This document shows positions 1 to 64,000 of a stretch of 64,000 nucleotides of DNA, in pieces. This stretch comes from Synergistaceae bacterium (GTDB lineage: Bacteria > Synergistota > Synergistia > Synergistales > Synergistaceae). Below the pieces are notes generated by a model, which had not been told where the DNA came from, made no database searches, and saw nothing but the letters and a program-made list of their open reading frames with translations. The DNA is taken from positions 1-64,000 of the forward strand of contig JAIRNC010000025.1 of NCBI GenBank assembly GCA_031258255.1, in the 5' to 3' direction. A program made the position numbers and the translations under genes. Each line of letters begins with the position of its first letter. Within the stretch, counting starts at the first letter, position 1.

Positions 1-12
1 GATAAGGCGGAA

Positions 13-2664
13 ATGACCTATTCCCTGAGAAAAACCAGCGGCGGCAGTTTGGACAATTCTGGCGGCACAGAAGACGTGGTGGAGGGCCAAGGGACAAAAC
101 TTGAGGATGTTTATGACTACACTACGGTTAAATATGAACTCCTCTCGGTCAAAAGCGTTGCTGGGGAAGAAATTTATTTGAATACGTCCAACAATGAAAA
201 AGCCATTATGCGAAATATAGAACTCAGAATTGCTGCTGATGCTTTGCCTGCGAATACATCGGTGGTGGTAAGCGGCGTCATCGACCCGCCGTTCCCTTCT
301 GGAGACTGGGAATTCGTTACATGGCCATTTGCGGTTGACATAGATGGTTTTTCAGGTTCGTCGCTGTCAATATCGCTTGTCATCCCATATCGGGATGAAC
401 AGTTCAACCATCTTGTAATAACAGATCCATCAGTGCTGAAACTATATGTTTATTATGACGACGCCTGGCATGAAGGGTCTATTAACAATATCGACACCAA
501 CGCTAGGAGAATACACGCAGGTATCTCAAAACCTGGCATCGTTGCCATCGCTTTCCCTATGGACAGTGAGCTGAATTCGCAGCGAACCTCAAACGCTGTG
601 GATTTACAGAATATCGTGACCCGTATGGTCAGACGACCTGACGGGGAAATCCCTAAAGAAGGAGACATACTTATCAGGAAACATGACAGCGGAAGATGGA
701 CGCCCGGCCATGTTGGAATAGTGACAGGGGTATCAGAAACAGGGGAGACGCAATATGTCGCTGAGGCGAATCCCCCTCTTAAAGGCGACGGTAAAGTGAG
801 TACACATGTTTACGGCGGCATATTGGGGGTCTTTGGAGGCAATACATATATGGGAGCATTTTACCCGGCTGGAGTTACTGATGCTCAACGCCAAAAAGCA
901 GTCCAGTGGGCAAAGGGGCAAATAGGCAAAAAATATGTAAATATGCGGTATTTCCCTGGTTCCAGATACGGAATGATGCACGAGGACTTCGTTAAAGGCA
1001 ATGTTGAGGAAGCCTTTAATTGCACCGGGCTTGTAGAGGCGGCATACGAATACGGCGCTGGGCTTGATATTGTAAAATCCACACCAGCCAGTCAAATATG
1101 GGTTGATATTCCATCTGAAGGTGTTTGTGTACCTCTTTCCGAAGTGATTGGAAATAAAGAATATCGGGATGCACTTAAAGATAAAGGATTCTGGGAGCTT
1201 GCTTCCGAATGGAATTTGTTTATATTCCCCGAAAATAACCCTGAAGAGGCAGAAAGGAGATTTGCGGAAGAGGCCGATTTAGGAGAGGCATTGACACCGG
1301 CTAAATATTACAGGATACTGAATGCTGCTGCATCTACCCCAGACAACCCTGATCAGGATTTTATCACAGTCACTTTCAAGGTATACCATAACGGCGCCCC
1401 GGTAAAAGACGCGCTCGTGAGCGTATACCTTGACAGCGGAAGAGGTTATCTCGCTGGAAGAGATCGAACCGACGCCAACGGGGAATTCAAGTCCGCGTAT
1501 ATGCCCGGCACTCATTTCGTCGAGGCGCAGAACTCCGACAACACAGCGTCCTCCGCCCTCCGGCAGATCACTATTACATCCGAGACGAATGTGAAACCTA
1601 TATTCCTGGAAAGCATCAACAGCGGCGGGACAACGCCCGGCAACGGCAGCACTCAGTGGTATGACAACTACCAGTCTGCGGCAACTTTCACGATTACCAA
1701 CGCCGATCAGCTCGCCGGGCTGGCGTATCTGGTAAATAACGGAACTGATTTTCTGAATAAGACTGTTTATATCGATAGGGACATTTATCTTACCGGGAAA
1801 GAATGGACGCCGATTGGGACACACCAAAACCTTTTCCGGGGTAAACTCGACGGCAATGGGCACACTATATGGGACATGACGATAACCAGAACAAATAGCG
1901 ACAAGCATGCCGGATTGTTCGGAGCCGTAGGGGCTGAAGGGTTTATCACCAGCCTCAACATGGCGGGTGTTAACATCAACGTCTCATCCGTTTCCGGGAG
2001 CCGCGCGGGAAGCATCGCCGGGTACAGCGCAGGCAGGATAAACGCCTGTGCGTTCGACGGCAGCATTTCCGCTGCCCAATTTGCGGGGGGGGTAGTGGGA
2101 GCGACTGAGGGCGGCTTTGTGGCGAGCTGTTCTACATTTGACAGGCACATCGACAGCGTTTCCGTCTCCGCCCTTATTGCGGGAGGCATTGTCGGCTTCG
2201 ATGGGGGCGATACAGCAATATCGGGATGCAGGGTCAATGGCGCGGTTTTCGCCGCAAACGAGGGCGGGAATGTGGGTAGTATTACATTACGTCCTGGAGT
2301 GTTTATGTCCCTTAGTGGGCCGTTGGCGTGGGCCGGCGGGATCGCTGGGAGTGGTGATGGAGAGATAGAAGAATGCACTTTCAGCGGGTATGTGTTCGCT
2401 GAATTGCATGGATCGAACCCTTACGCTAACGAAGTGAGCGCGGCAGGCGGTGTTGCTGGCTGTGCAAACGGCATAGTGAAGAACTCCCGTTCGTCTGCCT
2501 ATATCTCTGCTTACGCTGATTCTGGCATGGTAATGACTGGTGGCATCGTCGGGCTTATGAATGGTGCCGGCGAAGTATCCGGCTGCGAAAAAACAGCGGT
2601 CTTATCGTCGGCGGGAATAGCACTGGCACAACTGCCAGCGGCCTGGTATATAAGGGCGGTATAA
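13..2664 (+). CDS. Secreted/surface protein: permuted NlpC/P60 (YiiX-like) domain, carboxypeptidase-regulatory-like Ig domain, GLUG-type repeats; 5' end may lie outside window and 3' end appears frameshifted (continues to 2795)
   Basis: Motifs GDILIRKHDSGRWTPGHVGIVTG (His) and later FNCTGLVEAAYEYG (Cys); VYHNGAPVKDALVSVYLDSG..DANGEF; repeats GGIAGSGDGEIEECTFSGYV. Reading frame is open to the window start. The GLUG-like sequence continues in another frame after 2592 to a TAG at 2793-2795. Confidence 0.75.
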   Translation: MTYSLRKTSGGSLDNSGGTEDVVEGQGTKLEDVYDYTTVKYELLSVKSVAGEEIYLNTSNNEKAIMRNIELRIAADALPANTSVVVSGVIDPPFPSGDWEFVTWPFAVDIDGFSGSSLSISLVIPYRDEQFNHLVITDPSVLKLYVYYDDAWHEGSINNIDTNARRIHAGISKPGIVAIAFPMDSELNSQRTSNAVDLQNIVTRMVRRPDGEIPKEGDILIRKHDSGRWTPGHVGIVTGVSETGETQYVAEANPPLKGDGKVSTHVYGGILGVFGGNTYMGAFYPAGVTDAQRQKAVQWAKGQIGKKYVNMRYFPGSRYGMMHEDFVKGNVEEAFNCTGLVEAAYEYGAGLDIVKSTPASQIWVDIPSEGVCVPLSEVIGNKEYRDALKDKGFWELASEWNLFIFPENNPEEAERRFAEEADLGEALTPAKYYRILNAAASTPDNPDQDFITVTFKVYHNGAPVKDALVSVYLDSGRGYLAGRDRTDANGEFKSAYMPGTHFVEAQNSDNTASSALRQITITSETNVKPIFLESINSGGTTPGNGSTQWYDNYQSAATFTITNADQLAGLAYLVNNGTDFLNKTVYIDRDIYLTGKEWTPIGTHQNLFRGKLDGNGHTIWDMTITRTNSDKHAGLFGAVGAEGFITSLNMAGVNINVSSVSGSRAGSIAGYSAGRINACAFDGSISAAQFAGGVVGATEGGFVASCSTFDRHIDSVSVSALIAGGIVGFDGGDTAISGCRVNGAVFAANEGGNVGSITLRPGVFMSLSGPLAWAGGIAGSGDGEIEECTFSGYVFAELHGSNPYANEVSAAGGVAGCANGIVKNSRSSAYISAYADSGMVMTGGIVGLMNGAGEVSGCEKTAVLSSAGIALAQLPAAWYIRAV

Positions 2665-2837
2665 TCGCTTATAACTATGACGTAGACACGTCGGTGTCCG
2701 GCAACGAATTCAGCCAGAGCGGCACGTTGGTGGAATACGGGATAGGCTATGATGACGGGCCTCCCAGCAACAGGGGCTGCCGGGTCAATCCATAGCTGGA
2801 AATGGCAGGCAAGACAAACCATTCGCGTTAACAGAAG

Positions 2838-2874
2838 CTACCGGCCCTCGTCGCCTAAAGACGGGGGCCGGTAG
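2838..2874. terminator. Hairpin, possible bidirectional terminator between convergent genes
   Basis: CTACCGGCCCTCGTC gcctaaa GACGGGGGCCGGTAG: 15-bp stem with one T/G wobble, 7-nt loop. Confidence 0.5.
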
Positions 2875-2905
2875 ATGTAGGGGCGCGCATTGCGCGTCCG
2901 CACCG
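2875..2905. repeat. REP-like palindrome (GTAGGGGCGCGCATTGCGCGTCC)
   Basis: GGGCGCGCA/TTGCGCGTCC imperfect palindrome; shares the GTAGGGGCG head with hairpins near the RAYT at 11.3-11.95 kb. Confidence 0.4.
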
Positions 2906-2915
2906 ACAAACCTAA

Positions 2916-4064
2916 CTAAAACGCCGCTCTGTAAACCTCCAGCACCTGCTGCGCTGTATACGGCCTCGGGTTTGGCGCGCCGACGGACTCCTCTGTGGCC
3001 TCTTTTGCGAGTTCCTCGAGATCCTTGAATTTCGCCCCAGCCTCGGCCAGACCGCTCGGGATGTCTATTTCACGGTTGGTGTTGACGATGAAGCGGATGA
3101 ACGACTCGCAGTTCTCGCGCTCCGAATGCCACGCTTTGCCAGCGCCGACCGCGACGGCCAGATCCGAGTAGCGGCCGGCGGCGTAATCCATGTTGTACTT
3201 AACGACGTGCGGGAGCAAAATGGCGTTGCAGAGCCCGTGAGGGAGGCCGTACTTACCGCCCAGGGGGTGGGACATCGCGTGGGTGAGCCCCAGCCCGGCG
3301 TTGTTGAACGCCGTCCCGGCCAGGAAGCTCGCGTAGCACATGTTTTCCCGCGCGTCCATGTCAGCGCCGTTCTTCACGGCGTCGCGGAGGCTGCTCGCGA
3401 CCAGCTCCGCGGCCTTGTAGGCCTTTGCGTCCGTCACCGGTGTGGCGTTCTTGGACGCGTAGGCCTCGACGGCGTGGGAGAACGCGTCCATGCCTGTCGC
3501 GGCGGTGAGGGCCGGAGGCATCGAGAGCATCATTTCCGGGTCGTTCACGGATACGTTCGGCGTCATGTGCCAATCGACGATGGTGAACTTGGAGTGGTCG
3601 TCCTCGTCCGTGATGACGGCGAACTGCGTCACCTCGCTGCCGGTTCCGGCGGTCGTGCTTATTGCGATAAGGGGTGGCATGGCGCGCTTGGATTTGTCCG
3701 TACCCTCATAGTCGCGGATACGGCCGCCGTTCGTGGCGAGCAGCCCTATGCCCTTGGCCGTGTCTATCGCGCTGCCGCCGCCAACGGCGACGATTATGTC
3801 GCACCCGCTGTCGCTGTATCGCGCGGCGCCCTTCTCCACGACCGATGCTGTCGGGTTGGGGATCGCCTCGCAGAATGGCCGCGCTTCCAGCCCCTCTGCC
3901 GCCAATATGTCTGAAATCTGCTTTGCCTGGGCCTCGCCCACGCTGCCCTCCGAGGCCACGACGAAAGCCCTCGTCCCATGAAGTATTACGGCCTCCCGGC
4001 CGACGGAGCTGACGGAGCCCCTGCCGACCAGGTTGAGCATCGGGATATAGTATCGACAATTCAT
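2916..4064 (-). CDS. Iron-containing alcohol dehydrogenase (1,3-propanediol dehydrogenase / PduQ-like)
   Basis: VGGGSAIDTAKGI, TTAGTGSEVT, TGMDAFSHAVEAY, GLTHAMSHPLGGKYGLPHGLCNAILLPHV. Confidence 0.92.
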   Translation of the reverse strand: MNCRYYIPMLNLVGRGSVSSVGREAVILHGTRAFVVASEGSVGEAQAKQISDILAAEGLEARPFCEAIPNPTASVVEKGAARYSDSGCDIIVAVGGGSAIDTAKGIGLLATNGGRIRDYEGTDKSKRAMPPLIAISTTAGTGSEVTQFAVITDEDDHSKFTIVDWHMTPNVSVNDPEMMLSMPPALTAATGMDAFSHAVEAYASKNATPVTDAKAYKAAELVASSLRDAVKNGADMDARENMCYASFLAGTAFNNAGLGLTHAMSHPLGGKYGLPHGLCNAILLPHVVKYNMDYAAGRYSDLAVAVGAGKAWHSERENCESFIRFIVNTNREIDIPSGLAEAGAKFKDLEELAKEATEESVGAPNPRPYTAQQVLEVYRAAF

Positions 4065-4086
4065 GACAAATTGATACCCCCCTATC

Positions 4087-4115
4087 TTGAAGTACCGCTA
4101 CGGTGTGCGTATAAT
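4087..4115 (+). promoter_or_regulatory. Predicted sigma70 promoter for pduS-pduT
   Basis: TTGAAG - 17 bp - TATAAT in the divergent intergenic region. Confidence 0.6.
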
Positions 4116-4204
4116 ATCATGAAGCACTGACGGATACAAACCTAAAGAGGGGTTGATTCATCCCGACGCGGCCCAAGCGAGAGTCGGCCCTTCCTCTTAA
4201 GGGA

Positions 4205-5563
4205 GTGAATGTTTTGGACGTTCTCGAGAAGGTCAAGGCGGCCGGCGTCATCGGCGCGGGAGGCGCTGGTTTCCCGACCCACGTGAAGCTCAACTCCACC
4301 CCTGAGTACCTGATAGTGAACGGGGCGGAGTGCGAGCCGTTGCTTCGCGTGGATCAGCAGCTGGGCGCCATGTACGCGGACGAGCTGCTGGAAACGCTTG
4401 AGACGCTGAGGGCCGGGTGCGGCGCGAGACGGGCGATTTACGCGCTCAAGGAGAAGTACCACGACGCGGTCGACGCGCTCGGCGCAGACATTCACAGGTA
4501 CCCTGACATAGAAATGCGGATGCTCCGCAATACATACCCGGCCGGCGACGAACAGGTGCTGGTATACGAGACCATCGGGCGCGTCGTCCCGGAGGGAGGG
4601 ATCCCGATCGCGGTGGGCGCCGTCGTCCTGAACGTCGAGACGCTCTATAACGTTTCGCGCGCCCTCTCCGGCCTGCCGGTCACTGAGAAGTTCGTCACCG
4701 TGGGGGGCGCCGTAAAATCCCCCTCCACGGTCAAATTCCCGATAGGAATCACGATCCAGGAGGCCATCGACTACTGCGGAGGCCCCGTTGCGAATGACTT
4801 CGCCGTGATCGACGGCGGCCCCATGATGGGCAAGCTGACGGCGCCGGAGTCCCCGATAACGAAGACGACAAAGGGTCTGCTCGTCCTCCCGAAAGATCAC
4901 CCCTGGGTCGTGGCCAAGGGCAGGGACATGGCGCGGATGCTGGGCATGGCGAAGATCTCGTGCTGCCACTGTATGCTCTGTACCGAGGTCTGCCCGCGAA
5001 ACCTCCTCGGGCACAAGCTGCGCCCCGATAAGATGATGCGGCTGGCGTCGTACAACACGACGGCAGAGAAGGACGCAGCGGCTACGGAGGCGTTCCTGTG
5101 CTGCGAGTGCGCGCTCTGCGAGCTGGGCTGCGTGATGGGGCTCCAGCCCTGGAAGCTGCATCAGGAGCTTAAGCGCCGCCTCGGGGGGCTGGGGATCAAA
5201 AACCCGCACAAGGACGCCCCGAAGGCAGCCGCCAAGTTCCGCGAGTTCAAGCTCTACCCTGTTCAGAAGCTAATTCGGCGCGTCGGAGTGACGGCCTACG
5301 ACGTCCCGGCGCCGTTCAGGGGCGCTTACGATGCCCCCGTCAAGCTGGTGACCCTCCCCCTGAAACAGTCCCTGGGCGCCCCGTCGAAGCCATGCGTCAC
5401 CTGTGGCGGCGCCGTGAGCAAGGGGGATCTTGTGGCGGAAATCCCGGAAGGGGCGCTGGGGAGCAGGCTGCACTCGCCGGTTGACGGGCATGTGCTGCGC
5501 CTGGACGATAAATCTATCACGATCGAGACGGCACAGGAATCGACGAGGGGGCGACTGAATTGA
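4205..5563 (+). CDS. pduS: PduS/RnfC-like flavin and Fe-S protein, microcompartment cobalamin-reductase type
   Basis: VLEKVKAAGVIGAGGAGFPTHVKL; two ferredoxin motifs CCHCMLCTEVCPR and CCECALCELGC; GTG start; followed directly by a BMC shell gene. Confidence 0.85.
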   Translation: MNVLDVLEKVKAAGVIGAGGAGFPTHVKLNSTPEYLIVNGAECEPLLRVDQQLGAMYADELLETLETLRAGCGARRAIYALKEKYHDAVDALGADIHRYPDIEMRMLRNTYPAGDEQVLVYETIGRVVPEGGIPIAVGAVVLNVETLYNVSRALSGLPVTEKFVTVGGAVKSPSTVKFPIGITIQEAIDYCGGPVANDFAVIDGGPMMGKLTAPESPITKTTKGLLVLPKDHPWVVAKGRDMARMLGMAKISCCHCMLCTEVCPRNLLGHKLRPDKMMRLASYNTTAEKDAAATEAFLCCECALCELGCVMGLQPWKLHQELKRRLGGLGIKNPHKDAPKAAAKFREFKLYPVQKLIRRVGVTAYDVPAPFRGAYDAPVKLVTLPLKQSLGAPSKPCVTCGGAVSKGDLVAEIPEGALGSRLHSPVDGHVLRLDDKSITIETAQESTRGRLN

Positions 5564-6114
5564 GCAACAGCAGAGCGATCGGGCTGGTCGAATATAAATC
5601 TGTCCCAATAGGGATTGAATCCGCAAACGCGATGCTGCGGGAGGCTGACGTGGAACTGCTCTTCTCCAGCCCCATCTGCCCTGGCAAGTACGTGTCCATA
5701 GTCGAGGGGACGGTTGACGCGGTGCGGCGTTCGTTGGCCAAGGCGGAGCGCGTCGGCGGCACGTTCCTGCTGGATCTCCAGTTGATTTTGAACCCGAACG
5801 AACAGGTGCGGCCCGCGATAACAGGGACCACGGCGGTCGACGCCGTGGAGAACGTGGGCGGCGTCGAGACGATGGGCGCGATCGCGTCCGTGAGGGCGGC
5901 AGATTTAGCGGCCAAGTCGTCGAACATAAAGCTCATAGAGGTGAGGATCGCGCGCGGGCTCGGGGGCAAGAGCTTCGTCCTCTTCTGCGGCGAGCTGGAG
6001 AGCGTCAAAAACGCCGTGGCGGTATGCCAGCGGGAGATCGGCGAGGAGGGCGGCATCACCAGCACCACGGTCGTCTCGTCCGTGCATCCGCAGCTCGTCC
6101 CGTTCCTGTTTTGA
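5560..6114 (+). CDS. pduT: Tandem-BMC-domain shell protein, PduT-like
   Basis: AIGLVEYKSVPIGIESANAML.. then VGGVETMGAIASVRAADLAAKSSNIKLIEVRIARGLGGKSFVLFCGE; SSPICPGKY Cys as in PduT; overlaps pduS stop, TTG start. Confidence 0.88.
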   Translation: MSNSRAIGLVEYKSVPIGIESANAMLREADVELLFSSPICPGKYVSIVEGTVDAVRRSLAKAERVGGTFLLDLQLILNPNEQVRPAITGTTAVDAVENVGGVETMGAIASVRAADLAAKSSNIKLIEVRIARGLGGKSFVLFCGELESVKNAVAVCQREIGEEGGITSTTVVSSVHPQLVPFLF

Positions 6115-6155
6115 CGAGACGCCGCGTGGGCGCGTCGAACGCGCTGTTCGCCAAG

Positions 6156-6653
6156 ATGACGATGTCGAGGCGGGCTTGCGACAGGTGGCTTGAAAGCCCA
6201 ATACGCCACGCCTGTGACTACGCCGACTGGCACGACATGAACCCGAGGGCTGCGGCTCTCGACCTGGACGACCCGGGCGCGGAGCTCGATTACATGTCGG
6301 TGAACGAGTACCTTGAGACGCTGGCTGACTCCTCAGGGTTCTTCTGTTGCGAGTACGACGATGACGAGGGCGCGTTCTTCATAGCTGACGCTCAGATGGG
6401 CAGCGCTATGTCGGCGATCTCCCGCCTGGCCGCGTTACTGGCGGCCCTTCGAGGCGCGGAGGCGTTCAAGGACGACGACGGGCCGAGCTTCATATACGTA
6501 TTCCCGGCCACAGGTGCAGGCGACCCGGACGCGCTCCTGCGGATACGCAAGGGCGCGTCCGGGTTCCTGCCCGTAAGCGACTCGTCGCCCGACGTCCTCT
6601 ACTTCATAAACGAGGCCGAGGAGTTCATCGAATCCCTCGCGGAGGACGAGTAG
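6156..6653 (+). CDS. Uncharacterised acidic protein downstream of pduT
   Basis: Intact ORF 42 bp after pduT on the same strand; MTMSRRACDRWLESP..YEYDDDEGAFFIADAQMG..FIESLAEDE; family not recognised. Confidence 0.6.
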   Translation: MTMSRRACDRWLESPIRHACDYADWHDMNPRAAALDLDDPGAELDYMSVNEYLETLADSSGFFCCEYDDDEGAFFIADAQMGSAMSAISRLAALLAALRGAEAFKDDDGPSFIYVFPATGAGDPDALLRIRKGASGFLPVSDSSPDVLYFINEAEEFIESLAEDE

Positions 6654-6663
6654 GGGCTACGTA

Positions 6664-7371
6664 TTATGCTTGCGCCATCTCTATCGCGAGGACGTGGGCC
6701 AGGCCGTCCGGCGTTATGACGACGTCCTCCCCAATCACCTCAAGGGCGTCGCGTTCTGTCAATTTGACACCGCCGATATCGGCGTTTCCCTCTATCAGCA
6801 CGATGTATGCCTGGCGGCCCGGGGCGACCTTGAGGGTGGCTGATTCTCCGTCTCGCAGGAACGTCGCCTGCATGTTTATGTCCGCGTGGACGCGTATCGG
6901 CGCGGAGGACTTTTCGTCCCCGTTCCGTGCCGCGATGGAAAGCCACTTGCCCTCACGCTCCGCGAACTCGAAACGGACGCTGCCGTAGTTCGGCCTGTAC
7001 CCTTCGGCGTCAGGCAGTATCCATATCTGCAAAAACCTCAGTATGCCGCCGCCCTTGTTGTATTCGCTGTGCCTGACGCCTGTGCCGGCGCTCATGTACT
7101 GTGCCATGCCGCGAGTCAGGGTTTCCTCGTTCTTCATGCTGTCGGCGTGCGTGAGCTCGCCGTCGACGACGTATGAGATTATCTCCATGTCCCTGTGGGG
7201 GTGAGTCCCGAACCCCTCGCCCGGCTGAACGGTGTCGTCGTTGAGTACCCTGAGCGCGCCAAACTGCATGTTCTTCGGATTGTAGTACTGGTCGAAGGAA
7301 AAGTGGAAATGGCTGTTCAGCCACCCGTGATCAGCCCGCCCCATCTTCTTGCTGTCGACGTAACGCAACAT
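6664..7371 (-). CDS. Pirin family protein (YhhW-like)
   Basis: GWLNSHFHFSFDQYYNPKNMQFGALRVLNDDTVQPGEGFGTHPHRDMEIISYVVDGELTHADS..GTGVRHSEYN. Confidence 0.92.
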   Translation of the reverse strand: MLRYVDSKKMGRADHGWLNSHFHFSFDQYYNPKNMQFGALRVLNDDTVQPGEGFGTHPHRDMEIISYVVDGELTHADSMKNEETLTRGMAQYMSAGTGVRHSEYNKGGGILRFLQIWILPDAEGYRPNYGSVRFEFAEREGKWLSIAARNGDEKSSAPIRVHADINMQATFLRDGESATLKVAPGRQAYIVLIEGNADIGGVKLTERDALEVIGEDVVITPDGLAHVLAIEMAQA

Positions 7372-7458
7372 ATTGACCGCCTCGCTAACGAATCAGAATG
7401 TGGTTCGACTGCCTGCACGGACAGTATCAGCTAAAACGCGATATTACAACAGCATAAT

Positions 7459-8616
7459 CTACTGGTTAAGCGGTTGTGACGCTGCCCCATCCATAATTTC
7501 GGCTATAGCCCGGTTCCTGCGGTCCCTGAGCCAGGCGCCGAGGCGCGGGCCGCGAAGGCCGTCCGGCGCGTCGGATGCTTTTACGCTTTGTATCGCGCCT
7601 TCGATCTCGCGCGCCCTTTCCAGCAGGGGCGGCAACTGGCCGCACACGGACAGGATCACGGCGCCGAAGCCGTCCAGTCCGATTGGGTGGCGGATCAGCC
7701 GCTCCGTGAGATCCCGTATCGCGTCGGGGTCGTACGTTTCGAACGCCCTCTCGCGCCAGGATTCCGCGAAGAGCGCGCAGTGGCGCCAGGCCCGGGGCAG
7801 CTTGCGGGCAAGCGGGCTCCATTGCGGCGCCGTTCCGCAGGCTAACGCCGCGAAGCGTATTTCGGGGCGTTCCGTGAGCGCTGCGGCACGATCCAGCGCG
7901 TCCATCCTCCGGCAGAACGCATCACGGTCCGCGCCGGGAGGCGAGAGGATAGCCGGATATACGGCGTCCAGCAGCCCCGCGGCGTCAAGACATACGAAGA
8001 ACACGGATGGCTTGTGACACGACAGGGCCAGCCTGAGCTCGTTTGCAAGGCGCTCCGCCGGTTCGTCTGCCAATTCGTCGCGGCAAGCGGCCATGAGGCG
8101 GATCGTTCCTGGCTCTATCCGGAAGCTGAATTGCGCCGCCTGCCGCGCGGCGCGGAGCGCCCGCACGGGGTCATCCGCGAAGCGCTCCGAGACCGCCCTT
8201 ATGACGCCGTTCCGCAGATCCTCCAGCCCTCCGTAAGGGTCTACGAACGCGCCAGTCTCCAGGTCTACGGCCATCGCGTTGACGGTGGTGTCTCGTCTTT
8301 CCAGATCACGCTCTATGGTCACGTGCGGAGAGGGCGCCGCGTCAAAGCCACGATACCCCCTGCCGGTTTTGGTCTCGCTCCTCGCCAGGGAGACGTCGCA
8401 CGTACTTCGCGCTATTTCGAGGAGATAGACGGGAAAGCGGCCGGTCTTAAACGCTCCGGGGAAGGCCGCGTTAAAGGCGTTCTCAGTGACGCCGGTCACG
8501 ACATAGTCCTTGTCGCGCCCTAAAGCGCCCATCTGCCGGTCGCGCACCCAACCACCCACGACGTAGGCGTGGCCCCCGATTTGCTTTACCCTGCTAACGA
8601 ACTCCGTCTCTTCCAT
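7459..8616 (-). CDS. CCA-adding enzyme / poly(A) polymerase family nucleotidyltransferase
   Basis: YVVGGWVRDRQMGALGRDKDYVVTG; RRDTTVNAMAVDLETGAFVDPYGGLEDLRNGVIRAV; start reassigned to ATG 8616 from the longer ORF. Confidence 0.85.
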   Translation of the reverse strand: MEETEFVSRVKQIGGHAYVVGGWVRDRQMGALGRDKDYVVTGVTENAFNAAFPGAFKTGRFPVYLLEIARSTCDVSLARSETKTGRGYRGFDAAPSPHVTIERDLERRDTTVNAMAVDLETGAFVDPYGGLEDLRNGVIRAVSERFADDPVRALRAARQAAQFSFRIEPGTIRLMAACRDELADEPAERLANELRLALSCHKPSVFFVCLDAAGLLDAVYPAILSPPGADRDAFCRRMDALDRAAALTERPEIRFAALACGTAPQWSPLARKLPRAWRHCALFAESWRERAFETYDPDAIRDLTERLIRHPIGLDGFGAVILSVCGQLPPLLERAREIEGAIQSVKASDAPDGLRGPRLGAWLRDRRNRAIAEIMDGAASQPLNQ

Positions 8617-8659
8617 GCGCCATATTTTACAGTATAATGCTTGGTGAGCGGCTGGGGAG

Positions 8660-9400
8660 ATGATTGCTCTGAAACTGGTAATAGACACGCACACGCACAC
8701 GATAGCGAGCGGACATGCCTTTTCGACGATACAGGAGATGGCGTCTGCCGCGGCCGGCAAAGGGCTGCGCATGATCGCCACCACAGACCACGGCCCGGCG
8801 ATGGAGGGCGCGCCTGTCGCGATGTTTTTCTCCGCGCTGAACCTGCTTCCCGGTGTGATCGGCGGCGTACGCGTCCTTCGGGGCGTGGAGGCCAATATCA
8901 TTGACTACGAGGGTAGGCTGGATCTGCCGCAGGGTATATTGAAGCGGCTGGATTTCGTGATGGCTGGTTTCCACGAGGTCGTGCTGCCGCCGTCAGGCGA
9001 CATGGGGAAAAACACGGAGGCGCTGATCAGGGTGATCGCGAACCCTTGCGTGGATGCGATATCCCACCCCGGAAACCCTGGCTACCCCATAGACATACCG
9101 GCGGTGGCGCGGGCTGCCAGCGAGTACGGCAAATTGCTTGAGATAAACAACAACTCCGTCATGGTTCGGCCCGGCAGCGAGGAGAACTGCCGCAGGATAG
9201 CCGCCTCATGCCGCGATCTGGGGATCCCCGTTGTCTGTGGCAGCGACGCGCACGTGAGCTTTGGCGTGGGCTCTTTTGATCACTCTATAAGCATATTGAA
9301 GAGCGTGGGCTTTCCGGAGAAGCTCGTCCTCAACACGTCAGTCAGCAAAATGGCGAAGTTTTTGAATGATAAACGCAAGAGATTGTCTTTAACGGTGTAA
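8660..9400 (+). CDS. PHP-domain phosphatase/hydrolase (YcdX-like)
   Basis: VIDTHTHTIASGHAFSTIQEM; ATTDHGPAM; RGVEANI; DFVMAGFHE; ISHPGNP; CGSDAH. Confidence 0.9.
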   Translation: MIALKLVIDTHTHTIASGHAFSTIQEMASAAAGKGLRMIATTDHGPAMEGAPVAMFFSALNLLPGVIGGVRVLRGVEANIIDYEGRLDLPQGILKRLDFVMAGFHEVVLPPSGDMGKNTEALIRVIANPCVDAISHPGNPGYPIDIPAVARAASEYGKLLEINNNSVMVRPGSEENCRRIAASCRDLGIPVVCGSDAHVSFGVGSFDHSISILKSVGFPEKLVLNTSVSKMAKFLNDKRKRLSLTV

Positions 9401-9455
9401 TTGGCGGACGAACGTCTGTGGGCAGCGGCGACAACATACAACGGGGGGCCTTGAA

Positions 9456-11228
9456 ATGTCGGTGACGGACAATAAAGCGGTAAACGAATGGGTGGCTGAA
9501 ATGGCCGCAATGACGAAGCCGGACTCAATCGTGTGGATCGACGGCACGGAGGGGCAGTTGAGCCGCTTGCGAGAACAGGGCGCCGCTTCTGGCGAGATCA
9601 TCCCCCTAAACGAGGAAAAACTGCCCGGCTGCTATCTCCATCGATCTGCCGCAAACGACGTCGCGAGGGTCGAGGGACGCACGTTCATCTGCTCGCGGCG
9701 CCGAGGGGACGCTGGCCCCACCAATAACTGGGAGGATCCGTCCGAGATGTACGCGAAGCTGCGGAGGCTCTTCGAAGGCTCGATGGCCGGGCGCGTGATG
9801 TACGCCATCCCGTTCTCCATGGCCGTGCCGGATTCGCCGTTCGCGAAGTTCGGCATAGAGCTCACGGACTCCATATACGTGGTATTGAACATGGCCATAG
9901 TGACGCGCGTCGGGACGCGCGCGCTGGAATGCCTGGAGGCGAGCGGCGATCCATCCGATTTTACGAAGGGCCTGCACTCCCTCGCCAGCATGGATCCTGA
10001 AAATCGCTACATCGCCCATTTCCCGGAGGACAACGCCATCTGGTCGGTCAATTCGGGCTACGGCGGGAACGCTCTGCTGGGCAAGAAGTGCCTCGCCCTC
10101 CGCCTGGCCTCGCGCATGGGGCGCGACGAGGGATGGCTTGCCGAACACATGCTCATACTGGGGATAGAGAACCCGCGCGGGGAGGTCCACTACATCGCAG
10201 GCGCCTTCCCGTCCGCGTGTGGCAAGACGAACCTCGCGATGCTGGTGCCGCCGGAGATGTATCAGAAGAATGGCTACAGGGCCTGGTGCGTAGGCGACGA
10301 TATCGCCTGGCTGCGCGTCGGGGCGGACGGCCGTCTCTGGGCGGTGAACCCGGAGGTGGGCTTTTTCGGCGTCGCCCCAGGCATGAACATGAAGTCCAAT
10401 CCCAACGCCATGATGGCCTGTCATAAGAACACCATCTTCACGAACGTGGCGCATAATCTCGACGACAACACCGTCTGGTGGGAGAAGATGGACGACAACC
10501 CGCCACGGAACGCCCACGACTGGAAGGGCGACAGGTGGGACGCCTCCCTCGGCACGCCCGGCGCGCACCCCAACAGCCGCTTCACGGCGCCGGCTGCGCA
10601 ATGCCCCTGCATCTCCCCGGAGTTCGAGTCGCCCGTCGGCGTGCCTATCTCCGCTATCGTGTTCGGCGGCAGGAGGAGCAAGGGGACGCCGCTGGTCTAT
10701 CAGGCACGCGATTGGGATCACGGGGTGTTTATAGGCTCGGCGATGTCGAGCGAGAGCACGGCGGCGGCGACCGGGGCGGTGGGCGTGGTCCGCCACGATC
10801 CGATGGCCATGCTGCCCTTCTGTGGCTACCACATGGGCGATTACTTCGCCCACTGGCTGGACATGGGGCAGAGGATACCCAACCCTCCGGGGATATTCCA
10901 CGTCAACTGGTTCCGCAGGGACGAGTCAGGTGGATTCCTCTGGCCGGGCTTTGGCGAGAACATGCGGGTCATCGAGTGGATAATAAACCGCGTCACGGGA
11001 AACGTCGGCGCCAGGGAAACGCCCATAGGCTTCCTGCCGCGCCCGGAGGACATCCACATGGAGGGCCTGGATGTATCTCCCGCAGCTGTCGAGTCACTGC
11101 TCGCCGTGGATAGGGCGTACTGGCTGGATGAAGCGTCCGGCATCCGCGAGTTTTACTCCGCGTTCGGCGACCGTCTGCCAGCCAGGCTGACGGAGGAACT
11201 GGACGCGCTGGAGAGGAACCTCCGATAA
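9456..11228 (+). CDS. pckG: Phosphoenolpyruvate carboxykinase (GTP)
   Basis: IAGAFPSACGKTNLAML, GDDIAWL, NPEVGFFGVAPG, FGGRRSKGTPLVYQARDWDHGVFIGSAMSSE, VNWFRRDESGGFLWPGFGENMRVIEWI. Confidence 0.95.
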   Translation: MSVTDNKAVNEWVAEMAAMTKPDSIVWIDGTEGQLSRLREQGAASGEIIPLNEEKLPGCYLHRSAANDVARVEGRTFICSRRRGDAGPTNNWEDPSEMYAKLRRLFEGSMAGRVMYAIPFSMAVPDSPFAKFGIELTDSIYVVLNMAIVTRVGTRALECLEASGDPSDFTKGLHSLASMDPENRYIAHFPEDNAIWSVNSGYGGNALLGKKCLALRLASRMGRDEGWLAEHMLILGIENPRGEVHYIAGAFPSACGKTNLAMLVPPEMYQKNGYRAWCVGDDIAWLRVGADGRLWAVNPEVGFFGVAPGMNMKSNPNAMMACHKNTIFTNVAHNLDDNTVWWEKMDDNPPRNAHDWKGDRWDASLGTPGAHPNSRFTAPAAQCPCISPEFESPVGVPISAIVFGGRRSKGTPLVYQARDWDHGVFIGSAMSSESTAAATGAVGVVRHDPMAMLPFCGYHMGDYFAHWLDMGQRIPNPPGIFHVNWFRRDESGGFLWPGFGENMRVIEWIINRVTGNVGARETPIGFLPRPEDIHMEGLDVSPAAVESLLAVDRAYWLDEASGIREFYSAFGDRLPARLTEELDALERNLR

Positions 11229-11259
11229 GGGATTGCCGAATCATTGTACGGGCATGTAC

Positions 11260-11514
11260 GGGCAGATCCATGTGTCTGCCCTGGGGGCGTTCGGGGGCGA
11301 AAACATAGGTTCGGGGGCTAACACATAGGTTCTGGGGGCGAACACATAGGTTCGCCCCTACAATGTGTGCAATGTTCAAATGAATACATTGTCATGCCGA
11401 ATCATCGTAGGGGCAGACCTATGTGTCTGCCCAGGGGGTACAATGTGTGCAATGGTTCAAATGAATACATTGTCATGCCGAATCATCGTAGGGGCAGACC
11501 TATGTGTCTGCCCA
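11260..11514. repeat. REP-type hairpin array with ~80-bp tandem duplication (copies 11361-11440 and 11441-11514)
   Basis: Hairpins GGGGCGAAC-ACATAG-GTTCGCCCC (11335-11358) and GGGCAGAC-CTATGT-GTCTGCCC (11411-11432, 11492-11513). Copies share CAATGTGTGCAATG(G)TTCAAATGAATACATTGTCATGCCGAATCATCGTAGGGGCAGACCTATGTGTCTGCCCA. Confidence 0.85.
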
Positions 11515-11539
11515 TCTGCCCGGGGGGGCGAACACAAAA

Positions 11540-12160
11540 ATGACGCGCGATAAAATACATCGCCGCAGGAGCATCCGTTTAAGGGGTTATGATTATTCGC
11601 AGAACGGCGCATATTTCGTCACAATATGCACGCAGAATCGTGAATGTTTGTTCGGGGATATTGTTGATGGCGAAATGCAAATGAATAATGCGGGCAGAAT
11701 GGTAGAAAAATGGTGTCAGGAAATCACCCGCAAATATACGGACATCCATGTGAATGAATACATTGTCATGCCGAATCATTTTCACGCAATCATCGTCAAC
11801 GCGGATCCCGCACCCGATCCCGATCCCGTACGGGCAGACCTATGTGTCTGCCCTGGGGGCGAACACATGGGCCCTGGGGGCGAACACGGATGTTCGGGGG
11901 GCGAACACGGACGTTCGGGGGGCGCGGGCGAACACATAGGTTCGCCCCTACATCGATGTGTGCAATGGTTCAAAACCATGACCACGAATGAATATATTCG
12001 ATATGTAAAAAACAATGGATGGAAACCGTTTGATAAACGATTGTGGCAACGGAATTATTACGAACATATTATTAGGAGCGATGACGAATACGCCCGCATT
12101 GCCGCATATATCGCCGGTAATCCGATGAATTGGAGGAATGACGGCCTGTGGGCAAATTAG
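11540..12160 (+). mobile_element. REP-associated tyrosine transposase (RAYT, Y1/IS200-like HUH) with hairpin-encoded low-complexity insert
   Basis: HUH motif VNEYIVMPNHFHAIIVN; HRCVQWFKTMTTNEYIRYVKNNGWKPFDKRLWQRNYYEHIIRSDDEYARIAAYIAGNP; insert VRADLCVCPGGEHMGPGGEHGCSGGEHGRSGGAGEHIGSPL. Confidence 0.9.
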
Positions 12161-12188
12161 ACATGCATACGCCCGATTACAAATCGGT

Positions 12189-14414
12189 TTAAATTGCCGC
12201 GGCTTGCCGGAGTCTTTCGCACAGGTAGGTGCGGCGGTGTTTCGTGTCGTCGTTCGCCACGGCGATGGAGACGGCTTTTTTCGTCCCGACCAGGACGACC
12301 AGCTTTTTGCCCCTGGTTATCCCTGTGTAGAGCAGGTTCCTCTGCAGCAGCATGTAGTGCTGGGTGTGGATGGGGATGATGACCGCCGGGTACTCCGACC
12401 CCTGCGACTTGTGTATCGACACGGCGTAGGCATGAATCAGCGCGTCGAGATCCTGCCGCTCGTAGGTTATCGCGCGTCCGTCGATATCGACCGACAGGAT
12501 GCCGGCATTTGGATCTGCCATGAGGATGAACCCTATGTCTCCGTTGTATACGTCCTTGTCGTAGTCGTTGCGGATTTGCATTACCTTGTCGCCGGCCTTG
12601 AAGAGCCTGCCGTCGCGCTCTATCGCGGGCTTATCCCCTGGGTTGAGGGATTTTTGCAGCGCGGCGTTGAGGTTCGACGCGCCCAGCGAACCCCTGTGCA
12701 TCGGGGTCAGCACCTGGACGTCGTGCATCGGGTCGAAGCCGAACCGCTGGGGTATGCGCTCCTGAATCATGGAGAGTATTATCTCGACGCATTTTTCCGG
12801 GTCTTCCTGCTCGACGAAATAAAAATCGGACAGCTCCTCGTCTTGCCGCGTGTATGGCATCTTCCCGGAGTTCACCCTGTGGGCGTTCACGACGATGCCG
12901 CTCTTTTGCGCCTGGCGGAATATCTCGTTCAGCTCGGCCACAGGGACGACGCCCGATTCGATCAGGTCTTTCAGGACATTGCCTGGGCCGACTGAGGGCA
13001 GCTGGTGCGTGTCGCCCACCAGGATCAGCCTGCACTCCTGCCCCAGGGCCCTCATGAGGTGGAAGAAGAGGACGCTGTCTATCATGGACGCCTCGTCCAC
13101 GACGAGCAGGTCGCATTCTAAGGGCGTGTCGCTGTTCCGCTGGAACGCGCCCAGCCTGCCGTTGTACTCCAGGAGCCTGTGTATGGTGCGCGCCTCATGC
13201 CCCGTCGCCTCGCTCATGCGCTTTGCGGCCCTGCCTGTGGGAGCGGCGAGCTCTATGGAGAGACCGCAGGCGCCCAGGATGCCGATAATCGCGCGGAGCA
13301 GGGTCGTCTTACCCGTGCCGGGGCCGCCCGTCATGATCATCACCTTCGATGACAGCGCGAGCGCCAGCGCCTCCTTCTGCTTTTGCGCGAGTTCGATTTT
13401 CATGACGTCCCGCACCCACGTCGCGGCCTGGCCTATGTCGAGGCCCGAAGGGAGTCCGCCCAGCCCGTCCAGATAGTCGCTGCGCAGGAGGGACGCGAGC
13501 TTTTTTGCGCTTGATCGCTCCGCCGCGTAATACGGGGGGAGGTAGATCGCCTCAACGGTCTGTTCCCCGTCCGGCGCGATGACGTCCAGCACGAGGGACG
13601 AGTCTGCCACGGCCCGGCTTATGGCGGCATCGGTCAGCCCTTCCGGCACTGCCAGGAGCTTGGCTGCGTGTTGCGCCAATAGTTCCCTGGGCGCGTACAC
13701 GTGCCCCTCCCCTGTGAGGCCGGAGAGGACGTGCCGCACCCCTGCCTCCAGGCGCAATGGCGAGTCCTTCGCGACACCGAGGTTTGACGCTACTTTATCG
13801 GCAGACAGGAAGCCTATGCCGAATATGTCGTCAGCCAGCTTGTACGGGTTTTCCTTGACCGCGCGTATCGTCTCGGTGCCGTAGGTTTCAAAAATTTTCG
13901 CGGCGAAGTTGGGACTGACGCCGTTTGACTGGAGGAAGAGCATGACTGAGCGAACCTCTTTTTGCGACTCCCACGACTGCTTGATGGAGTCCAGGAGCTT
14001 CTTGCTCACTCCCCTCACCTCCAGCAGCTCGTCGGGGTTCTCGTCCAGCACGTCCAGGGTGCGCAGGCCGAAGGCCGACGTTATGCGCTCGGCCATCTTT
14101 GGGCCGACGCCCTTGACCAGCCCTGAGCCCAGGTATCTCTTTATGCCCTCCACCGTCGATGGCATGATGGACTTGCAGACGGAAAACTGAAACTGTCTGC
14201 CGAATTTGGGGTGATTGACCCATGTCCCTGAGAACTCCAGCTCCTCGCCGGGCATGTGCCTTTCACAAAAACCCACCGCGGTGACGAGATCGGGGTTGCC
14301 GCGTACGCCTATCTTGAAGACGGAGTAGCCATTTCCCTCGTCGTTGAAGGTCACGCGCTCCAACTGCCCACGGAGGGAGGACTCCATTGCGCCGGGTTGC
14401 TCGCCCTTCGTCAC
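12189..14414 (-). CDS. recD2: RecD2-family ATP-dependent DNA helicase
   Basis: Walker A MTGGPGTGKTTLLRAI; VVDEASMID; HQLPSVGPGNVLKDL; C-terminal AVSIHKSQGSEYPAVIIP; YTGITRGKKLVVLVG. Confidence 0.93.
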   Translation of the reverse strand: MTKGEQPGAMESSLRGQLERVTFNDEGNGYSVFKIGVRGNPDLVTAVGFCERHMPGEELEFSGTWVNHPKFGRQFQFSVCKSIMPSTVEGIKRYLGSGLVKGVGPKMAERITSAFGLRTLDVLDENPDELLEVRGVSKKLLDSIKQSWESQKEVRSVMLFLQSNGVSPNFAAKIFETYGTETIRAVKENPYKLADDIFGIGFLSADKVASNLGVAKDSPLRLEAGVRHVLSGLTGEGHVYAPRELLAQHAAKLLAVPEGLTDAAISRAVADSSLVLDVIAPDGEQTVEAIYLPPYYAAERSSAKKLASLLRSDYLDGLGGLPSGLDIGQAATWVRDVMKIELAQKQKEALALALSSKVMIMTGGPGTGKTTLLRAIIGILGACGLSIELAAPTGRAAKRMSEATGHEARTIHRLLEYNGRLGAFQRNSDTPLECDLLVVDEASMIDSVLFFHLMRALGQECRLILVGDTHQLPSVGPGNVLKDLIESGVVPVAELNEIFRQAQKSGIVVNAHRVNSGKMPYTRQDEELSDFYFVEQEDPEKCVEIILSMIQERIPQRFGFDPMHDVQVLTPMHRGSLGASNLNAALQKSLNPGDKPAIERDGRLFKAGDKVMQIRNDYDKDVYNGDIGFILMADPNAGILSVDIDGRAITYERQDLDALIHAYAVSIHKSQGSEYPAVIIPIHTQHYMLLQRNLLYTGITRGKKLVVLVGTKKAVSIAVANDDTKHRRTYLCERLRQAAAI

Positions 14415-15628
14415 AGGAACCGCTCCACCGGCGTCCCTGTGTTCTCGAAGCAGGCAGGTTCGTAAGGGACCGGCCTGCGGCCGAAACAGATGTCCATCTG
14501 CTCGTAGAATGAGACCATCTTGAGGTTGACGGGCCTGTTCGTTATGGCGAAGCTCGTGGGCATATAGCGTATCTCGCCGTCCATGACGGAGTAGACGCTG
14601 ACGCCGGAGACGCCCTGCATGAGGAGCATGACGGCAGCGGCCCCCACCTCCTTGCCGAAGTTCACGTCGTAAGCGCCGGTGGAGCCGGAGCGCACCAGGT
14701 GGCCCGGGGTGACCTCGCGGATCTCCGGCGTCTCCAGCACTCCTTCCACGTACATCCCGCAGGACTTCATGAACTCCTTTATCTCAGGGTCGGACTTCAT
14801 TCGCGCCTCCAGCGCGTGGCGCACGTATTTGGCCGCGCCGCCGAGCCTTATGTGGCCGAACACGTCTCTGGTGCCGTCCTCTGTGAACAGCTCCCCGCCC
14901 TCGCTCCTGATCCCCTCGGCCACCACGATGCTGTACATGCCGGAGTTCACGTCGCTGCGGAGGATCCGCCGCATGTAGTAGCGCTTCATGTGTTCGTAGA
15001 CCTCTGCGAAGTCCACAGGGATCTCCGGTATCAGGATGCAGTCCGCGTCAGCCGCGATGCCGCCGCGAAAGGCTGTATGGCCCGTGTAGCGCCCGAACAC
15101 CTCCACGACCATGATGCGGTTGTGGGTGCGCCCTGTCGTCTTTATCTCCTCCACTATGTGGGCGATCTTGTTGACTGCGGAGTCCCCTCCGACGGAGTAG
15201 GTCTGGAGGTCGAGGTCCATCGTCTTAGGGGCGTGTACGCAGGGGATGCCGTTTTCAGCCAGGTCCACCAGCACGCTCCCCGTGTCGTCGCCTCCGGATA
15301 TGACCAGGCCGCCGATGTCAAACTTCTTCAGGCCGACCGATATGCGCCTGTACTTGTCAGGGTTGTCGATCTTCGATATCTGGACGCGGGAATGCCCGGC
15401 CTCGGAGCCGGCGAAAGTCGAGTTGACGTGATCCACCCGCTCCTCGTCGAGCCTGGTGAGGTGTTCCATCTCTACCAGGTTATACAGCCCCGCGTAGCCG
15501 TTAGGGATTATATAGGCCCCGATCCCGTTGGCGAGCGCTATCTTCGCCGCGCCGCGCACCACTGCGTTTAGCCCTCCGCAGTCGCCGCCCGCTGTGATTA
15601 TGCCGATGTTCTTTATCCGCGTGTTCAC
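14411..15628 (-). CDS. 6-phosphofructokinase family, PPi-type active-site signature
   Basis: GIITAGGDCGGLNAVVRG; ISGGDDTGSVLV; HAPKTMDLDL; VVEVFGRYTGHTAF. Confidence 0.9.
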   Translation of the reverse strand: MNTRIKNIGIITAGGDCGGLNAVVRGAAKIALANGIGAYIIPNGYAGLYNLVEMEHLTRLDEERVDHVNSTFAGSEAGHSRVQISKIDNPDKYRRISVGLKKFDIGGLVISGGDDTGSVLVDLAENGIPCVHAPKTMDLDLQTYSVGGDSAVNKIAHIVEEIKTTGRTHNRIMVVEVFGRYTGHTAFRGGIAADADCILIPEIPVDFAEVYEHMKRYYMRRILRSDVNSGMYSIVVAEGIRSEGGELFTEDGTRDVFGHIRLGGAAKYVRHALEARMKSDPEIKEFMKSCGMYVEGVLETPEIREVTPGHLVRSGSTGAYDVNFGKEVGAAAVMLLMQGVSGVSVYSVMDGEIRYMPTSFAITNRPVNLKMVSFYEQMDICFGRRPVPYEPACFENTGTPVERFL

Positions 15629-15714
15629 TCTCGCATCCCCTTTTTAGCCGCGCCGGCCCTGTCAAAGTGAGATGATATCACAATTATCGGGTGCGCGTCT
15701 CAGAGATGCTGCGG

Positions 15715-18700
15715 CTATAACAGGCGGTCGATTTTTTCTACCGCCATATCGTATTCAAAGAGCAGCACGTCCTGCTCTATCTCCGATATCAGGCTCTTCG
15801 TCTCGGCGTCGAGCGGCATGGCCGACAGCCTCACCAGTATGGCGTTCACCGTCTCGATGTCCATCTTGCCGAGGGCCTCTTTCATCCTTTCAAGGTCGAT
15901 GGCCTGGATTTTCGGCGCCTCGCCCTCTGCCCCCTCCTCAGACATCAGGGAATCCATCGCGAGACCGGCGTAGATGTTATCGATAAGCAGGCGGGCGTTC
16001 TCCCACAGCGCGTTTATCTTGCTGTGCAGGACGGCCATGTTGCCGTTCTTCGCGTTCGCCTCCATCATCGCCGCGAACTGCGCCAGGTCGTTGGCGCCCA
16101 CGCTGCGGGACGCGCCCTTGATGGAGTGCGCGAGGATGGCGCAATTTTTCATGTCCTCCTCCTGTTCGGCTTTCTTCAGCTGGATGATGACGTCGTTCGC
16201 GTCGCGGCAAAAGTCCAGCAGGATGTCCTTGTAGACGGGCAGCGAACCGCCGGTGTTCCTTAGGCCGGCCGGTATGTCAATGCCCTCGATGCGGAAGCCG
16301 CCTGACTGCTCGGATGCCGTGTCCGAATTGGCGTCGAACTCGATCTGCTTTTCCTTCGGGAGCCACTTTTTCATCACTCCCACCAGTTTGTTCATCTCAA
16401 TCGGCTTCGCGATGAAGTCGTCCATCCCGTTCTCTATGAACATCTCCCTCTGCCCGGCTATGGCGTTCGCGGTCAGGGCGATTATGGGCAGCGTCAGGAA
16501 ATACTCGTCCTTCTTGCCCAGGGCCCGGATCTCTGCCGTGGTCTCCAGGCCGTCCATCTCAGGCATCATATGATCCATGAACACGATGTCGTAGGTGTTC
16601 CTCTGGACGAGTTCGATGGCCTCCTTGCCGCTGAGGCAGGTGTCTACGGTCAGGCCGAAGTGCGATATGACCTCCTTCGCGACCTTGAGGTTTGTCTGGA
16701 AATCGTCTACCACGAGAACCTTCGCCCCCGGCGCCGAGAATTGCTTGCCGGTGTTCGTCGCGTCTGCCCCGTCGCGCCACACGTCGTTGAGCACGTTGGC
16801 TATGGAGATGGAGTACGTCGGCAGCATGACGCTGTTTACGTCCTTGAATGTCGAGATGTCCCCTATCTCTATCATGACCACGAGTTGCGTGGGGAGTTTC
16901 TCGTTGCCTAAGGCGTCCATGCAATCCATGGCATGTTTAGATGAAACGAACGCGTAGTCGTAGCGGTCTTTCTTGAGTTTTTCCATGAACTCAGCCTGGG
17001 ATGACGCGCATGACGGTTTGAGGCCCAAGGAGGCCATCGCGTCGGCCATGGACTTCATCTGAGCCTGGTTTGGCTCGAAGACCAGGATTTGTATCTTTTC
17101 GGGGTGCTCGACGAACGCGCTTTTCGCGCCGTTCTCAAACGATTGTACTAAAGTCGCGGTAAAGGTCGACCCGCGCCTGTATTCGCTCTCGACGGAGATC
17201 CTGCCGCCCATGCGCTCGCAGTAGGCGCGGGCGATCACGAGGCCCAGCCCTGTCCCCTCTATGCTCTGGTTCTTCCCAAAGCGGTAAAACTCCACGAATA
17301 GCTTGTCGATGTTCTCCCTTTTTATCCCTACCCCGCTGTCCTTTACCTCAAAAACCAGTTCGATCGACTGTCCATCTACGCTGCCGATGCGGACGTCCAG
17401 GGAGATGAAGCCCTTCTCCGTGTACTTCACGGCGTTTGTGAGGAGGTTGCTGACTATCTGCCGGACGCGGACGTCGTCGCCGATCAGCTCCTCAGGGATG
17501 TCGGGGTCCGTGCGGACGAAGAAACAGATCTGTTTTTCCGTGAGCCTCAGACGGATGACGTTTATGAGGTCGTTTATCATCGACGGGAAGTGATACTTCC
17601 TGTTCTCTATCTCAAGCCGCCCGGATTCTATCTTCGAAAAGTCAAGGATGTCGTTGATGATGGAGAGCAGCGTCCTCGCGGAGTGGTTTATTATCCCGAG
17701 GTACTCTCCGCTCTCTGGCAGGAGGTTCTTCCGCAGGATAAGTTCGGACATGCTCAGAATGGAGTTCATGGGGGTGCGGATTTCGTGGCTCATCTTCGCG
17801 AGGAAGGATGATTTGCTCTTGTTCTCCTCCTCCGAGCGCTCCTTTGCCATGCTGAGTTGGATCAAAAGATAGCCCAGTATCAGCATGAACGTCAGGCCCA
17901 GGCCAGAGAGTGTCGCCGTCATGCTGAGGGTTTCCCTGTAGTAGCTCTCGGTCGGCGTCGTCATGACGAGGTACCATCCGTTCAGTATCCTCTTGTAGTT
18001 GAATACCGCCGCCCTGTTGTCCCCGCTGATCAGCGATCCGCTGGCAACCGTCAGCTCTCCCGAGTCGTTGCCGGTCAGCTCGTCTTTCAGATTGCTTTCG
18101 ACGTTTAGCCTCCTGCCGACGGAGCCGGCGCTCGTGGAGGCCAGGACCGTGAAATCCGAGTCCAGGAGCCACCCGTGGCTGCCTTCCCTGATATTGAGCG
18201 ATTCGATGCCTTGGCTGATGATCGAAGCGTCCATGTCGATGGCTATGACGCCGTAGGAGTTGCCGTACCATCCCCTCAAGCGTCTCGCTGCCGTGATGAC
18301 CGGCCTTGCGGATTGTCCGTCGTCACCGGTCTGAGCAAAGAGAACGTAGCCGCTAGGGCTCATTGCCTCGCGATACCAGAGGAGTTCCATAGGGTCGTCC
18401 ACGTCCGGCGCCGCTCTCTCGGAACGCGAGATGAACTCCCCGTTGACGTAACCGTAAAGGTCGGAGCGAGAGAGCGAGAACTGGCCGCTCAGCTGTCGCA
18501 GCAGCACACCGGAGAGTTCCTGAAAATCATCGAATGTCTCTTTCTTCGGTACGCCGTTGTCGAGCCTGTACTGCATGAAGGACGCTACGTTTTCGAGGGC
18601 GTTGTTGAGCAGGTTCATCCTGTGGGAGATGGCCATCTCCGTCACCGACAGGATGCCAACTATATCCGAGCGCAACTGTTTTTCGACGATGCGGCTCGAA

Positions 18701-18804
18701 AAAAATGAGCCAGTAAGCACCATGAGGAAAAAGGAGACGAAAACAAAGGCCAGTTGCGCCTTGTTTTTTTTGATCGTTTCCTTCACGTCCGCAGGTCGCT
18801 CCAT
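15715..18804 (-). CDS. Hybrid sensor histidine kinase with REC and Hpt domains
   Basis: KSSFLAKMSHEIRTPMNSILSMSE; GTGLGLVIARAYCERMGGRISVES; KVLVVDDFQTN..IVFMDHMMPEMDGLET; Hpt AHSIKGASRSVGAND. Confidence 0.93.
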   Translation of the reverse strand: MERPADVKETIKKNKAQLAFVFVSFFLMVLTGSFFSSRIVEKQLRSDIVGILSVTEMAISHRMNLLNNALENVASFMQYRLDNGVPKKETFDDFQELSGVLLRQLSGQFSLSRSDLYGYVNGEFISRSERAAPDVDDPMELLWYREAMSPSGYVLFAQTGDDGQSARPVITAARRLRGWYGNSYGVIAIDMDASIISQGIESLNIREGSHGWLLDSDFTVLASTSAGSVGRRLNVESNLKDELTGNDSGELTVASGSLISGDNRAAVFNYKRILNGWYLVMTTPTESYYRETLSMTATLSGLGLTFMLILGYLLIQLSMAKERSEEENKSKSSFLAKMSHEIRTPMNSILSMSELILRKNLLPESGEYLGIINHSARTLLSIINDILDFSKIESGRLEIENRKYHFPSMINDLINVIRLRLTEKQICFFVRTDPDIPEELIGDDVRVRQIVSNLLTNAVKYTEKGFISLDVRIGSVDGQSIELVFEVKDSGVGIKRENIDKLFVEFYRFGKNQSIEGTGLGLVIARAYCERMGGRISVESEYRRGSTFTATLVQSFENGAKSAFVEHPEKIQILVFEPNQAQMKSMADAMASLGLKPSCASSQAEFMEKLKKDRYDYAFVSSKHAMDCMDALGNEKLPTQLVVMIEIGDISTFKDVNSVMLPTYSISIANVLNDVWRDGADATNTGKQFSAPGAKVLVVDDFQTNLKVAKEVISHFGLTVDTCLSGKEAIELVQRNTYDIVFMDHMMPEMDGLETTAEIRALGKKDEYFLTLPIIALTANAIAGQREMFIENGMDDFIAKPIEMNKLVGVMKKWLPKEKQIEFDANSDTASEQSGGFRIEGIDIPAGLRNTGGSLPVYKDILLDFCRDANDVIIQLKKAEQEEDMKNCAILAHSIKGASRSVGANDLAQFAAMMEANAKNGNMAVLHSKINALWENARLLIDNIYAGLAMDSLMSEEGAEGEAPKIQAIDLERMKEALGKMDIETVNAILVRLSAMPLDAETKSLISEIEQDVLLFEYDMAVEKIDRLL

Positions 18805-18817
18805 GTCGGTCTCCTAA

Positions 18818-19927
18818 TCAGAAGGCTTTTTCAAGAAGAGGGGCGGAGCTGGGGGAGATCCTGGCGGACGCCCCGACGAACACGTCAGCCAGCAACGGGT
18901 CGAAGTGCTTCCCCGCCTCTTCGGCTATTATGCCGATGGCGTTATCGTGCGAGAAAGCCTTCTTGTAGGGCCTCTCCGACACGAGCGCGTCGTATACGTC
19001 CACTATGGCCATCATCCGCCCTTCTAGCGGGATGGCCTCTCCCGACAAGCCCCTCGGGTATCCCGTGCCGTTCCACTTTTCGTGATGCGTCCCGGCCATG
19101 ATCCTCGCGTGGGTCAAGAATACGCTCTTTCTTGAATCCCGCTCGATCTTGAGGATGATCTTCTCGCCGAACGTCGTGTGTTTTTTCATCTCGTCGAACT
19201 CTTCCGGGGTGAGCTTGCCCGGCTTCAGCAGGATGTTGTCCTTTATTGCTATCTTGCCTACGTCGTGCAACTGCGCTGATTGAAAGAACAGCCGCTTGTC
19301 CCACGCCTCGGTGATTTCGGCGTAGACGCCGGAGCGAGTCATATCGTCCAGCAGGACCTCAAGGAGGTGTCCCGTGCGCTCTATGTGTCCGCCTGTCACG
19401 TCGTCGCGGAACTCGACGAGGTCGCTTATCGTCTTGAGCAGCGCGTTTTGCAGCTCAAGGATTGAGAGCGTCTTTTCGTCCACCATCTGCTGGAGGTTGC
19501 CGTTGAGCCTCTTGAGGTCGCGCCTCTGCTCCTCCAGTTGGATCTGCACGTCGACGCGCTTCAAGAGGAGCTGCGGGGAGAACGGCTTTGCGATGTAGTC
19601 GACCGCTCCCATGGAGAGCCCCTCTATCTCGCTGCTGGTGTCGGATTTCGAAGTGAGGAAGATAACCGGGACCTGCGCCGTGGCCGGATTGGCCTTTAGG
19701 CGGTGTATGACCTCGTAGCCGTTTATTTCCGGCATCAGGACGTCGAGCAGTATCAGGTCCGGTATGGTCTCCTCCAAGAACCAAAACAGCTTTTTAGCGT
19801 TTGGCATGGTGAAGACGTCATATTGTCCCATGAGCGTGTTTCTCGCCAATTTGAGGACGATCGGGGTGTCGTCCACAAGTACGATCTTTTTCCGTTTCCC
19901 TGACATGTAAAACTGCCTACCCTTCAT
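18818..19927 (-). CDS. Response regulator with HD-GYP domain (c-di-GMP phosphodiesterase type)
   Basis: IVLVDDTPIVLKLARN..LILLDVLMPEINGYEV; AQLHDVGKIAIKDNILLKPGKLTPEEFDEMKKHT; HHEKWNGTGYPRGLSGE. Confidence 0.93.
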   Translation of the reverse strand: MKGRQFYMSGKRKKIVLVDDTPIVLKLARNTLMGQYDVFTMPNAKKLFWFLEETIPDLILLDVLMPEINGYEVIHRLKANPATAQVPVIFLTSKSDTSSEIEGLSMGAVDYIAKPFSPQLLLKRVDVQIQLEEQRRDLKRLNGNLQQMVDEKTLSILELQNALLKTISDLVEFRDDVTGGHIERTGHLLEVLLDDMTRSGVYAEITEAWDKRLFFQSAQLHDVGKIAIKDNILLKPGKLTPEEFDEMKKHTTFGEKIILKIERDSRKSVFLTHARIMAGTHHEKWNGTGYPRGLSGEAIPLEGRMMAIVDVYDALVSERPYKKAFSHDNAIGIIAEEAGKHFDPLLADVFVGASARISPSSAPLLEKAF

Positions 19928-20377
19928 GGTTTCCGCACATGCCAGGCATCTCGATGCTCGGCATGTCCCGATGGTAAAATTGACGAACTTTTAGCCCAAG
20001 AACAGCGCACTTATTTTAATAAAATTCTGGAACATAAAATTTTATTGCTAGCCTTACAAAACAATAGTCTAATTTATCAATGCAAAACACTGAATTGATC
20101 GACATAAGTATAGCACGATCATTAAGGTCTTGACAAACGATAAGCCTTCTTGTAATTGCCGTCAAACCCTATGGCATATTCAACAGTTAATGCATTATAA
20201 AGTTAGAAATAATCGAAAAAATGCGCATATGTATTCATTTAAGGTGTTTAGCGGTGGGCTATGCCCTTTGAGCAGATTAATCAGCAGCCGTCGCCCTTGG
20301 GCAGGATGTCGTCTGAGCAGATCAATCACAGTTTTTAATGTATAATAACCCGTGAAATCAAAAGAGGGGGCGCGCCC

Positions 20378-20845
20378 GTGACGGAAAGAACTCTCGCCCT
20401 GACCCGCGGTTCTGTAATCGCGGCTCTCTATGTGGCGCTGGTCATAGCCTTTCAGCCGATATCTTCCGGGCCGGTGCAGTTCCGAGTCGCGGAGGCGCTG
20501 ACGCTGTTGCCCGTCCTGTGGGTGGAGGCGATACCTGGTCTCTTTGTCGGATGCCTCATAGCGAACATATTCGCGGGCCTGGGGTTCGGCGATATATTCC
20601 TGGGCAGCGCGGCCACGCTCGTGGCGGCGGCGCTCACCAGGCGCGCCACTAACGTTATGCTGGCCGCCGCTGCCCCCGTCGCGGTAAACGGCATTGCGGT
20701 GGGCTGGTACCTCTCCCTTGTCTCGGAAACGCCGTTCATCGTGGCAGCCCTCTACGTCGCGGCTGGGGAGGCTATGGTCTGCTTCGCCCTGGGCATACCG
20801 CTCATAAAGGCGCTAAAGCGTGCGGATTTACGTTTTCTTAGATGA
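20378..20845 (+). CDS. QueT-family (queuosine precursor ECF S-component) transporter
   Basis: GSVIAALYVALVIAFQPISSGPVQFRVAEALTLLPVLWVEAIPGLFVGCLIANIF. Confidence 0.85.
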   Translation: MTERTLALTRGSVIAALYVALVIAFQPISSGPVQFRVAEALTLLPVLWVEAIPGLFVGCLIANIFAGLGFGDIFLGSAATLVAAALTRRATNVMLAAAAPVAVNGIAVGWYLSLVSETPFIVAALYVAAGEAMVCFALGIPLIKALKRADLRFLR

Positions 20846-20939
20846 CAAAATTGACGCACCCTCTTGCGCATATTTACAGAATCAGCGAAACTAACACATA
20901 TATCGTGCGAGGCTTCTTGCCATATGAGGACGTGATCGA

Positions 20940-22052
20940 TTGAGGCAGTCGTTCAAGACCAAATTAAAGCAGATGTGGTTCCCTGCGGACTTCCGCTTGC
21001 CGGAGCCAGAGTTCACGAGGGAGCAGCTCGACCTCTTGGAAGAGCTCATCCAGCTCATTCAGCCCACGCTCTCAAGGGAAGAGCAGGCCCTTAGCGACGA
21101 GCGCGGCGGCATGGCTCGCTTCCTTGTAGACCTAGGGACCGGCATATGGCGCATCAGGCGAAAGATAGAGGGGCTCTCCAGGATGCCGAAGGAGATAAAG
21201 GACGCGCTGTTCTCACTTGAGAGCACGTGGGCCTCTATGTCCGAGGGCGGGGTGGAGATATTGGACCATACGGGCACGATACCTCTGAAGAACGAGGCGA
21301 GGATCGTGGAGGTCCGAGAAATCCCGAACCTGTCGAGAGACCAGGTGGTCGAGACCATAAAGCCGACGATAATGCTCAAAGGAGAGGTTATCCAGGTCGG
21401 CGAGGTCGTCATGGGGCGAGCCGTCAAACCTGCGCAGTCCGCGTTTTCCGCTGAGAGCGCGCCGGATTCTCCGCCCGATGCCGCCGAAGAAGTTGCAGGT
21501 GAGAGTTATAGTGATGCCGGTCTGGAGTCCGTCCCGCAGCCAGAGCCGTCAGATGTGCTGGATGGCCCAGGGCCGGAGGAGACGCAGCCCCTTTTGGATG
21601 ACGGCCAAGATTCGCCAGCGGAGCCTCCCGCAGACGAAGCCCCAGGCGAGGAGGGCGAGCCGGAGGAAACGCGCTATGCGCCAGAAGCGATCCCCGCTCT
21701 TGAACCGCAGCCTGGCGAGTCTGCCCCGGCAGCCGACGAGACGCAGGGCGATGACAGGACAGTGGAAGAAACGCCCGAGGCAGCCCCAACAGCGGAGCTC
21801 CTGCCCGAAATGGAGATCCCCGCGCCAGCGCCTGACGAAATCACTGTCGAGGAAGATCTGCCCGCCGTTTCGGTCGAATCCGAAATACCTGCGCCAGGCG
21901 AAGCAGAGCCGGAGGAGAAGCCAAAGAAAAAGCGGGCGGCCCGCAAGCCGAAGACAGAGGAGGCAGCTGATGCCGACGAGGAACCGAAGCCCAAGAGGAC
22001 GCGCAGGAAGAAGAAGACGGACGAGACGACTGAGGTGAACGACGCTGGCTGA
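20940..22052 (+). CDS. Uncharacterised protein: folded N-terminal ~160 aa, long Pro/Glu-rich linker, Lys/Arg-rich C-terminal tail
   Basis: Intact 370-aa ORF; tail KPKKKRAARKPKTEEAADADEEPKPKRTRRKKKTDE. Confidence 0.7.
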   Translation: MRQSFKTKLKQMWFPADFRLPEPEFTREQLDLLEELIQLIQPTLSREEQALSDERGGMARFLVDLGTGIWRIRRKIEGLSRMPKEIKDALFSLESTWASMSEGGVEILDHTGTIPLKNEARIVEVREIPNLSRDQVVETIKPTIMLKGEVIQVGEVVMGRAVKPAQSAFSAESAPDSPPDAAEEVAGESYSDAGLESVPQPEPSDVLDGPGPEETQPLLDDGQDSPAEPPADEAPGEEGEPEETRYAPEAIPALEPQPGESAPAADETQGDDRTVEETPEAAPTAELLPEMEIPAPAPDEITVEEDLPAVSVESEIPAPGEAEPEEKPKKKRAARKPKTEEAADADEEPKPKRTRRKKKTDETTEVNDAG

Positions 22053-22137
22053 ACATACGAAGCACCATAGTGTACCTTACGACGTAAAGCTCGCTAAGGC
22101 TGATGAAAGCGGCCTTGGCCTCCACACCGAGGAGATA

Positions 22138-23085
22138 ATGGACGGGATGCAGAGGATCAAGGCGGTCGCCTCCCTCGTCGAGTCCGCGATAGTATGGCGC
22201 GCGCAGTACATCGCCTGGAATGTCGATGTATTCAAGGCGGAGCCGCTCCTGTTCCGGCTCGTCTTCAAGGAGGGGTCCCAGAACCCGCAGGCCATGGATC
22301 TGCTGGCCAGGATATACTTCCAGCAGAGCAAGTACGAGAAGGCCAAGGATCTCTGGAACCGCGCGAGCGAGCTGCAACCCGGCAATCCGGCGCTGAAGAG
22401 GACCGCCGCCGCCATGAGGGCCATCGCGAAATCGCCCTCCTCCGCGCTCTTGCGCCACAAGGCGCGAGTCCTTTTCGGCGCCGGCGCCATGCTCGTCTCC
22501 TTCTTCTTCGTCTGCTGGGGAGGCGTCCTGGGTTACAGGGCGCTGGGGCGGTGGGCCGAAGGGCCTGTCGCCGTCCAGAACCTGGCTGGCATGTTCCACT
22601 ACGAATACGACTCCATCACAAGGGGCATGGTCTACGTCCCAGGCCCTGCCGCCGTCTTGGCCGCAGAGGACATTGCCCCCGTTTCGGTGGAGGACGACGG
22701 CACTTACAGCATGGGCTTTACCAGGAAAAAGGCTTCGAGCGGGCGCGACATTGGCCGGATCGAGGTGGTGGTGGAGCGCGTCGGGAACACCCTCAAGGTC
22801 TCCGGCAGGATACCGAACCTGCACGTCCGCTATCTCGTGGAGCAGTCCCTCTGGGAGGTGCCAGGCATAACGGAGCTCGACATGAGGGGCCTTGAGGTGG
22901 ATCGCACGTACAGGGTGAACAGGGGCGACAGCCTCTGGATAATAGCGAAGAAAATTTACGGGAACGGGTCAGCCTGGACGCTTTTGGCCAAGGTAAACAG
23001 CCTCGAAAATCCGAACGTGCTGCGGATAGGGCAGGAGCTTGCCCTGCCGCTGGGCGACGAGATCCTGGTCCAAGACGGGGAGTGA
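22138..23085 (+). CDS. Membrane-anchored LysM-domain protein with TPR-like N-terminus
   Basis: YFQQSKYEKAKDLWNRASELQPGNPALKR; TM ALFGAGAMLVSFFFVCWGGVLGYRALG; C-terminal YRVNRGDSLWIIAKKIYGNGSAWTLLAKVNSLENPNVLRIGQELALP; true start may be up to ~90 nt upstream at a non-ATG codon. Confidence 0.8.
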   Translation: MDGMQRIKAVASLVESAIVWRAQYIAWNVDVFKAEPLLFRLVFKEGSQNPQAMDLLARIYFQQSKYEKAKDLWNRASELQPGNPALKRTAAAMRAIAKSPSSALLRHKARVLFGAGAMLVSFFFVCWGGVLGYRALGRWAEGPVAVQNLAGMFHYEYDSITRGMVYVPGPAAVLAAEDIAPVSVEDDGTYSMGFTRKKASSGRDIGRIEVVVERVGNTLKVSGRIPNLHVRYLVEQSLWEVPGITELDMRGLEVDRTYRVNRGDSLWIIAKKIYGNGSAWTLLAKVNSLENPNVLRIGQELALPLGDEILVQDGE

Positions 23086-23101
23086 CGCGGGCGCGGCACG
23101 G

Positions 23102-23524
23102 TCACGCCGAGAAAAACGCCGCTACCGCGTCCGCAGCCAGCTTCACGAACTCAGAGTAAGGCAGGGCCGGCGTCCCGACCACCGCGACGTTGCACTTGTC
23201 CACCGGGATGAGGAATTTTTTGGCCCTGCTCTCGCCGACGGCCTTGGCCATCGCCGGGGTTATCTCGCCGAACATGGAGTTTGCCACCACGATGCCTATC
23301 GGGCCGACGATCGCGTCTGCGTCCGCGCAGGCCACCAGGACGGGGTTCTCGCCCGTGGCGCCGTGCCTTGCCCCCGCGCCCAGCATGGCCGCGGTCGCCA
23401 CGCTGTTCGTGCCTACGGCGAAAATTTGACAGCTCTCGTCCTCGGCCATCCGCTTTTTTCGGAGGGCCGCTATCACGCTCTTCCCGAGCGCCCCGCCCTG
23501 CCCGTCGATCACGACTATTTTCAT
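23102..23524 (-). CDS. DUF3842-family protein
   Basis: MKIVVIDGQGGALGKSVIAALRKK..FAVGTNSVATAAMLGAGA..GPIGIVVANSMFGEITPAMA. Confidence 0.8.
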   Translation of the reverse strand: MKIVVIDGQGGALGKSVIAALRKKRMAEDESCQIFAVGTNSVATAAMLGAGARHGATGENPVLVACADADAIVGPIGIVVANSMFGEITPAMAKAVGESRAKKFLIPVDKCNVAVVGTPALPYSEFVKLAADAVAAFFSA

Positions 23525-23823
23525 AAATCCGTCCTCCTCCTTAAAAAAGGGCTGATTTATAGTCCCTAAAGCAAGGATATTTTGCCAGAAAAAAGGAGTC
23601 GCGTAAATGCGCAAAAGCAGCGACGATGCCCTTCAGTCATATTCAATTTTCATTCAGCGATTCCTTAATTCCAGCATTGCAAAAAGACCTCTATGGCGTA
23701 TACAATATACCAGACCAAAGCGCTATATGGCTTGAAATTGGATGGCATGTGTCAGATTGCCTTACTCCATACAGCAGAGATGTTGCCATAATTGTAAATA
23801 AAAACTTCGGAGGCGATTTTGAG

Positions 23824-24384
23824 ATGAAGGAAAAAATCAGGGAGCTGTTGCCAGAGATCGAGTGGATAGCGGACAGGGAGCTTCAGGAAAAGGTCGTGGC
23901 CTGTTACGAGGACGCGCTCACGTCTGGTGGCTGGCAGCCGGAGGACATGGACAAAATACCCTTTACGCTCCTGATCCCGGACTGCCCTGCGTCTTACCTC
24001 GCCCACGTCCGTGGGGTGACCAGGATATCGAAGCGCGCAATGGACGAATTTAACGCGCTTTACGCCTCCCCGGGCGGGAAATTCAAGATGGACAACGACC
24101 TTCTAGTCGCGGGCGCGCTCCTCCATGACATCGGCAAGCTCGTCGAATACGAAAAGGCCCCGGGCGGCGGTACGGTCAAGTCTCAGATGGGGAAGGATCT
24201 GCGGCACCCGTTCTCCGGCACGGTGATAGCGCTCCGCAACGGCTGTAGCACGGCCATCGGCCACATCATAGCCAACCACGCCCACGAGGGCGACGGGACG
24301 CTCCGCAGCCCGGAGGGTGTGCTGGTGAACAAGGCGGATTTCATGAACTTCGAGGGCATAAAGAGCTTCCTCGGCATGAAATGA
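23824..24384 (+). CDS. HD-domain phosphohydrolase
   Basis: LAHVRGVTRISKRAMDEF; VAGALLHDIGKLVEYEK; HIIANHAHEGDG. Confidence 0.85.
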   Translation: MKEKIRELLPEIEWIADRELQEKVVACYEDALTSGGWQPEDMDKIPFTLLIPDCPASYLAHVRGVTRISKRAMDEFNALYASPGGKFKMDNDLLVAGALLHDIGKLVEYEKAPGGGTVKSQMGKDLRHPFSGTVIALRNGCSTAIGHIIANHAHEGDGTLRSPEGVLVNKADFMNFEGIKSFLGMK

Positions 24385-24448
24385 TATCGCAACAGTCTCA
24401 AGGGTTATAATTCCATCAATCGCTTTGTCTTTGGGGGGAGTCGCAGGA

Positions 24449-25738
24449 ATGGGCAGGACAATGATCATGAAGATTATGGAGCGCGCGTCCGGCAAGGAGG
24501 TCAAGATAGGCGACAGGGTCTGGTGCAATATAGACCTGTCGACGGCCCGTGACTTTGGCGGGGCGAACTGCACGTTGCAGTTCGACGAGATCACGGATAA
24601 GAAGGGGCGCGTATGGGACCCGGCGAAGATCGCGTTCACGTTCGACCTCCAGGCGCCATCGCACTCGGAGAAGGTCTCGGCCAACCAGAAGATCATCCGC
24701 GAGTTCGCGAAGCGGCAGGGCATCGAGAAGGTCTTCGACATCAACTGGGGCATCGGCCAGCACGTGCTCCTGGAAAACGGGCTGGTAAAGCCGGGCGACG
24801 TGATCCTTGGCACGGACAGCCACATGAACCTCCTTGGCGGGGTCGCGGCCTTCGCCACCGGCGTCGGCAACACCGACATCGCGGCCTCGTGGCTCAACGG
24901 GACGAACTGGTTCCGCGTGCCTGAGACGATGAGGATAGAGGTGACGGGCGAGTTCGGGCGCGGCGTCTACATGCGCGACCTGTTGACGCTGCTGGTGGGC
25001 GATATGGGCGCCGGCGGCATGGACTTTTTGGCGGTGGAGTTCGCCGGGGACACGATAGAGCGCAGCTCGCTGGCGGAGCGCATCACGCTCTGCTCGATGG
25101 TGACGGAGATGAGCGGGAAGATCGGCCTGATCCTGCCGAACGGCCCCGTGCTGGATTGGCTCGCCCTGCGCGCTGGGGCAAATGGCGAGCTGGTCCGCCA
25201 GAGGGTTCGCGACATAGCGCCGGACGACGACGCGCCTTACTGCGAGGTACACAGGTACGACGTCTCGAAGCTGGAGCCCATGGCCTCGTGTCCTGACGCG
25301 CCGGACAACGTGAAAACCGTCCGCTCGATATCCGGAGAGGCCGTGGACCAGGTTCATATAGGGAGCTGCACGAACGGGCGGTTCAGCGATATCGCGACAG
25401 CGTTCGAGGTCTTGGAGAAGGGCGGTTTTAAGGTGTCGCCCACGGTCCGGACAATCATAACGCCCGCAACGAGGGAGGTCATGGCGCAGTGTGCCAGGGA
25501 GGGCTTTATCGAGAGGTTCCTCGACGCTGGCGTCGTCTTCACGAACCCCACCTGCTCGCTCTGCACCGCTGAACACTATGGCGCGCTGCCTTCCGGTGAC
25601 GTGGGTTGCTCCACGACGAACCGCAACTTTATCGGGAAGGTCGGCAAGGGCAGCCACACATACCTCATGAGCCCGGCCTCCGCGATGGCGACCGCCGTTC
25701 GCGGGGTTATAACAGATCCCAGAGACATACTCTGCTGA
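24449..25738 (+). CDS. Aconitase-family large subunit (LeuC/HacA-like), paralog 1
   Basis: FDINWGIGQHVLLENGLVKPGDVILGTDSHMNLLGGVAAFATGVGNTDIA; HIGSCTNGRFSDI; NPTCSLCTAEHYGALPSGDVGCSTTNRNFIGKVG. Confidence 0.9.
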   Translation: MGRTMIMKIMERASGKEVKIGDRVWCNIDLSTARDFGGANCTLQFDEITDKKGRVWDPAKIAFTFDLQAPSHSEKVSANQKIIREFAKRQGIEKVFDINWGIGQHVLLENGLVKPGDVILGTDSHMNLLGGVAAFATGVGNTDIAASWLNGTNWFRVPETMRIEVTGEFGRGVYMRDLLTLLVGDMGAGGMDFLAVEFAGDTIERSSLAERITLCSMVTEMSGKIGLILPNGPVLDWLALRAGANGELVRQRVRDIAPDDDAPYCEVHRYDVSKLEPMASCPDAPDNVKTVRSISGEAVDQVHIGSCTNGRFSDIATAFEVLEKGGFKVSPTVRTIITPATREVMAQCAREGFIERFLDAGVVFTNPTCSLCTAEHYGALPSGDVGCSTTNRNFIGKVGKGSHTYLMSPASAMATAVRGVITDPRDILC

Positions 25739-25758
25739 CCAGGGAGGGCGTGACTGAT

Positions 25759-26280
25759 ATGAGCGAAGTTTTGAAGGGCCGGGCGTGGGTGTTCGGCGAC
25801 GACGTTGACACGGATCTGATTTACCACAATAAATACCTCGCGGAGACGGATCCTAAAAAGATGCCGCAGTATTCGTTCGAATACTATCCGGGCAAGGAGA
25901 AGTTCGCCAAGGAGGTAAAGCCCGGCGATTTCGTGGTCGCGGGCAAGAATTTCGGCTGCGGGTCGAGCCGCGAACACGCTGTGTACTGCCTCAAGGAGGC
26001 GGGCGTCCCCGTCATACTGGCGGAGACCTGCTCCCGCATATACTACCGCAACGCCATAAACAACGCGTACCCCGTCCTCTTCGTGAAGGGACTGTCCGAG
26101 GCGATAAAGTGCGGCAGGATAAAGGACGGGGACGGCCTCTCCGTCGAGCTGGACACAGGTGAGATCAACGACGAGACGAGCGGCGCGCACTTCCACGGGG
26201 ACGCGGTGAGCGACCTTGAGCGGGACATCATGGACGCCGGCGGCCTCATCCCGTACCTAAAATCGAAAGGCAGGCGATGA
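25759..26280 (+). CDS. Aconitase-family small subunit (LeuD-like), paralog 1
   Basis: [71 protein letters not shown]. Confidence 0.9.
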
Positions 26281-27539
26281 CGATGGGCAAGACGTTTGCC
26301 GAGAAAGCGCTCGGACGCGCCGCAGGACGCGAGGTCAGCGCCAACGAAGTCGTCACGGTTGAGCCGGACTTCTGCATGAGCCACGACAACACGGGGCCTA
26401 TATCGCGCACGTTCAAGAAGATCGGCGTAGCTAACGTATGGAAGCCGGAGAGGCTCGTGGTCATCCTGGATCACGGCGTACCCGCCCCGTCCAGCGACCA
26501 CGCCGTAAACCACAAGGAGGCCAGGGAGTTCATGGCCTCCCAGGGCGCTCCGCACTTTTACGACGTGACCAGCGCGGGCGGCGTCTGCCACCAGAAGTTC
26601 TGCGAGGAGGGCTTTGCCCTGCCGGGGCTGATAGTGATAGGCAGCGACAGCCACACCTGCACCTACGGCGCGTTCGGGACGTTCGCGACGGGCATAGGGC
26701 GCACGGAGATGGCCGCCGCGTGGGCGACAGGCAAGATCTGGCTCAAGGTCCCGGAGAGCATAAAGATAAATGTCACGGGCAGATTTAAGGTGGGCGTGAC
26801 GGCCAAGGATTTCATCCTCAAGGTCATGGGCGACGTCAGATCCGACGGCGCGGACTACATGAGCGTCGAGTTCCACGGGGACGGCATAGAGGAGATGAGC
26901 GTAGCCGGGCGCATGACGCTTTGCAACCTCGGCATAGAGATGGGCGCTAAAAACGCCGTCTGCCGTCCCGACGGCAAGGTCCTGGACTTTATAAAGGGCA
27001 GGGAGAAGTCGCCGAGCTGGGAACCCCTGTGGGCCGATGCCGACGCCCTATACGCGAGGGCGTTTAACTACGACCTGGGCGAGATAGTGCCTGGCGTCGC
27101 GAAGCCCCACACGGTGGATAACTACGCTGAGATAGGCGAGGTCGCCGGCACGAAGATCGACCAGGCGTTCCTTGGCAGCTGCACGAACGGGAGGCTGGAG
27201 GATCTGCGCGCGGCGGCTGAAATTTTATCGGGCAGGAGGATAGCCGTTCGCACGATCGTGATACCGGCGTCGTGGGAGGTCTACAGGGCGGCGATGCGCG
27301 ACGGCACCATAGACGCGCTCCTGGACGCCGGCTGCATCGTCTGTAACTCCGGCTGCGGCCCGTGCCTCGGCGCGCACATGGGGACCCTGGCGCCGGGCGA
27401 GACCTGCGTCAGCACGGCAAACCGCAACTTCAAGGGGCGCATGGGGAACAAGGACAGCTTCATATTCCTGGCGAGCCCCTATACGGTAGCTGCCAGCGCC
27501 CTCGCGGGCAAGATCAGCGATCCGAGGGAGGTGCTGTAG
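26277..27539 (+). CDS. Aconitase-family large subunit (LeuC/HacA-like), paralog 2
   Basis: MGKTFAEKALGRAAGREVSANEVVTVEPDFCMSHDNTGPI; VIGSDSHTCTYGAFGTFATGIGRTEMAAAWATG; FLGSCTNGRLEDL; NSGCGPCLGAHMG. Confidence 0.92.
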   Translation: MTMGKTFAEKALGRAAGREVSANEVVTVEPDFCMSHDNTGPISRTFKKIGVANVWKPERLVVILDHGVPAPSSDHAVNHKEAREFMASQGAPHFYDVTSAGGVCHQKFCEEGFALPGLIVIGSDSHTCTYGAFGTFATGIGRTEMAAAWATGKIWLKVPESIKINVTGRFKVGVTAKDFILKVMGDVRSDGADYMSVEFHGDGIEEMSVAGRMTLCNLGIEMGAKNAVCRPDGKVLDFIKGREKSPSWEPLWADADALYARAFNYDLGEIVPGVAKPHTVDNYAEIGEVAGTKIDQAFLGSCTNGRLEDLRAAAEILSGRRIAVRTIVIPASWEVYRAAMRDGTIDALLDAGCIVCNSGCGPCLGAHMGTLAPGETCVSTANRNFKGRMGNKDSFIFLASPYTVAASALAGKISDPREVL

Positions 27540-28034
27540 ATGAAGGTCAAGGGCAGGGTGTGGAAGTATGGCGACGACGTGAACACGGATGTCATCTTCC
27601 CAGGCAAATACACGTACACCGTGTCGGAGCGAGCCGATATGGGGCAGTACGCGCTGGAGGATCTCGACCCCGGGTTCACGAAGAACGCGAAGCCCGGAGA
27701 TATCATCGTGGCCGGAAAAAACTGGGGCTGCGGCTCCAGCCGGGAACAGGCGGCCATCTGCCTCAAGGAGCGCGGAGTGGGCGCGATCATCGCCAAGAGC
27801 TTCGCGCGGATCCACTATCGCAACTGTCTGAACGAGGGGCTGCCCATAATCATCAGTTCCGAGGTTCAGGGGCTCGTGGAAAGCGGCAGTGAGATAGAGG
27901 TAGATTTCGAAAAAGGGGAGATATCAGCTGGCGGGCAGGTCGTAAAGTTCCCCCCGTACCCGGAATTTGTCCAGGGCCTCGTGGCGGACGGCGGCCTGAT
28001 ACCCCACGTAAAAAAATCGCTGGGGCTGGCCTGA
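27540..28034 (+). CDS. Aconitase-family small subunit (LeuD-like), paralog 2
   Basis: GRVWKYGDDVNTDVIFPGKYTYTVSE; IIVAGKNWGCGSSREQAAICLKERGVGAIIAKSFARIHYRNCLNEGLP. Confidence 0.92.
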   Translation: MKVKGRVWKYGDDVNTDVIFPGKYTYTVSERADMGQYALEDLDPGFTKNAKPGDIIVAGKNWGCGSSREQAAICLKERGVGAIIAKSFARIHYRNCLNEGLPIIISSEVQGLVESGSEIEVDFEKGEISAGGQVVKFPPYPEFVQGLVADGGLIPHVKKSLGLA

Positions 28035-28131
28035 GGAGCTTTTAATCAGCTATTTCCTATATTTTGTTTTTTTTACTCTGCCATTGTGTTAGAATTTCCC
28101 TCATCGAACCGCATATAATGGAGGGATATAC

Positions 28132-28569
28132 ATGAAAGAGCACGAGATCTCACGGGAAGACGCGATGGCAAAGGCACTGAAACTCTTGTCGGGTGCTAAG
28201 ACGGTATTCCTTGCGACAAACGGCAGTCATGGACACCCGAACCTCAGGGCGATGGCGCCGGTCAAGACCGAGGGAGTTAATACGCTCTGGTTTTCCACCT
28301 CGCGAGGGTCAAGCAAGGTGGACGAGCTGGCGCACAGCGACAAGGCCGTAGTGTACGGCTATTCGCCGCGCAACATGTCGGAATTCAGGCTCTGGGGCAG
28401 CGTAGAGGTGTTAGACGACGCTGGTTCCAGGGAGCTTGTATGGGCAGAAGCCCTCAGGGAGCACTTCCCGGAGGGCGTGAATGACCCGAACCTGCTGGTT
28501 CTCCGCTTCAGCGCCGTTTCCGGGATGTACATGGCCAAGGACGGCAAGAGCGGCGTCTTTGAGGCCTGA
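28132..28569 (+). CDS. Pyridoxamine 5'-phosphate oxidase-like flavin-binding protein
   Basis: KTVFLATNGSHGHPNLRAMAPVKTEGVNTLWFSTSRGSSKVDELAHSDKAVVYGY. Confidence 0.8.
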   Translation: MKEHEISREDAMAKALKLLSGAKTVFLATNGSHGHPNLRAMAPVKTEGVNTLWFSTSRGSSKVDELAHSDKAVVYGYSPRNMSEFRLWGSVEVLDDAGSRELVWAEALREHFPEGVNDPNLLVLRFSAVSGMYMAKDGKSGVFEA

Positions 28570-28599
28570 CGGCCACCATAATAGCTGGGAGGTAATTGT

Positions 28600-29859
28600 A
28601 TGTTTCGCGACGTCATGAAGGTTCGTGAAAAGAAAGACCGCTACAAAGTCTGTTACATGTCCGGCGACGATTCTGGATTCGACATGATGGAGGGCGCCCT
28701 TCTGGTGCTGGAAGCTCTCGATCTCCCCATAGACTGGGTGCGCGCAGACCTCGGCTGGTGCATGTGGGAGAAGTCCGTCGCCAAGTTCGGCGAGGGGGAT
28801 CCGAGATGCAACACCGTGCCGCCGGAGACGGTAGAGTCCATCCGCGACACCGACGCCACGCTCATGGCCGCCATCACATCGAAGGCAGGCGTTAAAGGCT
28901 TTAAGTCGGCGATATTGCAGATGCGGCAGCTGTTCGACCTCTACATCAACCTGCGCCCGGCGAAGACGCTGCCAGGTGTCGGCACGCCGCTCAAGGGCGA
29001 CCCTAAAATAGACATCGTCATGTTCCGCGAGAACACGGAGGATCTCTACGCCGCTGTGGAGTTCTGCCCGCTGCCGCCGGAGCAGTTCGACCTGCACCCT
29101 GGCATGGAGCGCTTCAAAAAGAGCAAGGAGGTCGCCGTGTCGTGGCGAGTGTTCTCCAATGAGGGGTGCAGCCGCATAATCCGCGCTGCCTTCGAGTATG
29201 CGAAGGCTGTGGGGCGAAAGACTGTACACTGCTCGAACAAGGCCAACGTGATCCGTCAGACGGATGGCATGATGAAGAGGATTTTTCTCGAAATAGCCAA
29301 GGAGTACGAGCAGTACGGCATCAAGGGCATCGAGGAAAACGCGGACGCCACGGCCATGTGGCTCATCAAGAACCCGCAGGACTACAGCGTCGTGGTCGCC
29401 AGCAACGTCTTCGGCGACATCCTCTCCGACGAGGCCAGCCAGCTGACAGGAGGCCTGGGCTTCGCGCCGAGCGGCAACATCGGCGAGACGACGGCCATAT
29501 TCGAGCCGTCCAGCGGCTCCGTCCCCAAGTACGCGCACAAGTACCGCGTTAACCCCTGCGCGATGCTGCTCACGTCAAAGATGATGCTCGAGTACCTCGG
29601 GCTGGACGAAGCTGGCCAGCGGATAGAGAAGGCGATAGGCGATGTCCTGACTGCCGACAAGCCAGGGACGCTGACCTATGACATTCTCCGCGATTTTCGC
29701 GGCGACCCGCAGTGGGAGACAAACGCGGCCAGCACCATAGACATGGCGGCGGAGATAGCGTCCAAGATCAACCCTGCCTTTACGGGCGACACGCTAGAGG
29801 CGGCGAAGGCGAAGGTAAAGGCCATGTGCGACTGGACGAAGACGATCGGCTTCGAATGA
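28600..29859 (+). CDS. Isocitrate/isopropylmalate dehydrogenase family protein
   Basis: LFDLYINLRPAKTLPGVGTP; IVMFRENTEDLYAAVEF; VHCSNKANVIRQTDGMM; VVASNVFGDILSDEASQLTGGLGFAPSGNIG. Confidence 0.9.
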   Translation: MFRDVMKVREKKDRYKVCYMSGDDSGFDMMEGALLVLEALDLPIDWVRADLGWCMWEKSVAKFGEGDPRCNTVPPETVESIRDTDATLMAAITSKAGVKGFKSAILQMRQLFDLYINLRPAKTLPGVGTPLKGDPKIDIVMFRENTEDLYAAVEFCPLPPEQFDLHPGMERFKKSKEVAVSWRVFSNEGCSRIIRAAFEYAKAVGRKTVHCSNKANVIRQTDGMMKRIFLEIAKEYEQYGIKGIEENADATAMWLIKNPQDYSVVVASNVFGDILSDEASQLTGGLGFAPSGNIGETTAIFEPSSGSVPKYAHKYRVNPCAMLLTSKMMLEYLGLDEAGQRIEKAIGDVLTADKPGTLTYDILRDFRGDPQWETNAASTIDMAAEIASKINPAFTGDTLEAAKAKVKAMCDWTKTIGFE

Positions 29860-29882
29860 TGATTTAAAACGGTGGTATGGAT

Positions 29883-30446
29883 ATGGCTGATGCGAAGGCC
29901 GCCCTGTTCGTTATAACGGGATTTGAGGAGACCGAGGCGCTCTGCACGGCGGACATTCTGCGGAGGGGCCGTGTTGATGTGGTGATCGTCTCCCTTGAAG
30001 CGGGCAAGAGCGTCACGGGCCGGAGCGGGATAACAATCCAGGCTGACAGGGCGTTCAGCGATGTCTCTGGCAGTTCGTTCGATATGCTGGTGATCCCAGG
30101 AGGTACGACGGCGTACATCGATCACGAAGGGCTTTTGAAGATGATCCAGCGCCAGAACGAGACCGGCGGCAAACTCGCGGCCATCTGCGCTGCCCCGGCT
30201 GTGTTCGGGAAACTCGGGCTGTTGCGCGGCCGCCGTGCTCTGATCTACCCAGGCATGGAGGAGTGGATCCAGGGCGCGGTGCTAAGTAACGATATAGTTG
30301 AGACCGACGGAAACATTACGACGTCGAAGGGGCCAGGGACGACGGTGTATTTCGCCCTCCGTCTTGTCGAGATACTGTGCGGGAAAGAAGAAGCGGACAA
30401 GGTCGCGACGGACTTCATAGCGCAAAAATCCGCAGGGGGCTGGTAA
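29883..30446 (+). CDS. DJ-1/PfpI family protein
   Basis: ALFVITGFEETEALCTADILRRGRVDVVIVSLE; LVIPGGTTAY; KLAAICAAPAVFGKLGLLRGRRALIYPGME; SKGPGTTVYFALRLVEIL. Confidence 0.92.
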   Translation: MADAKAALFVITGFEETEALCTADILRRGRVDVVIVSLEAGKSVTGRSGITIQADRAFSDVSGSSFDMLVIPGGTTAYIDHEGLLKMIQRQNETGGKLAAICAAPAVFGKLGLLRGRRALIYPGMEEWIQGAVLSNDIVETDGNITTSKGPGTTVYFALRLVEILCGKEEADKVATDFIAQKSAGGW

Positions 30447-30544
30447 TTCTGATTCTAAATCAAACGAACTATAATTGATTTGGAATCGAAATTAGACAGG
30501 GAACGGTATCATCTTTGAGTTGTCGTGATAAGCCCGAAGAGACG

Positions 30545-30592
30545 GGCAATTTTACGGTCGCGGTTGCGAAGCAGCGCGACCGTAAAATTGCC
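30545..30592. terminator. Perfect 18-bp inverted repeat between convergent genes
   Basis: GGCAATTTTACGGTCGCG - 12 nt - CGCGACCGTAAAATTGCC; no clear U-tract. Confidence 0.5.
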
Positions 30593-30624
30593 ACCGCGTT
30601 ATAGCGGGTCGTCATCGCAACGCT

Positions 30625-31215
30625 TTACTTCTTGTTCTTCTTTTCTGGATCTCCTGAGACATAGAGCTTGTTGATGACGATCGTCGTCACAGGCTTGTCG
30701 CCGGCGTCCGTCTTGGCCTTTCCTATAGCCTCCACCACGTCCATCCCGTCCGTCACCTTGCCGAAGATCGCGTGTTTGCCGTCGAGCCACGGCGTCGGTG
30801 CCAGCGTGATGAAGAACTGCGAGCCGCCCGTGTCAGGGCCGGCGTTAGCCATCGAGAGGATCCCGGGCGCGTCGTGCTTGAGGCCCGGGCCGAATTCGTC
30901 AGGGATGGCGTAGCCGGGGCCACCCCTGCCAGTGCCGGTCGGGTCGCCGCCCTGGATCATGAATCCGTCGATGACCCTGTGGAAAATTACGCCGTCATAA
31001 AATTTCTTGTCTGCCAGGTCCATAAAGTTGCGGCACGTCTTCGGGGCGAGGTCATAGAAGAGCTCGACCTTGAAATCGCCCATCGTCGTTTCAAAGTGCG
31101 CCACCGGGCGCTTGGGTTTCTTGTCGGCCGCCTGTGCTGTGGCAGCGAAAAGGCCCTGCGACAAAACAAGACACGCGAAGATAAAGGACAACAACACTGC
31201 GTAAAAGAATTTCAC
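30625..31215 (-). CDS. Exported cyclophilin-type peptidyl-prolyl cis-trans isomerase
   Basis: Signal peptide MKFFYAVLLSFIFACLVLSQGLFAATAQA; FHRVIDGFMIQGGDPTGTGRGGPGYAIPDEF; SMANAGPDTGGSQFFITL; LDGKHAIFGKV. Confidence 0.95.
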   Translation of the reverse strand: MKFFYAVLLSFIFACLVLSQGLFAATAQAADKKPKRPVAHFETTMGDFKVELFYDLAPKTCRNFMDLADKKFYDGVIFHRVIDGFMIQGGDPTGTGRGGPGYAIPDEFGPGLKHDAPGILSMANAGPDTGGSQFFITLAPTPWLDGKHAIFGKVTDGMDVVEAIGKAKTDAGDKPVTTIVINKLYVSGDPEKKNKK

Positions 31216-31409
31216 CGAAAATCATCCTCCGCCAAAGTTTTAAAATGCACCTGCCCTACGAGAGCATCAGTGACGTGAATTGTATCAGAAAACCACCGCT
31301 CCTGTGAATACATACGAAAATGAGCCAAGGGCGGCCGCGTTTGTTTTTTGTTGAACGTGGCAGTCGTCAAACATGAGCCTGGCGCGTGACGGATGCGGCG
31401 AGAACGCGC

Positions 31410-31433
31410 GAGAGGGGCCCGGCGGCCCCTCTC
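31410..31433. terminator. GC-rich hairpin between the CTERM protein and PPIase genes
   Basis: GAGAGGGGCC cggc GGCCCCTCTC. Confidence 0.35.
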
Positions 31434-31470
31434 GCTTGCAGAAAATCCGGTTGTGGGCTAGAGGTTGGTT

Positions 31471-33537
31471 TTAGCCCTTCCTGCGGATGAGGGCTGCGGC
31501 GCCGGTCGCGGCCAGGAGGCCGAAGATGCCCGCGCCAGCGTCGCACCCGCCGCCACCGCCGCCGGATCCAGGCATGACGACCTCTCCAGAATACTTGACG
31601 GTCTGGAATTCAGACGACGACACCCTGACGACGTAACGGCCGGGCGGGACATCTTTAAAGGTCGCGGTGGCGACGCCATGTTCGCTGAGGGCACGGATCG
31701 TTTCCGGCGCTTTCCCGTTTATCCTGACGGGATCACCGAAGGCGTCGCACAGGGTGAAATAAAGGGGAATCAAATCAGCGGACGGGTGCGGTTTCGATTC
31801 GCCTGCGAGATGCAGGATGACGCTTGGCTTGATGGTACTGGCCATGGAGTCCACGATCACATCGTCCTTGATAGTCACGACGTACTTGCCATAGTCGCGC
31901 CATAAGGCCTCGCCACCCGAATTCACCGGAACGACAGACGCCCCCATGCTTCCGCTGGCGCCGCCCGTGCCCTCGACCGCGATCTCATAGCGCCTGCCCG
32001 GAATGAGCACATGAGGCACGCCTTTTTCGTCCTTCAAGCGACTCAGGTCGATCTGGAAGCTGGCCTTCGTGCGTGACTGATTATACTGAACTCCCGCCGC
32101 TGCAAAGATGGCGTCCCGGAGAGGGTCGTTCGCGGGGTAGCCATCCGCGTCGACGAATCTGTACTTGAAACCTGCTGACGAGGCGAAGGCTTTGCCGGAC
32201 TTGGTTGCGACCGCCACGGTGATGACGCTGCCCTGCTGCGAGCGTCCGAAAATGGACACGTCAAGGGTGCCTGTGTACGCGTCCTCGCCCTTCCTGAGCA
32301 GCGCGTATACGTTGTCCTGGTCGACGAAGGTTTCGACGGAGTAGACATACAGGGAGAATGAGTCAGGAACCCCAGCCTCTATGGTGACGTCCTTCGCGGC
32401 GAGGCCGTGCGACGGGCTGTTCAGGAGCTTAACGTAATAGACATCCTGATCTGTCTTATCGGCGTTCGTGAGACCGTCGAGATTTGCCTTGAGACGAAAC
32501 GGCGCGGATCCCAGCGCGGACTTGTCGATGCCGGCTAATGTCAACGCGGCGCTGTCGGCGTTGCTGGAGGTGAGCGACGCGGAGGCCTTGACCGTCGGTA
32601 CGCTCAAGATCGCGCCAGAATGAGGCTTGACCGTGATACTGGGGAGCAATGCGACGTTCGAGGCCAGGGCAGCGTCGCCTCTTATCTCGATGACCTGGGT
32701 TTTCGCCGGCGCCGCGCTTAGTTCCAGCGTCCCGGCGTTGACCAAGGCCCCGCCGGAATGATTCGTCACGCCGGTAATCAACAGCGTGCCCTGGCCATCC
32801 TTGATCAGCTCTATGTCAGCCTCTCCTCCGGCACCCTTGTTGTATCGCTCGGTTTGCCTGAGAGAGCCCACCTTGATGGCGTTGGACGTCTTCGTGCCTG
32901 TGTCAAACGTCACGCTCTTTGCCGGTTTGTTGCCCGGGTCGTACCTCGTCAATTCGATGCTCACGCCGCTGAGGTCGAGCTCGCCAGCGCCGCCCACGAT
33001 GCCAAACGACGAGCCGCCGGCAAGGGTGACCTTGCTGCCCCCGAGCGCCCCCGGGCTGGCGACGTTCAGCCTGCCGCTCTGGAGGAACGTGTTGGAGTAG
33101 CTGTTCGAGTCGCCGCTGAGATTCGTCGTGCCGTTGCCGAAGAGGCGGAGCGAGCCTGACGTTTTATTTGGGGATCTGCCGCTCACCTTTTTCTTTTCGC
33201 CGGCATCTGGGATGATATTGAGCGTCTGCCCATCCTTGACCAATATGGCGCCACCGGCAGCGCTTTCGGTTGCGATGTTGAGCGGCTGTTGAGCATAGCC
33301 TGTAATTTTGTCGTCGACGTCACCCAGAATGAGGTCGTTAGTCAAGTACGCTGTCTTGCCATGCAAGATCACGGGTTTTTCAGCGGAGCCTTCGTAACTG
33401 CTTATGTCTGAAAGATCCACTTTGGCGTTCTCGCTGTTCAGCACGCCTTTCGTTACCCCTGCCCAAGCCGTGCCGGACAGGGCGGCGAGAGCTATTCCTG
33501 CCGCTAACGGCAAGAATTTTTTTCTTGCTTTGATCAC
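31471..33537 (-). CDS. Exported protein with autotransporter-associated beta-strand repeats and Synerg-CTERM-like sorting signal
   Basis: GTG start with upstream AGGAGTGG; signal peptide MIKARKKFLPLAAGIALAALSGTAWA; IELIKDGQGTLLITGVTNHSGGALVNAGTLELS; C-terminus GGGGGGCDAGAGIFGLLAATGAAALIRRKG. Confidence 0.82.
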   Translation of the reverse strand: MIKARKKFLPLAAGIALAALSGTAWAGVTKGVLNSENAKVDLSDISSYEGSAEKPVILHGKTAYLTNDLILGDVDDKITGYAQQPLNIATESAAGGAILVKDGQTLNIIPDAGEKKKVSGRSPNKTSGSLRLFGNGTTNLSGDSNSYSNTFLQSGRLNVASPGALGGSKVTLAGGSSFGIVGGAGELDLSGVSIELTRYDPGNKPAKSVTFDTGTKTSNAIKVGSLRQTERYNKGAGGEADIELIKDGQGTLLITGVTNHSGGALVNAGTLELSAAPAKTQVIEIRGDAALASNVALLPSITVKPHSGAILSVPTVKASASLTSSNADSAALTLAGIDKSALGSAPFRLKANLDGLTNADKTDQDVYYVKLLNSPSHGLAAKDVTIEAGVPDSFSLYVYSVETFVDQDNVYALLRKGEDAYTGTLDVSIFGRSQQGSVITVAVATKSGKAFASSAGFKYRFVDADGYPANDPLRDAIFAAAGVQYNQSRTKASFQIDLSRLKDEKGVPHVLIPGRRYEIAVEGTGGASGSMGASVVPVNSGGEALWRDYGKYVVTIKDDVIVDSMASTIKPSVILHLAGESKPHPSADLIPLYFTLCDAFGDPVRINGKAPETIRALSEHGVATATFKDVPPGRYVVRVSSSEFQTVKYSGEVVMPGSGGGGGGCDAGAGIFGLLAATGAAALIRRKG

Positions 33538-33845
33538 TTCTACCACTCCTACTTTCTTATTGTTTTGGAAGTTATTCTTCCACAATACATCATATTTTAC
33601 TGGGCCTTGCTCGTTTTGCAAATATAAAGTAGTAACAATTTAATCATGGAGATGTATTATATAAGTGACAACGGTTATGGCGGATCGCGACAATAGTGCG
33701 TCCCTGCCGCGCAAAGCTGCCCCAGAACGGCGCCCTTGCGCCAGGTTGAACCCCTCCGCCCTGGTTCTGCTATAATGTCGGATGTGTTGAGGGATCTGGG
33801 TGGCGAATAACTGTTTTCCGCCTCGCGTGGATGGTATAATAGGGG

Positions 33846-36019
<2,174 letters not shown>

Positions 36020-36034
36020 GGGGCGCATATTGGC

Positions 36035-36610
36035 ATGAAATTTTCGCGGGACGAGTCCGTCGAGTTCTTCAAGGAGCACAACAAGGACGACACGTATTTC
36101 AAGCACGCGCTCTCCGTGGAGGCGGCCATGAGGCACTTCGCCCGCCACTACGGGGAGGACGAGGAGCTGTGGGGCAGGGTGGGCCTCCTTCACGACATCG
36201 ACTGGGAGACGACGCAGTCCGTGGAGAACGGGCACCCGGTAAAGGGCGGCGAGATGCTGCGCGAGGCCGGGTACGACGAGGAATTTATCCGCGCCGTCCT
36301 GGCCCACGGGTGGGACTTTTCCGGGGTGGAACCCATATCGATGATGGAGAAGACGCTGTTCGCTGTAGACGAGCTCACTGGGTTCGTGACCGCCGTGGCC
36401 CTCGTGCGGCCTGGCAAATCTTTCCGGGGCCTTGAGGTGAAATCCGTCAAGAAAAAATGGAAGGACAAGGCCTTCGCGCGCGGCGTCGACAGAGAGGTGA
36501 TAGAGCGCGGCGCCAAAATAATGGGCGAGCCGCTCGAATGGCTCATCGAAAACACGATCGCCGCATTAAAACCCATCGAAAGGGAAATAGGGCTTGGCAC
36601 AGACGCATAA
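36035..36610 (+). CDS. HD-domain protein
   Basis: KHALSVEAAMRHFARHYGEDEELWGRVGLLHDIDWE; ENGHPVKGGEML; ILAHGWD-type context (VLAHGWDFSG). Confidence 0.85.
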   Translation: MKFSRDESVEFFKEHNKDDTYFKHALSVEAAMRHFARHYGEDEELWGRVGLLHDIDWETTQSVENGHPVKGGEMLREAGYDEEFIRAVLAHGWDFSGVEPISMMEKTLFAVDELTGFVTAVALVRPGKSFRGLEVKSVKKKWKDKAFARGVDREVIERGAKIMGEPLEWLIENTIAALKPIEREIGLGTDA

Positions 36611-36677
36611 CTTAGATAACATATAACATATCGGTGTCGGTATCTGCGGTACGTATTTCTTGAGGAGGTTACCAATT

Positions 36678-37316
36678 ATGTCGATCAATCTCATTCTCGC
36701 TGATGACCACCCGCTCACCCGAGCCGGCCTAATGGCCTACCTAGCCAAGGAGCAGGATTTCAACGTAGTCGGGGAGTACGCCGACGGTGAATCCGCCTGG
36801 AACGGCATCAAGGAGCTGACGCCACAGGTCGCGCTGCTGGACATCCGTATGCCCGGCCTCGACGGCGTCTCCATAACGAGGAAGATCAAGGAAGAGGGCT
36901 TACCGGTAATACCGCTGATGCTGACGAGCTATGACGCGCAGCAGTATGTCCTCTCGTCCCTCCGTGCCGGCGCCAGGGGATACGTCCTCAAATCATCGAC
37001 GGCCGACACGCTCGCCCGGGCCATCCGCATAGTGGCCAGAGGGGGCTTGTACCTCGACAGCGAGGTCGCCAGCACCGTGGAGGAGGGGGAGAGCCTGACG
37101 CCGGAGCCGATCTCGGCACGGGAGAGGGAGGTCCTGCTCCTGGCGGCGAAGGGGCTCTCCGGAAAGGAAATCGCCACACAGCTCTTCATCAGCGAGAGGA
37201 CTGTACAGACGCACCTGGCGTCCATATACGACAAGCTGGGCGCGCGCAACAAGACGGAATCCATGCTCCTCGCGCTGAAATACGGGGTCGTCATGCTGGA
37301 GGAACTGCTCGACTAA
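36678..37316 (+). CDS. NarL/LuxR-family response regulator
   Basis: NLILADDHPLTRAGLMAYL..VALLDIRMPGLDGVS; LSAREREVLLLAAKGLSGKEIATQLFISERTVQTHLASIYDKLGARNKTE-type HTH. Confidence 0.94.
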   Translation: MSINLILADDHPLTRAGLMAYLAKEQDFNVVGEYADGESAWNGIKELTPQVALLDIRMPGLDGVSITRKIKEEGLPVIPLMLTSYDAQQYVLSSLRAGARGYVLKSSTADTLARAIRIVARGGLYLDSEVASTVEEGESLTPEPISAREREVLLLAAKGLSGKEIATQLFISERTVQTHLASIYDKLGARNKTESMLLALKYGVVMLEELLD

Positions 37317-37341
37317 ATAAGACCGGGGGGGAACAGTTCCT

Positions 37342-38712
37342 TTGAAACAAAAAAGCCGGCTCTTTTACCTGGCTTTGTCAGTCTGTATGCCGCCTATAGG
37401 CATCATGCTGCTCGCGGCGGTGGATCTCGTGTACTCCCATGAAAATATGGAGACGCTGGCGAGGTCTTATGTCGAGAACTTCACTGAAATCATGGTCGCC
37501 CGCGTCGAAAGGGGCGGCGACAGCTTCCTCCGAGGGCTTGGGGTCACGAGCGGCGACGGCAAGCACTTCTCGGGGCTGCACACTTATATGACCTTGGGAC
37601 GCATCCCAGGGTCGGTGCTCGTCATGGGTTCGGATGGCGCGTTCCTCTACGGTTCGTCCAGCCTCATGGACCTGATAGAGACGAACGGCGGCCGACTCCC
37701 CGTGGGCATTGCGAAATCCCTTTACAGCGACAGCGGCGAACGGTTCACCGTCTGCGCCTACCCCGCCTTTTTCGGCAAGTATACCGTCGTCGGGGCGATA
37801 TCCTGGCATGACGTGCCGCAATCCACGGTGCGCTTCTACAATATCTGGCCTTACCTCGCCGGCTTCATGGGCATTTGGGGCGCCGTCTCGATATGGAAGC
37901 TATGGAAGCTCGTCCTAAAGCCCCTTGAAAAGCTGGAGCAGGAGATGTCCACGCTGAAGTGGGGGGAAGAGCTGCCCCCGGAGAGCGGCGAGGACGCGTT
38001 CTTCGAGCTCCGCAAACTGCGCTCGTCCTTCACGCGCGTCGCGCAGGACGCCGTGAACAGGGTGTCCATCATCAAGACCTGCATGAACGACATGGTCTCC
38101 GTCGCCGAGTCGGAGCGAACGAAGATATCGCGGGACATCCACGACGGCCCGCTCCAGGACGTGACGGCTCTCATACAGCGCATCCACCTGGCCAAGCTGC
38201 CAGACAACAAGCCGGAGGACACGGCGCGGGAGCTGGATCTCGCGGAGAAGATAGCGATGGCGACCGTGCGGGAGATGCGGGGCCTCTGCGACTTCCTGAA
38301 CCCGCCGTGGCTCGAGCTGGGGCTCCAGCAGGCACTCACCGAGCTGACGGAGCGCCAGGCTTTGCAGTACGGCGTTCAGATATTCCTCGACATAGACGAG
38401 GAGGCGGAGTTCTCGGAGTCGATCACCCTCTCCTTCTTCCGCGTCGTCCAGGAAGCCGTCACGAACTCGGTGCGCCACGGAGAGGCAAAGAATATCTGGG
38501 TCGACGTGAGGCGGGATGAAAAGGGCTACGAACTGGTCATCCAGGACGACGGGCACGGCTTCGACACGTACAAGAGCGGCACGGCGGAACTCCGCGTCGA
38601 AGGGCACCGCGGCCTGTCTAACATGGAAGAGCGAATGGAGATCGTGGGCGGACGGCTCAAGGTCATCTCCTACCCGGGTGAGGGTACATGCATAAGGGGG
38701 TTAATCCCGTAG
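37342..38712 (+). CDS. Sensor histidine kinase (HisKA_3/NarX family)
   Basis: SRDIHDGPLQDVTALIQRIHLAKL; FFRVVQEAVTNSVRHGEAKNIWVDV; DDGHGFD; GHRGLSNMEERMEIVGGRLKVIS. Confidence 0.94.
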   Translation: MKQKSRLFYLALSVCMPPIGIMLLAAVDLVYSHENMETLARSYVENFTEIMVARVERGGDSFLRGLGVTSGDGKHFSGLHTYMTLGRIPGSVLVMGSDGAFLYGSSSLMDLIETNGGRLPVGIAKSLYSDSGERFTVCAYPAFFGKYTVVGAISWHDVPQSTVRFYNIWPYLAGFMGIWGAVSIWKLWKLVLKPLEKLEQEMSTLKWGEELPPESGEDAFFELRKLRSSFTRVAQDAVNRVSIIKTCMNDMVSVAESERTKISRDIHDGPLQDVTALIQRIHLAKLPDNKPEDTARELDLAEKIAMATVREMRGLCDFLNPPWLELGLQQALTELTERQALQYGVQIFLDIDEEAEFSESITLSFFRVVQEAVTNSVRHGEAKNIWVDVRRDEKGYELVIQDDGHGFDTYKSGTAELRVEGHRGLSNMEERMEIVGGRLKVISYPGEGTCIRGLIP

Positions 38713-38885
38713 GCGGCCGGACTGTCAAAATGTTGAAGATTTCTGGGTTGGCGTACCGCATTTTCCCGTTGAAAAAAAACTGTAACGACCTATACTTCTC
38801 TTTATAACGTTTGAGGAGGCTTTATTATGCCTGTCAGTGACGCCGTTTTTTGTGGAATGTCCGCAAGTCAGCCCGGGGGCGGATT

Positions 38886-40421
38886 ATGAGCGAGGGTTTT
38901 TCTATCCGGGGCGTGAGGCTAGACGGCGCACGGAAATGGCTGATTGTCCTGGCAGCCGTGGCGATAGTCGTTGCCGCAGCGGCTGTCGTGAGGTTCGGCG
39001 GCTCAAGACGACCGGATCTTTTGGCGTCCCTGCCGCGCCCGGAGGATGGCGCGCCGCTCATCATGGTCGAGGCGGCGGGGGGCGAGTTCCCTTCGGCCGC
39101 CTTCGACGCGCTGGCTTACAGCGCCACCATCTCCCCCGGCGGCGCAGGGCCTATATCCCTGATGATCCCAGCCATAGAGGCGGCGGCTAAAAGCGCGTTG
39201 GTCGTGACGGAGCGCGATTCAGGGCTTTCGTCCTACGGTGTCCTTACGCTTAAAAGCAGCGAGATGGCTCATCTTTCAAAGGGCGCCATGCCGCCGGCGT
39301 GGGAGGAGCGCTTCGTCATGCCGCAGGTGACGAAAGACGCGGACGGTGTGATGCAGATAAGCTCGCTTAACGCCCACGGGCCACTTTACGTCGAACTATC
39401 CGGGAACGTCGCGTTCTTCGCCGACACGAAATCGGACATATCGAGGATTCGCGACATACGCTCGAAAACCCTGCCTGGCATCGACCACAGGTGGCGGGTG
39501 GAGAGGTCGTGGGGGGCTCACATGCTCATTGTCGACGGAGGCGTCATCGGCGGGGTCGTCTCCGGCGCGGAGGACACGGAAGGGCGAAAGAGCCAGCTCA
39601 CGCTGGAAGCGGCATGGCGCTCATCCGGCTTCCCGCAGGAAGGCTCGCGGCCAGCTACGGAGGCCAGGTGGCAGATTCGGGGGCTAGAGGAGTACGTGGA
39701 CGCGTCCTTCACGGAGGGGCTTAAGGGATACGACTGGAGCGGCAGGGACTTTTTCATGCCATCCCCATTGATAGCGGCGCTGGGCGTCAATCTCCCTGAC
39801 CCTGGCAAAAACGAAAAGACGGCGTCCCGCTATCCGGCTGCGATCAGAGCCGCAGCCGCGTACCTGTCGCAGACGGGCCTCAAGCCCTCTGATGCCCGTC
39901 GCATACTTTCCGGCCCCGCCGTGCTGTCCCTGGGGGGCCGGACGCAGGTGCTCTGGTTCGACCTGCCCGGCATAGCCCTTGACATAGCAGGGCGGGGCAA
40001 GGCCGCCCACAAGCTGGTAGAGCGTTTCTGGAGCGAGACGTTCATGGGCGCCGCGCCGAGGCCCGTGCCCGGCTATTCCGTGGGCGGCGCCACGGATCTG
40101 CCGTTCTCCGTCATGGCCGCGGCGAACGACGACGGTGCCGTGATAGGGCTCTTTTCCCCGGACGCCCAGAGGGACTCAAATGTAAAGAGCCTCCTGGCCC
40201 GCGAGAGCGCGGCCGTAGGGTGGTTTTTCGTGGATCTGCCGAGACTGGGCGCGTCCCTGTCGGAGATGTCGTCGGTGAACGCGCTTTTGTACGAGGACGA
40301 GGGGCAGGAGAACGGCGACGACGCGCGCGAGACGGAAGAGCTCCGACAGGCGCTCGCCAAGCTGGCTTCCGTCCTGGTGCTGTGCGACGCGCCATACCAA
40401 GGGCGCGCGTACTGGTATTAA
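38886..40421 (+). CDS. Uncharacterised protein with N-terminal TM segment
   Basis: Intact ORF; KWLIVLAAVAIVVAAAAVVRFGG near N-terminus; no family recognised. Confidence 0.65.
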   Translation: MSEGFSIRGVRLDGARKWLIVLAAVAIVVAAAAVVRFGGSRRPDLLASLPRPEDGAPLIMVEAAGGEFPSAAFDALAYSATISPGGAGPISLMIPAIEAAAKSALVVTERDSGLSSYGVLTLKSSEMAHLSKGAMPPAWEERFVMPQVTKDADGVMQISSLNAHGPLYVELSGNVAFFADTKSDISRIRDIRSKTLPGIDHRWRVERSWGAHMLIVDGGVIGGVVSGAEDTEGRKSQLTLEAAWRSSGFPQEGSRPATEARWQIRGLEEYVDASFTEGLKGYDWSGRDFFMPSPLIAALGVNLPDPGKNEKTASRYPAAIRAAAAYLSQTGLKPSDARRILSGPAVLSLGGRTQVLWFDLPGIALDIAGRGKAAHKLVERFWSETFMGAAPRPVPGYSVGGATDLPFSVMAAANDDGAVIGLFSPDAQRDSNVKSLLARESAAVGWFFVDLPRLGASLSEMSSVNALLYEDEGQENGDDARETEELRQALAKLASVLVLCDAPYQGRAYWY

Positions 40422-40505
40422 ACCTACGCCAGCCCCGCGTCTTAGGCGATTACATGGCAAAACTCGATAGTCAAATAAATTAACATGGATTAAGGAGAGT
40501 AGCGG

Positions 40506-41810
40506 ATGCCTCAGAATTTTTACGAGATAATGTCCAAGCGCGGCTTCGTGGAGTGGTGCAGCCATCCGGAGGAACTCGGAAGGAAGATGGAAAGCGAGGC
40601 CGTGACCGGGTACGTCGGTTTCGACCCGAGCGCCGACAGCCTTCACGTCGGCAACATGGTGCCCATCATGGGCCTTGCGTGGCTCCAGAGGACGGGGCAC
40701 CGCCCGATAGCCTTGGCCGGCGGCGGTACTGGGCTGATTGGCGATCCCTCCGGCAAGACGAAGGAGCGGCAGCTCCTGTCGCCCGAGCAGGTGGAGTACA
40801 ACGTGGGGCGCATCAAGCACCAGCTCGAGCTCTTCCTCGACTTCGACTGCGGCCCCTGCTCCGCCATCATGGCGAACAACTACGACTGGCTGTCCAAGAT
40901 CAACTTCATAGAATTCCTGCGTGACACGGGGAAATATTTCCCCGTGAGCTTCCTCATCAACCGCGACTACGTGCGGAGCAGGATAGACGACCCGGAGAAG
41001 ACGATCACGTACACTGAACTGTCGTACCTGCTCCTGCAAGCGCACGACTTCGACCACATGTACAACGCCCTCGGCTGTTCCCTCCAGATGGGCGGCAACG
41101 ATCAGCAGGTCAACATAATCGGCGGCATCGACCTCATACGCAAGCGCAGCGGCGGGCAGGGGTACGGCATCACCTTCTCGCTCCTTCTTGCCGCGAACGG
41201 CCAGAAATTCGGCAAATCGGAGGAGGGCGCGGTCTACCTCGACCCTGAAAAGACGAGCCCCTACAAGTTTTACCAGTTCTGGATAAACACCGACGACCGC
41301 GACATCGAGCGGCTGCACAGAATATACTCCTTCGCCGGGCTGGACGATATAGCGGCGATAGCCGAGGGACACCAGCGCCGCCCCGAGCTGAGGGAGGCCC
41401 AGAAGAGCCTCGCGTGGGAGATGACCGCCCGAGTGCACGGGGCCCAGACCGCAGAGCGGGTGCGCGGGGCGAGCAGGGTGCTCTTCGGCGAAAGCGACGT
41501 GCGATCCGCGACGGAGGAACTGCTCGACACGCTCGCGGCGGAGATCCCCACGGCGGACGTCCTGTCGCCCCTGCCCTTCCCCCTCATCGACGGCCTCGTG
41601 GCGTCAGGCGGCGCGGCCTCCAAGGGCGAGGCACGGCGCAAGCTGCGGGAGGGCGGGGTTTATCTGAACGGCCTAAGGCAGGATGACCAGGGAAGGCAGA
41701 TCGAGTCGGCCGACCTCCTCCCCGGCGGTTACGCGCAGGTTCGCGTGGGCAAGAAGGACTTCCGCCTCCTGCGCTTCAACCGCCCTCGCCCGGAATCCGC
41801 CCTGCGGTGA
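40506..41810 (+). CDS. tyrS: Tyrosyl-tRNA synthetase
   Basis: YVGFDPSADSLHVGNMVPIMGLAWLQRTGHRPIALAGGGTGLIGDPSGK; YTELSYLLLQAHDF; MGGNDQQVNIIGGIDLIR; KFGKSEEGAVYLD; C-terminal S4-like domain. Confidence 0.96.
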   Translation: MPQNFYEIMSKRGFVEWCSHPEELGRKMESEAVTGYVGFDPSADSLHVGNMVPIMGLAWLQRTGHRPIALAGGGTGLIGDPSGKTKERQLLSPEQVEYNVGRIKHQLELFLDFDCGPCSAIMANNYDWLSKINFIEFLRDTGKYFPVSFLINRDYVRSRIDDPEKTITYTELSYLLLQAHDFDHMYNALGCSLQMGGNDQQVNIIGGIDLIRKRSGGQGYGITFSLLLAANGQKFGKSEEGAVYLDPEKTSPYKFYQFWINTDDRDIERLHRIYSFAGLDDIAAIAEGHQRRPELREAQKSLAWEMTARVHGAQTAERVRGASRVLFGESDVRSATEELLDTLAAEIPTADVLSPLPFPLIDGLVASGGAASKGEARRKLREGGVYLNGLRQDDQGRQIESADLLPGGYAQVRVGKKDFRLLRFNRPRPESALR

Positions 41811-41832
41811 CAGCCCGACACGTCTGGCACCG

Positions 41833-42678
41833 ATGAAGCTGGCCTGGCTGGCAAGGGCCTTGGCTGGGGCGCTCAGGCCTGGCGCGAGTTCCCGCCTCAC
41901 GGCGGCAGTCCTGACGCCCCTCTTGAAACTCGCGGGGCCGCGCAGGGCCACAGCCCGGAAAAACCTGAGCATCGCCCTGCCGGAAGCGCCCCCCGAAGAG
42001 ATAGAGCGCCTCGTAAGCGAGACCTACGCACACATAGTCTGGACTGGCACGGAATTTTTAGCCCTCCAGCGAGAACCGTCCCAGATCCTTGAGTGGGTTG
42101 ATTCGCAGGGGGGCGAGATTCTGGACGGCCTCGTCGGCAAGGGTGCGATCCTGATCACCGGACACGTCGGCAACTGGGAGATAACCGCCGCGTGGCTGGC
42201 ACAGAGGGGCTACAAGCTGACGGCGATAGTCCGAGAACCCCGAGACGAGGGAGAGCGCGGTCTTATCGGGGACATGCGATCCCGGGCGGGGGTGCGCAGC
42301 CTGCCAAAGACGGCATCCATGACGAGCGCGGCGCAGGTCTTGAAAAGAGGTGAGTTCCTCGGGATACTGCCGGATCAGCATGGGGGCAGCAAGGGCATCA
42401 AGGCGCCTTTTTTCGGCGTCCGGACCTCCACGCCGCAGGGCCCGGCCTTTTTCGCCTGGCTGACGGGCCGCCCGCTCGTCCCCATATTCTCCAGGCGCGT
42501 GGCGCCGTTCCGCCACAGGATAAGGATCGCCCAGCCGATCGCTTGGGAAAAGTGCGCCACGCGGGACGAGACGATCCTCCGGATCACGACTCTGGTCAAC
42601 GAGTCCATAGAGCGTATGATCCTAGAGGCCCCCGGCCAATGGCTTGCCCAGCACAGGCGGTTCAGGGAAATTTATTGA
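41833..42678 (+). CDS. LpxL/HtrB-family acyltransferase
   Basis: GKGAILITGHVGNWEITAAWLAQRGYKLTAIVREP; GEFLGILPDQHGGSKGIKAPFFGVRTSTPQGPAFFAWLTGRPLVPIFSRR. Confidence 0.88.
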   Translation: MKLAWLARALAGALRPGASSRLTAAVLTPLLKLAGPRRATARKNLSIALPEAPPEEIERLVSETYAHIVWTGTEFLALQREPSQILEWVDSQGGEILDGLVGKGAILITGHVGNWEITAAWLAQRGYKLTAIVREPRDEGERGLIGDMRSRAGVRSLPKTASMTSAAQVLKRGEFLGILPDQHGGSKGIKAPFFGVRTSTPQGPAFFAWLTGRPLVPIFSRRVAPFRHRIRIAQPIAWEKCATRDETILRITTLVNESIERMILEAPGQWLAQHRRFREIY

Positions 42679-42710
42679 ATTTATGTTATAATAGTAGGAG
42701 GACTGTTGGC

Positions 42711-42914
42711 TCAGTTGTCTGCCGTTTTGTCCCAGTCAGCGGCTAAGACTCCGGAAATGGCGTAGTCTTCGCGCTCCATCTCGCTGAATATTATGCGGAC
42801 CTGTTCGGGCTTCACGTCGAGACAACGGCAGACCAGCTCAGTGGCTTCACGGGCGAACCTGCGCTTGGCGTCCCTGGAACGCCCTTGCAGCAGGTGTACT
42901 TGAATGATCGGCAA
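42711..42914 (-). CDS. 4-oxalocrotonate tautomerase family protein
   Basis: MPIIQVHLLQGRSRDAKRRFAREATELVCRCLDVKPEQVRIIFSEMEREDYAISG; Pro-1 context. Confidence 0.85.
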   Translation of the reverse strand: MPIIQVHLLQGRSRDAKRRFAREATELVCRCLDVKPEQVRIIFSEMEREDYAISGVLAADWDKTADN

Positions 42915-43752
42915 AATAATCTCCTCCCGAGGGGTGTTTGATTTGGCACCTGATATATATTCTCAGATTCAGTTCATAATATCAATACTCTTTTCGCTAG
43001 CGGCCGGCTCTTGCGCCGGGTCGTTCATAAACGCCACCGCGATGCGGACCGTAGCCGATAAAAAGTGGTGGGGCGGTGAGCGCTCCTCTTGCGACAAATG
43101 CGGGAAGACGCTCCAGACGATTGACCTGATCCCCATACTCTCGTTCATTTTCCTGCGCGGCAGGTGCCGCTACTGCGGGGAATCGATATCGCGCAGGCAC
43201 TTCGCGGCCGAGGTCATCTCAGCCGTAGGCACCGCCGCTCTCTTCGCCCGATGGGGCCTGTCGCCCGCGCTCGCCTTCTCGCTCGCCGTGTTCTGGTTCT
43301 CGCTTTTCAACTCCCTTACGGACATAGAGATCGGATACATTTACGACGTATGGGCCGTTGCGCTGGGCGCGCTGGGCATCCTGATGAGGATCCCGGCCGG
43401 CTGGCCCGCCATCTTCGACGGCGCGCTGGGCGCGCTGATCGGCTTCGGCTTCATAGCGATGATCATCCTGGTAAGCCGCGGCGGGATGGGCTGGGGCGAC
43501 GCGATGCTCATGCTGGGCATAGGCGGCGCCGTCGGCTGGCGTTACAGCGCCCTCAGCCTCTATGTGGGCTTCATGATCGGCGGCGTGATCGTCCTGCCCC
43601 TCCTGGCCGCAAAGAAGCTGAAGCGCAAAGACGCCATACCGCTGGGGCCGTTCCTGGCGTCTGGCAGCGTAGCGGTCCTCTTTTTCGGAAACGCCCTCGT
43701 GCGGCGGCTCAGTTATTTTCTGGGCGCCGCGCCAGGGTGGCCGTGGGGTTAG
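42904..43752 (+). CDS. Prepilin peptidase (A24 family)
   Basis: Two CxxC pairs CDKCGK and CRYCGE; TDIEIGYIYD; GGMGWGDAMLMLGIG; multiple TM segments. Confidence 0.92.
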   Translation: MIGKIISSRGVFDLAPDIYSQIQFIISILFSLAAGSCAGSFINATAMRTVADKKWWGGERSSCDKCGKTLQTIDLIPILSFIFLRGRCRYCGESISRRHFAAEVISAVGTAALFARWGLSPALAFSLAVFWFSLFNSLTDIEIGYIYDVWAVALGALGILMRIPAGWPAIFDGALGALIGFGFIAMIILVSRGGMGWGDAMLMLGIGGAVGWRYSALSLYVGFMIGGVIVLPLLAAKKLKRKDAIPLGPFLASGSVAVLFFGNALVRRLSYFLGAAPGWPWG

Positions 43753-43886
43753 GCACAGACGCCGCGGAATGAAAAGACGCGATTTACATACCGCTTGCGG
43801 GGTGATTTTGCCTTGCCACAAACAAATATATTGCATAGAATAACCTTTGAGGACAGCGCTAAGTCGTTGGAGGTTGGTGGGCGACA

Positions 43887-44552
43887 ATGAATAAGCTTTT
43901 GGCAGTGTTGTTATTCGGTTCCGGCGTACTTCTGGGGTTTTCTGATTTCTTCAGCCCGGACGACCGTATCCCCGTGTACATGGCCGCCCTGATACTCGTC
44001 TTCTTGCCGCTGGCGCTCGTGTACAACAGGATGAAGCTGCAAAACGCCGCCGAGGCACGGCTGCGCGAACAGTGGAACGAGGCGCAGAGCCTGGCGCTCG
44101 TGAAACGGGAAGCGAAGTCCAAGATACCCAAGGAGTATCCGCGCAGGGAATCCCCTACCGCGTTCGAGGGTTCGACGAAGGTCGGCGCCGTCCGCTCCAT
44201 GGCCGCTTTAGTCCGCAAGCCCGCGCTGCGCGAGAAGATCTACGAGATATGTGATTTCGCCGACCTGGTGCTGGAGACCATCCGGCATCTGCCATGCGAC
44301 ACGCCCGCCGCGGTCGTCTTCTGCGAAACACAGCTCACGCGCTTCACGGAGGCCCTCGAACGGTGTTTTGAGATGCACCGGATAGAGGATGGGTCCCGCG
44401 CGAGGCAGTCCCTGATCGATGCTCACGAGGTAGAGTGTTTCAGCACGTTCATCACCGTATTCAAGCGCCAGCAGGACACGATCCTCTGCGAGGGCCTGAA
44501 GGGGAACAAAGGCCAACCCCAGCACTATAATACGCCCAGCGTCTCCCCCTAG
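43887..44552 (+). CDS. Uncharacterised protein with two N-terminal TM segments
   Basis: Intact ORF; LLAVLLFGSGVLLGFSDFF and MAALILVFLPLALVY, then a soluble helical region. Confidence 0.65.
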   Translation: MNKLLAVLLFGSGVLLGFSDFFSPDDRIPVYMAALILVFLPLALVYNRMKLQNAAEARLREQWNEAQSLALVKREAKSKIPKEYPRRESPTAFEGSTKVGAVRSMAALVRKPALREKIYEICDFADLVLETIRHLPCDTPAAVVFCETQLTRFTEALERCFEMHRIEDGSRARQSLIDAHEVECFSTFITVFKRQQDTILCEGLKGNKGQPQHYNTPSVSP

Positions 44553-45208
44553 ATTACCCCGAGTTTAGAGAGCAGCATTTCCAGGGCGTCTGGCTCGGTC
44601 GCCATGAGGATGTTCGCGTCGATTGACTCGGACTGCCCCTGCTCCGTAGGCAGGACGTTGAGCTGCGTCTTCGTGACGAGCGCCGTGTCGCCGTGCTGCC
44701 CGAACATCGCCGAAACGAAGCTCAGGATGGCGCCCAGCGTGTCGTGGGTGACGCTTGGCGGGGTTATCCCGCTGGACAGGCCGAGCAAGCCGTTTACGGA
44801 GTTCAAAAAAGAACCCAGCAGGATGTTGCCGGTCTCTCCCAGGGCGCTTTCGATCATGTCGCTCGGCATGGCCGAGACGTCCATTTGCATCCCGAACTGC
44901 TTTGCCACGAGCATCCCGACGATCTTGCTCACGTCCGCTTCCTTTATCAGGAGCATGAAGTTGAACGGCTTGTCGTTGTCCGAGGAGGCAAAGACGGCGG
45001 CGTAGCCCGCGCTAGGGTCGTCATAGTAGCTGTCCAGCTCATATATGGAGACAAGCTCCGCCTTTGGCACGTCTATCTCGACCACGCAGCCAAGCATCTC
45101 AGAAATGGCCGTGGCGGCGTGCCCTGCGCCGATATTGCCGATTTCCCTGATGGCGTCCAGTTGCATCTGGTTCAGCGAGCTCAAATCAAGCAAAATTCTC
45201 TCCCCCAT
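44549..45208 (-). CDS. CheC-like CheY-phosphatase family protein
   Basis: LNQMQLDAIREIGNIGAGHAATAISEMLGCVVEIDVP; MIESALGETGNILLGSFLNSV. Confidence 0.92.
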   Translation of the reverse strand: MGERILLDLSSLNQMQLDAIREIGNIGAGHAATAISEMLGCVVEIDVPKAELVSIYELDSYYDDPSAGYAAVFASSDNDKPFNFMLLIKEADVSKIVGMLVAKQFGMQMDVSAMPSDMIESALGETGNILLGSFLNSVNGLLGLSSGITPPSVTHDTLGAILSFVSAMFGQHGDTALVTKTQLNVLPTEQGQSESIDANILMATEPDALEMLLSKLGVI

Positions 45209-45298
45209 TCGAAAAGGCATATATGTCATGCACAGCCGAGAATGCCTATTGGTCTGTCTCTTAGTAATTTTACCATAACACGTAGTATAATACTTCAC

Positions 45299-47209
45299 AT
45301 GAATAGGAACAGAGACTTCGACGTAATAATTATAGGCGGAGGCCATTCTGGGTGCGAGGCCGCGCTGGCCGTTTCCCGCCTGGGCTTTCGCGCGCTCCTC
45401 TTGAACCACAACATCGACAACACGGCGCTCATGCCCTGCAACCCGGCCATAGGGGGCCCTGCGAAGGGAAACCTCGTCCGCGAGCTGGACGCCTTGGGCG
45501 GCGAACAGGCGCTCGCTGCCGATTTCGCGACGCTCCATCTGAGGTGGCTGAACACGTCCAAGGGGTTCGCCGTGCGGACGCTCCGCGCGCAGTGCGACCT
45601 GAAGGACTACGCCTCGCGCTACTCGCGGGTATTGGCAGAGGTACCGGGCCTCTTCGTCTACCAGGGGATGGCCTCGGAGATCGTCGTGGATGCCGGGCGC
45701 GCCTGCGGGGTCGTCACGCGCGCCGGCGAAAAGTTCAGCGCATCGCGCGTGATCCTGGCGTCCGGCACGTACATGAGGGGGGTCGTCCACATGGGCATGA
45801 CGAGCTTCCCCTCCGGCCCGCTGGGACAGGTGCCGTCCCCGGAGATATCCGAGTCGCTCGCGCGTACGGGGATCGAGCTGAGGCGCTTCCGCACGGACAC
45901 GACGCCCCGCATATGCCGCCACAGCGTAGACTGGGACTCCCTGCCGCTACAGCCCAGCGACCCGTCTCCGGCGGCCTTCTCCCACTGGGGGCCGAAGAAG
46001 CTCCACAGGGGCTATTTCTGCGCTCAGACCAGGACGTCCGCCAGGACCCACGATATTTTGAAGGCAGCGCTCGGACGCAGCCCCCTCGCCACGAAAAAGC
46101 TGGACACGGCGGGGCCGCGGTACTGCCCGTCCATTGACGACAAGATCCTGAAGTTCCCGGACAAGGAGTCGCACCCCATCTTCCTGGAGCCAGTCGGGAG
46201 GGAGAGCAGGGAGGTCTACATGCAGAATTTCTCGACGACTAGCCCCCCTGACGTCCAGATCGAGATGATACACACGCTGCCCGGCTGCGAGCGGGCGCTC
46301 ATGATCCGCCCCGGGTACGGGATAGAGTACGACTACGTGAGCCCGGAACAGCTCGAGCCGTGGCTGGAGACGAGGAGCGTCAGGGGGCTGTACTGCGCCG
46401 GCCAGATATGCGGGACGTCAGGTTACGAGGAGGCCGCCGCGCTTGGCCTGATGGCCGGGATAAACGCGGCGCTGTCGCTTCGCGGGCAGGGGCCGCTCGT
46501 TCTGGGCCGCGACCAGGCATATATCGGCGTGCTGATAGACGACCTAACGACGCGCGGGACGGACGAGCCGTACAGGATGCTGCCGAGCCGGTGCGAGCAC
46601 AGGCTCCTGATGCGGCACGACAACGCTGACGACCGGCTCTGCCGCGTAGGCATGGAGATCGGGCTCCTAAGCGCGGACAGATGGGCGGCCTTTGAGGCCA
46701 GGAAGCGGGCAATCGAACAGGAGCGGGAACGGCTCGCGGCGATCAGGGTGCCGGCCTGCGACAGGACGAACGCCATACTGCGCGAAATGGGGTCCTCTCC
46801 GCTCGCCGAGCCGGCCTTCGCCATGGATCTGCTGCTGAGGCCGGAGATATCGTGGGACGGGCTCTTGAAGCTCATAGACTCCGACCTCTCGGCCGACCTG
46901 GGCGCGAAGATAGAGATAGAGGCTAAGTACGCAGGTTACGCGAGGCGCGAGGCTGGGCGTGTCAGGAGGCTGTCGTCCATGGAGAGGCTCAGGATCCCGG
47001 ACGGGATGGAGTACGGGGAAATCCCCGGCCTGTCCGCGGAGGCATCCGAGAAGCTGTCCCGCGTATGCCCGAGGACGCTTGGACAGGCGTCGAGGATCCC
47101 CGGCGTGAACAACGTGGACCTGCAACTCGTGCAGGTGGCGATAGAACGCGCCAGAAGGCTCTCCGACGGGGGCCGCGCCGGCGCCGCCGGCAGGGATCTG
47201 CCTTGCTGA
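45299..47209 (+). CDS. mnmG: tRNA uridine 5-carboxymethylaminomethyl modification enzyme MnmG
   Basis: FDVIIIGGGHSGCEAALAVSRLGFRALLL; MPCNPAIGGPAKGNLVRELDALGG; LASGTYMRG; GQICGTSGYEEAAALGLMAGINAAL; start set to ATG 45299. Confidence 0.95.
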   Translation: MNRNRDFDVIIIGGGHSGCEAALAVSRLGFRALLLNHNIDNTALMPCNPAIGGPAKGNLVRELDALGGEQALAADFATLHLRWLNTSKGFAVRTLRAQCDLKDYASRYSRVLAEVPGLFVYQGMASEIVVDAGRACGVVTRAGEKFSASRVILASGTYMRGVVHMGMTSFPSGPLGQVPSPEISESLARTGIELRRFRTDTTPRICRHSVDWDSLPLQPSDPSPAAFSHWGPKKLHRGYFCAQTRTSARTHDILKAALGRSPLATKKLDTAGPRYCPSIDDKILKFPDKESHPIFLEPVGRESREVYMQNFSTTSPPDVQIEMIHTLPGCERALMIRPGYGIEYDYVSPEQLEPWLETRSVRGLYCAGQICGTSGYEEAAALGLMAGINAALSLRGQGPLVLGRDQAYIGVLIDDLTTRGTDEPYRMLPSRCEHRLLMRHDNADDRLCRVGMEIGLLSADRWAAFEARKRAIEQERERLAAIRVPACDRTNAILREMGSSPLAEPAFAMDLLLRPEISWDGLLKLIDSDLSADLGAKIEIEAKYAGYARREAGRVRRLSSMERLRIPDGMEYGEIPGLSAEASEKLSRVCPRTLGQASRIPGVNNVDLQLVQVAIERARRLSDGGRAGAAGRDLPC

Positions 47210-47688
47210 AAAGGCCGGGTGGTAGGCACCCGATATACAGCGCCCTCGGCATCGGGTCGCCGATGTTGCGCGCCTGCGCCGCGCTGGCCGCCATAGAACG
47301 CGAATGGCACAGGATCGTGGGCCCCGCGCTAGCCCTGCGCAGCCGCCCCACGGCCTACGAGGACGGCGTTTTGGTCGTGGCCGTCGAAGGACAGCTGGCG
47401 CTTCAGGACATGAACTTCAAAAAAAGGCAGATCATCGCGGCGATACGTGACAACACCTGGCTGGATCTGAGCGACATTAAAATCGAGCCAGGCCGCAAAA
47501 CAACGCACCAAGCCACCGTCATGCCCGCCCAGCGCGCGAGACGGATCACGCCGGTCAAAATAGACGCAACGGCGCTGGAGAGACTATCCGGCGAAATACT
47601 CTCCGCCTACCCCGACCTCGACCCAGCCCTCGCGGCCTCCATCGCCCGCTGCCGCCTGATAAGCGGCGGCCAAGGACAGCAACGATAA
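47203..47688 (+). CDS. DUF721/DciA-like protein
   Basis: AIEREWHRIVGPALALRSRPTAYEDGVLVVAVEGQLALQDMNFKKRQIIAAI; TTG start overlaps mnmG stop. Confidence 0.7.
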   Translation: MLKRPGGRHPIYSALGIGSPMLRACAALAAIEREWHRIVGPALALRSRPTAYEDGVLVVAVEGQLALQDMNFKKRQIIAAIRDNTWLDLSDIKIEPGRKTTHQATVMPAQRARRITPVKIDATALERLSGEILSAYPDLDPALAASIARCRLISGGQGQQR

Positions 47689-47695
47689 TATAGCC

Positions 47696-48436
47696 TTATT
47701 TCCCCATGCTCGGGCGCTCTTCGTCGTGGGGGTTTATCGAAAGCCACGCGCCCCAGTCGAATCCCAGGGGGCCGCTGGCTATGTAGACGCTTATGAGCGC
47801 CAGAAGCGCCCTAGGCTTGAGAGCGACGCAAAAGGAGATCACTATGCCCATGAGGATAGCGGCCTTTACCTTGTTTACGTTGCCCTTGCGAAGAAGCTTA
47901 AGGTTGCCGTAAGGTATCGTAGAGATCATCAGGCTGCCCAAAAGGACCATCAACGCCACCGCCGCGTATGGCGCGAGCGGGATGCCGGCTATCACTATGG
48001 ACGCCAGCGCCATCCCGGCGGCCGGGATAGGGAGGCCCTGAAAGGGGCCCGTCACGTGCATGACGTTAAAGCGCGCGAGGCGCAGGACGCCGCAGAGCGC
48101 GAAGAAAGCCGTCCCAAGCGTGGCCGGCATACCGGCGCTGCCATCGACGTACACGGCGTATATCAGAAACGCAGGGGCGGCGCCGAATGACAACGCGTCG
48201 GCCAGGCTGTCCAGCTCCTCACCAAAAGCGCTGCTGCCGCCGAGGCTGCGGGCCACCCTCCCGTCCATGTAATCAAAGAAAACGGCGATCACGAGGATTA
48301 GCGCGGACGGCAGAAAGTGTCCCCGGTACGTGAGCATCAGCGAGAACATCCCGCACAGGACGCTCCCGCTCGTAATCATGTTCGGCAGGATCTTATTGAA
48401 TGGAATGTTCCTTACTCGCCTTCTCCGCTGCGGCAT
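47696..48436 (-). CDS. pssA: CDP-diacylglycerol--serine O-phosphatidyltransferase
   Basis: LPNMITSGSVLCGMFSLML; FFDYMDGRVARSLGGSSAFGEELDSLADALSFGAAPAFLIY. Confidence 0.94.
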   Translation of the reverse strand: MPQRRRRVRNIPFNKILPNMITSGSVLCGMFSLMLTYRGHFLPSALILVIAVFFDYMDGRVARSLGGSSAFGEELDSLADALSFGAAPAFLIYAVYVDGSAGMPATLGTAFFALCGVLRLARFNVMHVTGPFQGLPIPAAGMALASIVIAGIPLAPYAAVALMVLLGSLMISTIPYGNLKLLRKGNVNKVKAAILMGIVISFCVALKPRALLALISVYIASGPLGFDWGAWLSINPHDEERPSMGK

Positions 48437-49056
48437 CGATCAACCACTCCTATCTTCGACTCGCCGGCACGAACTACATCGCCAACCTTGACGGCGCACC
48501 GAACCCCCGCCGGCAGATAGACGTCGACCTTCGAACCTAGCTTAATCATACCATATCGATCTCCACGCGCAAGCCTGTCGCCGCGCCTCACCTGGCAAAC
48601 GATCCGGCGGGCCATTATGCCGGCGATCTGGACGAGCGTCGTCCTGCCCTGTTCTGTCATTATCCCCACGTAAAGGCGCTCGTTTTCCAGAGAGGACTTC
48701 GGGGCTATCACGAACCATTTTTTGCCAGGCACGTACCTCAGATCCTCCACCGTGCCACCGGCAGGGAAGCGGTTTACGTGGACGTCGGTGCCGTTCATGA
48801 AAATGCCTATCTTCGTCGTCTGCCCCGCGTAAGGGTCCACCGCGCCCTCCACTACCTCGACCACCCTGCCGTCAGCCGGGCTCACCCACGCGCCCTCGTC
48901 CTCCGGCGGCGTCCTGTCGGGGTCCCTGTAAAACCATGCCGCCCCGCACAGCAGCAACAGGAAAATAGCGCCAGCCAGGGCAGAGAAGAAAAACGCCGCA
49001 GCCGCGCAGAGCGCCACGGTCGCTACGGTCGGCAGGCCGGGGCGCGCCAGGCGCAT
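48412..49056 (-). CDS. psd: Phosphatidylserine decarboxylase
   Basis: DPDRTPPEDEGAWVSPADGRVVEV; IFMNGTDVHVNRFPAGGTVEDLRYVPGKKWF; MIKLGSKVDVYLP (cleavage region); overlaps pssA. Confidence 0.93.
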   Translation of the reverse strand: MRLARPGLPTVATVALCAAAAFFFSALAGAIFLLLLCGAAWFYRDPDRTPPEDEGAWVSPADGRVVEVVEGAVDPYAGQTTKIGIFMNGTDVHVNRFPAGGTVEDLRYVPGKKWFVIAPKSSLENERLYVGIMTEQGRTTLVQIAGIMARRIVCQVRRGDRLARGDRYGMIKLGSKVDVYLPAGVRCAVKVGDVVRAGESKIGVVDRCRSGEGE

Positions 49057-49060
49057 GGCG

Positions 49061-51523
49061 CTACTCCTTGGAGGACGCTGGGTCGGCCTTCACTATGCTC
49101 ACGTCAGCCAGCACGTCACCCTCGTCCAGCTTCACCATCGTGTAGCCGGTGGCAGTCCGGCTGAGGCTGGATATCTCCCCTGCGCCCAGCCGCACGACCC
49201 TGCCGCGCCCGCTGATTGCGACCAGCTCGTCGTCCTCCGCCACGCCCCAGGCGCCTATTATGTCCCCGGTGCGCTTGCTGTGGTGTATGCCCATCACGCC
49301 GCCCGTAGCCCTGTGGTGCGGCGTGAACTCGCTGTATGGCGTACGCTTGCCTATGCCCTTCTCGCACACTATCAAAAGCTGCCGCCCGGGGATTATGACG
49401 TCGCACCCCACGACGTGGTCGCCCTCCGAGAGCTTTATCCCGCGCACGCCGTGCCCGGCGCGCCCCTGCGGGCGGAACTCGTTCTCGCTCACCCGCAGCG
49501 TCTGCCCCATGGCGGTCGTGAGCAGGAGGTCGTCGTTGCCGTTAGTGATCCGCACCCTCGCGATGGCGTCGTCGTCGTGTACGCCCAGCACGCGCCTCCC
49601 CGCTTTCGTCAGCCCTTCGAGCTCCTCTATCGGGAGACGCTTCGCCAGCCCTTTTTTCGTGACGAAGAAGACGAACTTCGCCTCCCCGTGGTTCATGTCG
49701 CGCATGGCCACGACCTTCTCGTCCGGCTCTATGGACACGAGCGAGCCTATCATCTTGCCCTTCCCTGTCTTGGGCTCTGGTATGACGAGACCCTTCAGGC
49801 CGAATATCCTGCCCTTCGTCGTGAAGAGGCAGAGGGTGTTGTGCGTCGTCGTCACCTTCACCAGGGCGATCTCGTCCTCCGGCTTCGGGGTAGCGCCCTT
49901 CACGCCCTTCCCCCCCCTAGCCTGGAGCCTGTAGTCCTGCAAGGGCATCCGCCGTATGTATCCGTCCCTGCTCAGGACGACCACGATCTCCTCTTCCTGA
50001 ATGAGATCCTCCGCGCCCACGTCGTCGGCGGAATCCTGTATCTCGGTCCGGCGCTTGTCGGAATACGATTTTTTCAGGCCCTCCAGCTCATCGGCGATTA
50101 CGGCGTCCAGCACGGCCGGGTTGCCCAGTATCGTGCGGTAGCGCTCGATGTCCGCCAAAAGCGTGGCCAGCTCATCCTCCAGCTTGTGTCGCTCCAGTCC
50201 GGTGAGACGCTGGAGGCGCATATCCAGGATAGCCTGCGCCTGAGCCTCCGAGAAGGAGAGGGCTTGAACCAGCTCAGTCCTCGCGGTAGGCACGTCCTTC
50301 GAGGACCTTATGACCCGTATTACCTCGTCTATCATGTCAAGGGCGCGGATAAGGCCCTCCACGATATGGGCGCGCTCCTCCGCCTTCCGGAGGCGGAACT
50401 CGGTGCGGCGCCGGACTACGGTCCGCCTGTGCTCTATGAAGACGTTGATGATGCGCTTGAGGCCCATCTCCACGGGACGCCCGTTCACGAGGGCTAAGTT
50501 GATCACGCCGAACGTGCTCTGGAGCTGGGTGCGTATGTAGAGCTGCCGCAGGACGATGTTCGGGTCGGCGTCCCTGTGGAGCTCTATTACGATGCGCATC
50601 CCCTCCCTGTCGGAGGACTCGTCGCGCATGTCGGTTATGCCGTCTATCTGCCCGTTCTGGGCGCCCTTTGCTATCGTCTCTATCAAGTTTGCCTTGCTGA
50701 CCATATAGGGTATCTCGGTGATGATGATGGCGTTCTTGCCGCGCTTTAGCTCCTCTATCTGGGCGCGCCCCCGTAAGGTGACCTTCCCGCGCCCGGTGGA
50801 GTAGGCTTCGATAACGCCGTCCCGCCCCAGTATGACGCCTCCGGTCGGGAAGTCCGGCCCAGGTATGAGGGTCATGAGGTCCCCCAGCTCTATATCAGGG
50901 TTCTCCATTACGGCGCGGACGCCGTCCACGACCTCTCCGAGGTTGTGCGGCGGCATGTTGGAGGCCATGCCAACGGCTATGCCGGAGCTGCCGTTCACCA
51001 GGAGGTTCGGCATGAGGGAGGGCAGGAGGGTGGGCTCTTTCAACGATTCGTCGAAGTTCGGCCCCCAGTCCACCGTCTCCTCGTCTATATTGAGCAGCAT
51101 CTCCTCGCCTATGGAGTGCAGCCGCGCTTCCGTGTACCGCATCGCGGCGGGAGGGTCGTCGTCGATGGAGCCGAAGTTCCCCATGCCCTCCACGAGGGGG
51201 TACCTCATGCTGAAATCCTGCGCCATCCTGACCATCGTGCCGTAAATCGCCTGGTCGCCGTGCGGGTGGTATTTACCCATCGCCTCGCCCACGATGCGGG
51301 CCGACTTCTTGTACGGCTGGCTGTGCCTGAGCCCCAGCTCGAGCATGGAGTAAAGGACCCGTCTCTGAACCGGCTTGAGGCCGTCGCGCGCGTCCGGTAT
51401 CGCGCGCCCCACTATCACGCTCATGGCGTAATCCAGATAGCTGTGCTTTATCTCGTCCTCTATTGGGAGCGGCAAAACCCTGTCGAACAAGTTCTGTTGC
51501 CTGTTATCGTGATCCATTGACAT
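49061..51523 (-). CDS. gyrA: DNA gyrase subunit A
   Basis: [86 protein letters not shown]; GyrA-box-like QARGGKG. Confidence 0.96.
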
Positions 51524-51607
51524 ACCTCCGCTAAGACGCTCAAAAAACCAAGCGGCGGGAACTCCGCCGCTTGGGGAAATTCTGGAGCATATTTTACCAC
51601 TTATTTT

Positions 51608-52069
51608 TTAGATTGGGAAAAAGGGCGAGAGTACCCTCGACGATACAGGCGACGAGAGGACGATTGACGTCGTGGTCTGGCCGTAGTTGCCGATCTGGTT
51701 GATGATCTCCTCCAGGTGGCCGACGGACGCTACGACGACCTTTAGGATGAAGCCGTCCGCCCCCGTGAGGTGATGCCCCTCGACCACTTCAGGTATGGTG
51801 CGGGCCATTTCGTCGGCTTCCTTCAGCTTGCCGACGTTCGCCGCCACCCTTATGAAGGCGGTGATCGGGAACCCGAGCTTCTCCTGATCCACTACGGCCC
51901 TGTACTCCTTGATATAGCCAGCTTCCTCCATGCGATGCACCCTCTCGGCCACTGCCGGAGAGGACAGGCCCACACGCCTTCCCAGCTCACTGAAAGAAAT
52001 CCTGGCGTTCTCCTGAAGGGCCCTTAGGATCTGTCTGCCTATGTCGTCCAACAGTTTGTCTCCCTGCAT
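51608..52069 (-). CDS. Lrp/AsnC family transcriptional regulator
   Basis: LDDIGRQILRALQENARISFSELGRRVGLSSPAVAERVHRMEEAGYIKEYRAVVD; GADGFILKVVV. Confidence 0.93.
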   Translation of the reverse strand: MQGDKLLDDIGRQILRALQENARISFSELGRRVGLSSPAVAERVHRMEEAGYIKEYRAVVDQEKLGFPITAFIRVAANVGKLKEADEMARTIPEVVEGHHLTGADGFILKVVVASVGHLEEIINQIGNYGQTTTSIVLSSPVSSRVLSPFFPI

Positions 52070-52570
52070 CTCTCTGTCTCCTCCTACAATTAAATTATTC
52101 CGGACATTGTCGCTGCACCGGAAGCAAAACATTAAAAATTGGCGCGAATTGCACTCTGAAAATTATAAAGCATCCTTGAACTCAGCCAACAACGCGATTG
52201 TACGCTCGTTTCTATCCTCTCCTTGCATATTGTAGCCTACTCACATGCTACATGAAACATTATCTGCGCCGTCCGCAGTAGGGTGATAAAAACAAAGCGC
52301 TTAATTGTGGATTACGTTATCAGATAACATTCAAAAACGCAAGCATTTAAAGTGAGGTTTTTATCTTGGAATGATTACTTTCGTCCGTTTTCCTGAAAAG
52401 GAGTCGCTTTTAATGACGCGCGCAGACACATCCGTGGCGTCCGCATGGCGACTCAAGAAAATGCCCGGGCTTTTCGGCGCCCTTCGATTGGTGATTTAGT
52501 GATTCTGGTCCTTTGCGGGGAAGCTGTCGGAGGGCGCCGTTGTTTTTGTTCGATTTTTTCTCCTTGCCTA

Positions 52571-52598
52571 TTGCAAAATACGCAAAAAGCGTTATAGT
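52571..52598 (+). promoter_or_regulatory. Predicted sigma70 promoter upstream of glpF
   Basis: TTGCAA - 16 bp - TATAGT, implying a ~430-nt leader. Confidence 0.4.
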
Positions 52599-53033
52599 CA
52601 GGACGTGATCTGCTAATGCAGTCCTCTGGCCGTCGGCAAGTCAATGGCTTTATTAATGATAAACTACAAGACATGGTGTCGCGATAATAGTTTACGTAAA
52701 TTCACACGGTCTTCGTTTGAGGGTGCGTCCTGGTGGGGTTCGCTTTCTGTCCGGGGTTCCCCATGGCGGATGGGTTTCTCTTGCGGAAGCGCTTTTTTCG
52801 GTGTTTATGTTTTGAGCCCGGGCGAGGAGCTTTGGCCGATCTCGAAGGAAGGGGGGATGCGGGTAAAGATCGTCCAGAAGCGTGCCACGCAGCCGAATCT
52901 GATTGATTGTTAGGGGCCAAGGGGCGGAGATCCGGCCCTCGCGGCATTATGGTTCCTGGGCGGCGCAAGCCGTTTAGGCAAGTCGGTCAACGGTTCATTA
53001 ATCTCACATAATTCCAAACGGAGGGGTTAAGCT

Positions 53034-53765
53034 ATGAACAATCTGATAGGCGAGTTTCTCGGCACCATGACGCTGGTGGCCTTTGGGGACGGGGTTGTCG
53101 CCAACCTCGTTTTGAAGGACACGAAGGGAAACGGCGCAGGTTGGGTTCACGTAAACTGGGGGTGGGCCTTCGGACTCATGATGGGCATCTATGCCGCGTG
53201 GGCGTTCGGCTCCGGCGAGGCGGACCTGAACCCCGCCGTCACCATTTTCAAGTTCCTTATCGGCGGACACTACACGGCCGCTCAACTCGTCCCGACCATC
53301 ATCGCTGAGCTCGCGGGCGGTGTAGCGGGCGGCGTTGTCGTCTACTTCCTCTATCTCAACCACTGGGCTGCCACCGATGACCCGGGCCTCAAGCTCGCCG
53401 TCTTCGCCACCGGTCCGGCCCGACGCGACGTTTTCGCTAACTTCATCACTGAGGTCATAGCCACGTTCTTCCTCATCATGGGCATCCAGGTCATCGTCAG
53501 GGCCATGGGAACGAACGAAGTAAACGTGTTCCTCCTGCCGTTCATGATCGGCGGGCTGCTTTACACGCTGGGCGCCGGCATGGGCGGACCTACCGGCTAC
53601 GGCATGAACCCTGCCCGTGACATGGGGCCGCGCATCGCCCACGCCATATTGCCGATACCGGGCAAGGGGACAAACGACTGGTCTTGGGGCCTCACAGTGG
53701 CCACGGCGGGACCGATAGTCGGCGGGCTCCTGTCCGTCGCGGCCTATAAGCTGGCAGGCTGGTAG
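53034..53765 (+). CDS. glpF: MIP-family glycerol/water facilitator
   Basis: EADLNPAVTIFKFL and YGMNPARDMGPR NPA motifs; six TM-like segments; first gene of the glycerol cluster. Confidence 0.93.
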   Translation: MNNLIGEFLGTMTLVAFGDGVVANLVLKDTKGNGAGWVHVNWGWAFGLMMGIYAAWAFGSGEADLNPAVTIFKFLIGGHYTAAQLVPTIIAELAGGVAGGVVVYFLYLNHWAATDDPGLKLAVFATGPARRDVFANFITEVIATFFLIMGIQVIVRAMGTNEVNVFLLPFMIGGLLYTLGAGMGGPTGYGMNPARDMGPRIAHAILPIPGKGTNDWSWGLTVATAGPIVGGLLSVAAYKLAGW

Positions 53766-53854
53766 AGACAGAAGCAGATGGTTTAGCGGTTATTTAGTCT
53801 TTTTTTGCGGCCCCTAACAATAAAATCAGCGCGTTTACAAGGAGGCGATGTAAC

Positions 53855-54853
53855 TTGAAGAAACTCATAAACAAAGTCGACGACGTAGTGGTCGAGTCAC
53901 TGGCCGGCATGGGCGCCGCTTTCCCGGATCTGATAAGGGTGATCCCGGAGGTCCGCGTCGTGGCCCGCAAGTCGGCGCCCTGCCCGAAGGTGGCCGTGAT
54001 ATCCGGCGGCGGCAGCGGGCACGAGCCGATGCACGGCGGGTTCGTAGGCTACGGTATGCTGGACGCGGCTTGCGCCGGCGAGGTCTTCACGTCCCCCAGC
54101 CCTGATCAGATGTACGAAGCGGCCAAGGCGACGGACGGAGGCAAGGGGATCTTCTTCCTCGTGAAGAACTACACGGGCGACATCATGAACTTCCAGATGG
54201 CGGCCGACATGCTGGCGGGTGAGGGGATCAAGGTCGAGCAGGTGGTAGTGAACGACGACGTGGCCGTGAAGGACTCGCTCTACACGGCGGGGCGCAGGGG
54301 CGTCGGCGGGACCGTGCTGATAGAGAAGATCATAGGCGCCTACGCCCAGGCAGGCGCGTCGCTGGATGAGGTCAAGGCGCTGGCGGAGGAGACGAATTCC
54401 AATGTGCGCTCCATGGGGATGGCGCTCACGAGCTGTACCGTCCCGGCGGCCGGCAAGCCGACGTTCGACCTCCCGGGCGACGAGATAGAGCTCGGGATTG
54501 GCATCCACGGCGAACCTGGGCGCGAGAGGGTCAAGCAGAAGACATCCAGCGAGATCGTAGAGTACATGGCGGCCGCTATCACGGACGACCTCCCGTTCAA
54601 AGCGGGCGACGAGGTGCTGGCGTTCGTCAACGGGATGGGAGGCACGCCGCTCATAGAGCTGTTCGTTGTCTACAACGACCTCAAGAAGTTCCTGGACAAG
54701 AGGGGCATCGTGGTCGCCCGCAACCTGGTGGGCAACTACATCACGAGCCTCGACATGCAGGGTTGCTCCATAACGCTGCTCAAGCTCGACAGCAAGACGA
54801 AGGCACTGTGGGACTACCCGGTCGAGACCCCTGGATTGCGCTGGGGGAGGTAA
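53855..54853 (+). CDS. dhaK: Dihydroxyacetone kinase subunit DhaK
   Basis: VAVISGGGSGHEPMHGGFVGYGMLDAACAGEVFTSPSPDQMYEA; FLVKNYTGDIMNFQMA; ELGIGIHGEPGRERV. Confidence 0.96.
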   Translation: MKKLINKVDDVVVESLAGMGAAFPDLIRVIPEVRVVARKSAPCPKVAVISGGGSGHEPMHGGFVGYGMLDAACAGEVFTSPSPDQMYEAAKATDGGKGIFFLVKNYTGDIMNFQMAADMLAGEGIKVEQVVVNDDVAVKDSLYTAGRRGVGGTVLIEKIIGAYAQAGASLDEVKALAEETNSNVRSMGMALTSCTVPAAGKPTFDLPGDEIELGIGIHGEPGRERVKQKTSSEIVEYMAAAITDDLPFKAGDEVLAFVNGMGGTPLIELFVVYNDLKKFLDKRGIVVARNLVGNYITSLDMQGCSITLLKLDSKTKALWDYPVETPGLRWGR

Positions 54854-54861
54854 GAAGAGTC

Positions 54862-55491
54862 ATGGCATTTACCCTCGAAATGGCGCTCCTCGCGCTAGAA
54901 AAATTTAACGCGGCGGTAGAGGAAAAAAAGGACTACCTGACTGATCTCGACTCCGCCATCGGTGACGCTGATCACGGCATCAACATGAACCGCGGCATGA
55001 AAAAGGTAATGGAAAAGACAAGCGGCAAGGAGTATGGCGATTTCGGGGGGCTTTTCAAAGATGTCGCGATGACCTTAATGAGCGCTGTCGGCGGCTCGGC
55101 AGGGCCGCTGTACGGCACTTTTTTCATGAAGCTGGGCCACAAGCTCACAGGGCACGCCGAGGCCTCCACGGAGGACATGGCAGACGCCATGCAGGAGGGC
55201 TTAAACGGCATAACATCGCTCGGAAAGTCACAGACAGGCGACAAGACCATGGTAGACGCGCTGCAGCCCGCGATAGACGCCCTCAGGGCCGCGGCGCCGG
55301 AAGGGGAGCCCGTCGCGTGGAAGGCAGCTACAGACGCGGCGCAGAAGGGCATGGAGGATACGATACCGATGCTCGCCAAGCGCGGACGCAGCAGCTACTT
55401 GGGCGAACGCTCGATAGGGCATCAGGATCCCGGCGCAACATCCGCCTTTTATCTGGTGTCCGCGTTCAGGGACGCCTGCACCGGGCAGTGA
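54862..55491 (+). CDS. dhaL: Dihydroxyacetone kinase subunit DhaL
   Basis: LTDLDSAIGDADHGINMNRGMKKV; GGSAGPLYGTFF; GDKTMVDALQPA; GRSSYLGERSIGHQDPGATSAF. Confidence 0.96.
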   Translation: MAFTLEMALLALEKFNAAVEEKKDYLTDLDSAIGDADHGINMNRGMKKVMEKTSGKEYGDFGGLFKDVAMTLMSAVGGSAGPLYGTFFMKLGHKLTGHAEASTEDMADAMQEGLNGITSLGKSQTGDKTMVDALQPAIDALRAAAPEGEPVAWKAATDAAQKGMEDTIPMLAKRGRSSYLGERSIGHQDPGATSAFYLVSAFRDACTGQ

Positions 55492-55492
55492 C

Positions 55493-55900
55493 ATGGTCGG
55501 AATACTCATCGTATCTCACAGCGAGGACGCCGCGCGCGGGATCGCGCAGATTGCGCGCGCGATGTCCGTGGCGGGCGGAGACATGCAGATCGTCGGGGTG
55601 GGCGGCAATGACGACGGCGGCCTGGGCGTCTCCGTGGCGAAGATCTCAGAAGCCCTGACGGAGATGCTGCCCAAGTGCGACGGGATACTCATATTGCCGG
55701 ACTTGGGCAGTTCCGTGCTCTCATCCCGAAGCGCGGTGGGCATGTTGCCCGACGAAGAAGCCACGAAGATCGTGATGACGGACGCGCCGGTCTTGGAGGG
55801 CGCTATGCTCGCGTCGATCGAGGCTAGCACGGGGGCTGATCTGCCGGCGGTGGCAAAAATCGCCCAAGAGGCGAAAAACCTGAAAAAGATCGATCACTAG
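55493..55900 (+). CDS. dhaM: DhaM PTS-dependent phosphotransferase subunit (EIIA-Man-like)
   Basis: VGILIVSHSEDAARGI; GVGGNDDGGLGVSVAKI; GILILPDLGSSVLSSRSAV. Confidence 0.93.
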   Translation: MVGILIVSHSEDAARGIAQIARAMSVAGGDMQIVGVGGNDDGGLGVSVAKISEALTEMLPKCDGILILPDLGSSVLSSRSAVGMLPDEEATKIVMTDAPVLEGAMLASIEASTGADLPAVAKIAQEAKNLKKIDH

Positions 55901-55994
55901 GAAGGCTGTTAAACCCTTGACGCAGGACTTCCGTTTATGGAGCGGTTCACTTGACGCTACAGTGACGCAACGATAATAAGGAGGCGTTTTTAAG

Positions 55995-57530
55995 GTGGCT
56001 GAGAAAAAGTACGTAGTCGCTATTGACCAGGGTACGACGAGTTCACGCTGCATGGTTTTTGACAAGAACGGGCTTCCGGTCGTCTCCGACCAGATGGAGC
56101 ACGCTCAGATATTCCCAAAGCCGGGCTGGGTCGAACACGACGCTATGGAGATATGGTCGAGGGTTCAGGACGTCGTGAGAAACGCCCTCAAGAAAGGCAA
56201 CATCTCGACGGACGACATCGCCGCCATAGGCATCACCAACCAGCGCGAGACGACGGTCGTATGGGAGAAGGCCACGGGCAAGCCGATATATAACGCCATA
56301 GTGTGGCAGTGCACCCGCACCGAGGACTTCTGCAAGGAATGGCAGAAGACGCCGGGATGGGAGCAGGACGCGACGGGCCAGGGCAAGGTCAAGGACCACA
56401 CCGGGCTTTTGATCAACCCCTACTTCTCCGGGACGAAGATAAAGTGGATACTGGACAACACGCCCGGTTCGCGGGAGAAGGCAGCCAAGGGCGAGCTCCT
56501 CTTCGGCAACATCGACACGTGGCTCATCTGGAACCTGACCGGCGGGCCAAACGGCGGCGTGCACGTCACGGACGTCTCCAACGCGTCCCGCACGCTCCTG
56601 ATGAACATAAAGACCCTCAAGTGGGACGATGAGATGGCTAAGTTCCTCGACGTCCCCATCGCGATGCTGCCGCAGATAAAGCCGTCCAGCGCTGTTTACG
56701 GCAACACGATCCCCGGCGGGCCATTTGGCGCGGCGATCCCCGTGGCCGGCGACCTGGGCGACCAGCAGGCGGCTCTCTTCGGACAGGCCTGCTACAACAA
56801 GGGCGACACCAAGAACACATACGGGACGGGCTGCTTTATGCTGATGAACATCGGCGAGACCCCAGTCCTGTCGAAGAACGGCCTTCTCACAACGGCGGGG
56901 TACAGCTTGGAGGAGGGCAAGTGCATCTACGCGCTGGAAGGCTCCATAGCGATCACCGGCGCCGCCGTCCAGTGGCTGCGCGACAACCTGAAGATCGTGG
57001 ACGAGTCGCCTGACAGCGAATACCTCGCGAACAAAGTGGACGACAGCGGCGGGGTGTACTTCGTGCCGGCGTTCTCCGGCCTCTACGCGCCGTATTGGGA
57101 CATGAACGCGCGCGGCATAATCGCCGGGCTGACCCGCTATGTACGCAAGGAGCACATCATCCGCGCCACGCTGGAGAGCATCTGCTATCAGACGCGCGAC
57201 GTGGTCGAGGCCATGAACAAGGACTCCGGCGTTCCATTGGCGGAGCTCAAGGTCGACGGCGGCGCGGTCAAGAACAACCTGCTAATGCAGCTCCAGTCCA
57301 ACATCCTGGGCGCCAAGGTCGTGCGTCCCGTCGTAAACGAGACGACCGCGCTTGGCGCGGCTTACGCGGCGGGTCTCGCGGTCGGCTTCTGGAAGAACGT
57401 GGACGACCTCCGCACGAACTGGGCGAAGGATCTGGACTTCTCGCCCGTGTGGTCCGACGAGAAAAAAGAGGGCGGCTACAAGGAGTGGAAGAAGGCCATA
57501 GAGAAGTCCAAGGGGTGGGTCGACGGCTAA
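55995..57530 (+). CDS. glpK: Glycerol kinase
   Basis: [97 protein letters not shown]. Confidence 0.97.
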
Positions 57531-57660
57531 TATCAGGCATCTCGCCGTAGGCCTGCCTTCTTTATAAAAGGCAAAGCCACAACACGTCCGCAGCCAGCGT
57601 CGGGGGTTACGTACCCCGATGCTGGCTTGTGGGCAGCAGGGGCTTGGGAGGAGGATATCC

Positions 57661-59157
57661 TTGCAAGGTCGCGTCAAGGAGAACGGCAGTTTCGACGTAA
57701 TAGTGATCGGCTGCGGGATAGTGGGCGCCACGATAGCCCGCGAGCTGTCCCGCTACACCCTCAAAGCAGCCGTTTTGGAGAAGGCTTCCGATATCCCGTT
57801 CGGCGCCAGTCGCGCTAACAGCTCGATGATCCACGGCGGTTTCGACGACTCGCCGGGGAGCGCCAAGGCGAAATTCTGCCCGAAGGGCAACAGGATGTAT
57901 CACGCGCTCCACGAGGAGCTGGACTTCAAGCTCCGAAAATTCGGCTCATACGTGTGCGCCAAGGGGGAGTCCGAGGAGCGCCACCTGAAGAAGCTGTACG
58001 AGCAGGGCAAGGCAAACGGCGCAGTCGGCATGGAGATCGTTTCCGGGCAGAAGCTGCGCGAGAAGGAACCCAACACAGCGCCCGACATAACCGCCGCCCT
58101 CTGGTGCGAGTCCGGGGCGATAGTGAACAACTTCGAGGCGACGCTGGCGTTCATAGACAACGCCAGGCAGAACGGCGTCTCGCTCTACATGGAGACCGCA
58201 GTGGACGGTCTGCTGTTCGATGAATCCCGTTCGAGCGTTCGCGGCGTCTCGACTGACAGGGGGAATTTCTACGCGCCGGTCATAATAAACGCCTCCGGCG
58301 TCTACGCAGACGTGATTTCGCGCATGGCCGGGGACGACAGCTTTATCATCCACCCCACCAGGGGGGAATACTTTATCTTCGACCGGGCGGTGGGCGGCCT
58401 GGTGACGTCCTTCCTCTTCTCCTGCCCGTCGAAGCTGGGCAAGGGGATAACGGTGGCGCACACTGCCGACGACAACCTCCTGATCGGCCCCACGTCCGTC
58501 CAGCAGACCGACAGGGATAACAGGGACACCACCTCAGAAGGCCTGGACGACACCCTGGACGGCGCAAGGCGTCTCGTGCCAGGGATCCCGAGGAACATGG
58601 CCATAACGACGTTTTCAGGGGTGCGCGCCAACATAAACACAGGCGATTTTTACATAAAGGCCCTTGACCGCCCGAGAGGGTTCATCAACGTGGCCGGCAT
58701 CAAATCCCCCGGCTTCACGAGCGCTCCCGCGATCGCCCAGCACGTCACGGAGCTCATCATGGAAAATTTGGGCGACGTCGTTAAATTTGAAAAGGATCCG
58801 ACCTTCGTGCCGGAGAGAAAACATATACCGCGCTTCGTCGACCTGGGCATGGAGGAGAGACAGCGCCTGGCGTCGTCCGACCCCAAATGGGGACAGATAG
58901 TCTGCCGCTGCGAGAGCGTGACGGAGGCGCAGGTCGTGGAGGCCATCCGCAGGGGCGCGCGCACCGTAGCCGCCGTAAAGCTCTGGGTGCGCCCGGGGAC
59001 AGGGCGGTGCCAGGGCGGCTTCTGCTCGCCCAGGGTCGTTGAAATACTGTCGAGGGAGCTCGGCGTCTCGCCGCTTGAGATAACGCGCCACGGAGGAAAA
59101 TCGCACATGCTGATCAGCAGGACGAAAGAACCTCTTTTGCCGGAGAAACCGCTATGA
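57661..59157 (+). CDS. glpA: Anaerobic glycerol-3-phosphate dehydrogenase-like FAD oxidoreductase with C-terminal [2Fe-2S]/BFD domain
   Basis: FDVIVIGCGIVGATIARELSRYTLKAAVLEKASDIPFGASRANSSMIHGGFD; C-terminal VCRCESVTEAQVVEAIRRG..GRCQGGFC; TTG start with GGAGG upstream. Confidence 0.9.
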   Translation: MQGRVKENGSFDVIVIGCGIVGATIARELSRYTLKAAVLEKASDIPFGASRANSSMIHGGFDDSPGSAKAKFCPKGNRMYHALHEELDFKLRKFGSYVCAKGESEERHLKKLYEQGKANGAVGMEIVSGQKLREKEPNTAPDITAALWCESGAIVNNFEATLAFIDNARQNGVSLYMETAVDGLLFDESRSSVRGVSTDRGNFYAPVIINASGVYADVISRMAGDDSFIIHPTRGEYFIFDRAVGGLVTSFLFSCPSKLGKGITVAHTADDNLLIGPTSVQQTDRDNRDTTSEGLDDTLDGARRLVPGIPRNMAITTFSGVRANINTGDFYIKALDRPRGFINVAGIKSPGFTSAPAIAQHVTELIMENLGDVVKFEKDPTFVPERKHIPRFVDLGMEERQRLASSDPKWGQIVCRCESVTEAQVVEAIRRGARTVAAVKLWVRPGTGRCQGGFCSPRVVEILSRELGVSPLEITRHGGKSHMLISRTKEPLLPEKPL

Positions 59158-60460
59158 GGGACATATCTGGCATCCGTGAAGTAGACGTAGCGGTGATAGG
59201 GGGGGGGCCGGCCGGGATCGCGGCCGCGCTAGCCGCCCGCAGGGAGGGCGGTGGCAGGGTCGTCGTCTTCGAGCGCGACTGGGAAGCGGGGGGGATACTG
59301 CAACAGTGCATCCATCCTGGCTTCGGCCTGCACATGTTCGGGGAGGAGCTCACAGGCCCGGAGTACATGGACAGATATCTCAGGAAGGCAGATGACGCTG
59401 GCATTGAGCTCGCGCTCAACACCATGGTGTTCCAGATGGATCCCCCGGCGGGGGATGCTGGCAGGCGCACTGTTTCATTCTGGGTGATGAACCCCCAGAC
59501 AGGCATTGGAAAGGTGCGGGCGAAAGCCGTGGTTTTGGCCATGGGGTGCCGCGAGAGGCCGGCAGGGGCCCTCGGCATGGCCGGCAGCAGGCCGGCAGGG
59601 GTCTACACGGCAGGCACGGCGCAGCGCTTCGTCAACATGGAGGGGTACATGCCGGGCAAGAAGGTCGTGATCATGGGCACAGGCGACATCGGTCTCATAA
59701 TGGCGGGCGCATGGTGCTGGAGGGCGCGGAAGTGGTCGCCGTTTTCGAGATCATGCCCTGGGTGTCTGGTCTCAGGAGGAATATCGCGCAGTGCCTGGAC
59801 GACTTCGGCATACCGTACTACCTCGAACACAGCGTCTGCGCGCTGCACGGGAAGGACAGGCTCGAAGGGGTGTCCGTGGTCAGGATCGGAGAGGACAGGA
59901 AGCCCATAGACGGCACGCTCCGCTTCATCGGGTGCGACACGCTCCTCTTGGCTGTAGGCCTGATCCCGGAGAACGAGCTGTCACGGATGGCCGGTATCGA
60001 GCTTGACCCGTCGACGAACGGGCCAGTGGTGAACGAGCTGCTACAGACCAGCGCCGAGTGCATATTCGCGGCCGGCAACGTCGTGGTTGTATACGACTTG
60101 GTGGATTTCGTGAGCGAGGCGGGCGAGCGGGCCGGCAGCAGCGCCGCGCTCTATGCCCAGGGGAAGCTAGACCGAGGGCGCAGGGAGTTCGCCATCGAGA
60201 CGACGCCCAACATAAGGGTCGTCTCCCCCCAGAAGCTGTGCGGCGTGCTCGACACGACGGTTTTCATCCGCGTCGCGGAACCAGTGGAGGGGCGGTGCAG
60301 GCTATGGGCGGAGCCTGGGATATTCAGCCAGACGCTGCGTTACGCCAGGCCCGGCGAGATGAACGAGGTCAAGATCAGCGCACAAAAGCTGCGCGATCTG
60401 CCGGAGGACGCGCGTAGCGTGAGAATAGGGCTGGAAGCCTTTGGTTTAGAATCGGAATAA
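59154..60460 (+). pseudogene. GlpB-like FAD/NAD(P) oxidoreductase split by an apparent 1-bp deletion near 59706
   Basis: ORF 59154..59909 reads ..VVIMGTGDIGLIMA then garbage; frame starting near 59711 reads MVLEGAEVVAVFEIMPWVSGLRRNIAQCLDDFGIPYYLEHSV..; 5 nt (ggcgc) lie where 6 are expected. Confidence 0.8.
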
Positions 60461-60483
60461 GAGGGCGACTGGGAGGATTCGAC

Positions 60484-60861
60484 ATGAGTTTGAGCGAGGA
60501 GACGAAAAAATTTCTGTGCGTTTCTTGCCCTGTGGGCTGCCTCCTGAGCGTGTCCGTCCGGGGCAAGGAGGTCTTGAGCGTGGAGGGCAACAGCTGCCCC
60601 TTGGGCGTGAAGTACGCCCGGAACGAGGTGGTGAACCCCGTCCGTACCTTCACCTCTACCGTGAGGGTGCGCGGCGCCTCGCTGCCCGTCTGCCCAGTCC
60701 GCAGCAGTACGCCGCTGCCGCTGGCGAAGGTGGGCGACGTGACGAGGGAGCTGGCTGCGGCGGAGGCCTCAGCGCCGATTTCCATAGGGCAGGTCATCAT
60801 AAAAGACATCTGCGGCACGGGAACCGATATCATCGCCAGCAGGTCCCTTGGCAAGCGCTGA
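60484..60861 (+). CDS. DUF1667 domain protein (Cys-rich, glpAB-associated)
   Basis: FLCVSCPVGCLLSVSVRGKEVLSVEGNSCPLGVKYARNEVVNPVRTFTSTVRVRG..CPVRSSTPLPL. Confidence 0.88.
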   Translation: MSLSEETKKFLCVSCPVGCLLSVSVRGKEVLSVEGNSCPLGVKYARNEVVNPVRTFTSTVRVRGASLPVCPVRSSTPLPLAKVGDVTRELAAAEASAPISIGQVIIKDICGTGTDIIASRSLGKR

Positions 60862-60876
60862 TTTCGTTGCTATAAT
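60848..60876 (+). promoter_or_regulatory. Predicted strong sigma70 promoter for eutS-eutJ
   Basis: TTGGCA - 17 bp - TATAAT, overlapping the 3' end of the DUF1667 gene. Confidence 0.65.
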
Positions 60877-60918
60877 TTTTAAGCTTTCATACGCAGTTTT
60901 ATTTAAGGAGAAGAGCCG

Positions 60919-61269
60919 ATGGCATACGAGTCCGGGGAAAAGACCAGGATCATTCAGGAATTCGTACCAGGGCGACAGGTCACAATCGCCCACATCATCG
61001 CGAACCCGAACAGGGACATTTGCGAGAGGATCGGGGTGGACAACAAGGGCGCTATCGGCATAATGACCATAACCCCCGGGGAGGGTTCGATCATCGCGGC
61101 GGACGCAGCCTCGAAATCGGCCAACGTGAGGATAGAGTTCGTCGACCGCTTCACCGGCGGGCTGGTCTTCAGCGGAGAGGTCACCGCCGTCGAGTCCGCC
61201 CTCAGGGACGCGATGCGCGCGCTGTCGAATATCCTGGGGTTCGATTCCGCTTCCATCACCAGGAGCTAA
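60919..61269 (+). CDS. eutS: BMC shell protein, EutS/PduU type (permuted BMC domain)
   Basis: [92 protein letters not shown]. Confidence 0.93.
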
Positions 61270-61274
61270 GGGCT

Positions 61275-62171
61275 ATGGAGGACGTCATAAAGACAGGCGC
61301 GGATGTGCCGTATGACACTGAGACTGTAGAGAGGCTCCTGGCGCCGCTCGAAGGATCCATAAGCTCGGGCGGCGCTATCTCTGACTGGAAGAAGCTCTAT
61401 CTGGGCTTCGACCTTGGAACGACCAACTCTGTCTTAGTGGCGCTCAACGAGGATGGAGAGCCGGTAGCCGCCGAGATGGAGTCCTCCGGCGAGTCAGTGA
61501 GGGACGGCGTCGTGGTCGATTACCTGGCCGCGATAAGCGCCATGAGGAAGTGTCTCGACCGCCTTCAGCGCAGGGTGGGCCGGGAAATTGCCGGCGTCGG
61601 GGCGGCTGCCTACCCGCCGGGGATCTCGGAGCGCACCGCCCGCGTCTGCGCGAACGTAGTCGAGTCCCTGGGCTTCGTCTGCGACGGGCTGTACGAGGAG
61701 CCGACCGCGGCCTCGGACGCCCTTTCGATGCTGGAGGGGGCCATCGTTGACGTAGGCGGCGGGACGACGGGCATCTCCATCCTGGAGGGCGGCCGTGTCG
61801 TTTACTCCGCCGACGAACCGACCGGCGGCACCCACATGACCTTGGTGCTGGCAGGCGCGCGAGGGATCAGCTTCGACGAGGCCGAAAGGATGAAACGCGA
61901 CATAGCGCGTCATCCGGAGCTGGTGCCTCTGCTGCGCCCGACGCTGGAAAAGATGGCTACCATCGTGAAGGTTCACCTGGAGAAGAGCGGCTACTACGGA
62001 AAGGTGCCGATATTGACCGTCGGCGGCGGCGCGGCTCTCCCCGGCGCGGAGGAGATCCTCTCTGCTGCGGTGGGCCTCCCGGTGCATATATGCCCTCACC
62101 CGCTCATGGTGACGCCGGCAGGGATAGCGGCTCGCCTCTGGAAGGAGAAGCGCGCCGCAGAGGCCGGTTAG
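61275..62171 (+). CDS. eutJ: EutJ-like actin/Hsp70-fold microcompartment protein
   Basis: LYLGFDLGTTNSVLVALNEDGEPV; YEEPTAASDALSMLEGAIVDVGGGTTGISIL; DEPTGGTHMTLVLAGA; VGGGAALPG. Confidence 0.92.
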   Translation: MEDVIKTGADVPYDTETVERLLAPLEGSISSGGAISDWKKLYLGFDLGTTNSVLVALNEDGEPVAAEMESSGESVRDGVVVDYLAAISAMRKCLDRLQRRVGREIAGVGAAAYPPGISERTARVCANVVESLGFVCDGLYEEPTAASDALSMLEGAIVDVGGGTTGISILEGGRVVYSADEPTGGTHMTLVLAGARGISFDEAERMKRDIARHPELVPLLRPTLEKMATIVKVHLEKSGYYGKVPILTVGGGAALPGAEEILSAAVGLPVHICPHPLMVTPAGIAARLWKEKRAAEAG

Positions 62172-62220
62172 GATTATATATACCAACGAGTCTAAGTATT
62201 TTTACTGAGCATATTCTAAA

Positions 62221-62235
62221 TTAAAATCATTATAA
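62221..62235. promoter_or_regulatory. PerR-box-like operator upstream of peroxiredoxin
   Basis: TTAAAATCATTATAA vs consensus TTATAATNATTATAA (one mismatch); overlaps TATAAT at 62231-62236. Confidence 0.6.
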
Positions 62236-62284
62236 TCTAGCGATGTTGGTCATGACAGTATCTTAATACGGAGGTGTATTTGTA

Positions 62285-62935
62285 ATGAGTGAGCTAGCGC
62301 GCATCGGAAAGCCGGCGCCGGATTTTTCAGTGCCGGGGTTTGACGCCGTTAAAGGTGATTTTGGGACGTATTCGCTCAAGGACTACAAGGGCAAGTACGT
62401 GTTGCTCTTCTTCTATCCGGGCGATTTTACTTACGTATGCCCCACGGAGCTGATCTCCATAGCCTCGTTGAAGGACGAGTTCGCGAAGGCCGGCGTACAG
62501 GTGTTCGTCGTCAGCACCGACAGCAAATTCTCCCACAAGGAGTGGAACGGGAGCGAGCTGTCTCCCGCTCACGGTTCAAGCTACCCGTACCCGATGCTCT
62601 CCGACACGCTGGGCAAGATCGGCGCGTCATACGGGATATTCGACGAAGAGGGCGGCGTAGACCTCCGGGGAGTAGTCCTGATAGACAAAAACGGCATCCT
62701 CCAGGCCGTCCACATCAACGCCGCGCCGCTGGGCCGCAACCCGAAGGAACTGCTCCGCGTCGCGCTCGCGCTGAAGGAATTCAACGACAACGGCGGAAAG
62801 GTCATCCCTGCCTGCTGGGTGCCCGGCGACGACGTGATCGACCCGTCCTACGAGAACTCCGGCAAGATGTGGGACAACTACCAGAAAGTCATCGAGAAGG
62901 GCGTAGTCCAGGGCGGCAACTGGCGCGTAAACTAG
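62285..62935 (+). CDS. Typical 2-Cys peroxiredoxin (AhpC/Prx1 family)
   Basis: VLLFFYPGDFTYVCPTELISIASLKDEFAKAGVQVFVVSTDSKFSHKEW; VIPACWVPGDDVI. Confidence 0.95.
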   Translation: MSELARIGKPAPDFSVPGFDAVKGDFGTYSLKDYKGKYVLLFFYPGDFTYVCPTELISIASLKDEFAKAGVQVFVVSTDSKFSHKEWNGSELSPAHGSSYPYPMLSDTLGKIGASYGIFDEEGGVDLRGVVLIDKNGILQAVHINAAPLGRNPKELLRVALALKEFNDNGGKVIPACWVPGDDVIDPSYENSGKMWDNYQKVIEKGVVQGGNWRVN

Positions 62936-63007
62936 AGGCCGTCGATCTATAGGTCAGGTGCTTTTTAAACCGTTGCGGCGCCTGCCGCCACGGGTTGAGC
63001 GACAGCG

Positions 63008-63033
63008 AACGGGGCCGTTTGGCCCCGTTTTTT
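63008..63033 (+). terminator. Rho-independent terminator after peroxiredoxin
   Basis: AACGGGGCC gttt GGCCCCGTT followed by TTTT. Confidence 0.88.
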
Positions 63034-63064
63034 GACGTGTGCTGTATGGACACGACGCTTTCAC

Positions 63065-63094
63065 GATTTTCAGTTCACTGATTTTCAGTTCATC
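63065..63094. repeat. Two tandem 15-bp direct repeats upstream of MATE gene
   Basis: GATTTTCAGTTCACT GATTTTCAGTTCATC. Confidence 0.7.
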
Positions 63095-63254
63095 CTTTTG
63101 CTGATTGATTTATCCCTTTTCTGGTATATGATACATCGGTTGTGCCGTAATCCAGTTCGCGGAGCAATTTTGGATGTACGGCATCGTGGTCCGTCGTTTC
63201 ATGTAGGGAGCAACGTGCCGTTGCTATGTCCTGAAAGGTTTTGGTTGTGAAATT

Positions 63255-64000
63255 ATGAGTACGACTCTAGCGCAAAAACAGGCGGAGCTGGGGAGCGCTC
63301 CGGTCATGCGGCTCCTCCTACGGATGGCGCTCCCGTCCATGGGGATGATGTTCCTGAATACGCTCGTATTCCTCGTGGACTCCATCTTCGTCTCCTGGCT
63401 CGGCGAGGAGCAGATCGCCTCGATGTCGCTGTCCCTTCCGATAGCGATAACATATTTCGCGTTGATGGAGGGCGTGGTCGGCGGGACAACGGCGCTCGTG
63501 GGGCAGAACCTCGGCAGGGGCAACCAGAGGCTCGCGCACATGATAGCGGTCTCCGGCCTCACCTTGGCTTACGCGCTCTGCTGCATTACGCTGCCTCTGC
63601 TGATGCGCGGGACCTCCGTCTTTATATTCGAGCGCCTGGGGGCCTCCGGCACGGCCGTCATAGAGCACGCGTATAGGTACAACTTCTGGTGGCCGGTCAT
63701 GGCGCCGTTCATAGCCTACACGTTCATATCGAACAGCGTATTCCGCTGTCAGGGTGACACCGTGACGCCCTTGATCTCAATGACGATAGCCAACGCCGTC
63801 AACATCGCCCTCGACCCGATATTCATCTTCCCGATGGGCTGGGGCATAGAGGGCGCGGCGGTGGCGACGCTTTTGGGCAGGATGGCGGCTTCCGTCTATC
63901 TGTACTTTAAGATGAGGCGCGCGGGGGGTATTTTCATCCCAGTCATCCCGAACGCGAGGCGGGCTTTTTTGAAGCACTGGCGCAGCATCGCGTACATCGG
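63255..64000 (+). CDS. MATE-family efflux transporter (3' truncated by window end)
   Basis: Own translation from ATG 63255: MSTTLAQKQAELGSAPVMRLLLRMALPSMGMMFLNTLVFLVDSIFVSWLGEEQIASMSLSLPIAITYFALMEGVVGGTTALVGQNLGRGNQ. Confidence 0.9.
   Translation, partial: MSTTLAQKQAELGSAPVMRLLLRMALPSMGMMFLNTLVFLVDSIFVSWLGEEQIASMSLSLPIAITYFALMEGVVGGTTALVGQNLGRGNQRLAHMIAVSGLTLAYALCCITLPLLMRGTSVFIFERLGASGTAVIEHAYRYNFWWPVMAPFIAYTFISNSVFRCQGDTVTPLISMTIANAVNIALDPIFIFPMGWGIEGAAVATLLGRMAASVYLYFKMRRAGGIFIPVIPNARRAFLKHWRSIAYI

Follow-up and report, generated by a model that had tools for sequence, protein, structure and literature searches.

The window, the whole 64,000-nucleotide stretch of Synergistaceae DNA analyzed here, contains a rayt (TnpA-REP) gene that carries REP hairpins in its own reading frame, between the HUH motif and the catalytic tyrosine, and an array of related units directly upstream. 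The features are listed below in window coordinates.

11234..11378, + strand: upstream unit 1, comprising rayt-derived TGCCGAATCAT, a degenerate REP A (11256-11281), half-REP repeats, an inverted REP B (11336-11361) and rayt-derived ATGTGTGCAATG (from alignment to the rayt core and from the repeats)
11379..11459, + strand: upstream unit 2, comprising rayt-derived AATGAATACATTGTCATGCCGAATCAT, REP A with an intact GTAG foot (11407-11432) and rayt-derived ATGTGTGCAATGGTTCAAA, with REP B deleted
11460..11531, + strand: upstream unit 3, with the same rayt-derived start as unit 2, REP A with an intact GTAG foot (11488-11513) and a truncated half-REP
11540..12160, + strand: rayt (TnpA-REP) ORF, 206 aa plus stop, ATG start (from the ORF list)
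11768-11785: HUH motif MPNHFH of rayt
11828..11853, + strand: REP A in the ORF, with foot GTAC (mutated from GTAG), 8-bp stem GGGCAGAC/GTCTGCCC and loop CTATGT, read as VRADLCVCP
11832-11853: hairpin A in the ORF, GGGCAGAC-CTATGT-GTCTGCCC
11855..11925, + strand: spacer of degenerate 21-nt half-REP repeats (GGGGGCGAACAC...), read as GGEHMGPGGEHGCSGGEHGRSGG (direct-repeat family D1, pattern search)
11926..11951, - strand: REP B in the ORF, inverted, with the foot GTAG intact on the - strand and stem GGGCGAAC/GTTCGCCC, read as GEHIGSPL on the + strand
11926-11947: hairpin B in the ORF, GGGCGAAC-ACATAG-GTTCGCCC
12107-12109: catalytic Tyr190 (YIAGNP) of rayt

The rayt product scored 26.6 bits against Y1_Tnp (Pfam cut-off 23), and its top family was REP_Tyr_transpos (NCBIfam NF047646), matched in two stretches at 57.8 bits, which is below the curated cut-off of 80 because the insert splits the match. 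Both profile and fold comparisons matched PDB 4er8, in which E. coli TnpA-REP is in complex with a REP hairpin, and MPNHFH and Y190 were invariant or conserved across 75 alignment rows. The ORF therefore has the HUH motif, single catalytic Tyr, Y1_Tnp domain and fold of a RAYT/TnpA-REP protein. Its predicted structure (pLDDT 82, pTM 0.77) has a confident core, and the insert, residues 96-128, was modeled at pLDDT <50 as a loop between the HUH strand (80-87) and a helix (137-159), a predicted placement consistent with the published peripheral variable region. In the RAYT tree, the protein clusters with Bacteroidota RAYTs, which is only a hint of possible transfer.

The first-pass annotation had described the ORF, the HUH motif, the insert peptide and both hairpins, and all four were found again where it had placed them; its main claim, that a RAYT carries hairpins of its own REP family in frame in the HUH-to-Tyr region, was borne out by the profile and fold matches and the structure model. 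The insert is in frame, runs from the HUH strand to the next helix and holds two perfect 8-bp hairpins. On the minus strand, hairpin B reads GTAGGGGCGAACCTATGTGTTCGCCC, and the intact copies of hairpin A at 11407 and 11488 read GTAGGGGCAGACCTATGTGTCTGCCC, so that hairpin B is hairpin A inverted, with its stem changed from AGA/TCT to GAA/TTC in a compensated manner. With stem changes that compensate each other, the two hairpins make the insert a REPIN, in which a single GTAG-tagged REP is followed by its inverted, stem-compensated copy. The annotation had correctly seen that the loops CTATGT and ACATAG are reverse complements, which follows from this inversion; its two hairpin "types" are one REP and the inverted copy of that REP. 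The peptides beginning GGEH between the hairpins are translated from the degenerate 21-nt half-REP repeats. The sequence features of REPs and REPINs were observed (a GT[AG]G foot, a hairpin, an inverted pair and dispersed copies), with GTAC as the foot of REP A in the ORF.

Shuffling gave an expectation of 0.03 occurrences of GGGCNNACN6GTNNGCCC in the window; there are 5, all within 11.33-11.95 kb, and none of 100 shuffles reached 5, which rules out chance palindromes. An assembly artefact is unlikely, as independent genomes have RAYTs with the same REP type at the same insert site. A search for known structured RNAs (Rfam) gave only a sub-threshold miRNA match, on both strands, over the palindromic array (25.6 bits against a gathering threshold of 101), and no tRNA target was present in the window.

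The hairpin copies reported upstream of the gene are present, but the array that holds them is no independent non-coding cluster, as the units carry rayt coding sequence. The first 27 nt of units 2 and 3 equal the rayt gene directly before and through MPNH, AATGAATACATTGTCATGCCGAATCAT being identical in both units and the gene, and the last 19 nt of unit 2 equal the gene after the insert, ATGTGTGCAATGGTTCAAA being identical in the two; unit 1 retains shorter versions of both flanks. The FHAIIVNADPAPDPDP segment is missing from all three units, and unit 3 ends just 5' of the rayt start codon. Hence, the array at 11234-11531 consists of about three truncated duplicates of the REP-bearing rayt core and is not a free-standing REP cluster. 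It probably arose by tandem duplication of this part of the gene.

The genome search proposed in the first-pass annotation was performed by pattern matching on the source genome, a 2.3 Mb draft in 130 contigs. It returned one more perfect hairpin copy, intergenic on contig C28, and REPs or REPINs with 1-2 differences on contigs C16 and C50. The copy on C16 lies in a DNA-methylase-like ORF (L038 137-2020), by reading of its sequence a putative type III modification subunit, where an in-frame REPIN at about 1544-1608 reads VGAGPCVCPGAGQPRGVALT just before DIGFRVF; this ORF starts near the 3' end of another rayt (fragment). On C50 (L167 2502-2588), an inverted REP pair begins in the last codons of an ORF and the GTAG foot gives its TAG stop, a situation described for GTAG REPs in PMC3733652. 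This genome thus has a small number of REPs, which are able to insert in frame into genes other than rayt.

Homologs were then collected from one genome per species, giving 80 RAYT loci from many phyla and 77 intact ORFs, including that of the window. At least one hairpin was present between HUH and WQ in 65 of the 77, a proportion that is no unbiased survey of all RAYTs, since the query whose best matches make up the 80 loci itself carries the insert. Hairpin density was 9.5 per kb in the HUH-to-WQ segment versus 0.43 per kb in the remaining core (22x). The other 12 RAYTs had no detectable hairpin in this segment, so not every RAYT requires the element. As the alignment suggested by the annotation showed, the insert differs among homologs and a few lack it, with empty or short loops in some (e.g., L109).

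The insert peptides vary widely (VGADLRVCP, VGAPLVGA, VGAGLVPA, VGAKNFSPLR and GRGTxxRAPT), and almost every one is the translation of a GTAG REP. Feet in forward orientation were read in the GTA/GGG (VG) frame in 47 matches and in the xGT/AGG (RG) frame in 17, a few of the latter being core sequence and not REPs; the TAG-reading frame had a single, non-REP match, as expected if stops were purged. Among 52 VG-frame feet, 41 were followed by a perfect 8-bp stem, with 28 distinct stems at ≤1 mismatch. Compensated stems occur, such as GGGTTGAC/GTCAACCC and GGGTCGAC/GTCGACCC. In the spacers of L049-L054, in-frame tandem half-REP repeats add length (e.g., LGEQQPLGEQQMLGEQQ, DENPTLRVCP) and are hypervariable among close relatives. 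A further hairpin was found N-terminal of the HUH motif at L050, L053, L091 and L111. REP-like peptides (VGDAALGVP, VGARIARP and VGAASCRP) were also observed at a second site before HUH in L018 (G152), L029, L015, L016 and other same-class RAYTs; in some cases, such as L018, the rayt copies that carry them are repeated in tandem.

The exact internal 8-nt stem was found again as a hairpin in the flanks of its own locus in 25 of 63 cases (shuffled-flank mean 2.2, maximum 7). In Solimicrobium (G215), the stem of the internal REP is imperfect (GGGCATCC/GGGTGCCC), and several dispersed copies share the imperfection. The loop-length class tracks the RAYT tree, with 14 changes against 31.8 after shuffling. 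With the element at the same place in most related RAYTs and its architecture following their tree, it is mostly inherited. Self-insertion, one of the two explanations offered by the annotation, was not supported as a recent event.

The number of copies differs strongly between genomes with the REP type of the window, from 2-4 in G183-G187 to 42-104 in G188, G189 and G191-G193. The REP matches in G183, G184, G186 and G187 (≤3 mismatches, tblastn-placed) fall within a rayt gene or at its edge; the exceptions are another type of REP in G183 and individual weak matches with 3 mismatches. G185 has one additional good copy. Beyond this type, the internal REP is the sole exact copy of its own type in G196, G200, G201, G205, G208, G212 and G216, and both exact copies in G203 are internal to rayt, as judged by comparing their positions with the contig ranges of the RAYT loci. 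About a dozen draft genomes thus have no exact copy, or almost none, beyond the internal REP, a count based on short, mostly exact patterns that miss degenerate dispersed copies. These low-copy genomes indicate that the internal REP is independent of a large dispersed family. Among the matches listed for G191 (the genome of L058), most dispersed REPINs combine unlike stems (AGAC with GAAC, GCAC or GGAC), like the internal REPIN; pairing unlike stem types may avoid a long perfect palindrome.

Codon usage was compared at positions where the encoded residue is the same. In the clade of 13 RAYTs around the window, same-residue codon identity was 82-100% in foot and stem, 50% in the core and 35-45% in the loop and adjacent codons. 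A second set was limited to five genomes in which other copies are scarce and comprised 6 intact RAYTs. Their cores share 65% amino-acid identity and 64% same-residue codon identity, but in stems and feet all 180 codon comparisons were identical, against about 55% expected for same residues. Columns with a single codon made up 12/12 of the stem versus 15/48 of the invariant-residue core (Fisher p about 1e-5), and for residues with at least fourfold codon choice 8/8 stem versus 0/15 core columns (p about 2e-6), p-values that are indicative, as pairs and columns are partly non-independent. Identical REPs in different RAYTs could also result from recent transfer or homogenisation instead of selection.

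The window gene is probably a RAYT of TnpA-REP subclass 2.4 (RAYT group 4): judged from its motifs, it has NH[IFV]H and WQ (NHFH and W169-Q170), in-frame REPs between HuH and Y and a variable beta3-alphaC segment. Its YIAGNP has 4 of the 5 fixed letters of YIxNNP, with G for the first N; an 8-aa insertion at the end of alpha-B is a further feature of the subclass. The view that the arrangement is exceptional is not supported: the text of Quentin et al. 2018 (PMC6006769) presents REPs that lie in tnpA-REP genes without breaking the frame, as a rule between HuH and Y, as a unique feature of this very subclass and suggests that the insertions have little impact on the protein. Intragenic GTAG REPs in general are treated by Di Nocera et al. 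2013 (PMC3733652).

We consider it probable that rayt has retained the REPIN as a cis-acting part of the gene, serving as a source copy, an autoregulatory site or both, and lying in a disordered loop; the function itself is what we infer. The insert, probably the cognate REPIN of the RAYT, occupies the loop that joins the HUH strand (beta-3) to helix alpha-C. On the lagging strand at replication (or in mRNA), it could be presented in single-stranded hairpin form, where the RAYT might bind or cleave it, and it might then act as the source of dispersed REPINs and/or regulate its own gene. The protein would tolerate the insert owing to the disorder of this loop and its position away from the catalytic core. 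The other explanation of the annotation, a selected cis-acting element, is favored by the synonymous-site conservation and by the genomes with nearly only the internal copy. It is also in line with the requirement for GTAG and stem features, to differing degrees, in those TnpA-REP enzymes of groups 2 and 3 that were tested (PMC8266576). The GTAC foot of REP A in the ORF counts against a cis-acting site, as such a foot abolished cleavage in a group-3 enzyme (PMC8266576).

It is also possible, though we advance it more tentatively, that rayt includes the REPIN as an integral and selected element throughout subclass 2.4, under purifying selection on DNA (or RNA) even without dispersed REPs. A gene carrying its own substrate under selection could seed a new REP family in any host that it reaches, or regulate itself. 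We know of no test of a subclass 2.4 enzyme. A rayt with a matched substrate in its own frame, synonymously conserved and at times without any other copy in the genome, offers a direct way to test how REP families originate, move from host to host and remain matched to their RAYT.

Alternatively, REPs might insert throughout the genome and survive in rayt through its flexible loop, as passengers refreshed by insertion or gene conversion. Such neutral tolerance is the view of intragenic REPs given in the texts of PMC3733652 and PMC6006769, and it would fit the predicted disorder of the loop, the empty or short loops of some homologs and, in the source genome, the in-frame REPIN of the methylase-like gene and the stop-codon REPIN on C50. 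We nevertheless regard it as unlikely, since several genomes have essentially no pool from which to refresh the element, yet their stems are perfect and synonymously invariant. In addition, the second rayt of G186 (C43), pseudogenised by an internal stop, has mismatched hairpins, although this is a single case.

Less probable still is that the hairpins work in the rayt mRNA, through pausing, stability or RAYT binding, and not as a DNA substrate. Stem and foot are conserved in the sense orientation and more REPs lie directly upstream of the start codon, which would fit such autoregulation, but the GTAG foot is kept along with the stem, which fits recognition of single-stranded DNA by TnpA-REP (PMC8266576). 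Selection on the encoded peptide (GADLCVCP...GEHIGSPL) is hardly credible: similar peptides do recur in the clade around the window, but synonymous sites of foot and stem are frozen while adjacent codons are free, the 28 different, mostly perfectly paired stems across RAYTs yield unrelated peptides, and the region is predicted to be disordered.

Compared with known systems, the window gene resembles subclass 2.4 as characterized in the text of PMC6006769 by NHxH, WQ, the in-frame REPs, the variable beta3-alphaC segment, the lack of a C-terminal extension and the scattering of its relatives over phyla; it differs in YIAGNP, the GTAC foot of REP A in the ORF and the upstream tandem duplicates of the rayt core. 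Like a REPIN or BIME, the insert has two GTAG-tagged hairpins in inverted orientation and is dispersed as a unit in related genomes, but it lies inside a coding sequence and its spacer is expanded by half-REP repeats. The intragenic GTAG/CGTC REPs and Rickettsia RPEs described in PMC3733652 are likewise palindromes read in frame or giving a stop codon; those elements hit many unrelated genes, whereas in the present case they lie in the gene of the cognate transposase, at a site common to most related RAYTs. E. coli TnpA-REP (PDB 4er8) shares the fold and the HUH and Tyr core, but it belongs to group 2, and its REPs, according to PMC8266576 and the text of PMC6006769, are bulged and flank the gene instead of lying inside it. 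A literature search for in-frame palindromes in RAYTs returned the known papers alone, and we found neither the synonymous-site conservation nor the near-exclusive presence inside rayt in the text of PMC6006769 or PMC3733652. In-frame REPs in a RAYT gene are therefore already known, and the conservation and low-copy results go beyond the main text of PMC6006769.
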